From a virus, in the IMG/VR virus record IMGVR_UViG_3300008050_000157, positions 1 to 33,130 of that record: 33,130 nucleotides of DNA, one strand, 5' to 3'. The translations under genes were made by a program, and so were the position numbers. Shown here one piece after another: positions 1 through 33,130 of the stretch. The stretch's first letter is position 1. Each line of letters opens with the position of its first letter. Below the pieces are notes generated by a model. That model had not been told where the DNA came from and did not search any database. It saw nothing but the letters and a program-made list of their open reading frames with translations.

Positions 1-769
1 AATAGAGCGCCCCATCTGTCAGGGCATCCCCGTCGTTGTCCAGTGTGGGGTCGCTGGCCTTCGCGCCAAGGTAATCATCATCAAAGGTGTCTAACGCTGC
101 CTCTGCGGCTGTCTGCGCCGACTGTGCATCCGTTACAGCCTGCGCCGTGGTGACAACATCGGCGTTCGTAGAAACAACGTCCGCATTTGTCAGAACCAAG
201 TCGGCTGCTGCCGCGTTCTCAGATACAAGTGCCGCCGCAGCTGACGCTGCCGAAGCGGTAACTGCCGCATCAGTATCGCCAGAGCTGTTCTCCAGCCCCG
301 TCAGGTCCGACTTCCATTTCAGGCTGCGCCCGGATACCGGCGTCGGGAAATTGAAATCCGTCACATTGGCATCGCTGTCGGTCATGCCAAACTTGCGGGC
401 CTGATTGGTAATAAACTGCTTGGCCAGTACCACCAGCTTGTCCAGCTGGGTGTTCAGGGTCGTGATATTGAACGGGCCCGTGGTCGGAAAATCGCTGCTG
501 CGCGTTGCCGACTGGTTCAGGGCAATGGTGATGGTGGTATTGGTGACGCCTGTATTCAGAACCACCGTGCCGCCGTCATAGCCGCCCGTCTTGGAGGTGT
601 CCGGTGTAACCGTATAGTCCGTGGTCAGGGTCTTGAGGGTGTCACCGTCGTAGACATCAAGATCCGCCTCGTCAAAAAACTCAAAGGGGATCGTGAAGTT
701 GGTTGTCGATGAACCACCAACGGCAATTTGTGTAAAGGTGGCTGTTGAGCCAATCGTAATATGAGCCAT
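1..769 (-). CDS. T7-like tail fibre protein, N-terminal part (runs off left edge)
   Basis: Virion tail fibre that would bind the host surface. The first 256 codons are visible and the frame is open to the window edge, so the receptor-binding C-terminus is missing. The N-terminus (MAHITIGSTATFTQIAVGGS...) has the beta-rich pattern of the T7 gp17 N-terminal domain that joins the fibre to the tail. It is followed at about residues 165-230 by an Ala/Asp/Val-rich helical stretch like a fibre shaft coiled coil. Then comes DPTLDNDGDALTDGALY, a motif recurrent in podovirus and siphovirus fibres. The ATG at 769 overlaps the stop of the preceding internal virion gene (TAATG), with GGAGAGG about ten bases upstream. 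Position after the gp16-like gene matches T7 order. The family call is from memory of such fibres. Confidence 0.85.
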   Translation of the reverse strand, partial: MAHITIGSTATFTQIAVGGSSTTNFTIPFEFFDEADLDVYDGDTLKTLTTDYTVTPDTSKTGGYDGGTVVLNTGVTNTTITIALNQSATRSSDFPTTGPFNITTLNTQLDKLVVLAKQFITNQARKFGMTDSDANVTDFNFPTPVSGRSLKWKSDLTGLENSSGDTDAAVTASAASAAAALVSENAAAADLVLTNADVVSTNADVVTTAQAVTDAQSAQTAAEAALDTFDDDYLGAKASDPTLDNDGDALTDGALY

Positions 770-3700
770 TATTCAAATACCTCTCCGGCTTCTTTCTGAA
801 CCCGATCAACCAGCCATGAAAAATAAAATAGATTGTTGTACGGAACCCACCTACGCACAGCTCGTGCGACATCGTTACTGTCGCTGTCCGGATCCGCGAG
901 GGAATAAATTAGATCCCCGGCCAGACTGATTGCCGGGCCCCCGGGCTGCCCCAGCTGCTGCGCAATGGTCGGGTCTTTCCAGAAGCTCTCGACGCCCAGC
1001 ATGGGGCGAAGCCCGTACTGATAACCGCTGGCAACCTCTGTCATGTTGTTGAGGTCCATGAGGATGCCCCCGGCCCCGGAGTAATCCCAGGCCTGGACAA
1101 AGCGGTCCAGACTGAGCAAGCCGCGGCTGTCGTATGACGGGGACTTCAGCATATCCACCAGATAACCCGCCGCCACCAGTGACAACATGCCGGACATGGC
1201 GCGGGCATCCCGCATCTGCAAGCCCGCCATCAAGGTCCGGAAGGTGGCCGACATACCAAAGGACTTGAACTGCATCATCAGCCCGCCGATCTGGCTGGAC
1301 TGAAAATTGATCTTCTCGCTGACGCCCGGCTTGATAACCGCGTTGTCAATCTCGCTGGCAAGAGCCGTGCGGAAGACCTTTACGGCCTCCAGATCATCCC
1401 ACTGTGCTGTATTGGCCAGATGCAGCTTGTTGCCCTTCTGCTCCTCGGCCGGCAGCTTGCGCCATTGCGCCACAAACCGCTTGGCCATGTCTTCATCGAT
1501 GCCAACCTTTGTCATTTTCATCAGATCGGACCGGGACAGGCTGCCATCGTCTACCCATTTGGCGGCAATACGGATCATTTCCGACTGGATAATGGCCCCG
1601 GAAAACCTGTCCATAACGTCGGTATAAGGTGACAGCAGGTTCGCAATGAACATGCGGTTGACGTTGCCGTGCAGAGCCTTCTCAAAGCGGGTGGATGCTG
1701 GCATGTGTATATCAAGGTCAAACATGGCGTCGAAACGACCATGCAGGGCCACCTCGGCGGCCTCTCCGGCCAGCTCCACCTCTATGCCCGCCCGTTTGAA
1801 ATCCTGTGTAGCATCCCCGAACCTTGCAAAGGCCCCCGAAAAGGCGTTGCGAAAGCCCACTGAAAAAGCTGTGCGTCCGACATCAGCCACAGCCGCGATA
1901 GATGCCTTGCCCATCAGGGCCAGCACCATCCAGCTTTTGGTGGCCTGAACGGCCCGGTAGGAAAGTGCAGACGGATCGGCCGGGATGCCGTAAACGCCCA
2001 GCACCTTGTCCCGTATGTCTTCCATGGCCTGACGCACCTTGCCCACCTCGGCCTCAAGGGCCTTGCCGGATTTTCCCTGTGCCGAGATCTCCTCCCACAT
2101 CATTTCGGTCAGATCATCGATGCGCGATTGACCGCTGGGATCGCCATAGCGTTCAGCCATGCCAATGGAAGGTGCCATGCGGCGGTGATAGAGGCGAATA
2201 ATCACCTCCATATCAGTCTCAATGAAGTCCACACGCTCACCATTGCCCACATCCACATCGATCAGGCGATTGCTGGGAATGTCCAGCTTGCGGGCCATCA
2301 TCGGGGTTGCCATGCCGTAGCCTTCCATATGGCCGGCAGACGCCATGATCTCCATTTCCCGCATGGTGGCTGCGACATTGGTATAGACATCATCAAGGAT
2401 GCCGTATGTCTCGGAGACTTCGCGGATCAGCTTCTGTGCTTCGCGGTTGCGGAGCTCAATGGCCGTGGTCTTGTCCTTGTAGATCGCATCGATGCGCTTG
2501 TTGATCGCCTTGATCTCGGCATCAGACGGCATGATGTGTGCAGAAGGCCATGCGTCCTCAAGGGCGCGCTTGACCGGACCGGACTTGCCATCCTTCAGAA
2601 TGTTGTCAATTGTCCTCTGGGCGCGCTCCAGGGCCCCCGCATCACGCCCGTACCAGTCTCTCAGGACGCCCAGCAGGGCCTCCCTGTGCTTCAGGGTGAC
2701 ATCCTGTCGCCAATAGCGGCTGAAGTGGCTCAGGGCCTCTGCATCGGCCACAGGGAGAACGCCATTTTTGTTCTGTGCCCTGTAATTCTCAATGCCCTGC
2801 ACAAGCTGATTGCGCTTTTCCTGCAATTCGGCCAGTTTTTCCAGCTTTTCACGGTAAATATCGAAGCCCTTGCCGCTGATTTTCTCCTGATAGGCCCCGT
2901 CACGGAACTTTGGATCGTCGCTGTCCAGCTTGCGGATTACTTCCGCCTCGTCCAGCAGGTCCTGGTATTCCCGGGTCAGCTTTTCACGCAAGGTGAGCTG
3001 GGCTTCGGACAATCCGCGGGTTTCACCCTGTTCAAAGAGATCATCAAGGATCTTCTGCTTGGCGTGCAGCTCCTCATTGATCTTCGGGATACGGTTTTTC
3101 TTCAGATAATCGACCTGCTTCTTCAGGGCTTCCGTGGATTTCTCCATGTAGCCCTTCTGGTCAAAGCGCAGCAGGGCCTTCTCAAGCCTGCGGATCCCGA
3201 ACACCCCGGCATCAGCTGCCCGCTGCCCCATGCTATCCATGTAGGCCTTGAAGGCTGCGGCCGCTTTCTTCACATGCGGATCTGCATGCTCCCCGCCGTT
3301 CAGGTAGGCGCGTGTGGCCTCGCGCTTGAAGGTGTCATATTGCGCCGTCTTGCCCTGGAACATATCCATGATCGATGTAACAGCATGGTTCATGGGCCCC
3401 ATGTTGTCCGTGTTCTTGCCCATGCTTTCCAGCCAGGCGTTATACATGCCGCTGCGGGCATCGATGGCCAGAGGGTTCAACAGCTTGGCCTGGGTAAAAA
3501 TCGACTGTGCCATGCTGTCGCCACGCTCGGCCCCAACTGTAAAGACCCCCGGTGCCCCGCCTGTCTCGTCGGCAAAGCGGGCAAGGGCGTTGCCCACATA
3601 ACCGTCAAACAGGTTGTTTTTCAGATACAGATAGGGATGCTGGGTCCAGCGCAGGTTCTCGATCTTTGTGCCTGTCGGCATCAGGCGGTCAGGATGATAG

Positions 3701-4995
3701 GACTTGGCAATGTCCACATAGTCGGAAAACTCGTCTGCATCCTTCGCCAGCGTTTCCATGCGGGCGTTGTAGGCTTCGTCTGTCTCGGAAGCGGTCTTGC
3801 GGAAGAAGGTCTTTGCCACCTCGGCGCGGATCCGCTGCTCCCGAAAAACGGAAAAGGAGACTTGTCCTGCCTCATAACTCAATACAGGCGCAAAATCAGA
3901 TCCATACTTTGCCTCAAGACGATTGGACAGATCGACAAATTTCAAATAGTTGGCAATCTCGCTTTCCGTATATCCGCGCAACTCACTAAAGGCGCGGACA
4001 TCACCACGATCATATGCGGCCCGTTCCTCGGCAGACCATGCCGAAGGATCAGAGTGCTTTTCTTCGCGTGACGCCCTTCGGCTGGCCTGGACAAATTCGC
4101 TAACTTCAGGATCATTCCTGATTTCCGGATCATACCCGGCTAAAACATCTGTGTTACGATCATATTCTGCCTTCAACACCGCATCATTGACGCGCACCTC
4201 GGAGTTGCCGGTAACATATCCGGCCCCGTCCTTCTCGACCTCGATCTTCACGCCAAGCGGCTGATCGGAACCATCGACAATTTTGGGATCATTCATCGGG
4301 CGGATCCCCGCCGTGATGTCCGGGTCCACGCTGTTCAGTCTGGTTCTGGCCTCGTTGGCCTTCCAGAAGGCATCATGGATCGTGGCCCAGTCGTCAAACT
4401 TGCGGCCCCCGATATGCCCGGCAATGCCGCCAATGCCCGCGCCAAGCAAGGTGGCCGTCCCTATGGCCATCATGCTTTCTTCCGGCGTTGATGTGGGATC
4501 CAGACCGGCCCTTGCCATTTCCTCTGCCGCCATGGATCCGCCACCGGCAATGGCACCGACCTTGGCGCCCTGCACAAAGCCCAGGCCCCTTGCCAAAGGT
4601 ATCGGGATCAGGTTCATGGGATCAGCTGCACCGGCCAGAAAACGCGACCAGCCAGCCCCGCCGCGGTTCATGTTCATGCGCCGGTTGGTATTGGTGTCGA
4701 TCATGCGTTTGATGCTCTGGAAGTGCGAAGGTGAACGGGCAACAGCCAGATCCTCCACATGATCCATGTAGCCATCAAAGCTCTCGTCCCGCAGGGGGGA
4801 GTAATCGGGATCATCGCGCTCTCCCGAAGGGTGCGCCATGGAATCCATGAACGACTGAATGGCCTGCCCCGGCAGGGTGTCCAGCATCCAGGCATTGCGG
4901 AAGTTTTGCAGGGGTGTCTGACCAAGCGGGTTTACCTGCTCCTCCCCCATGCGCTGTGCATGCCGGTCTTCCAGGGCTTTTGCAAACGGATCCAT
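769..4995 (-). CDS. Large internal virion / DNA-ejection protein (T7 gp16-like), 1408 aa
   Basis: Probable ejected core protein that builds the trans-envelope DNA channel. Length (1408 aa against about 1318 in T7), position just before the tail fibre and a C-terminal segment ending VRRWVPYNNLFYFSWL match the gp16 role. Two Gly/Ala-rich hydrophobic segments lie at about residues 128-157 and 176-197, and could insert in membrane. Residues 620-900 are charged and helical (many KLEKLAELQEKRNQL-type runs). I see no lytic transglycosylase motif at the N-terminus, unlike T7 gp16. The start overlaps the upstream stop as TGATG and the stop overlaps the fibre start as TAATG, so translation is probably coupled. 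Functional detail is inference from synteny. Confidence 0.8.
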   Translation of the reverse strand: MDPFAKALEDRHAQRMGEEQVNPLGQTPLQNFRNAWMLDTLPGQAIQSFMDSMAHPSGERDDPDYSPLRDESFDGYMDHVEDLAVARSPSHFQSIKRMIDTNTNRRMNMNRGGAGWSRFLAGAADPMNLIPIPLARGLGFVQGAKVGAIAGGGSMAAEEMARAGLDPTSTPEESMMAIGTATLLGAGIGGIAGHIGGRKFDDWATIHDAFWKANEARTRLNSVDPDITAGIRPMNDPKIVDGSDQPLGVKIEVEKDGAGYVTGNSEVRVNDAVLKAEYDRNTDVLAGYDPEIRNDPEVSEFVQASRRASREEKHSDPSAWSAEERAAYDRGDVRAFSELRGYTESEIANYLKFVDLSNRLEAKYGSDFAPVLSYEAGQVSFSVFREQRIRAEVAKTFFRKTASETDEAYNARMETLAKDADEFSDYVDIAKSYHPDRLMPTGTKIENLRWTQHPYLYLKNNLFDGYVGNALARFADETGGAPGVFTVGAERGDSMAQSIFTQAKLLNPLAIDARSGMYNAWLESMGKNTDNMGPMNHAVTSIMDMFQGKTAQYDTFKREATRAYLNGGEHADPHVKKAAAAFKAYMDSMGQRAADAGVFGIRRLEKALLRFDQKGYMEKSTEALKKQVDYLKKNRIPKINEELHAKQKILDDLFEQGETRGLSEAQLTLREKLTREYQDLLDEAEVIRKLDSDDPKFRDGAYQEKISGKGFDIYREKLEKLAELQEKRNQLVQGIENYRAQNKNGVLPVADAEALSHFSRYWRQDVTLKHREALLGVLRDWYGRDAGALERAQRTIDNILKDGKSGPVKRALEDAWPSAHIMPSDAEIKAINKRIDAIYKDKTTAIELRNREAQKLIREVSETYGILDDVYTNVAATMREMEIMASAGHMEGYGMATPMMARKLDIPSNRLIDVDVGNGERVDFIETDMEVIIRLYHRRMAPSIGMAERYGDPSGQSRIDDLTEMMWEEISAQGKSGKALEAEVGKVRQAMEDIRDKVLGVYGIPADPSALSYRAVQATKSWMVLALMGKASIAAVADVGRTAFSVGFRNAFSGAFARFGDATQDFKRAGIEVELAGEAAEVALHGRFDAMFDLDIHMPASTRFEKALHGNVNRMFIANLLSPYTDVMDRFSGAIIQSEMIRIAAKWVDDGSLSRSDLMKMTKVGIDEDMAKRFVAQWRKLPAEEQKGNKLHLANTAQWDDLEAVKVFRTALASEIDNAVIKPGVSEKINFQSSQIGGLMMQFKSFGMSATFRTLMAGLQMRDARAMSGMLSLVAAGYLVDMLKSPSYDSRGLLSLDRFVQAWDYSGAGGILMDLNNMTEVASGYQYGLRPMLGVESFWKDPTIAQQLGQPGGPAISLAGDLIYSLADPDSDSNDVARAVRRWVPYNNLFYFSWLVDRVQKEAGEVFE

Positions 4996-7900
4996 CAGCG
5001 TTTGATCCCTGTCATGCCGGTTGTGGCACCGGTTTTCTTAATCTGCGCCGCCTTCTTCTTGTCAGCCTGATCGGCGGCAATGGCCTCCTCGGTCTCCTGC
5101 CACTTCTGCCAGACAGCAAGATCCGCGTCAGCTTCACTCAGGATGTCCTGCCGTGCGGCGTGTTCCGCAGACAGGTCAATTTCGACATAGCCGCCCTTGT
5201 CTGTCTGTATCCGGGTCCAGCTGATACCATCATCAGCCCGGCCCCATACATTGTATATCCCCTTGCCGGTTTCACCGTTGCGCCTGGCATATTCAAATCG
5301 CACGTTTTCACCAAGCTTGATGGTGTCCAGATCAACACCGCGATAGCCGGAAACCTCCATGCCAGCCCGGACCTTTTCCCGCAGCGTTTCATAGAGCCAT
5401 TCGGCCCCGCGCTCGTCGGTGGCCCCGTATTCCTTTTCGATGGGGTTCTGCATGATGGCAGCCGTGCCAGTCTGGCTCATGCCCGGGGCCGGGCGCATCA
5501 GACGCGACACACCCCAGTCATGTTTTGACAGCACACGGCTGACAGCCGCCAGCATGGCGTTCTCGTTGGTATCTTCCGGATCCACATCGGTCTGTGCATA
5601 AAGATCCCGGTTGTCCAGAAACTCACGCTCCACAGCACGACGGAAGGCAGGAGACAGGGAAGAATACGAAACAATGCTGCCCTGTCCGTCCTTCTGTGTG
5701 CTTTCAAGGGGAATGTTAAAGCGATAGCCGCCTGTTGCAGCGGCCCCGTTCACGAGATCACCAACGGCATCGATCATCAAGGTGTCGATCACTGTCTGCT
5801 GGGTGGTGTGGTCAGCCCCCAGGGCAAGCCGGTTGTCCTGTGCCGGTGTGCGTTTGCCCCGCATGATGGCGTCAACACCCCGCAGGACCGTGGCATCCAC
5901 ATGCTCATCATCACCCTGCCGCTTGTCGAGATACTGATAGGCCGCCAGCACCTTGTTGTTCAGGGAGGCGTCGGCAATGATTGTCAGGTTGGCGTTCTTC
6001 AGAGCGCGGTACATCTTCAGGCTGGCGTTGATATTGACGCCCCGGTCCTCACCTTCACCCATCAAGGCAGAAGACATAAACAAGGTGGCCCGGGCAGGCA
6101 CCCAGCCGCCCCTTGTCCATTTGACCAGCTTCTCCGTGTCACGCTGCCATTCCACAGGTGAGCCATTCCGTCGCAGGGCTATGGCCTCGATTGTCTCGCC
6201 ATCCTTCTTGCTGCCGACCATTGTCTGCTTGCCGGCAAGCCGGTACAGGATCGGCCCCTCCAGCTTCATCTGCTTCTGCATGGCAACCGCCTGGGCCTTT
6301 GCTTCCTCAAGCTGCTGGCTGGCAATCCGTAACATGCTGGTGCCATCAAGGGGGTGCCCTGCCCGGTTGACGGTGTCGTCAAATACCTCCTGAAGGCCCT
6401 GCCCGAACAGGGGATTGATCTGCTCCCCCTGGGCAATCATCGCCATCAGACGCGTTTCATTTACAGCCTCATCCACCTTATCCCTGATCGAGCGTTTCTC
6501 GGCAGCCGCTGCCATGCGGTCCTCGGATACCTTGCGGCGATGGTCCCCGGCAATCAGGGAAACAATGCGCATCTGCTGGTCCACCGGGATCTCGTCCCCG
6601 TCCTGCAAGGTCGCCAAAATCTCTTCCACTTCGGGATTGTCCGACTGCCGGGCGATGGGCAGAACCAGCTCAACCATGATTTTACCCGCCTGTTCCAGCT
6701 GCCGCTTGCGCAGATCCTGCTCGACCACATTGTCCAGCCGCCGTCCTTCAGCCTTCATGGAGGCCAGCGTGGACAGGTAGCTGCTGTAAAGCTGCATGGC
6801 ATGGCCGTTGCTCATGCCCTTGCGCCGGTCATTGAGGCCAGCCAGAACCTTCTCGTCTGCGCCCAGCATTTCCAGCATGGACGACATCATGTCGATGCGC
6901 TCTCCGGTGAGGGCGGCAAGGCTGGCGTCTTCTTCCATCTGCTTGTCATGGGCCCGGACCCGCACAATGGAACTCAGGGCCGACTGCATCAGGGAAACCT
7001 GACCTTGCGGGCTCAGGTCCGGATCCTCCTGCCCCTTCATCAACGAGGCATAATTGATCCCCAAACCCTGTGCCAGATCCATGAGGATGTTCATCTGGCC
7101 TTCGGCAACGGCGTCGGCGTTTGCCGTGCGCTTGCCGCTTTCCGAGACGGACACCGCCTGGGACAGCATTGAGGCAAGGGTCGTGCCGTCAACGTCCGTG
7201 ACATCAAGGCCGCTGAATATCTTGAGGGCATCCGGATGCTGGGCGGCAATCCGGTCAAAAAGAATTGTTTTCACGGCGTTGACCGTAAGCTTTTTCTTCT
7301 CCTGCTCCAGATTGGTCAGGACAGGTTCAACCGCCTTCAGGCCACTGACAAGGGCTGTGCGCTGTGCACTGGTGAATTTCTCAAGGTTCGGGAATTTGTT
7401 TGCGGCAATGTCCACCATCATCTGCGCCCGCTTGACTGGCGTGGCTCCGATGAAAGCCCCCTGAACCCGGGCTGCCGAATAGCCAATGGCGGCCTGGTCG
7501 ATCAGGGCCTTGCCAGCTTCCTTGCCATAAGCCCCGCCCTTGATGCCGCTGCGGATGCTTTTGGTGTAGGCCGCCAGGGCTTCTTTTGCTTCAGGATCGC
7601 TTGCAGAAACACCGCGCCGGGCTAGATCTGTCAGGTCGGACTTGTGCTTTTCGTTGCGGATCGCCAGGCCCTTCTTGAAGTCCTGAAAATCCAGTTCCGA
7701 TTTCTTCTGTGTCAGGGAGCCGTAATACTGGCTGGTCAGCTTTTGCCCGTAGGCCACGGTGGCCTCGACGGCAGAGGGATCGATAACAGCGGCCAGGGCG
7801 CGGATCCTGTCCTCGGCAAGGGCGCGGAAGCGTTTGGGATCGTTACGCAACTCCTCGCTGTTGGCAATGTTCGTGATCGAGGTATAGACATCAGTTTCAA

Positions 7901-8219
7901 GTTCCGTGGCATAGCGGGCTTCCAGCTGCTCGCGCAGCTTGGCCCCATAGAAGGTCTGGCTGGAAGGCAGCTCGGACGGCATGGCAAGGGCCCCCGTCAC
8001 CGGATCGCGGGTGAAGCTGACCTTCGAGGCCGCAGCCACCGCTTCGCGTTTGCGCTTCTCACCGCCGCTGGCAAAGGCAAAGTCCTCGGCAGGCCCAAGG
8101 GCCGCTGCCGTATCCTGACCGATCGTGGAAGGGGCAAACCCGGCTGACCGGGCCCGCCGGACAACACCGATAGGCCCTATGCTGGTGCGCTGTTGTGTGC
8201 GTGTGAAATTCCTGGGCAC
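4995..8219 (-). CDS. Internal virion protein (T7 gp15-like), 1074 aa
   Basis: Large helical protein between the gp14-like and gp16-like genes, where T7 encodes gp15, an ejected protein of the internal core. Nearly the whole chain is soluble, charged and Ala/Leu/Gln-rich, with no membrane segment or enzyme motif I recognise. The N-terminus is basic and unstructured (MPRNFTRTQQRTS). The C-terminus is Lys-rich (KKKAAQIKKTG) and could bind DNA or the portal. It starts 12 bases after the gp14-like stop and overlaps the next start by TGATG. T7 gp15 is about 747 aa, so this is markedly longer. The assignment rests on synteny and size. Confidence 0.75.
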   Translation of the reverse strand: MPRNFTRTQQRTSIGPIGVVRRARSAGFAPSTIGQDTAAALGPAEDFAFASGGEKRKREAVAAASKVSFTRDPVTGALAMPSELPSSQTFYGAKLREQLEARYATELETDVYTSITNIANSEELRNDPKRFRALAEDRIRALAAVIDPSAVEATVAYGQKLTSQYYGSLTQKKSELDFQDFKKGLAIRNEKHKSDLTDLARRGVSASDPEAKEALAAYTKSIRSGIKGGAYGKEAGKALIDQAAIGYSAARVQGAFIGATPVKRAQMMVDIAANKFPNLEKFTSAQRTALVSGLKAVEPVLTNLEQEKKKLTVNAVKTILFDRIAAQHPDALKIFSGLDVTDVDGTTLASMLSQAVSVSESGKRTANADAVAEGQMNILMDLAQGLGINYASLMKGQEDPDLSPQGQVSLMQSALSSIVRVRAHDKQMEEDASLAALTGERIDMMSSMLEMLGADEKVLAGLNDRRKGMSNGHAMQLYSSYLSTLASMKAEGRRLDNVVEQDLRKRQLEQAGKIMVELVLPIARQSDNPEVEEILATLQDGDEIPVDQQMRIVSLIAGDHRRKVSEDRMAAAAEKRSIRDKVDEAVNETRLMAMIAQGEQINPLFGQGLQEVFDDTVNRAGHPLDGTSMLRIASQQLEEAKAQAVAMQKQMKLEGPILYRLAGKQTMVGSKKDGETIEAIALRRNGSPVEWQRDTEKLVKWTRGGWVPARATLFMSSALMGEGEDRGVNINASLKMYRALKNANLTIIADASLNNKVLAAYQYLDKRQGDDEHVDATVLRGVDAIMRGKRTPAQDNRLALGADHTTQQTVIDTLMIDAVGDLVNGAAATGGYRFNIPLESTQKDGQGSIVSYSSLSPAFRRAVEREFLDNRDLYAQTDVDPEDTNENAMLAAVSRVLSKHDWGVSRLMRPAPGMSQTGTAAIMQNPIEKEYGATDERGAEWLYETLREKVRAGMEVSGYRGVDLDTIKLGENVRFEYARRNGETGKGIYNVWGRADDGISWTRIQTDKGGYVEIDLSAEHAARQDILSEADADLAVWQKWQETEEAIAADQADKKKAAQIKKTGATTGMTGIKR

Positions 8220-8231
8220 TGTGCGCTCCTG

Positions 8232-8753
8232 TTACTCAGATTTGGGTTTCTTGATTGCGTGGATTTTCTGGCTGCCAGACAACAACGAACGCGTGGCACT
8301 GAAATATCCGCTGCGGCGATAGTTGGATGCCCGTTGCGATCCCAGCGAGATTTCGTTCTGTGCCGATTGCAGGGCGTTCTTCACCCCCAGCTTCGCCCGC
8401 TTCTCCTGGATGCCGCCCATCAGGGACAGGTTGGACAGGTCAAGATCAAGCATCCGCTTGTTCTCTTTCTTCGCGGCCATAAAGGACGGGCTGCCGTAGG
8501 GGTCATAAGACACGTTGGCCATGTTCTCGGCCTCGACAATGGCAAACTCACGGCGGCGGCGTTCTTCCTCCTGCTGCGTTTGCAGGCGGATCAGGCGGAC
8601 ATTTTCCTCCCCCTGCTCCGCTTCGATTGCCAGACTGTCGGCATTGTATTGCGCCTGCTGCTGCGCCATCTTCGCGTTCTGCCGGCCTTCCATGACGGAA
8701 GTCCCGACCTGCACCGCCGTCGAAGCGGCAATAAGGGCAACTTCCCAACTCAT
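8232..8753 (-). CDS. Internal virion protein B-like (T7 gp14-like), 173 aa
   Basis: Small internal virion protein. Residues 1-20 (MSWEVALIAASTAVQVGTSV) are hydrophobic and could be membrane-inserting. Then follows a Gln/Ala/Glu/Arg-rich helix (residues about 22-70) typical of gp14-like proteins, and a tail ending YFSATRSLLSGSQ. The ATG at 8753 overlaps the TGA of the tubular-B gene (ATGA); an in-frame ATG 18 bases upstream would lie inside that gene and is less likely. Size and position (tubular B, then this, then gp15- and gp16-like) match the T7 order. The RSLLS motif near the C-terminus recurs in two other proteins of this operon. Confidence 0.78.
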   Translation of the reverse strand: MSWEVALIAASTAVQVGTSVMEGRQNAKMAQQQAQYNADSLAIEAEQGEENVRLIRLQTQQEEERRRREFAIVEAENMANVSYDPYGSPSFMAAKKENKRMLDLDLSNLSLMGGIQEKRAKLGVKNALQSAQNEISLGSQRASNYRRSGYFSATRSLLSGSQKIHAIKKPKSE

Positions 8754-10666
8754 GCGCGTATCTCCATCCACAGACCCAGCAAGGTGAACTTCACCGGATC
8801 GGCCTGGCTGATTGTGATCTGGCCCTCGCGTGACCAGCCCAGCAAATAAAAATGATAGCGGCCCGTCTTGGCTGTCGGATCATTGCTCAGATCCTCGTTG
8901 ACCTCGCGCACAATGAAATCATTGCCACTGACCTGAAAGTCCAGGGCTTCATAAACATACATCACCACCTGGCTGATCCGCTTGCGCTGGCCGCTGATCG
9001 GGCCGTCCGACAAGGCACCAGACACCGGCAGGGTGGTGATCGTGCGGGTGAAGTTCAGACCGGCGTGCAGGCTCGCAACGTCTTCATCAACTGTAATTTC
9101 ACCGCTGCCGTCCACCACATAATCGCCCAGGTAGCTGTCGCCCGACATGGCCGAAACTGTCTCCGCGATCAGGTGTGTGAAACCGCCCCAGGTGGTGCCG
9201 CTGGTCAGGCTGCCCGTGGCATGGCAATCAACGGTTTTCGTCCAGTCAAACTTCTCCAGGTAATAAACCGTGGCGGCATTGACCAGACGCTCGACCACCA
9301 CATAGATCTCGTTGTTCAGCTCGGCCACGGAGATAAATTTGTCCACACCATCACAGGACCAGGGGAACCATGCGGCGATCTTCTCTGTGCGCACACCATG
9401 ATAAACCGCCAGGCTGCCATCTGAATTGACGAAAAAGGCCAGCTGCTCCGGATCTGTCTCGGTGCCGTGCAACACCGCCAGATCCTGCACACCGGACACC
9501 AAATCATCAGCCGTGAAACTCAGGGCATCCCCGGAATAAGACTGGTGTACATCGGACCAGACCAATTCACGCACGGTCTTGCCGGTGTCCTGGACATAGA
9601 GGGTCGCCCCGTCGAAATCCCAGGGCACCACATTGCCAACACCGTAGGACAGACGCCCGCGCGTCTTGAAGTTCAGCGGCGTGATCGGGGAGCTGTCACT
9701 CTCCGGAACATAGAGGACCGCCTGATCTGTCAGCACAATCAGGTTCTCGGAGGAATGAAGGTGCTGGATCTCGTTGATACTGTCAGCACCCAACGGAGCC
9801 TGAATACTGTCTGTATCCAGTGCCGTGCCGACATCGAACTTGAAAAAGGCAGACTTGTTGGAGCCAAACATATGCGAGGGCAAACCCCCGGAACCACCAA
9901 ACCATGTGCGCTGTCCATGAAACTGACAGGACCGGGCGTAACCATTGGCGGCACAGAATACGTTTTCATCCCAATCAATGTCAGCCGCCGTGCCGGACAG
10001 GGTTTCCTGCACCGTGGCACTGACCACCGTTGACGAGGTGTAGCCTGTGATCTCACAGGTCTTGCCCTTGTAGCGAACCATTGAGCCCACATGCGCCGCA
10101 ACAAAGCTGGCTGCACTGGCGGTCAGGGTGATAGCGCCAGTCGTGGCTGAAGGTGTCAGGGTCGTATTGGTATCAGCGAACTTGTAATAGGGCTGATAGA
10201 TCGGATAGCCGGATGAATGTGTCTCCCACGGAAAATCACTGATGGTAAAGGTGGCAGCACCAGTGCGCAGGATCCGCTGCTGCATGAAATCTTCATGGCA
10301 GACAAGAATGGTATCCCCGGAAATAGTGATCCGCATTTCCCACAATTGAGCCGTGCCCCATGGCTGGCCGGTGTGGGTTTGCACCAGCGCCATATCCTCG
10401 TCGTAAACATCGAGGCGGGCATCGGAAAAAAACAGCAGGTAAAGCTGGGTTTCGTTGAACTGGAAACGCTCAAGGCGTCCCGTATCCTGCAAGGTCAATC
10501 CGTAGAGGGAGGATGGCCGACGCGCAACGCCGCCCTGCACCAGCGGGCGATTGTTGGGCAGGGCTTCGGCCCCGTTCTGGTAGACGCTGAGATCTTCCCG
10601 CGCAAGCATACGGCTGTCGAGTTGACCGGCAGAAAAATTGGTCTGTGTTTGCCGAAGGCGTGCCAT
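8750..10666 (-). CDS. Tail tubular protein B / nozzle (T7 gp12-like), 638 aa
   Basis: Forms the tail nozzle of T7-like virions and contacts the fibres. The N-terminus (RQTQTNFSAGQLDSRMLAREDLSVYQNGAEAL) followed by a Pro/Gly/Arg stretch (VQGGVARRPSSLYG) is the hallmark of this family. The rest is beta-rich, with repeated propeller-like segments such as ENLIVLTDQAVLYVPESD and LYVQDTGKTVRELVWSD. At 638 aa it is shorter than T7 gp12 (about 790 aa) but within the range of shorter relatives. It begins two bases after the stop of the tubular-A gene and overlaps the next start by ATGA. It acts only in the virion. Confidence 0.88.
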   Translation of the reverse strand: MARLRQTQTNFSAGQLDSRMLAREDLSVYQNGAEALPNNRPLVQGGVARRPSSLYGLTLQDTGRLERFQFNETQLYLLFFSDARLDVYDEDMALVQTHTGQPWGTAQLWEMRITISGDTILVCHEDFMQQRILRTGAATFTISDFPWETHSSGYPIYQPYYKFADTNTTLTPSATTGAITLTASAASFVAAHVGSMVRYKGKTCEITGYTSSTVVSATVQETLSGTAADIDWDENVFCAANGYARSCQFHGQRTWFGGSGGLPSHMFGSNKSAFFKFDVGTALDTDSIQAPLGADSINEIQHLHSSENLIVLTDQAVLYVPESDSSPITPLNFKTRGRLSYGVGNVVPWDFDGATLYVQDTGKTVRELVWSDVHQSYSGDALSFTADDLVSGVQDLAVLHGTETDPEQLAFFVNSDGSLAVYHGVRTEKIAAWFPWSCDGVDKFISVAELNNEIYVVVERLVNAATVYYLEKFDWTKTVDCHATGSLTSGTTWGGFTHLIAETVSAMSGDSYLGDYVVDGSGEITVDEDVASLHAGLNFTRTITTLPVSGALSDGPISGQRKRISQVVMYVYEALDFQVSGNDFIVREVNEDLSNDPTAKTGRYHFYLLGWSREGQITISQADPVKFTLLGLWMEIRA

Positions 10667-10668
10667 GC

Positions 10669-11250
10669 CTACCTCCGTGCTGCGATAAAGCGGCTTGTGT
10701 CCACCTTCGATGTGGTCTGCTGAACGCTGTCCCGGTTACGGGCCTTGCGCAGCTTGACCTCGGCCTTGCCGTCCCACAGGGTAGCCAGTTTGTCGTCACC
10801 GGCAACGGCGGCGGCGAACAGGGCGGCGAGGGTGAACTCTGCGGCCATGCGAAAATAAGGGGGCCAGGCGGTTTCATCAGGACGGGTCTGGAAATCACAG
10901 ACCACCGTTTCATCGGCCCCGGCATTACAGAAAACCTGATCGCCATAGACGGCATAATCAATATCTACATCATTGATCGTCACGCGAATGACGTTGATAC
11001 AGTTACTCGGTAGTTGATAGGCCGCATCCCACAGAGCCTCCGGCTCCGAAAGCAAGCGGTTAAGGCTGTCCTGAACCACCGTAAAACGCCACGGAAAATC
11101 CGTAATCAGATCCTCGACCACTTCCTCATAGATGGTATCGGCTACCGTGGCCTCGGTGGAGATGGCCGAAAAAGAAGTAATAGGATTGGCTCCGATGAGA
11201 ACCAGCCCCTTTGAGGCGACGGCAATATCTGTTGTGGCAATGCTGCTCAT
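10669..11250 (-). CDS. Tail tubular protein A / adaptor (T7 gp11-like), 193 aa
   Basis: Ring protein joining portal to nozzle. Length is close to T7 gp11 (196 aa). The segment TIYEEVVEDLITDFPWRFTV and then EALWDAAYQLPSNCINVIRV is the usual pattern of this family (helix, the LPS.C turn, then a beta strand). The C-terminal part is an Ala-rich helix (EFTLAALFAAAVAGDDKLATLW) and ends in a basic tail. It is first in the tail part of the operon, after a 79-bp gap from the head genes that contains a hairpin. Confidence 0.87.
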   Translation of the reverse strand: MSSIATTDIAVASKGLVLIGANPITSFSAISTEATVADTIYEEVVEDLITDFPWRFTVVQDSLNRLLSEPEALWDAAYQLPSNCINVIRVTINDVDIDYAVYGDQVFCNAGADETVVCDFQTRPDETAWPPYFRMAAEFTLAALFAAAVAGDDKLATLWDGKAEVKLRKARNRDSVQQTTSKVDTSRFIAARR

Positions 11251-11303
11251 GTCGGTTCAGCCGGATCCGGCGAGTGCGCAAGAAAACCCCAAATCGCACA
11301 CCC

Positions 11304-11319
11304 GCCGGGAAGTCCCGGC
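11304..11319 (-). terminator. Hairpin between head and tail genes, possible leaky terminator
   Basis: GCCGGGA-ct-TCCCGGC on the minus strand forms a 7-bp stem with a tight loop (or 6 bp with a 4-base loop) just after the head-protein stop. The nearest T run (TTTTC) is about 20 bases further on, so it is not a canonical intrinsic terminator. T7 places its main terminator at the corresponding place, just after the capsid gene. It may instead be an mRNA processing or stability element. Confidence 0.35.
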
Positions 11320-11329
11320 TGGATCGGGA

Positions 11330-11617
11330 CTAGTCTGTGTCTGTTACGACGACACTGGTGCCGTCAGAGACATCAACCGTAGTCCCGTCATTTGACAGAA
11401 CATTCATCAGGTCAACTGATGTGATCGTGGCCGGAGCCGCAACCGCATCAACCTGCTGGGCGATGATAACATCACCGACCTCAAGCATGTTGACCGCATC
11501 GCCGGAAAAATAACCGGCGGTGTTCATGGTCGCCTTGGTATCCGTGGTGCGGAAATGCCAGAGAGCAAAGCCACCACCACCAGCCAGACGACTGAGATAC
11601 TGAGAATTGAAAGCCAT
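11330..11617 (-). CDS. Small head/decoration-type structural protein, 95 aa
   Basis: Short beta-rich protein directly after the major capsid gene. It begins MAFNSQYLSRLAGGGGFALWHF and ends with an Asp/Thr/Val-rich strand pattern (NDGTTVDVSDGTSVVVTDTD). I recall similar proteins in this position in alphaproteobacterial podoviruses, where they are taken to be virion or capsid-decorating proteins, but no enzymatic feature is visible. It starts 18 bases after the capsid stop, with GGAG about eight bases before the ATG. A structural role is inferred from position, size and composition. Confidence 0.6.
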   Translation of the reverse strand: MAFNSQYLSRLAGGGGFALWHFRTTDTKATMNTAGYFSGDAVNMLEVGDVIIAQQVDAVAAPATITSVDLMNVLSNDGTTVDVSDGTSVVVTDTD

Positions 11618-11635
11618 TTCGTTTTCTCCTGTGGC

Positions 11636-12463
11636 TTAGGTGTTGTAGAGAACTTCGATAACACCTGTGTCATCGATAATCGTGGCACCGTGCGACATAT
11701 CAGCCGCGGCGAGGGTAGACTTCTTGGTCGGGATCCAGTCCAGATCCAGATTGAAGTCCTGGCCGATGGCATGACCGGCAGCCGAACGGTGATAGGCAAA
11801 CATCTTGGTGTCTGCGGAACCGTCCTGCGGCAGGTTTTCATGCGGGAACCAGTTGAAGCCGAGCCACTTCTTGGCAATGACGCCTTCAAACCAGATATTG
11901 GAGTGATCGACATAATCAGCATTGCTGAACTCGTCGATGTCCAGAAGGTCGCCCCAGGCTTCCCAGCAGACAACAAAGTAGAGCTGCCCGTCGAAAGGAA
12001 TGGAGGACTTGCCCATGGCTTCCATGATGGCGATAGGCGAAGCAGCCGCCGACCAGGTGGCCGCCGTGGAGACATTGTTGGCGTTCGCGGTGGAATCAAG
12101 GGCCGTGGTGATGATGCTGTCCGTGTCTTCACCCATGGCAGCGGCAATGCTGCGGGCGGCGACCTGACGCTCATCATGCTGAATTTTCAGCTCGTCCAGT
12201 TTGTCGATAAAGGTTGCAGCATAACGATCCTGCAAGGAACATTCGACCGGCGCGTGGGACTGGCGGGAAATCGGCAAATCACCTTCGCGGGATTTTGTAC
12301 CTGCGGCAACAGAGCCGATCACCTGAAAGGTGGTGCTTTCGCCGGTAATGCCGGTTTTGGTGCGAAGGGTGTTGCGGAGTTTGGAACCCATCTGGCGATA
12401 TTCCATATGGGCTTCGCTTTCGAATTGCTTTACGAAAGCATCATCAATATCCGGTTGGGCCAT
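11636..12463 (-). CDS. Major capsid protein, 275 aa
   Basis: Shell protein of the head. It follows the scaffold gene and has the usual features of T7-like capsid proteins of this branch: an N-terminal helix (DDAFVKQFESEAHMEYRQ), the strand STTFQVIGSVAAGTKSREGD resembling the E-loop, a long helix around residues 75-110 with DELKIQHDERQVAARSIAAAMG, and a C-terminal beta region. The ATG at 12463 has AGGAGG five bases upstream; an upstream in-frame ATG at 12511 would add 16 residues but has no such site. At 275 aa it is shorter than T7 gp10A (345 aa). Confidence 0.85.
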   Translation of the reverse strand: MAQPDIDDAFVKQFESEAHMEYRQMGSKLRNTLRTKTGITGESTTFQVIGSVAAGTKSREGDLPISRQSHAPVECSLQDRYAATFIDKLDELKIQHDERQVAARSIAAAMGEDTDSIITTALDSTANANNVSTAATWSAAASPIAIMEAMGKSSIPFDGQLYFVVCWEAWGDLLDIDEFSNADYVDHSNIWFEGVIAKKWLGFNWFPHENLPQDGSADTKMFAYHRSAAGHAIGQDFNLDLDWIPTKKSTLAAADMSHGATIIDDTGVIEVLYNT

Positions 12464-12622
12464 GAAGACCTCCTGTTTGTTTCCGGGTTGCGTTTCAGCT
12501 CCGGGTGTCACAAATCAGGGTCAGGTCGGGTATCCCTCAAAGGGAGGGGCCGTTGACCGCATCCAGTGGCCGGTGTCAGCCACAGAAAAACGGAGAACGG
12601 CCACGATTAAAACGCACAACTT
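12464..12622 (-). other. Scaffold-capsid intergenic gap
   Basis: This 159-bp gap is the longest inside the virion operon. It holds the strong capsid ribosome binding site at its 3' end (AGGAGG). I see no convincing -35/-10 pair or terminator. Such a gap before the capsid gene would suit a processing site or internal promoter that raises capsid expression, but nothing specific can be pointed to. Confidence 0.4.
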
Positions 12623-13387
12623 TTATTTCTTGGTGTCCAGCGCCTGAAACCCTGCCGTGACACGCTTCACAAAGTCCTCGTCACGATGGCGCGGATCGCG
12701 GTACTTCGGATCCTGCATCATGGTTTCCAGTTCCAAACGGCTCAAAGGCTGATGCCCGCCATCGTCACCGTCACCAGGAGCCGGGGCCATGTCACCGGAT
12801 GATTTTTTCATCACTTCTTCCAGCGCCACAATCATGTCGGCGTTGTCGGTGTACTTCATCATGGTGTTGTAGGTGGATTCAGAAAGGTTCTTGCCCGCCC
12901 ACAGGTCAACGCGCTCGATCCGGGCCTGCCCGTTTTCGCCCAGCTTGGCGGTTTCCCCGGCGATGTCGGGCATCATGCCGATCTGCGACTTGGCGTAGAA
13001 GCCAAGCAGGCCCTGGAAGATTTCGCCCTTGATCCCGTTTTCATGTGCCCAGGTCTTGAACTCGGCCAGCATGGGATCCTCGGCGTCCAGCTTGAAGTCC
13101 AGCCCTTCCGGCACCACGCCGTCCGGCAAGGTGACTTCATAGCCATCAATGTTTTCCGGCACGCCTTCCTTTGCAGCCGCCTGGAACTCGGCGCTAATGT
13201 CGGCCCGCAATTGTTCGTCGGTCTTGCCCAGCTTGCCCTCAAGGTTCTTGTAGGCTTCGGACAGGGCTTCAACATCCTTGTACTTGCCAAGGATCAACTC
13301 GCCCTCACCTTCGCCATCGCCTTCACCGCCTCCGGCACCGCCGCCCTCGGCGTCACGGTAGATCTTCATTCCGGGGATAATGTTCAT
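12623..13387 (-). CDS. Capsid assembly scaffolding protein (T7 gp9-like), 254 aa
   Basis: Internal scaffold that directs procapsid assembly and then leaves. It shows the standard composition: an acidic Gly/Glu-rich N-terminal stretch (residues 13-31), the segment GKYKDVEALSEAYKNLEGKL at about 34-53, the VTLPDGVVPEGLDFKLD strand-turn, a helical middle, and a charged C-terminus rich in Asp/Arg (LETMMQDPKYRDPRHRDEDF) which in this family contacts the capsid. The ATG at 13387 overlaps the stop of the Bbp19-like gene (ATGA). Position between portal and capsid supports the call. Confidence 0.87.
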   Translation of the reverse strand: MNIIPGMKIYRDAEGGGAGGGEGDGEGEGELILGKYKDVEALSEAYKNLEGKLGKTDEQLRADISAEFQAAAKEGVPENIDGYEVTLPDGVVPEGLDFKLDAEDPMLAEFKTWAHENGIKGEIFQGLLGFYAKSQIGMMPDIAGETAKLGENGQARIERVDLWAGKNLSESTYNTMMKYTDNADMIVALEEVMKKSSGDMAPAPGDGDDGGHQPLSRLELETMMQDPKYRDPRHRDEDFVKRVTAGFQALDTKK

Positions 13388-13656
13388 GCCTTCTTCTCCA
13401 GTCCAGCTTCAAAGCGTTGGGCGATAATCCCAACGAGAAAACGCTGCCCCTCAAGGTGCAGCAGGGAATTTGTGTCCACATTCGGGCCAGAGACATTCTG
13501 GATCGAAATTGATTTCAGATAGTCCAGCACGATCTTGCCATCCGCGCCCCTGAAGACAGATGCAAAGGCAAGGTTGAGATCCTTTTCCTGTGCCGGTGTT
13601 CGGGAAAATCCGTCATAGCGTGACGACAAGGTTGGGGTCTTCGGTTCTCGCTTCAT
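13384..13656 (-). CDS. Small conserved phage protein, Bbp19-like, 90 aa
   Basis: Protein of unknown role found between portal and scaffold genes in podoviruses such as Bordetella BPP-1. The core LAFASVFRGADGKIVLDYLKS followed by NSLLHLEGQRFLVGIIAQR is the family pattern: a helix, an F..G.DG.xVL.YL turn and a helix ending LEGQR. Its ATG at 13656 overlaps a TGA (13655-13653) that is in frame with the portal gene's conserved tail, which shows that the portal frame once ran right up to this start. Its own stop overlaps the scaffold start. Confidence 0.7.
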   Translation of the reverse strand: MKREPKTPTLSSRYDGFSRTPAQEKDLNLAFASVFRGADGKIVLDYLKSISIQNVSGPNVDTNSLLHLEGQRFLVGIIAQRFEAGLEKKA

Positions 13657-13748
13657 CCTGGAAGTACTCCTTTGATGATTTCAGTCGGGTCAATGCCATT
13701 GCCAGCCGCATCCCCCATCACCTGGCCGGTTTCCTTGGCCAGACTTTT
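13653..13748 (-). other. In-frame C-terminal tail of the portal gene beyond a TAG codon
   Basis: Directly after the portal TAG (13751-13749) the same frame stays open for 31 codons (KSLAKETGQV ... EIIKGVLPG) and ends in TGA at 13655-13653, overlapping the next gene's ATG as in the other tightly packed gene junctions of this operon. The peptide looks like the normal Lys/Gly/Ala-rich end of T7-type portals. Either the last part is lost by a nonsense change, or TAG is read through at some rate, or there is a sequence error. Confidence 0.7.
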
Positions 13749-15224
13749 CTATTCGTCCTGCGGCCGGATCAAATCCGTGCTGACTTCGTACCAGTCGGCC
13801 AGCTGCTCCACGAACTCGTGACCTTTAACCGATGTCTGGAACTGCTGCGGCCCCAGGATCTCGTTGGCCACCTGGGCGAAGTTGATGTGCTGCTTGATGT
13901 CCTCGTTGCGCTGGGCCCGGATCATCGGGCTGGTGGCGCGTATGCGGATCTCGGTGCCGTTAATCACCGGCAGCTCGATCTTGCCCTGCTTCTTCAGGAT
14001 ATAGACCACCCGCTTGATGATCTGGTCCACATACTCGGTTTTCAGGCGGGCAAAGGGAGATCCCAGCACCCGCGACATTTCCGCCATACGCTCGGCGGTT
14101 TCCGTGGCTGACATCGGTGTGCCTTCGCGCCGCCCCAGGGTGTCGTTGTAAAGCGCCTTGTTGATGTTGTGGCGCATGTCCTTGAGGATCAGCTGACTGA
14201 CATCGAAGTTACCCGGCGGCTGCAAGGGAGACAGGCCCGTCGATCCCACCGCGCGGGGAATAACCGTGCCCGGCACCAGACGGATATTATGGGGATTGAT
14301 AACGCCATCATCATCAGCCTGCCACATGCCGGCGATACCCATCTCGCCGTTTTCAAGGACCAGCTGCACCACAAGGTTTGCGGTCTTGATCGATGCCAAG
14401 GCGTTGAAGATCGGGCCGCGCCCGTAGACCTCGCCTGCCGTCTTGGACCAGCGCGCCGTGATCCACGGACAACTGCCGGAGCCTTCCCAGCGATCCTGAT
14501 GCAGCATGTGGCTGCCCTTTTCAAACAGGACACAGTGGTCATATGCCTCCACGCTGTCGTTTGATCTGTCGCGCACCGTACACTCGATAAAGGTCAGATC
14601 CTTTTCCGGCTTGTCCTCGACGCATTTCCGCAAATCATCATTGAGTGTGGCCTTGGGCCATGTCGCCATGATGTCCCGCGCCTTGACCCTGCGCTTGCGA
14701 TAGCGGCCATCCACCGCCCCGCCCGGGCCCGCCTCAAGATAGACTTCAGCCATGGGCACAGAGGAGAAGCGCAAGGGCTCCGTCAGGTCGCCCTCATCAA
14801 TAATCATGTTACCGGTGCCGACGCCAAGATCCTGGAAGGTTTCGTGGCCTTCAGTCTGGTAGTTGGAGTTGTTGATGGCCTCAAAAACAAACTCTGTCAC
14901 ATCGGACAGGTCTTCCTTGATCTGGCGTTGTTCATCCCCCTCCAGATCCTTGAGCATCCCCGGTGCTGCCTCAATGGGCGCAAATCGGGTGCCGCCCGGC
15001 GTCATGCCGGAGATCATGCGGCTGGCAAATTCCGGTACACCGACCACAGCGGTGTCGTCAAAGATCAGATCGTCGCCCCGGTCCCCTTCAACGCGGGTAC
15101 CAAAGCCACCCCGACCCGGCATGGTGTAATCGAAGCAATCCCGCCAGACTATTTCCCAGGTTGACCGGCGTTTCTCGGCCAGCTTGAACCGCTTGATGAG
15201 CTTTTTTTCTTTATCGGTAAACAT
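13749..15224 (-). CDS. Portal / head-tail connector (T7 gp8-like), 491 aa, C-terminus cut by TAG
   Basis: Dodecameric ring through which DNA enters and leaves the head. The family pattern is clear from start to end: RRSTWEIVWRDCFDYTMPGRG near the N-terminus, LIFDDTAVVGVPEFASRMISGMTPGGTRF, the stretch ETFQDLGVGTGNMIIDEGD, the wing/stem region around AGEVYGRGPIFNALASIKTAN, and the GTPMSATETAERMAEMSRVLG segment. The reading frame stops with TAG after LIRPQDE, but a further 31 in-frame codons follow that look like native portal tail. TAG also ends other genes here (large terminase, resolvase, SSB), so the code is not reassigned. The truncated product is close to T7 gp8 in length (536 aa) and may still function. 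Confidence 0.9.
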   Translation of the reverse strand: MFTDKEKKLIKRFKLAEKRRSTWEIVWRDCFDYTMPGRGGFGTRVEGDRGDDLIFDDTAVVGVPEFASRMISGMTPGGTRFAPIEAAPGMLKDLEGDEQRQIKEDLSDVTEFVFEAINNSNYQTEGHETFQDLGVGTGNMIIDEGDLTEPLRFSSVPMAEVYLEAGPGGAVDGRYRKRRVKARDIMATWPKATLNDDLRKCVEDKPEKDLTFIECTVRDRSNDSVEAYDHCVLFEKGSHMLHQDRWEGSGSCPWITARWSKTAGEVYGRGPIFNALASIKTANLVVQLVLENGEMGIAGMWQADDDGVINPHNIRLVPGTVIPRAVGSTGLSPLQPPGNFDVSQLILKDMRHNINKALYNDTLGRREGTPMSATETAERMAEMSRVLGSPFARLKTEYVDQIIKRVVYILKKQGKIELPVINGTEIRIRATSPMIRAQRNEDIKQHINFAQVANEILGPQQFQTSVKGHEFVEQLADWYEVSTDLIRPQDE

Positions 15225-15227
15225 GCG

Positions 15228-15503
15228 CTACCCTCCAAGGGTTTGTTTGGGCTTGTTCTCGTCGGAGAACCCGGTCGATCCGGCAGACAGCAAGGATCGA
15301 CGCCCCCGCAGTCCCTTCGCCCTGGCCAGACGTTCTTCTTCTTCCAGCCGCTTGCGCTTTTCTTCCGCGATGTCGGCAAGGCGTTTGGCTTCGGCTTCTT
15401 CCTGCTTGATGCGTTCTGCCTCGGCGGCAGCTTCAGGGTCAGGCTTCGGGGCTTTCGGAGCAGGTGCCTGTGCCATTGTCGGTGTTGAAAACATGGAGGT
15501 CAT
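15228..15503 (-). CDS. Unknown virion-operon protein with charged helix, 91 aa
   Basis: Lies between the Gly-rich protein and the portal. After a Pro/Ala-rich start (MTSMFSTPTMAQAPAPKAPK) there is a long Glu/Lys/Arg/Ala helix (residues about 20-62) with coiled-coil character, and a C-terminal GRRSLLSAGSTGFSDENKP ending TLGG. Proteins with this layout and a GR.S.L..G..G motif recur next to portal genes in T7-like phages, but their role is not known to me. I chose the ATG at 15503 because it follows the preceding TGA by one base; a longer form would overlap that gene out of frame. Confidence 0.55.
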   Translation of the reverse strand: MTSMFSTPTMAQAPAPKAPKPDPEAAAEAERIKQEEAEAKRLADIAEEKRKRLEEEERLARAKGLRGRRSLLSAGSTGFSDENKPKQTLGG

Positions 15504-15504
15504 A

Positions 15505-16221
15505 TCAGGCTCCGATCTGGTCATTGGAGGGGAAGCCGCGCCAGCCACCACTGAGCAGGGACCGGAAGCCGCGGGCCGGGCGATACAGGTTTGCCTCGTC
15601 GTCCAGGCTTTCCTCGGCTTCAGCACCGGCGTTCAGGGTAGCGGTCCTTGGTTTAGCCGCAGGCTTCGGGGCCGGTGTCTCTGGCGGTTTGATGTCAGAC
15701 GGCTCAATGTCGGCATGCCCCTGCCCTTCGGGCGAGATCTGGCCCTCCGGTTCCGGTGCGTTCTTGCCCAGCATGGACGGGCCGGAAGCCGTGCCGCCGC
15801 CCGTTATAGAGGTGCCGACATTACCGGCATTGGGATTGTCCGGATGCAGACCGTCGTTCACATTCGCTCTTGTCATTGCATTGTGAACACCAGTCAGCCC
15901 GGCCAGCAAACTGCCGCCAGGGATAGCCAGGGTTATTGCGTTGACACCGCTGCCAAGCAATCCAGCTGTGGTCTGGTCCTGTGTCTCCGCAATGCCAACT
16001 TTCGCCGTGCCTGCAACAGCACCGGCGATGGCATCGCCAAGACCTGACGGACCAATATTCTCCTGGCCTTCATTGAAGGCTTCCATTTCCGCCGTATCCA
16101 TGACAGCGGCTGTATCCTGCGTTACACCAAACTTGCCGGTTGCCGGACCAAAAGGTGACGACATCGAGCTTACATCGTTAAAGCCACCGGCCCCGCCACC
16201 TTCGCCACCGCCTTTACACAT
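15505..16221 (-). CDS. Gly/Ala/Pro-rich protein of unknown function, 238 aa
   Basis: Low-complexity protein between the acetyltransferase and portal genes. It starts MCKGGGEGGGAGGFND, a style common for virion-associated proteins near podovirus portals. Residues 60-115 include a hydrophobic Ala/Gly/Leu segment (GLGDAIAGAVAGTAKVG and AITLAIPGGSLLAGLTGV) that might enter a membrane. A Pro/Glu/Lys linker spans about 150-200, and the C-terminus reads FRSLLSGGWRGF, matching the RSLLS motif of the next protein. An ejected or internal virion role is possible but unproved. The start is three bases after the previous stop. Confidence 0.5.
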   Translation of the reverse strand: MCKGGGEGGGAGGFNDVSSMSSPFGPATGKFGVTQDTAAVMDTAEMEAFNEGQENIGPSGLGDAIAGAVAGTAKVGIAETQDQTTAGLLGSGVNAITLAIPGGSLLAGLTGVHNAMTRANVNDGLHPDNPNAGNVGTSITGGGTASGPSMLGKNAPEPEGQISPEGQGHADIEPSDIKPPETPAPKPAAKPRTATLNAGAEAEESLDDEANLYRPARGFRSLLSGGWRGFPSNDQIGA

Positions 16222-16224
16222 AAG

Positions 16225-16683
16225 CTATTCCTCGTACAGATTGCCGGTTGGCCGGAAACCGGCCCCGGTGTAAAGGGCATGCGAGGCTTCGGGATCGATG
16301 CCCAGCGTATCGCCCAGGAATTTCTTGACCGCGCCCTGCTCATTTGCCCAGGCCACAAAGGCTTTCAGCATGTCTTTCGCCACACCCTTGCCCCTGGCAT
16401 CCGGCATCACAAAAATCATCTGGTCTGAGGCAGAAAGGTCGCGGGTAAACCAGCGTTCATAGACATGCCCGACGATGAAGCCCAGCAGATCACCCTCCTC
16501 ATCCTCTGCCAACCGGATAAAAAACTGGTTCTCACGCTTGAGCCATCCGGATACAGCCTGTTTGGCCTTTTCCAGATCCAGATTGTAGGCCGTATAATTG
16601 CCGGACGCCTGCAACATCAGCAGTCCGTTGGGGACCAACCCCTCAAACTCATCGATGTTCGGCTTGCGCAGCTTAATGTCCAT
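16225..16683 (-). CDS. GNAT-family N-acetyltransferase, 152 aa
   Basis: Predicted acetyl-CoA-dependent acetyltransferase. The motif A region FVMPDARGKGVAKDMLKAFVAWANEQGA (about residues 91-118) carries the R.GKGV acetyl-CoA pyrophosphate-binding loop. It is preceded by the strand GDLLGFIVGHVYE and followed by the usual YTGAGFRPTG end strand, so the fold looks complete. The ATG at 16683 has GGAG six bases upstream, better than the ATG at 16695. GNAT genes recur between terminase and portal in podoviruses; the substrate is unknown. It overlaps the end of the upstream gene by 11 bases. Confidence 0.82.
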   Translation of the reverse strand: MDIKLRKPNIDEFEGLVPNGLLMLQASGNYTAYNLDLEKAKQAVSGWLKRENQFFIRLAEDEEGDLLGFIVGHVYERWFTRDLSASDQMIFVMPDARGKGVAKDMLKAFVAWANEQGAVKKFLGDTLGIDPEASHALYTGAGFRPTGNLYEE

Positions 16684-17146
16684 GTCTTGCTCCATCGAAG
16701 TCGAAAATCACCTCTGCGCCCCTTTTTTTCAACGCACAGAATAATTGCCAGGGCGTCAGGGCCCAGCACCGGCGCACACCAAGGAGCTGCTTGATCCACG
16801 AAATGCAGTAAACAGGCATGCGCGGCAGAAACACCGGGCCATTGTTCTCAACCGTGAAGGCCAGCACCGCAAAGCCGCTTTCCTTCATGTATTGCAGGGT
16901 GGCGTTCACGATCTCTGGCGGCAGAACCTCGATGTGCAGCCGTGCCGCGCACCATTCGCAGTTGATCCACTGTCCGGACACGGCGTCATAGCGAAAAACA
17001 AAGGCATGACTGAAGCCGGGGCGCACAAACCAGCGCCACGGCCTCGGCATTGTGTTGCCAATGTCGGTGAAGCCTACAAGCCACCGCGGCGCCGGTTGCT
17101 CCAGCCCCCGTTGCCCCGCTTCTGTTCCCTCTTGCCGTGGTTCCAT
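16673..17146 (-). CDS. Unknown protein, possible permuted NlpC/P60-like fold, 157 aa
   Basis: I do not recognise this with certainty. It has a His in GFSHAFVF (residue about 47), a Cys about 65 residues later in VYCISWIKQLLGV (about 114), then ALTPWQLFCALKKRG. The order His, then Cys followed by a helix and a TP..L...L motif, resembles permuted papain-like (NlpC/P60) hydrolases, so a cysteine hydrolase is possible. The ATG at 17146 has AGGGA nine bases upstream and is favoured over the ATG at 17155. The first 24 codons overlap the end of the terminase gene in another frame. Confidence 0.5.
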   Translation of the reverse strand: MEPRQEGTEAGQRGLEQPAPRWLVGFTDIGNTMPRPWRWFVRPGFSHAFVFRYDAVSGQWINCEWCAARLHIEVLPPEIVNATLQYMKESGFAVLAFTVENNGPVFLPRMPVYCISWIKQLLGVRRCWALTPWQLFCALKKRGAEVIFDFDGARHGH

Positions 17147-18618
17147 ACGTTCCATTCCCTTTTTGCGATGGCAGGCTGCACATCACCCTTGCGGCCCAGC
17201 ACTTCCCTGCCCTCACCACCACCAAGGAAGGCGTACTGGCAGGCATCATGCACATGGCTGTACTTGTTCTTGTTCGGGCGTTCCTCATACCGGGCCTCGC
17301 CCGCAACATTGAGGCGTTTCATCTGGTAGCCGCCCCGGAAGCCCTTGCGCAGCACCTTGCTGTTGACCGGATCGATCAACATGCCCGGGTTGCCGTTGAC
17401 CATGCGGTCCAGTGTGCCGGCCACCGCCTCAATCCGCATAATCGGATCATTTGACGGGGCCGGATAAGCCACCAGGCCCTCGCCGCGCATGATCTGGAAA
17501 GGTGTTGTCTCGTCGGTCTGTGCGCGCTGGTCGCCAGCCGGATCTCCGTAGATCTTGATTTCATGGTCCGGGTAATTGCGCGCGATCTCGGCCCGAAGCA
17601 GCTGCGAAAACCGCTTGATCCCCATATCAATAGCCACCAGCTCCCGCAGGATCAGCCAGCGGCCATCAGAAAGACGCTGACAAAAGACCGCAGCCGGGGT
17701 CAGGCCAAAGTCCAGGCCAATAATTACCGGCACATTGTCGAAAGGCTGCAAACCCTCCTGCGCCACATGCACCTCGTCGTTGTAACTCGGATAAACCGGC
17801 TTGCCGCTGTCCAGCGAGCCCAGCTTGTTCAGCACATAGACATCGATCCAGCTGCGCGTCTTGCCCTGAATGATCTTGCTGTAATATCCCGGCGTCAGGT
17901 TCTGCCGGTTCTCACAGCGTTTGCTCATGTTGTAGCCAATCACCTGGCCGCCAGCGTTCTTGACCTCCTCCATGCCGGGGGGCTGGGTATAGAACGCCCA
18001 ATCCTTCGGCTTTTGCAGCATCAGGGCTTCTTCTGCAGGAATATGGTCAGGGACCGGCGTTTCTCCAGCCATGATCGGCCACCAATGGTCATCATCAGGG
18101 GCGTTGGTGTCAGCAATAACCCCGTACCAGGTGGGGCCACCCTCCCGCATTGAGGGAAAGCGGCCGACACGCATGGTCGCACCGTCAACAATTTCCTTTG
18201 GAACCTCCCGGGCTTCGTTGATCCAGGCAATTGTCAGCTCCAGAGACAGCAGTTTGTCCACATCTTCAGGCCGGTCCAGTGCGAGAAAGATCACCTCGAT
18301 CTCCACCTTGCCGAACTTCATGTTGTGGGTGTACGGGGTCGACCAGTTGAACTTGCCGAACACCTTTTCAGGGAACCAGTCCAGCCAGGTCTTGATCGTC
18401 GTGGTTTTCAGCTGCGGATAGGTCGAGCGAATGACCGCCACACGGATCCGCGCGATGCCGTCCTGTCCCGGAGCCTGATTGAGCGCACGGCGGAAGATCT
18501 CCACACAGCAGCCAACCGACTTGCCGGAACCTACAGGGCCACGGATCCCCCTGAAAAAGGTGTCATCCCGCATAAAGTCGCGCAGAACGTCCCCGTCAGG
18601 CTTGTATTTGAAGTCCAT
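17074..18618 (-). CDS. terL: Terminase large subunit, 514 aa
   Basis: ATP-driven DNA packaging motor and nuclease. The Walker A motif is GPVGSGKS at residues 27-34, and Walker B lies in LTIAWINEARE at about 129-138, with the catalytic Glu following. The C-terminal nuclease half has VIIGLDFGLTPAAVFCQ (first Asp) and IKIYGDPAGDQR (second Asp), then the helical HDACQYAFLGGGEG end typical of this family. It starts by TGATG overlap with the 71-aa gene and ends in TAG inside the next gene. The chain looks intact. Confidence 0.93.
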   Translation of the reverse strand: MDFKYKPDGDVLRDFMRDDTFFRGIRGPVGSGKSVGCCVEIFRRALNQAPGQDGIARIRVAVIRSTYPQLKTTTIKTWLDWFPEKVFGKFNWSTPYTHNMKFGKVEIEVIFLALDRPEDVDKLLSLELTIAWINEAREVPKEIVDGATMRVGRFPSMREGGPTWYGVIADTNAPDDDHWWPIMAGETPVPDHIPAEEALMLQKPKDWAFYTQPPGMEEVKNAGGQVIGYNMSKRCENRQNLTPGYYSKIIQGKTRSWIDVYVLNKLGSLDSGKPVYPSYNDEVHVAQEGLQPFDNVPVIIGLDFGLTPAAVFCQRLSDGRWLILRELVAIDMGIKRFSQLLRAEIARNYPDHEIKIYGDPAGDQRAQTDETTPFQIMRGEGLVAYPAPSNDPIMRIEAVAGTLDRMVNGNPGMLIDPVNSKVLRKGFRGGYQMKRLNVAGEARYEERPNKNKYSHVHDACQYAFLGGGEGREVLGRKGDVQPAIAKREWNVWNHGKREQKRGNGGWSNRRRGGL

Positions 18619-18833
18619 CAGCCGTGACCGGCGTCAACAATCATCTTCAGGCGGTCTTCAACAACCTTCGGGCCAAGGGCTTCGATCAGCCGGTCAGCCT
18701 CTTTGTCGTCAATCTCCCGGTGGGTCTTCGCCTTGTGTACCTTTCGGATCACACGGCGCAGACGCTGCAAGTCATTCCATTTCAGGGAGGCCAGGAAAGA
18801 CTTGCCCGCATCTGCTCCAGCTATGAGCGCCAT
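18618..18833 (-). CDS. Small unknown protein before terminase, 71 aa
   Basis: Short basic and helical protein (KWNDLQRLRRVIRKVHKAKTHREIDDKEADRLIEALG) with no motif I can name. It is wedged between two genes by TAATG at the start and TGATG at the stop, so it is almost certainly translated as part of the packaging operon. A packaging accessory role is a guess from position only. Confidence 0.65.
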   Translation of the reverse strand: MALIAGADAGKSFLASLKWNDLQRLRRVIRKVHKAKTHREIDDKEADRLIEALGPKVVEDRLKMIVDAGHG

Positions 18834-19243
18834 TACTGGCGCACAATGCCTTCAAGGGCAGCATCAGCCAGCTTGCGGTCAACCTTGATGCCCGCATATT
18901 CGCTCAGGACATTCAGGTCAGGCTGGCCCTTCTTGGTCCAGTGCGCATCATCGCCATTGTCCAGCTTCGTCGCAGCCGAACGCACCTTTTCAACCGGATC
19001 ATCCGGATCGCCACCATGGGCACCCACCGTGGCAGCGTTCAGAGCCTTGGCCTTCTTAACAGCCTGGCCATTCGCCTTGATGATCTTCTCATGCGTGCGG
19101 TTTTCAGCCTGCATGTCACCAACGACTTCCTCAATCGCTACCAAACGCTCCGCAATGCCCTCCAACCGAGGGTCAGCATCAAATGAATGGTGCAGCCGCT
19201 TCGACAACTGCCCCAATCGCTTCCGGATCAATCCCGTGTTCAT
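18833..19243 (-). CDS. Unknown packaging-operon protein with a C-terminal HWTKKGQPDL motif, 136 aa
   Basis: First gene after the operator-containing gap. Residues 1-75 are helical and charged (QLSKRLHHSFDADPRL, IAERLVAIEEVVGDMQAENR), suggesting a coiled coil. The end, DDAHWTKKGQPDLNVLSEYAGIKVDRKLADAA, is a small module I recall at the C-termini of assorted phage structural proteins, where a His-Trp-Thr is followed by G.P....L. Function is unknown. The ATG at 19243 has AAGGTGA eight bases upstream. It could be a second candidate for the small terminase. Confidence 0.6.
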   Translation of the reverse strand: MNTGLIRKRLGQLSKRLHHSFDADPRLEGIAERLVAIEEVVGDMQAENRTHEKIIKANGQAVKKAKALNAATVGAHGGDPDDPVEKVRSAATKLDNGDDAHWTKKGQPDLNVLSEYAGIKVDRKLADAALEGIVRQ

Positions 19244-19424
19244 AACTCAGTCACCTTTTCCAGTAAAAAATTTCAGTGACGCCACCATCTATCACCAAAA
19301 GATTTCCTGAAACGCACAACCAGACCCAACTGCATAGATGCAGCGAGCCTTTTGCAGAACTGTGCGTGTAATGGGCGTATACTCGCGAGACCACCCCGGT
19401 TTTTAACCCCCCCCCTGGCTTTAT
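19244..19424 (-). promoter_or_regulatory. Regulatory gap upstream of the packaging operon
   Basis: This 181-bp gap between the small-terminase-like gene and the next gene contains a perfect repressor-type palindrome (19330-19343), a run of nine C (19407-19415), and an AT-rich stretch near the next start. On the minus strand TTCTGC-N17-TATGCA overlaps the palindrome and could be a weak repressed promoter, but the fit to sigma70 is poor. No clear terminator is visible. Confidence 0.4.
19330..19343. promoter_or_regulatory. Remote CI-type operator, CTGCATAGATGCAG
   Basis: A perfect 6+6 palindrome (CTGCAT-AG-ATGCAG) identical in its half-sites to the operator inside the right early promoter at 26945-26958. 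It lies 87 bases upstream of the packaging-operon gene starting at 19243 and 7 kb from the repressor gene, so the repressor may also hold down late genes. Confidence 0.65.
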
Positions 19425-19829
19425 TCACCCGAGGTCTATGTGGATAGAGAGATCGCCTTCAATCTGGTGCGTGTGTTTATCTGGCGGCTTGAAGCCAGCA
19501 CGGTCAAGCAGATCCTGGCTGGCCTGTAGCTTCACATACTCACTCTTGCCGTGTTGAGCCAGCCGGGTGACTGTATCCACCGCCATCAGCGAGCCATGGC
19601 GCAGTCTCTGTTGGATACGGAACTGCATATCAGCCATCACATGCGGCTTATTCAGCACCTGTGATACATAAGATCGGGATAATCCAAGGGCTTGCGCTGT
19701 TGCCGTACCACTGTCGCCTGTTCGTTCTATGTGATCGATAATGCGTTGTTGTGAAGCTGTGATGCGTTTTGGTTTCGGTTCGTCTTTTCGTTTAAGGACT
19801 GGACGCTTGGATGGGGTGATGTCCTTCAT
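19425..19829 (-). CDS. Terminase small subunit-like DNA-binding protein, 134 aa
   Basis: Likely the DNA-recognition subunit of packaging. After a basic Pro/Lys-rich start (TPSKRPVLKRKDEPKPKRI as a tail), residues about 25-60 form a helix-turn-helix (IIDHIERTGDSGTATAQALGLSRSYVSQVLNKP). A helical part follows with AVDTVTRLAQHGKSEYVKLQASQDLLDRAGF, which is the usual C-terminal pattern of many small terminases and related phage proteins. AGGAG lies five bases before the ATG. It begins the minus-strand operon next to a 500-bp divergent intergenic region. A gene regulator is the alternative. Confidence 0.7.
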   Translation of the reverse strand: MKDITPSKRPVLKRKDEPKPKRITASQQRIIDHIERTGDSGTATAQALGLSRSYVSQVLNKPHVMADMQFRIQQRLRHGSLMAVDTVTRLAQHGKSEYVKLQASQDLLDRAGFKPPDKHTHQIEGDLSIHIDLG

Positions 19830-19966
19830 CTGTGCTCCTGTTTATAACCGGGTAGTTTGGGCTGTGTGATGGGTTACTAAAGAGGGGCAGCGACTGAAAA
19901 CATCGTCAACGCACAAGTAGGCCAGGCAGGGTGGAAGGGCGTTAGCGGAGGGTGCGTTTGTAACAT

Positions 19967-19983
19967 GACACGACATATCTGTC
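19967..19983 (-). repeat. Lone inverted iteron copy
   Basis: Read on the minus strand this is GACAGATATGTCGTGTC, matching the three iterons inside the replication gene (GACANATNTGTCGTGTY). It is in the opposite orientation and about 5 kb away. It may be a second binding site for the initiator, used for looping or autocontrol, or a centromere-type site for the ParB-like protein. Confidence 0.6.
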
Positions 19984-20034
19984 GGCTTAATGACATTGGC
20001 GGGGCAGAAGAAAGAAGAATAAAAGGAAGAACAA

Positions 20035-20208
20035 ATGAGCAGCAAGCTGCAACTTGTTGAGATTGGTTTGTTTGCTTCGTCGGTTGAGTTGGTAGAGCCT
20101 GCCCTTATGACATTCTCGCTCCGCCCGGTCCAGTTCCTTCCGCACCACCTCACACGCCCTGTTGTTTACAGCCCGGCTTCGCCGGACTTTTTCTTTCGGG
20201 CGCGATGA
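20035..20208 (+). CDS. Possible small protein, 57 aa
   Basis: Short ORF with AGGAAG six bases before its ATG, inside the divergent intergenic region. The product begins MSSKLQLVEIGLFASSVELV and is mildly hydrophobic at the start, with a Phe/Arg end (SPDFFFRAR). I know no relatives. The hairpin CCGGC-ttc-GCCGG followed by TTTTTC (20173-20192) lies in its last codons and could terminate its transcript. It could be a chance ORF. Confidence 0.35.
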   Translation: MSSKLQLVEIGLFASSVELVEPALMTFSLRPVQFLPHHLTRPVVYSPASPDFFFRAR

Positions 20209-20330
20209 GCCGTGAAGAAACTTGACCGGTCGTTTCGAGCCTGTCAGCGGTTGGCACTACCACCTCTCCCTCCTGCGCAAAAAAACGTGGAAGGGAATGA
20301 AAACTTAACTCTTGAATAGGACTTGAAACG

Positions 20331-20765
20331 ATGGCTAAAAAAGCAAATGAAAGCGCAATGGTAACACTTGGCAAACACCTGGACGCCATGACCGACGATG
20401 TAACTGGCGGCTGGTTTGGCGTTATCAACGGCATGTGCAACTGGGCACACTATCAGGCCCAGTACAAGCGCACCGGCATCGATCAGGAGATGGTGACGCT
20501 GGAAAACAGCCTGACAGGCATCCACGCGAACAGCGACACGGCAAAGCACAGCGCCGCCGTTGCTGCTGGCAAGATTGAAATCCTTGAAGATCAGCTGGCA
20601 CAGCTGGATACCTTCATGGCTTGGGCAACACGCGAGTACAAACGCCAGAACAACCGCGAATGGTTGCCGCCTGTGAAGGGTGGAAACAAACGGACGGCAC
20701 CGTCTGCTGATCCGCAGGCCGTGCTGGATCGCATCAAGGCATTGAAAGACGCAGCCACCGGCTGA
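20331..20765 (+). CDS. Unknown soluble protein, 144 aa
   Basis: I do not recognise this protein. It is soluble, starts with MAKKANESAMVTLGKHLDAM, has an aromatic segment (GGWFGVINGMCNWAHYQAQY, residues about 24-43), then a long helical middle with coiled-coil character (about 50-95), and a short Lys-rich tail. No signal peptide or membrane segment is present. AGGA lies ten bases before the ATG. A strong intrinsic terminator follows 20 bases after the stop, so it is probably expressed separately from the downstream genes. Confidence 0.65.
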   Translation: MAKKANESAMVTLGKHLDAMTDDVTGGWFGVINGMCNWAHYQAQYKRTGIDQEMVTLENSLTGIHANSDTAKHSAAVAAGKIEILEDQLAQLDTFMAWATREYKRQNNREWLPPVKGGNKRTAPSADPQAVLDRIKALKDAATG

Positions 20766-20784
20766 CGCTGGCCCCGACCAGAGA

Positions 20785-20813
20785 AGCCCGGGCGTAAAAC
20801 CCCGGGCTTTTTT
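20785..20813 (+). terminator. Intrinsic terminator after the 144-aa gene
   Basis: AGCCCGGG-cgtaaaac-CCCGGGCT forms an 8-bp GC-rich stem with an 8-base loop, followed by six T. It lies 20 bases after the stop codon of the preceding plus-strand gene. Confidence 0.9.
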
Positions 20814-21031
20814 GTGCCTGTCCCAAAAAAATCGTCGCTCGCTGCGCTCGCTGTTGACGACATAAGGATGTCACAGCTTGACCAGGGGACGCGTTAAAGG
20901 TGGCGGGCAATCAACACCCCGAAGGGTGGATCACCCGTCTGCCTGCCCCGCTACCACACAGGACAGGCATACCCCTGATAGGACAAAGGGGCAACCAAAC
21001 TGCAATCTATTCACATGAAAGGTGTGATGCA
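20814..21031 (+). other. Structured non-coding leader upstream of the 68-aa gene
   Basis: No gene is apparent in this 218-bp stretch. It contains a tandem 9-bp repeat (CGCTCGCTG twice, about 20835-20852), an inverted repeat GACAT-AAGG-ATGTC (20859-20872) whose half-sites resemble the iteron, CACCC-cgaa-GGGTG, and CCCCT/AGGGG around 20980. A new promoter for the downstream genes must lie here or in the leader, but I cannot assign -35/-10 boxes. A near-match to a DnaA box (CTATTCACA) is at 21007-21015. Confidence 0.3.
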
Positions 21032-21238
21032 ATGGCGCTCGAACCATCAGCCGCAGAAATCAAACTCGCCCAGGTCGAGAGCGATCTGTTCCTTTACCGC
21101 ACCAGACTGGCCGAAGCGAAGGCTGCCAACCACACATCGATGCTTTGTGCGTTGCGCTCTACCATTGCCGGGCTGGATGCTGAGTACTCAAGAATTGGCA
21201 AAGCATTGAGGGGAGGTGGTCTTATTGAAGCCGGGTAA
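21032..21238 (+). CDS. Small unknown helical protein, 68 aa
   Basis: Short protein MALEPSAAEIKLAQVESDLFLYRTRLAEAKAANHT... that is helical throughout and probably a short coiled-coil hairpin. No motif is recognised. I chose the ATG at 21032, which has AAAGG nine bases upstream; a longer in-frame form would start in the leader. It precedes the parB-like gene by 142 bp, and that gap holds an attenuator-like hairpin. Confidence 0.5.
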   Translation: MALEPSAAEIKLAQVESDLFLYRTRLAEAKAANHTSMLCALRSTIAGLDAEYSRIGKALRGGGLIEAG

Positions 21239-21337
21239 TTAACACCCGGACACAGCAATTGATCTGGCTTTCCCCAGGCCAGGTCAGCACCGGGGTCAGG
21301 TGTTCCTCCCGAAGCCTGGCCCCACCTCCCTGCAACT

Positions 21338-21371
21338 CGGGGGTCACGGACAAGGTGGCCCCCGTTCTTTT
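21338..21371 (+). terminator. Terminator/attenuator hairpin in the parB leader
   Basis: CGGGGGTCAC-ggacaag-GTGGCCCCCG forms a 10-bp stem (one T-G pair) with a 7-base loop, followed by TTCTTTT. It ends ten bases before the ATG of the ParB-like gene, with the ribosome binding site (GAGG) right behind the T run. Upstream, CCACCT (about 21322-21327) can pair with AGGTGG (21353-21358), which would break the terminator stem. This fits conditional termination of parB-ardC, but no ligand or leader peptide is evident. Confidence 0.65.
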
Positions 21372-21380
21372 GAGGATCCC

Positions 21381-23120
21381 ATGGACATACAACAAATCAA
21401 CATCGATGAGCTGAAGGTGGCGCCAACCAACGTGCGCAAGGCCCGCGGCGTCGGTGACATCTCATCCCTCAAGGCCAGCATCGATGCGCATGGCCTGATC
21501 CAGCCACTTACTGTCGTCAAGAACGGCAAGGGCTACAACGTCATTGCCGGACAGCGCAGGCTCAAGGCCATGAAGGAACTGGTCAAGCAGTCCCGCTTTC
21601 CCTCCAACCATACCATTGCCTGTGTTGTCAGCGAGGCCGACGAACACACACAGAAAGAGATCTCGCTGGCCGAGAACGTGGCCCGCAAGGATCTTGATCC
21701 ACTGGAAGAAGCGGCAACCTACAACAGCCTCGTCAACAAGCAGCATACTGTTGAAGACATCGCCGGGATCTTCGGGGTCAGTGCAGATTATGTGCGCCAG
21801 CGCAGGCTTATCAGCAAGGCCCCGTCTATCGTCAAGGATCTGGTCAAGCGTAACCTGATCCCGGTCAGGGTGGCCGGCATGATCGGGCAGCTGGGCAAGG
21901 AACGTCGTGCCGAAGTCTGCTCATCGATCATCTACCATGAGGCAGAAGATCACTTTGAATTTCCCTGGTGGATGGAGACTGTCAAACAGGCTGATGATGT
22001 GCTGTTCGGCACGCTGCCAGTCATGGCTGCGGCCTGCTTCAAGCCAGAACTTTACACCGGCCCGACCGAAACAGATCTGTTCGGTACTCCGGATGAAACC
22101 TTTTGCTCAGATGTCGAGCAGTTTATGGAACTTCAGAAGGCTGCGGCACAGACCATGGCAACAGGCTATGAGCAAAAGGGCTGGGGCTGGGTCAAATATG
22201 TGGACCGGGACAGTTACTTCTACATTTATGACTATCAACATGAGCCCAAGGCCACGCCCAATGCAGACATGGGTGTCATCATCCTGATGCAGCGTGACTA
22301 CAGCCTGAGCGTTCGCACCGGGATGAAGGCGGTCAACAGACAGAGTGCCTATTCCACCAGCGCAGCCGGCCTTGATGATGAAGGCAACACCATCAAGAAA
22401 CAACAACCCGAACTGACCAAGGCCACCATGGCATCCCTCAACACAGTACGACAGGATGCCTTGCGTCTGGCTGTGTATGAGGACAAGCGGGTCGCCCTTG
22501 AGGTGCTTGTGGTGCAGCTGCTGACCTATTACGGAGCCGCTTACATCGAGATCAGCGAGGCATCCGTTGAAGGTAACGGGGCCTATGATCTGCTCTGCCA
22601 TGCGGTCACGAAGTACCGCAAGAAGATGAAGACGCACCCGCCCAAGGATTGCATCGATGATCTGGATACCTGGTCCTCGGATCTGACGGGGCTGCGTGTT
22701 ACCGGCCACCGCAGTAACGAGAAGATTGTCTACAAGGCAGTCAAGAAACTCAGTGATGCGGAACTCAAGGATCTGCTGTGCCTGATCTCAGCCCTTGGTG
22801 TGCAGCTGGAGCATGCGCACGACTGCGAACCGTTGAAGCCCGGCATGTTTGACGAGGTGCTGGCCAAGGATCTCAAGGTCGACGCCAACAAACTATTCAC
22901 CGGGCTGGATCAGATCGTGCCGGATCTGCGCAACAAGGAAACAGCGGCCAAGGTGTATGGCCTGTTCAAACAGACAGGCGGGACAACGATCAATCCCAAG
23001 ACAGCCAAGCTGAAGGAGATCAAGAACGTAATCCTGAAGCGTATCAAGAATGACGGGCAGCCTGATGTTGGCTGGCTCAAGTTCCCCTGGAAAAACTATC
23101 TGATCCGAAAGGCAAAGTGA
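21381..23120 (+). CDS. ParB/RepB/Spo0J-like nuclease-domain DNA-binding protein, 579 aa
   Basis: Plasmid-type ParB-like protein. The N-terminal ParB domain has NVRKARGVGDISSLKASIDAHGLIQP, GQRRL at residues 57-61 and the ENVARKDLDPLEEA box at about 99-112. A helix-turn-helix follows at about 122-142 (HTVEDIAGIFGVSADYVRQRR). The remaining 430 residues are typical of the long ParB-like proteins of plasmids and mobile elements and have no known catalytic motif. No parA is present in the window, so a classical partition system is not supported; gene regulation or DNA protection are alternatives. The ATG at 21381 has GAGG five bases upstream. It overlaps ardC by TGATG. Confidence 0.85.
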   Translation: MDIQQINIDELKVAPTNVRKARGVGDISSLKASIDAHGLIQPLTVVKNGKGYNVIAGQRRLKAMKELVKQSRFPSNHTIACVVSEADEHTQKEISLAENVARKDLDPLEEAATYNSLVNKQHTVEDIAGIFGVSADYVRQRRLISKAPSIVKDLVKRNLIPVRVAGMIGQLGKERRAEVCSSIIYHEAEDHFEFPWWMETVKQADDVLFGTLPVMAAACFKPELYTGPTETDLFGTPDETFCSDVEQFMELQKAAAQTMATGYEQKGWGWVKYVDRDSYFYIYDYQHEPKATPNADMGVIILMQRDYSLSVRTGMKAVNRQSAYSTSAAGLDDEGNTIKKQQPELTKATMASLNTVRQDALRLAVYEDKRVALEVLVVQLLTYYGAAYIEISEASVEGNGAYDLLCHAVTKYRKKMKTHPPKDCIDDLDTWSSDLTGLRVTGHRSNEKIVYKAVKKLSDAELKDLLCLISALGVQLEHAHDCEPLKPGMFDEVLAKDLKVDANKLFTGLDQIVPDLRNKETAAKVYGLFKQTGGTTINPKTAKLKEIKNVILKRIKNDGQPDVGWLKFPWKNYLIRKAK

Positions 23121-24046
23121 TGGCACAGGATCCGCTTCAACAAATCACGGACAGTCTGGTCGCTGATCTTGAGGCTGTCATCGCCGGGGATCGCAAGCGG
23201 TCCCCCTTCTCCACACCCTGGGCAAAGGCCGGCTTCCCTGCCAATGCCCTGACCGGCGCTGAATACAACGGGCTGAACACCCTGATCCTGTGGCACAAGG
23301 CCAAGGTCAAGGGCTACAGCAACAACAAGTGGGTGACGTTCAAGCAGATCAAGATGATCGAAGGCGGCGAGCATGCCCATGTGCGCAAGGGCGAGAAGGC
23401 CACCGTCATTGTACGCTACGTCAGCTGGGTGCCCAGGTCCTTCGGCAAGATCGACAACGACACCTATATCCACAAGACCTACGGCACCACACACAGCAAG
23501 GATGAGGCGACCATGAACACCTTGCGGGCCTACAATGTTTTCAACGTGGAGCAGGTGGTTGATCTGCCGGATGAATACTACAAGCTGCCGGATCAGGGCG
23601 CGACCCTGACTAATGATGAACTGAAATGGTTTGTTGCCGAGACAGGGGCCATGATTGAACACGGCGGGGATCGTGCGTTCTTTAACTATGGCCGGGACCG
23701 CATCGGCATGCCCCGTGTTGCTGCCTTCAACAGCGAGGATCATTACTGGGGTATCCTGTTTCATGAACTGGGCCACTGGACAGGACACAAGTCCCGGCTT
23801 GACCGTCCCTTGTCACAGGAAAAAAATCTGTACGCCTTCGAGGAACTGGTGGCCGAGATCACATCGGCCTTCCTGTCCTCCCGCTTCGGGCTGAAGGCTG
23901 AAATGCAGCACGTTGAATACCTTGAGGGGTATGTCAAAGCCCTGAAGGAAGACGCCACGGTCCTGCGCAAGGCCGCAGCTGCATCGCAGAAGGCGTTTGA
24001 TTACCTGATCGGGGCCGGTCAGGAAGAACAGGAGCAGGCAGCTTGA
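23120..24046 (+). CDS. ardC: ArdC-like antirestriction protein with zinc metallopeptidase domain, 308 aa
   Basis: Resembles plasmid ArdC proteins: an N-terminal ssDNA-binding domain (about residues 1-130: SPFSTPWAKAGFPANALTG, YNGLNTLILW, KWVTFKQIK, VRKGEKATVIV) joined to a zincin-like peptidase domain. The zinc motif HELGH is at residues 215-219 with a further His in WTGH, and the helix YAFEELVAEITSAFL gives the third ligand Glu. ArdC homologues protect incoming single-stranded DNA from restriction; in a double-stranded DNA phage the role may be similar at entry or during replication. The ATG shares one base with the parB stop. All key residues are present. Confidence 0.85.
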   Translation: MAQDPLQQITDSLVADLEAVIAGDRKRSPFSTPWAKAGFPANALTGAEYNGLNTLILWHKAKVKGYSNNKWVTFKQIKMIEGGEHAHVRKGEKATVIVRYVSWVPRSFGKIDNDTYIHKTYGTTHSKDEATMNTLRAYNVFNVEQVVDLPDEYYKLPDQGATLTNDELKWFVAETGAMIEHGGDRAFFNYGRDRIGMPRVAAFNSEDHYWGILFHELGHWTGHKSRLDRPLSQEKNLYAFEELVAEITSAFLSSRFGLKAEMQHVEYLEGYVKALKEDATVLRKAAAASQKAFDYLIGAGQEEQEQAA

Positions 24047-24246
24047 TTGAAACCAGACTGACAACCCGGGATTACAGTCTGGTCTATGACCATGACAACT
24101 GCGAGGTGCAGCGCAAGGACATCGAGGACAAGGCACCGCAGCTAAAGGTGACACTTTCTCCGGATAATTTCTGGATCATGCTGAAGCGGATTGTCTCCAA
24201 CCTGAAACGTAACAGTGACTTCAGGATTGAACAGAAGGTGGACTGA
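24043..24246 (+). CDS. Small unknown protein, 67 aa, TTG start
   Basis: Starts at a TTG overlapping the ardC stop (TTGA), a coupling like that of its neighbours. The product (MIETRLTTRDYSLVYDHDNC...) has alternating strands followed by a helix (NFWIMLKRIVSNLKRN). No family is recognised. It is last in the plus-strand accessory operon and converges with the replication operon 26 bp further on; no terminator is visible between them. Confidence 0.6.
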   Translation: MIETRLTTRDYSLVYDHDNCEVQRKDIEDKAPQLKVTLSPDNFWIMLKRIVSNLKRNSDFRIEQKVD

Positions 24247-24272
24247 CCCAAGATCGCCAGGGAATTTAAAGA

Positions 24273-24707
24273 TCACAGTTCCTGCGTCTTGGTGCGTCGA
24301 TACATCCGATCAATCAGAGAGTAGCGGTCAATAGCTGCCGCCAGATCTGACTTGCGCTCTGCAAGGTGGGGCTGGATCTGGTTGATGAAGTCCGCGGGCT
24401 TGGGAAAGGACGGCCACTTGTAGGTGCGGCAGACTTCGCGGGCCCCGATCCGCAACAGGTCTTCAGGGTATTCTTCGAGCAGGGAATAGTAGATTGCCAG
24501 GGCATCCTCGCTTGGCAGGGTTACGTTGAGTACATCAGCCACAGTTTGCAGCACCGCAGCAACAGATCCACGACTGGCTCCGGCCAGCAGGCTGGTGCTG
24601 TCGTCGATAAGAGCAGGCAGCTGGTCATACTGATCCTCAATTGGCTGCTTGAATACCGAACGGATCTGGCTGGTCGGCGGCTGCAACGAGGCGGAGGTGG
24701 CCTGCAT
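24273..24707 (-). CDS. Helicase-loader-like replication protein (lambda P-type role), 144 aa
   Basis: Second gene of an initiator/loader pair. Residues 35-75 are low complexity; the C-terminal half, LPSEDALAIYYSLLEEYPEDLLRIGAREVCRTYKWPSFPKPADFINQIQPHLAERK, has the pattern of phage replisome proteins that bring the host DnaB helicase (two helices, then a WPSFPKP.DF turn). Its ATG at 24707 lies 71 bases inside the end of the initiator gene, with AAGGG eight bases upstream. The function is inferred from pairing with the O-like gene and this C-terminal pattern. Confidence 0.6.
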   Translation of the reverse strand: MQATSASLQPPTSQIRSVFKQPIEDQYDQLPALIDDSTSLLAGASRGSVAAVLQTVADVLNVTLPSEDALAIYYSLLEEYPEDLLRIGAREVCRTYKWPSFPKPADFINQIQPHLAERKSDLAAAIDRYSLIDRMYRRTKTQEL

Positions 24708-25395
24708 CCTTGTTGCCCTTGTCTCGGGATGCAGGGGTGGCACGACGAGGACGTTCACGCCTGACCCATGACTGCCAGCATCGGGTCCAGTCAATGTAGG
24801 TTTTGTTTCGTCCGGGTCCGAACCCGTAATATGTTCTGAAGTCTTCGCTGATGTCGTCGATCTGGCTTGCTTCGAAGCCTCGGCCTTCAGCGTATTCACG
24901 CTCTGCCGGACTGAGTGTCCAATCTTCCTTGAACCTTGTGGCCTTTGCATTTGTGGTAGCTCCTTTGCTGTTGCCTGTGCTGTGTTTCTTTTCCTTTGAA
25001 CCTTTTACTATTGGATGCGACATATTTGTCGTGTCTGGACCTGACATATCTGTCGTGTCTTCCGTAAAAGGTGACAAATCTGTCGTGTTATTGGAGATCA
25101 TCCATTCATGTTTGGGAAAACGGTACATATTTGACCGTCCCCTGCCCCTTTGGGCCACCTCAAGCAGCCCCGCATTGACCAGCTCCTTGAGGGATCGCTG
25201 CACGGTACGCAGTTCCATGCCGACCTCGGCCTGCAATGTCTCCTGACGGGGCCATGCCACGCCCTGATCGTTGGCATACTGGCAGAGCCGGGCATAGATC
25301 AGCTTGGAATTGGAGGAGATCTCGGTGCGGGAGAGCAGCCAGTTCGGGATGAAGGCACCAGTCCATGCCCGCTTCGGGTTCACATAGCTACTCAT
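24637..25395 (-). CDS. O-like replication initiator carrying the iterons in its gene, 252 aa
   Basis: Probable replication initiator. The N-terminal winged helix spans about residues 10-95 (TEISSNSKLIYARLCQYANDQGVAWPRQETLQAEVGMELRTVQRSLKELVNAGLLEV). A linker (about 100-140) is coded by three iterons and reads NTTDLS, DTTDMS, DTTNMS. The C-terminal domain (about 150-225) has DISEDFRTYYGFGPGRNKTYIDWTRCWQSWVRRE, a pattern seen in phage initiators. Iterons inside the initiator gene are the arrangement of lambda O. The ATG at 25395 overlaps the resolvase stop (ATGAGTAG); an ATG nine bases upstream is also possible. Confidence 0.82.
   Translation of the reverse strand: MSSYVNPKRAWTGAFIPNWLLSRTEISSNSKLIYARLCQYANDQGVAWPRQETLQAEVGMELRTVQRSLKELVNAGLLEVAQRGRGRSNMYRFPKHEWMISNNTTDLSPFTEDTTDMSGPDTTNMSHPIVKGSKEKKHSTGNSKGATTNAKATRFKEDWTLSPAEREYAEGRGFEASQIDDISEDFRTYYGFGPGRNKTYIDWTRCWQSWVRRERPRRATPASRDKGNKDAGHLRLVAAADQPDPFGIQAAN
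24980..25089 (-). other. Probable replication origin: AT-rich stretch and iterons
   Basis: Three iterons (25019-25089) abut a pyrimidine- and AT-rich stretch (about 24980-25015, with TTTCTTTTCC and CCTTTTACTATT) that could be the unwinding element. Both lie inside the initiator gene, as in lambdoid phages. Origin function is inference from this layout. Confidence 0.6.
25019..25089 (+). repeat. Three direct iterons GACANATNTGTCGTGTY
   Basis: Copies at 25019-25035 (GACATATTTGTCGTGTC), 25043-25059 (GACATATCTGTCGTGTC) and 25073-25089 (GACAAATCTGTCGTGTT), with starts 24 and 30 bases apart, all in one orientation. Each has a GACA....TGTC inverted core plus the tail GTGTY. They encode the repeated TTD.S linker of the initiator. 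A fourth, inverted copy is at 19967-19983. Confidence 0.85.
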
Positions 25396-25711
25396 TGTCC
25401 ACATGCTCCCGCATCAGGCGTTCGTAAATCGCCCAGGGCATGACCACCAGCGGCGTTGTCCTGTCCCTGTGCAGGAACAGCAGGTGATTGTCGCCAAGCC
25501 ACTTCTCGATGGTCACAAAGCCAGCGCCGTTTGCCCTGCCCTTCACTTCTGCCTCGATGTTCTTGTTGTTGCCGATCCGCAGATCTCCCTTGAAAGATCC
25601 ACCGGCCGCACCGGACAGCGGCACACGTTCACACGGTATGCCTGCCTCGGTGTGCAGTTTTACCAGGCCACGTTCGATACGCGCGCCTTTGTCTCTTGAA
25701 AATTTGCCCAT
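25388..25711 (-). CDS. PDDEXK-type Holliday-junction resolvase-like nuclease, 107 aa
   Basis: Small nuclease family common in alphaproteobacterial phages and usually labelled Holliday junction resolvase or PDDEXK endonuclease. The N-terminal helix has KGARIERGLVKL (catalytic Glu), then SGAAGGSFKGDLRIG (Asp) and IEAEVKGRANG (the E.K pair), followed by a KWLGDNHLLFLHRD strand and VVMPW. It would resolve recombination or replication intermediates. GGAGG lies five bases before the ATG. It ends inside the initiator gene start. Confidence 0.82.
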   Translation of the reverse strand: MGKFSRDKGARIERGLVKLHTEAGIPCERVPLSGAAGGSFKGDLRIGNNKNIEAEVKGRANGAGFVTIEKWLGDNHLLFLHRDRTTPLVVMPWAIYERLMREHVDNE

Positions 25712-25731
25712 TGGCCCTCCCCAGGGTTGAA

Positions 25732-26013
25732 TTAATTTGCGGGTGATATTGTGAGTTCACAGCCAAGACCCTGTGCCCAAAGGCTCAGGCTATAAGCTGT
25801 CGGGACACGCAGTCCCACCTCCCACTTGCCACATTGCCGGTCAGCAATGCCAAGGATCTCATCAACGTCTGCCTGTGACAGACCGAGAGCCTTGCGGCGG
25901 GCACGCAACTTGCGAACCACCGGAACGATGTGGGCCTGAACCACCTCGGATCTCTCCGGACGTGGCCCAGGCCCGCTTGCGCCTGATTTGGGGGAGGTCG
26001 CGTCAGGCCGCAT
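25732..26013 (-). CDS. XRE-type helix-turn-helix regulator, 93 aa
   Basis: Second HTH gene of the Cro-side operon. The HTH is at about residues 30-75 (VRKLRARRKALGLSQADVDEILGIADRQCGKWEVGLRVPTAYSLSLWAQGLG) after a Pro/Gly/Ser-rich start. It overlaps the cro-like stop by 11 bases. An in-frame TTG at 26025 would add four residues; neither start has a good ribosome binding site. It could act as a lambda cII-like or secondary regulator, but nothing shows which. An operator palindrome (26054-26065) lies just upstream, within cro. Confidence 0.65.
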   Translation of the reverse strand: MRPDATSPKSGASGPGPRPERSEVVQAHIVPVVRKLRARRKALGLSQADVDEILGIADRQCGKWEVGLRVPTAYSLSLWAQGLGCELTISPAN

Positions 26014-26215
26014 GACAATTATCAATTTCTTGCTCTACATTTTTTAGAATCTGTGCATATATGCAGCGTGCTGTTTTTTCAGAAGGGGCAAATTGACCTT
26101 GCCTCCATCTGGCCAGCGTGGTTGCAGCCACACCAGACTGGACACAGGCATCTTTTAGAGAGACACGATGCTTGTTACTGGCCAGAACCAGCTGTTCAAA
26201 ATAGGTCATAAACAT
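26003..26215 (-). CDS. Cro-like HTH repressor, 70 aa, probably leaderless
   Basis: Small HTH protein divergent from the CI-like gene (VLASNKHRVSLKDACVQSGVAATTLARWRQGQFAPSEKTARCIY, residues about 10-53). The good promoter at 26222-26251 puts the transcription start at about 26215, which is the A of this ATG, and there is no ribosome binding site, so a leaderless mRNA is likely. ATGs at 26209 and 26233 are alternatives; the latter lies inside the promoter. It is the first gene of the minus-strand replication operon, as cro is in lambda. Confidence 0.72.
   Translation of the reverse strand: MFMTYFEQLVLASNKHRVSLKDACVQSGVAATTLARWRQGQFAPSEKTARCIYAQILKNVEQEIDNCHAA
26054..26065. promoter_or_regulatory. 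Operator TGCATATATGCA inside cro
   Basis: A perfect 12-base palindrome sharing both half-sites (TGCAT/ATGCA) with the intergenic operators. It lies near the 3' end of the Cro-like gene, 41 bases upstream of the second HTH gene's ATG. A weak promoter may overlap it on the minus strand (AACAGC-N18-GATTCT). Confidence 0.55.
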
Positions 26216-26221
26216 GGGGTA

Positions 26222-26251
26222 AGAATACAGCATTAATGCAGGTTATGACAA
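26222..26251 (-). promoter_or_regulatory. Cro-side early promoter with operator in the spacer
   Basis: On the minus strand, TTGTCA (26251-26246), an 18-base spacer and TATTCT (26227-26222). The operator GCATTAATGC (26230-26239) lies entirely in the spacer, so bound repressor would block RNA polymerase. It drives the minus-strand replication operon. Confidence 0.75.
26230..26239. promoter_or_regulatory. Operator GCATTAATGC in the cro promoter
   Basis: Perfect 10-base palindrome; its inner ten bases are identical to the operator at 26260-26271, while the outer pair differs (A instead of T on one side). It lies between the -35 and -10 boxes of the cro promoter. Confidence 0.75.
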
Positions 26252-26270
26252 GAGCCAATTGCATTAATGC
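26243..26270 (+). promoter_or_regulatory. Candidate cI promoter
   Basis: TTATGA (26243-26248), a 16-base spacer and TAATGC (26265-26270), with the -10 inside the operator at 26260-26271. Transcription would begin about ten bases before the cI start codon. The match to sigma70 is moderate; autoregulation through the overlapping operator is expected. Confidence 0.45.
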
Positions 26271-26271
26271 A
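26260..26271. promoter_or_regulatory. Operator TGCATTAATGCA near the cI start
   Basis: Perfect 12-base palindrome 13 bases upstream of the cI ATG. Its centre lies 31 bases (about three helical turns) from that of the operator at 26230-26239, which would allow cooperative binding. Confidence 0.78.
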
Positions 26272-26284
26272 GGGATCGGATAGA

Positions 26285-26866
26285 ATGACCAGTGATTTAA
26301 AGACCAGAACTGCGATACTAGATTGGATGAAAGAGACAATGGAAACCCATGATCTCAGCGCAGAGGCATGGGCAAGCAAGGCTGACATTGCCCCAACGAC
26401 GATCACGCAATTCGTTAATGGTAAGAGAAAATTCATACCATCAATGTCAACTTTAACACGATTAGCAGAGGCAACCGGACAGTCTGTCCGGTTTGGCGTA
26501 CATACGTTTGACCGGATTTCAGTAGCGAAAGTAAAGGTGCTGAAGTTTAACTTCAGGGGACAGGTAATGAATGTTGAGTATAAGCAGGTTAGTACCAGCA
26601 TAGTTGATGACGATGCATTTGGAGTACAGGTTGATACGCTTACCATGTCACAGGCAGGGATTTTTCCAGGAGATATAATCGTTTGCCTGCCACCGGAACA
26701 GGCAGTTGTTGGCAATACAATCCTTGCGGTAACAGACAAGGGCGTCAGCCCATTCCGTTACTATCCGCCCACATTACTGCCTGCTTCTGATGGCGAGGTA
26801 TCGATAAATTCGACGGACGCAAACATCATTGGCGTGGCAAAAGAACTGATAAGGGTGCTGGACTAG
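26285..26866 (+). CDS. CI-like repressor, HTH plus degenerate S24 (LexA-like) domain, 193 aa
   Basis: Lysogeny repressor by position and domains. The N-terminal HTH is at about residues 25-50 (SAEAWASKADIAPTTITQFVNGKRK). The C-terminal LexA/S24-like fold spans about 108-190 (AFGVQVDTLTMSQAGIFPGDIIV, GNTILAVTDKGVSPFRYYPPTLL, INSTDANIIGVAKELI). The usual nucleophile motif G-D-S-M is replaced by V-D-T-L-T-M, and the Lys of the catalytic dyad appears to be Arg158, so self-cleavage looks unlikely. The gene is visibly more AT-rich than its neighbours. The ATG at 26285 is used because the ATG at 26267 lies inside the operator. A strong terminator follows. Confidence 0.8.
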   Translation: MTSDLKTRTAILDWMKETMETHDLSAEAWASKADIAPTTITQFVNGKRKFIPSMSTLTRLAEATGQSVRFGVHTFDRISVAKVKVLKFNFRGQVMNVEYKQVSTSIVDDDAFGVQVDTLTMSQAGIFPGDIIVCLPPEQAVVGNTILAVTDKGVSPFRYYPPTLLPASDGEVSINSTDANIIGVAKELIRVLD

Positions 26867-26873
26867 CGGCTGC

Positions 26874-26934
26874 CAGATCGACGCGGCCCGTGCCCCGAAA
26901 GGGGCCGCGTCGATCTGACCGCCGCTATTATTTT
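26874..26934 (+). terminator. Terminator after cI, 16-bp stem
   Basis: A 16-bp perfect stem (26874-26889 with 26902-26917) around a 12-base loop, extended by an outer GCGGC/GCCGC pair (26866-26870 with 26921-26925) and followed by TATTATTTTG. It separates the cI transcript from the right early promoter that starts four bases later. Confidence 0.88.
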
Positions 26935-26937
26935 GTC

Positions 26938-26966
26938 TTGAATACTGCATAAATGCAGTTTACTAT
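26938..26966 (+). promoter_or_regulatory. Right early promoter with operator in the spacer
   Basis: TTGAAT (26938-26943), exactly 17 bases, then TACTAT (26961-26966). The operator CTGCATAAATGCAG (26945-26958) fills the spacer, as in the cro promoter. It would drive the recombination and integration operon from 26999, with the repressor shutting it off in lysogeny. Confidence 0.82.
26945..26958. promoter_or_regulatory. Operator CTGCATAAATGCAG
   Basis: CTGCAT-AA-ATGCAG, a 6+6 palindrome between the -35 and -10 of the right early promoter. It has the same outer bases as the remote site at 19330-19343. Confidence 0.8.
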
Positions 26967-26998
26967 CGGGGATAACTTCATAAAGAAAGGGCGACAAT

Positions 26999-27229
26999 AT
27001 GAATAACGACCACTACCACACCATCCTTGGCAGCCAGTCTAAAGCAGCAGAGCAACGGGCTTTAATGCTACTCGGCAAGGCCGAGGCAAATGCCCGGGCC
27101 ATTGAAAAGATGGCAAACCAGATGGTCAGTGACCGGCTGCCTCGCGTCATGGTACCGCACCTAGCCCAACAAATTGCCATGATGGCAAAGGACATTCACA
27201 ACAATGTGAACGGAAGGAACGCCGCATGA
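26999..27229 (+). CDS. Small unknown early protein, 76 aa
   Basis: First gene after the right early promoter. A helical protein (QSKAAEQRALMLLGKAEANARAIEKMANQMV) without recognised motif. AAAGGG lies eight bases before the ATG, the best ribosome binding site of this operon. It overlaps the exonuclease gene by ATGA. Position suggests a recombination accessory or early host-takeover protein, but the sequence does not say. Confidence 0.65.
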   Translation: MNNDHYHTILGSQSKAAEQRALMLLGKAEANARAIEKMANQMVSDRLPRVMVPHLAQQIAMMAKDIHNNVNGRNAA

Positions 27230-28098
27230 GCAGCATCGCAACCCTGTTGCCCGAGATCTCGGGCCTCGGCTTCGAATGGCCGGTCATGGACTATGACAGG
27301 TCGAAAGGGATCGGAGGATCTGACGCAAAAAAAATTATGTCGGGTGAATGGAACGCCCTTTACAGGTCGAAAAAGGGGCTCGCTGAACAGGAAGATTTGA
27401 GTGATGTTTTCCGTGTGCAGCTCGGCACCTTTACCGAACCCCTCAACCTTTACTGGCTGGCAAAGAACAACCCTGGCTGGAAAATCGAGCAGGCCGGCGT
27501 GACCCGCACCGACGACATCCACTCGCACCTCTACTGCCACCCCGATGCCACCGCAAAGATCGACGGACAGCTGGCCGTGATCGATGCCAAGCACACCAAC
27601 CCCTTCGGTGAAAAAGAACAGCGCATGAAGGATGGCTACTACTGGCAGCTGATCCACAACGGCTATCTCTGCGGCGCCACCCTCGGCGTGATCTCCCCTA
27701 TCTACGGCAATGACATCGGGGCCCCGGTTATCATCGAACTGTCGCCCAAAGACACAAAGGAATATCTCAAACGCACGGTCCTGTTCTGGTCCATGGTCGA
27801 GTGTAACCAGGAGCCGGACGATGTGCATGCGGTGACGGAAACCCACTACACCATCAGCGGTCTGCGCACTGTGGACATGACCGGCAACAACAGGTGGGCA
27901 GACCAGGCCGCAGCCTACATCAATGCCCATGAGGCAGCATCCCCGCACATCACAGCCAAGGAAGACGCGAACCTTGAGCTCAAGCGGCTGGTGGATGCAG
28001 ACGTTGGCGAGGCCAGCGGCCACGGCGTGCGCATCAAGCGCAACAAGAAAGGCACGCCTGTTATCAGCACCTATCAGGAGAAGGAGCAGGCAGCATGA
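27226..28098 (+). CDS. YqaJ/lambda-exonuclease-type recombination nuclease, 290 aa
   Basis: 5'-3' exonuclease of a phage recombination pair. Motifs of the family are present in order: GIGGSDAKKIMSGEW (residues 28-42), GTFTEPLNLYW (68-77, with the first catalytic Glu), DGQLAVIDAKHTN (113-125, with the D...D.K metal site), and YYWQLIHNGYL (138-148). It would make 3' single-stranded tails for the annealing protein two genes downstream. Length is normal for the family. Both ends overlap neighbours by ATGA. Confidence 0.88.
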   Translation: MSSIATLLPEISGLGFEWPVMDYDRSKGIGGSDAKKIMSGEWNALYRSKKGLAEQEDLSDVFRVQLGTFTEPLNLYWLAKNNPGWKIEQAGVTRTDDIHSHLYCHPDATAKIDGQLAVIDAKHTNPFGEKEQRMKDGYYWQLIHNGYLCGATLGVISPIYGNDIGAPVIIELSPKDTKEYLKRTVLFWSMVECNQEPDDVHAVTETHYTISGLRTVDMTGNNRWADQAAAYINAHEAASPHITAKEDANLELKRLVDADVGEASGHGVRIKRNKKGTPVISTYQEKEQAA

Positions 28099-28433
28099 GT
28101 ATTACGGCAGCATACTGCGACACCTTGCTGGCCCGCATGAAAGACCCGGCCCCCGGCAAGACCGACACCAGCCGGGAGGCGGCAGAAAAGATAGCCCCTG
28201 CCATCACCGGCCTGCGCAAGCAGGTCTATGACTTCATCGTGGACCACAAGGAGTTCGGCGCAACATCAGACGAGATCGATCGAAACACGGGCATCAACCT
28301 GCTGTCTGTCAGACCCCGCCTCACAGAGCTGAAGCAGGCGGGACTGATCTGCGACAGTGACCGGCGGCGACCCAACCGGGGCGGCCGCAGAGAGATTGTA
28401 TTCATCGCAACGGAAGGAGCAGCCAATGGCTGA
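28095..28433 (+). CDS. Winged-helix DNA-binding protein, 112 aa
   Basis: A winged helix is visible at about residues 40-105: GLRKQVYDFIVDHKEFGATSDEIDRNTGINLLSVRPRLTELKQAGLICDSDRRRPNRGGRREIVF, i.e. helix, HTH, recognition helix, and a basic wing. It is set between the exonuclease and annealing genes, as in several phage recombination operons where its role is not established. It overlaps its neighbours at both ends. Confidence 0.72.
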   Translation: MSITAAYCDTLLARMKDPAPGKTDTSREAAEKIAPAITGLRKQVYDFIVDHKEFGATSDEIDRNTGINLLSVRPRLTELKQAGLICDSDRRRPNRGGRREIVFIATEGAANG

Positions 28434-29073
28434 CAACAAGATGATGCTTTGGGACAGGGTTATGAAAACCAATCCCAAATACACAAAGCCTGTCAAGTTC
28501 GGCCGGGGGTTTACGGCCATTGACCCCCACTCGCAGATCATGTGCGCTACCCAGGAGTTCGGGCCAGTCGGATCGGGCTGGGGCTGGAAGGTTGTACGCG
28601 TTGAATACCTGCCAACCAATGAAGTCGGCATGCTTATCCGCCTTTGGCATGGGTCAAAGGATCAGCACTATGAACAATGGGGGCAGGCCAGTCTCTACAT
28701 AGATAAAGATAATACAAAGACGGACGGTGACTGCATGAAGAAGGCCACGACTGACGGCCTGACCAAGTGCCTCAGTTACCTCGGCTTCAATGCTGACATC
28801 TTCCTTGGCAAGTTCGATGACAGTAAATATGTCCAGGCTATGGCAGAGGAGTTTGCCAGCAAACCCTCGGATGATCTGGACCATGACACCCGCGACCAGC
28901 TGAACAATCTTGTTGATCGGCTGGATCGGGTGGAAGCGCTGGCTGATCTGGAAGCCATGCGCGATGAGTGTGCCTCCATGCTGGAAGCATTGGCCCCCAA
29001 CCCCGGTGATCGCCAGCTGCTGAAAGCGGCAATGCTAATGGCGAAAACAAACGTAACAAAGGAAGCAGCATAA
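28426..29073 (+). CDS. Single-strand annealing recombinase (Rad52/Erf-like), 215 aa
   Basis: Partner of the exonuclease. The characteristic stretch is KTDGDCMKKATTDGLTKCLSYLGFNADIFLGKFDDSKYV (about residues 98-136), where a helix of the K.A.TDGL..CLS.LGF form matches Rad52/Erf-type annealing proteins. The N-terminal part (ATQEFGPVGSGWGWKVV) is also usual for this group. The ATG at 28426 has GGAAGGAG six bases upstream and lies eight bases inside the previous gene. It is followed by ssb. Family is firm; subfamily (Erf or other) is not. Confidence 0.72.
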   Translation: MADNKMMLWDRVMKTNPKYTKPVKFGRGFTAIDPHSQIMCATQEFGPVGSGWGWKVVRVEYLPTNEVGMLIRLWHGSKDQHYEQWGQASLYIDKDNTKTDGDCMKKATTDGLTKCLSYLGFNADIFLGKFDDSKYVQAMAEEFASKPSDDLDHDTRDQLNNLVDRLDRVEALADLEAMRDECASMLEALAPNPGDRQLLKAAMLMAKTNVTKEAA

Positions 29074-29075
29074 AC

Positions 29076-29504
29076 ATGGACATCAACAAGGTCATACTGC
29101 TGGGCAACGTGGGCAAGGATCCCGAGGTCCGGAACTTTTCCAACGGCGGGCAGAAGGTATCCTTCTCCGTCGCCACATCTCGCAGCTACAAGGACAAGGC
29201 TGGTGAATGGCAGAGCATCACGCAATGGCACAACGTCGTGTCCAGCGTCGAGGCTGTAGTCAAGCGGTGCGAGGCCAAGGTGCAGAAGGGCACCCGGGTT
29301 CACATCGAAGGGCAGGTTGCCACCCGCGAGTACGACAAGGACGGCGAGAAGCGGTACATCACAGAGATCGTGATCCCTCCCTATTGGGGTGTGCTGGGTG
29401 TCGAGAGCCGGGGCCGTGGTGACAATGAAAGCCAGGGCAACACAGCCAACCAGGACAATGGCGACTTCGGCGGCGGTGACATCGATGACGAGATCCCGTT
29501 CTAG
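29076..29504 (+). CDS. ssb: Single-stranded DNA-binding protein, 142 aa
   Basis: OB-fold SSB: MDINKVILLGNVGKDPEVRNFSNGGQKVSFSVATSRSYKD at the start, the QWHNVV strand, and KVQKGTRVHIEGQVATREYDKDGEKRYITEIV. A Gly/Asn/Asp-rich linker leads to the acidic tip DIDDEIPF, the conserved partner-binding tail of bacterial SSB. It acts with the exonuclease and annealing protein, and at the replication fork. All features of a full-length SSB are present. It ends in TAG, two bases before the next ATG. Confidence 0.95.
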   Translation: MDINKVILLGNVGKDPEVRNFSNGGQKVSFSVATSRSYKDKAGEWQSITQWHNVVSSVEAVVKRCEAKVQKGTRVHIEGQVATREYDKDGEKRYITEIVIPPYWGVLGVESRGRGDNESQGNTANQDNGDFGGGDIDDEIPF

Positions 29505-29506
29505 TT

Positions 29507-29776
29507 ATGGCTGACGGGTGGAGCAGCGACTATGAGGGCGTGGCCGATCTGATGCGTCAGGTTGCCCACGACCACAAGCTGGGGCTGGGTGTGATCCTGA
29601 GCAGGATCAGGACACACCCGGTTGCCATGGCCAGGCGGGAATTGATGTATCTCTTGCATACGGAAATGAACCTGTCTTTCTCCCACATCAGCCGGATACT
29701 CAATCTGGATCACACGACTGTAAGCTATGCAGTCAAAAAGTATCAGACATGCCACTCGTTACGGCAGCACGCATAG
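29507..29776 (+). CDS. Standalone DnaA domain IV-like DNA-binding protein, 89 aa
   Basis: Residues about 35-80 (RIRTHPVAMARRELMYLLHTEMNLSFSHISRILNLDHTTVSYAVKKYQ) match the C-terminal DNA-binding domain of DnaA, including the DHTTV signature (68-72) and the preceding helix. There is no AAA+ domain, so it cannot initiate replication by itself. It could compete with host DnaA at DnaA boxes or recruit it to phage DNA. It begins two bases after ssb and its end overlaps the excisionase-like gene. Confidence 0.72.
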   Translation: MADGWSSDYEGVADLMRQVAHDHKLGLGVILSRIRTHPVAMARRELMYLLHTEMNLSFSHISRILNLDHTTVSYAVKKYQTCHSLRQHA

Positions 29777-30024
29777 CAGAAAAGACCGGATACTCTGCCC
29801 GCTGGGTGCGCCATCAGGCTGCCCTCGGGCGGATCCCGGGCGCCGTCCGGTTGACAGCCGGGGGCCAATGGCGTTTTGATCTTGCCAAAGTCCAGACATG
29901 GATCAGGCAAGGGGAGATCAAATGGCATTATACAAACGCGACGATTCAAGATACTGGTGGGGACGTTTCAGCTACAAGGGGAAGCCGTTCCGCCGTAGCC
30001 TTGACACGACTTCTAAACCTGTAG
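29749..30024 (+). CDS. Excisionase-like HTH protein, 91 aa
   Basis: Likely recombination directionality factor. The N-terminal HTH (LVTAARIAEKTGYSARWVRHQAALGRIPGAVRLTAGGQWRFDLAKVQTWI, residues 3-52) is of the MerR/AlpA excisionase kind, with the GGQWRF wing. The last 34 codons overlap the integrase gene in another frame and encode a Ser/Thr-rich tail, so the gene may well be functional with only its first 60 residues folded. The position directly before int supports the call. Confidence 0.65.
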   Translation: MPLVTAARIAEKTGYSARWVRHQAALGRIPGAVRLTAGGQWRFDLAKVQTWIRQGEIKWHYTNATIQDTGGDVSATRGSRSAVALTRLLNL

Positions 30025-30941
30025 CGGAGCAACGCCTTGCCAAATGGAAAGAGGATGTCAAGGCTTTGGGCTGGGGAGAGAAACCACCCCGGAGTTTCGA
30101 TGATATGATGCTGTCCTTTGTCGAGAACCACCTGCCTGCCCTCAAGCCCAATGCCGCAAAGCGGTATCGGGTATCGATCCGCCAGCTGTTCCCCCACTTC
30201 ACCGGCATGCCCCTGGACAAGATCGGATCCGCCAGCCTGTCAGGGTATGAGGCATCGAGGCGCAAGCAAGGGACATCAAGCCCGACGATCATACGGGATA
30301 TGGCTTGCCTGTCCTCTGCCTTTACTCATGCCATCATGGATCTGGAATGGCTGGATACCAACCCGGTGCCAACCTTCCTGACGCGGCAGAAGCGGCGCGG
30401 CAGGCTGCGCGACAGCCAGCCCAAGACGCGGTGGCTGACGCACGCGGAGGAAGACGCCCTGCTGGCAGAGGCGCACCCCGACCTGGCCAACGAGATCCGG
30501 ATAGCCATCGACACAGGGATGCGGGACACAGAGCTGCGCACCCTGCGCTGGGGACAGGTAGACCTGGAGGCCGGGCACATCACCATCGATCAGGCGACAG
30601 CCAAGAACCACAGAGAGAGACAGATCCCGCTACTGGCGCGAAGCGCAACCCTGCTGCGGGCGAGGCCGCGCCACCTGCACAGCGACTATGTTTTCTACCG
30701 GCCTGACGGCGGGATCTACACGACCCGCAAGACAGGGTTCCGGGCGGCGGTTCGCAGGTCCGGCGTAAAATACCTGAGCTGGCATGACCTGCGCCGCACC
30801 TGTGGCTGCCGGTTGTTACAGGATCACGGCCTGTCATTGATACAGGTCAGGGATTGGTTGGGGCACCTGACCATCCAGCAAACGGAGCGGGCTTACGCGT
30901 TCCTCACAGTTGAGAACCTGAAGGAGGCGATTAACAAATGA
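29922..30941 (+). CDS. int: Tyrosine-family site-specific integrase, 339 aa
   Basis: Integrates and excises the phage at the tRNA-Met site downstream. Catalytic residues are all visible: Arg201 (TGMRDTELRTLRW), Lys228 (TAKNHRERQIPL), His288 and Arg291 (WHDLRRTCG), His315 (WLGHLTIQQ) and the nucleophile Tyr325 (ERAYAFL). A core-binding domain (about 55-150) and a basic N-terminal arm domain (RYWWGRFSYKGKPFRRSLDT) precede it. The ATG at 29922 has GGGGAG five bases upstream; an ATG at 29898 has none. The attP lies about 390 bases after the stop. Confidence 0.95.
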   Translation: MALYKRDDSRYWWGRFSYKGKPFRRSLDTTSKPVAEQRLAKWKEDVKALGWGEKPPRSFDDMMLSFVENHLPALKPNAAKRYRVSIRQLFPHFTGMPLDKIGSASLSGYEASRRKQGTSSPTIIRDMACLSSAFTHAIMDLEWLDTNPVPTFLTRQKRRGRLRDSQPKTRWLTHAEEDALLAEAHPDLANEIRIAIDTGMRDTELRTLRWGQVDLEAGHITIDQATAKNHRERQIPLLARSATLLRARPRHLHSDYVFYRPDGGIYTTRKTGFRAAVRRSGVKYLSWHDLRRTCGCRLLQDHGLSLIQVRDWLGHLTIQQTERAYAFLTVENLKEAINK

Positions 30942-31126
30942 GCGTAAACGATATTAACTTTGAAACCCTTGTAGGGAACCTGACCGCGGAAAAGACCCGC
31001 GAAGGCGTATCGGTTCTGTACTCCAACCTGACGGAGAGCCACAAAATTTCCTTTCTGTCCGAGATCCTTGAAGATGAAATTGAGCGTGGTGAAATCCTGG
31101 CAGCCATAGAGGATATGGAAGAATGA
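30938..31126 (+). CDS. Small acidic unknown protein, 62 aa
   Basis: Starts by ATGA overlap with int and overlaps the next gene the same way, so it is very likely translated. The product is acidic and helical (SHKISFLSEILEDEIERGEILAAIEDMEE). No known motif. Its place between int and the zinc-finger gene, next to attP, is compatible with a regulator of integration, without evidence. Confidence 0.6.
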   Translation: MSVNDINFETLVGNLTAEKTREGVSVLYSNLTESHKISFLSEILEDEIERGEILAAIEDMEE

Positions 31127-31350
31127 GCAGGATCAAGAACGCCATGGAAGACTGCCCGTCCTGTGACGGGATCGGCGGTCCAATCTACATTGCAGAGGGG
31201 GATCCGCCTATCCAGACCTGCCCCCAATGTGACGGGCGCGGCACAATTCTGGTCACAGGGTCAGCGGATTATGCACAGTCCGGAAATGAAAAGCCCCCAA
31301 TTTCTGCTGAGAAATCAGGGGCTTGTGTTGGTAGCGGAGGAGAGACTTGA
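31123..31350 (+). CDS. DnaJ-type zinc-finger protein whose end runs into attP, 75 aa
   Basis: Two CxxCxGxG units: CPSCDGIGG (Cys11, Cys14) and CPQCDGRG (Cys33, Cys36), which together bind one zinc as in DnaJ central domains. After residue about 48 the sequence loses character: its last 20 codons run across the tRNA terminator hairpin and into the tRNA 3' end, antisense to them. The functional part is probably the first 45 residues. It is the last gene of the right operon. Confidence 0.6.
   Translation: MSRIKNAMEDCPSCDGIGGPIYIAEGDPPIQTCPQCDGRGTILVTGSADYAQSGNEKPPISAEKSGACVGSGGET
31239..31259 (+). repeat. Left copy of a 21-bp direct repeat around attP
   Basis: The 21 bases CGGCACAATT...GGTCACAGG are perfectly repeated at 31599-31619. 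This copy is in the zinc-finger gene. Two such copies are not expected by chance in a window this size. They could be integrase arm-type sites or the trace of a duplication or insertion. Confidence 0.85.
31289..31324 (-). terminator. tRNA-type intrinsic terminator
   Basis: On the minus strand AAGCCCC and GGGGCTT pair (7 bp), then after a 2+2 internal loop ATTTCT/AGAAAT pair around a 4-base loop, and TTTT follows. It stands four bases after the CCA of the tRNA fragment, as terminators of host tRNA genes do. In the phage it would stop rightward late transcription before it runs into int antisense. Confidence 0.82.
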
Positions 31351-31378
31351 ACTCCCGACACGCGGATTATGATTACGC
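31329..31378 (-). other. attP core: 3' part of elongator tRNA-Met(CAU)
   Basis: On the minus strand this reads as tRNA positions 27-76: the anticodon loop TCATAAT with anticodon CAT (31371-31369), the TCCGC anticodon 3' stem, variable loop, T arm GGGAG-TTCAAGT-CTCTC, 3' acceptor CTCCGCT, discriminator A and CCA. The 5' anticodon stem half pairs at four of five positions; further upstream no D arm or 5' acceptor strand follows. So only the 3' half is present, as for a phage attP that rebuilds the tRNA on integration. Crossover is probably near the anticodon loop. Confidence 0.88.
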
Positions 31379-31612
31379 CTCCTTCTCCCCGTTGTTTCGC
31401 GTAAAACCCTTGGTGACAGGGAGATACAGCGTGGCAAGCGTGGTCAATGGCGGCACGATGAACGGATAAATGCGTCACAAAAATGGACACAGTGCATCCT
31501 TTCAGCGGCGAGCCGGGGCGTCAGTATAACAGGGGGCTTGCCGTGCTTTGCGCAGTGTCCTGAACCATAGGCATCTATGGAGCCAAAGCCCTCAACCCCG
31601 GCACAATTCTGG
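31379..31612. other. Right side of attP, non-coding
   Basis: About 230 bases without a convincing gene between the tRNA fragment and the last lysis gene. Contains an inverted repeat CCATAG-gcat-CTATGG (31565-31580) and most of the right 21-bp repeat. It probably holds the integrase and accessory sites of the P' arm. A TATACT (minus strand, about 31527) has no fitting -35. Confidence 0.45.
31565..31580. repeat. Inverted repeat CCATAG-gcat-CTATGG
   Basis: Six-base perfect arms with a 4-base loop, about 20 bases from the right 21-bp repeat. It lacks a T run in either direction, so it is more likely a protein-binding site (integration factor) than a terminator. Confidence 0.5.
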
Positions 31613-31619
31613 TCACAGG
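31599..31619 (+). repeat. Right copy of the 21-bp direct repeat around attP
   Basis: Identical to 31239-31259, same orientation, starts 360 bases apart. It covers the stop codon and 3' end of the last minus-strand lysis gene. Confidence 0.85.
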
Positions 31620-31813
31620 AAATACGCAGGATAGCCGATCTCCCTGACGCAACGCCCCTCACCCTTGAAAGCCCCCTGCTCCATGGCCCGTTTCATCGCC
31701 ACCGTGCGGGTGTTCTCACATTGCTCAAGCGTCAGGTTTGGCATTTCCATCCTCATGCAGAAGGGCACCGGCTGCGCGATGCACCATACTGCGATGAGGA
31801 TGTAGACAGCCAT
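31613..31813 (-). CDS. Small secreted or membrane protein of the lysis cassette, 66 aa
   Basis: Begins with a hydrophobic segment (MAVYILIAVWCIAQPVPFC) that could be a signal peptide or membrane anchor. A short periplasmic part with paired Cys (LEQCENTRTVAMKRA, GRCVREIG) follows. Its ATG at 31813 overlaps the holin stop by TGATG. A spanin-like or lysis accessory role fits the location, but no lipobox or typical Rz pattern is visible; a longer in-frame start would lie inside the holin gene. Confidence 0.55.
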   Translation of the reverse strand: MAVYILIAVWCIAQPVPFCMRMEMPNLTLEQCENTRTVAMKRAMEQGAFKGEGRCVREIGYPAYFL

Positions 31814-32226
31814 CAGGCTTTCTTGCGCTTGTCCCATGAACGAGCGCCGGTATAGCCGAGGTAGCCTGTGCCGAACAGATACCACATAGGCTCTGGTATA
31901 GCCGCCAGAAGGTTCGTGATGTTACTGGCTGCGGTGGCTATATGGTCTGGCCACCAGATCCCAAGAACGCCACCGAAGAAGCACATGCCAATGACGGCAT
32001 ACATCAGGTACAGAAAACTGGGACGGGCGCGGCTGGTCCACGGATCCTTGCTGTTGGCCTCTGCCATGATGGCAGACAGGGCCACTTCAACCTCTTTCAG
32101 TTCGCCGGATTGCTGTTGCTTCAGCAACTCCAGCTTGGCAGCTTCGCGGGCCTCCGGATCTGGTATCACCTTGTCGATGATGCCAATGATGCCGGGGGCC
32201 AGTGTGCTAATTAGAGAGCCGATCAT
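31813..32226 (-). CDS. Holin, gene-transfer-agent (3TM) type, 137 aa
   Basis: Forms the inner-membrane lesion that releases endolysin. The pattern IIDKVIPDPEAREAAKLELLKQQQSGELKEVEVALSAIMAEANSKDPWTSRARPSFLYLMYAVIG is characteristic of the 3TM holin family of gene transfer agents and alphaproteobacterial phages. Membrane segments are predicted at residues about 3-18, 66-92 (FLYLMYAVIGMCFFGGVLGIW) and 108-126. It overlaps the endolysin gene by 20 bases. Confidence 0.85.
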   Translation of the reverse strand: MIGSLISTLAPGIIGIIDKVIPDPEAREAAKLELLKQQQSGELKEVEVALSAIMAEANSKDPWTSRARPSFLYLMYAVIGMCFFGGVLGIWWPDHIATAASNITNLLAAIPEPMWYLFGTGYLGYTGARSWDKRKKA

Positions 32227-32644
32227 CTTCCAGTTGCCTCCATTTTGTCAGTTCAAAGTGTGGTGCGTCTGTCAATCGCTCCGCAGGGTCGGCGTTCACC
32301 AGAACGCCGTTGCCGTTCCAATCGTATCCCCAGGTCAGGGGTATGTTGTGCATGACGGCGATGCCTTTCATCAGGCCGCCGAGGTAGCAGAACCGTTCCA
32401 TGTCCATCCAGTCCACCGGGTAGGGCACAATATCGACAGCATATGACTTGTTGTAATTGTGGGGGCTTTCACCATAGACAGCGTTGGACAGACCTTTGTC
32501 GAAGGCTTCCATCTGCGCCGCCTCGTCACGCTCTGCACAGATAATGCTGAAGTCCATGTATTTGATGGCTACGTTCAGGATCACTTGCAAGCGCGGGTCG
32601 CATTGCTGGAGGCGTTCTTGTGATACCCTGCCAAAACCATACAT
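32207..32644 (-). CDS. M15-family peptidoglycan peptidase (endolysin), 145 aa
   Basis: Zinc D-Ala-D-Ala or L-Ala-D-Glu peptidase for host lysis. The ligands are H62 and D71 in ESPHNYNKSYAVDIVPYP and H129 in DAPHFEL; the ERDEAAQMEAFDKG helix and the WGYDWNGNG turn also match M15 endolysins. It has no signal peptide, so it depends on the holin. The ATG at 32644 shares TGATG with the upstream gene's stop; the upstream in-frame start would lie within that gene. Confidence 0.88.
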   Translation of the reverse strand: MYGFGRVSQERLQQCDPRLQVILNVAIKYMDFSIICAERDEAAQMEAFDKGLSNAVYGESPHNYNKSYAVDIVPYPVDWMDMERFCYLGGLMKGIAVMHNIPLTWGYDWNGNGVLVNADPAERLTDAPHFELTKWRQLEDDRLSN

Positions 32645-32967
32645 CAATGCGTCCCGGTCTGCTGATCCATGACCAGCTTGCCAAGGGCAACCATGACACC
32701 GGACAGCGCGACCCATACCGCCCGCAAACCCCATACCCGCCCCTTCATCTGGTTGGTAAAGGCAATCTGGTTGTCGCTGATTGCCTTCACGCTGTCAGCA
32801 ATCGCGGCATGGCCTTCCTCGATCTTCTCATGCAGGCGTTCTGACCTGCGCCGGTTGTCTTCTGGAAATTGCAGCAAGGCCGCCTTGATCTCTGACAGGT
32901 CTTTCGCAAATCCCTTATGCTGTGTTTCCAGTCGCACGATGCGTTCTATGTCAGAGCCGTGTGTCAC
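32644..32967 (-). CDS. Coiled-coil protein with one C-terminal membrane segment, 107 aa, GTG start
   Basis: Hydrophilic coiled coil (residues about 5-60: DIERIVRLETQHKGFAKDLSEIKAALLQF, RRRSERLHEKIEEGHAAI) then a hydrophobic segment (RVWGLRAVWVALSGVMVALGKLVM, about 77-100). This layout resembles XhlA-type or class III lysis accessory proteins. The GTG start overlaps the stop of a 14-codon ORF (GTGA) and has AAGGCGG upstream. It heads the lysis cassette. A role in lysis or its timing is inferred from position. Confidence 0.62.
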   Translation of the reverse strand: MTHGSDIERIVRLETQHKGFAKDLSEIKAALLQFPEDNRRRSERLHEKIEEGHAAIADSVKAISDNQIAFTNQMKGRVWGLRAVWVALSGVMVALGKLVMDQQTGTH

Positions 32968-33008
32968 GTCGCGTCCGCCTTGACCTGTACCTTGTCTGAA
33001 ATATTCAT
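32964..33008 (-). CDS. Mini-ORF MNISDKVQVKADAT
   Basis: 14-residue ORF whose TGA overlaps the GTG of the next gene. Its first six residues equal those of the neighbouring mini-ORF at 33015-33062. It may be a coupling leader or a decayed duplicate. Confidence 0.3.
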   Translation of the reverse strand: MNISDKVQVKADAT

Positions 33009-33014
33009 TTCGGA

Positions 33015-33062
33015 TTAGCGGCCTTGACCGCGCTGACTACCTATTTTGTCTGATATGTTCAC
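33015..33062 (-). CDS. Mini-ORF MNISDKIGSQRGQGR
   Basis: 15-residue ORF starting with GTG that overlaps the stop of the gene cut by the window edge (GTGA). It shares MNISDK and the later GGTCAAGGC nucleotides with the mini-ORF at 32964-33008, so the two form a degenerate tandem duplication. Confidence 0.3.
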   Translation of the reverse strand: MNISDKIGSQRGQGR

Positions 33063-33130
33063 GCTGGTGTCTCGTCTACAACGGTCAGGCATGAGGGGTC
33101 AGCTTCAAACGCGATTAGATAGTCAATGTA
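33059..33130 (-). CDS. C-terminal end of an unidentified phage gene (runs off right edge)
   Basis: Only the last 23 codons are visible (YIDYLIAFEADPSCLTVVDE then TPA). It is on the minus strand upstream of the lysis cassette, where genes downstream of the tail fibre are expected if the genome is circular. No identity can be given. Confidence 0.5.
   Translation of the reverse strand, partial: YIDYLIAFEADPSCLTVVDETPA

Follow-up and report, generated by a model that had tools for sequence, protein, structure and literature searches.

A lone in-frame TAG ahead of the conserved C-terminal tail of a podovirus-type portal gene: probably a recent base change or a consensus error

The gene described here is very probably an ordinary podovirus portal gene carrying an in-frame TAG, ahead of a conserved C-terminal tail, that arose by a single recent substitution; the substitution is either a true allele or a mistake in the consensus sequence. 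The evidence is divided about evenly between a real allele and a consensus error. The sequence analysed (the window) was a virus record of 33,130 bases, positions 1–33,130. The probabilities expressed below are judgements and not computed values.

The portal (head–tail connector) open reading frame (ORF) lies on the minus strand and encodes 491 residues up to the TAG (13749..15224). Residues 7–485 were aligned with positions 2–488 of the 489 positions of profile PF12236 (E = 9.7e-94), a full-length family match, and the ORF also matched phrog_332 (E = 4e-80). The interrupted gene is a podovirus-type portal of the PF12236 family. Counted from the ORF start at 15224, the TAG (13751–13749, minus strand) is codon 492. 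In the same frame, a further 31 codons follow (13656..13748, minus strand), encoding KSLAKETGQVMGDAAGNGIDPTEIIKGVLPG (13748–13656) and ending in TGA at 13655–13653. This TGA, taken as the ancestral portal stop, overlaps the ATG of the next ORF (13384–13656, minus strand) by 4 nt as ATGA (13653..13656, minus strand). The next gene encodes a Bbp19-like protein of 90 residues (PF25181, E = 1.2e-7), and a Shine–Dalgarno-like AAAGGAG, read from the sequence and probably serving this gene, is located within the tail codons (13667..13673, minus strand). A 4-nt overlap is also found at the junction of 13384–13656 and 12623–13387, and the same four-base overlap joins the portal to the next gene in most near relatives. 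The first-pass annotation had described the TAG, the 31 open codons, the terminal stop/start overlap and its likeness to other junctions of the operon, and all of this can be read directly from the sequence.

Judged by homology, a profile search and codon positions, the 31 codons are the true, ancestral C-terminal tail of the portal. With the window protein extended through the TAG, tblastn gave unbroken alignments to the portals L071/L003, L073/L004 and L134/L052 (whole-protein identities of 66, 54 and 53%, respectively) as far as a shared ending LP. The portal end common to the window, L071, L073 and L134 is DE[K/Q]K..A..TG..M..AA..GIDP..I..LLP. A hidden Markov model (HMM) of the tail was built from 16 near-relative tails with the window excluded. 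The 31 window residues scored 26.9 bits against it (E = 5e-7); the best of 1000 shuffles scored 10.6 bits and, among the 1059 open segments of the window, no other approached this score, which bears out the earlier description of the tail as portal-like. Among 81 relatives the column of the TAG is always a sense codon (Arg in 39, Gln in 23 and others in the rest), for example AAG in L071, CAG in L073 and L149, and CAA in L134. Every one of the 81 portals continues past this column, by 18–78 residues (median 30), and none ends at it. The tail past the TAG column is thus a trait of the relatives that lies outside the Pfam profile; in the window it is encoded, but behind the TAG.

The tail is under protein-level constraint, as is the body of the portal gene. 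The differences between the window tail and those of its relatives fell mainly in third codon positions, as in the portal body, with 13/9/24 differences in positions 1/2/3 for L071, 10/9/22 for L073 and 14/9/22 for L149; the constraint is visible, though all of it may predate the TAG. The tail was also considered as a separate short gene, since an internal GTG/ATG start exists. This was rejected: the tail is homologous to the portal ends of the relatives, in which there is no separate gene. Leu-Pro or Met-Pro stands just before the stop in 29 of the 81 relatives, which seem to make up all of the clade that has a 'WYE' motif ahead of the tail (among them L071, L073, L075, L091, L099, L111 and L123), and the window portal ends in LPG (13656–13673). 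The residues preceding this dipeptide are of very unequal length and composition; it is possibly a C-terminal docking motif.

The age of the stop was assessed by comparison with the tail of the nearest relative, L071. Identity to the outgroups L073 and L149 is 13/30 for the window tail and 13/30 for the L071 tail, and in eight of 11 comparisons the BLOSUM sum of the window tail against the outgroups was equal to or better than that of L071. In a simulation of unconstrained change at 0.1 substitutions per site, a mean of six of the 31 residues were altered and a new stop arose in 18% of the tails. No sign of long neutral drift was found in the window tail by the outgroup comparison with L071. 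Because the tail has diverged no further than that of L071 and has not drifted, the TAG is very recent, or is absent from the phage itself, or the tail is still translated. A degenerate pattern search for contigs in which the TAG might vary found no sequence of the same species, among records from which very close ones may have been withheld; an earlier search with a tail pattern gave six matches, none with a portal.

Broken genes were screened over the approximately 10 kb for which relatives are available (about 8.7–19.2 kb), the left part (769–8219) and the early region having too few relatives. Across this region no gene other than the portal, with its TAG at 13751, contains an in-frame nonsense codon, and no frameshifted gene was found. 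This TAG was crossed by 74 ORFs from relatives in the gene's own frame and was the only such site in the screen. The six-frame search gave many out-of-frame artefact matches, and ORFs extending over stops upstream of a gene's start were set aside. Intact ORFs are the rule in the related contigs (103 portals, 77 TerL, 73 MCP and also tail genes). Two related portals are broken, L214 by an in-frame TAA and L212 by a frameshift in a coverage-1 contig. The TAA of L214 (at about 5190) is in the N-terminal part of the portal, and its contig was binned with a horse-faeces alphaproteobacterium. At the edges of the window, an ORF resembling the N-terminus of a tail fibre runs off the left end (1–768) and the end of another ORF is found on the right (33060–33130, minus strand); the contig may represent a circular genome that lacks a segment there. 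A 26-nt inverted repeat is present at 26864–26927, its copies 92% complementary and separated by 12 nt.

TAG is a genuine stop in this phage and its code is unchanged, since TAG ends six other genes, stop columns are shared with relatives and no tRNA gene was found. The first-pass annotation had named three such genes, terL, resolvase and ssb, and had concluded that TAG is not reassigned. All three (TerL, RusA-like resolvase and SSB) end as stated, as do 10669–11250, 11330–11617 and 16225–16695 (acetyltransferase-like), and for 10669–11250 and 11330–11617 the relatives stop at the same column. The search for tRNA genes covered the window, and part of the genome may lie beyond the contig ends. 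Downstream of 16225–16695 (minus strand) the ATG of the next gene (15505–16221, minus strand) follows three bases on in the same frame, so that readthrough there would give a 239-codon extension; this junction looks ordinary.

An integrase is encoded (PF00589 match) and the phage is therefore probably temperate. Between the integrase and the lysis genes, at about 31331–31360 (minus strand), a sequence resembling a tRNA 3′ end finishes in CCA and is followed by a terminator. It is likely to be the attP core, judging from its sequence and with a score against the Rfam tRNA model of 14.1 bits, which is below threshold. An exact 21-nt direct repeat, CGGCACAATTCTGGTCACAGG, flanks this site at 31239–31259 and 31599–31619; its copies are possibly integrase arm sites. 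The attP-like sequence is flanked by phage genes, the integrase on one side and the holin and endolysin on the other, which suggests that the contig derives from free phage DNA (a free or circular form) and not from a decaying prophage.

An alignment of 68 sequences, from the window and the loci, served as input for an AlphaFold model of the read-through portal (mean pLDDT 77.8). The model matches solved T7-like portals, the best being 9efk (E = 9.7e-30), with 8ck0 and T7 gp8 also matched. The window portal thus shares its sequence family (PF12236) and predicted fold with T7 gp8, LME-1 orf12 (9efk) and Carin1 (8ck0), and LME-1 orf12 likewise has a C-terminal stretch of similar length past the aligned part; the window gene differs from these portals in having a TAG ahead of its last 31 codons. 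Two helices, 489–508 and 513–520, are predicted at the C-terminus with modest confidence (63–67 over helix 489–508, and 54 and 36 in the blocks at the very end). According to the model, almost the whole of both helices would be lost through a stop at codon 492. In T7, the core proteins gp14 and gp15 and the small protein gp6.7 are located on the helical barrel of the portal (PMC11784390). In P22, the barrel consists of C-terminal residues 603–725, which are folded in the virion and for the most part unfolded in the procapsid (PMC5290284). By analogy, the missing piece of the window portal would be at or near the barrel, where in T7 the ejection core docks; a matching internal virion protein is encoded in the window (769–4995, phrog_342).

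In the preferred reading, a single recent substitution would have converted a sense codon to TAG within an ordinary portal gene. Read literally, ribosomes would stop at the TAG and produce a portal without its terminal helix; stop/start coupling to the next gene would be lost, although that gene would retain a ribosome-binding site of its own. A real change would imply that the tail is dispensable or only partly needed, or that the genotype is unfit. In favour of a recent change or an error are the alignment of relatives as distant as 53% identity through a column at which no portal ends, a tail that is constrained like the body and free of drift, the solitary position of the nonsense codon in the 10 kb compared, the intact structural genes of related contigs and the normal use of TAG as a stop in six genes; set against it is the lack of a same-species contig showing variation at the site. 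A damaging lesion in an essential gene should be rare in a free phage, which is the form that the contig suggests, and this weighs against the preferred reading. The part of the preferred reading in which the consensus or assembly is wrong, and the sampled phage carries a sense codon at this site and makes a single long portal, was given somewhat less than an even chance. It needs a single substitution and agrees with the intactness of the rest of the comparable genome and with a tail that is not relaxed, and the frameshifted portal of L212 suggests that such errors occur in this type of data; against it, substitution errors are rare in assembled consensus sequences. The integrase would also allow the sequenced copy to be an integrated prophage released from selection for virion production, but no other compared gene is broken and the contig continues across the attP-like tRNA end, on either side of which there are phage genes. 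This weakens the idea of a decaying prophage, which was rejected as very improbable. Reassignment of TAG to glutamine (code 15) would suit the frequent glutamine at the TAG column. The conserved stop columns of TAG-ending genes, the failure to find a suppressor tRNA and the single in-frame TAG in the compared region leave it a negligible chance, and it too was rejected. In code-15 phages TAG is read as Gln, as shown by proteomics for gut crAss-like phages (PMC9523058). The likeness is an in-frame TAG in a structural gene, whereas the window has only one, uses TAG as a true stop in six other genes and encodes no suppressor tRNA that was found.

The remaining reading is functional amber readthrough, in which a minority of ribosomes would insert an amino acid at the TAG (UAG is known to be misread as Gln) and the dodecamer would consist of short subunits together with some long ones bearing the core-docking tail. 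This is unlikely. In its favour, the tail remains intact and in frame under protein-level selection, and the stop/start overlap at its end is preserved. Tail conservation is nevertheless neutral on this question, because a very recent lesion would leave the same pattern. UAG is read through more frequently than UAA, tRNA-Gln misreads UAG in E. coli, and a U at position +4 is associated with low readthrough (PMC5289835); here the +4 base is A. A 7-bp hairpin (13721..13743, minus strand) starts 8 nt past the first base of the TAG. By local energy it stands at rank 478 among 1650 positions along the portal gene, and its stem is not shared by relatives, so it was judged to be ordinary and was rejected as a readthrough element. 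No Rfam match for an RNA element was found. Structure is not required for bacterial readthrough, and the lack of a stimulatory structure is thus weak evidence. Also against readthrough are the absence of the stop from all 81 relatives compared and the fact that the predicted short form would be the sole tail-less portal of its family here. The window also has no detected gene for a suppressor tRNA, and no precedent for amber readthrough in a phage portal was found in the literature library searched. The Q-beta A1-type coat protein, made by UGA readthrough, resembles this case in that an in-frame, coding-like extension lies beyond a stop codon. There, both stop and extension are fixed; here, the extension is the ancestral end of the protein, the stop is UAG and it is kept in no relative. 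The first-pass annotation had proposed a recent nonsense mutation, a sequencing error or amber readthrough yielding a minor long portal that regulates head completion. The first two fit all of the evidence, whereas the last gained no positive support. More doubtful still is the reading in which a temperate podovirus would exploit leaky UAG termination to form portal rings where tailed subunits are a defined minority, and would thereby set the number of ejection-core proteins docking on the barrel.

A lone stop in one metagenomic contig, followed by a conserved tail, has the look of a recent lesion or a consensus error and not of recoding, and should be read with that caution. Were the TAG shown to be fixed and translated through, the portal of a dsDNA phage would provide a rare example of recoding, and a way to study how the portal tail is coupled to the ejection core.
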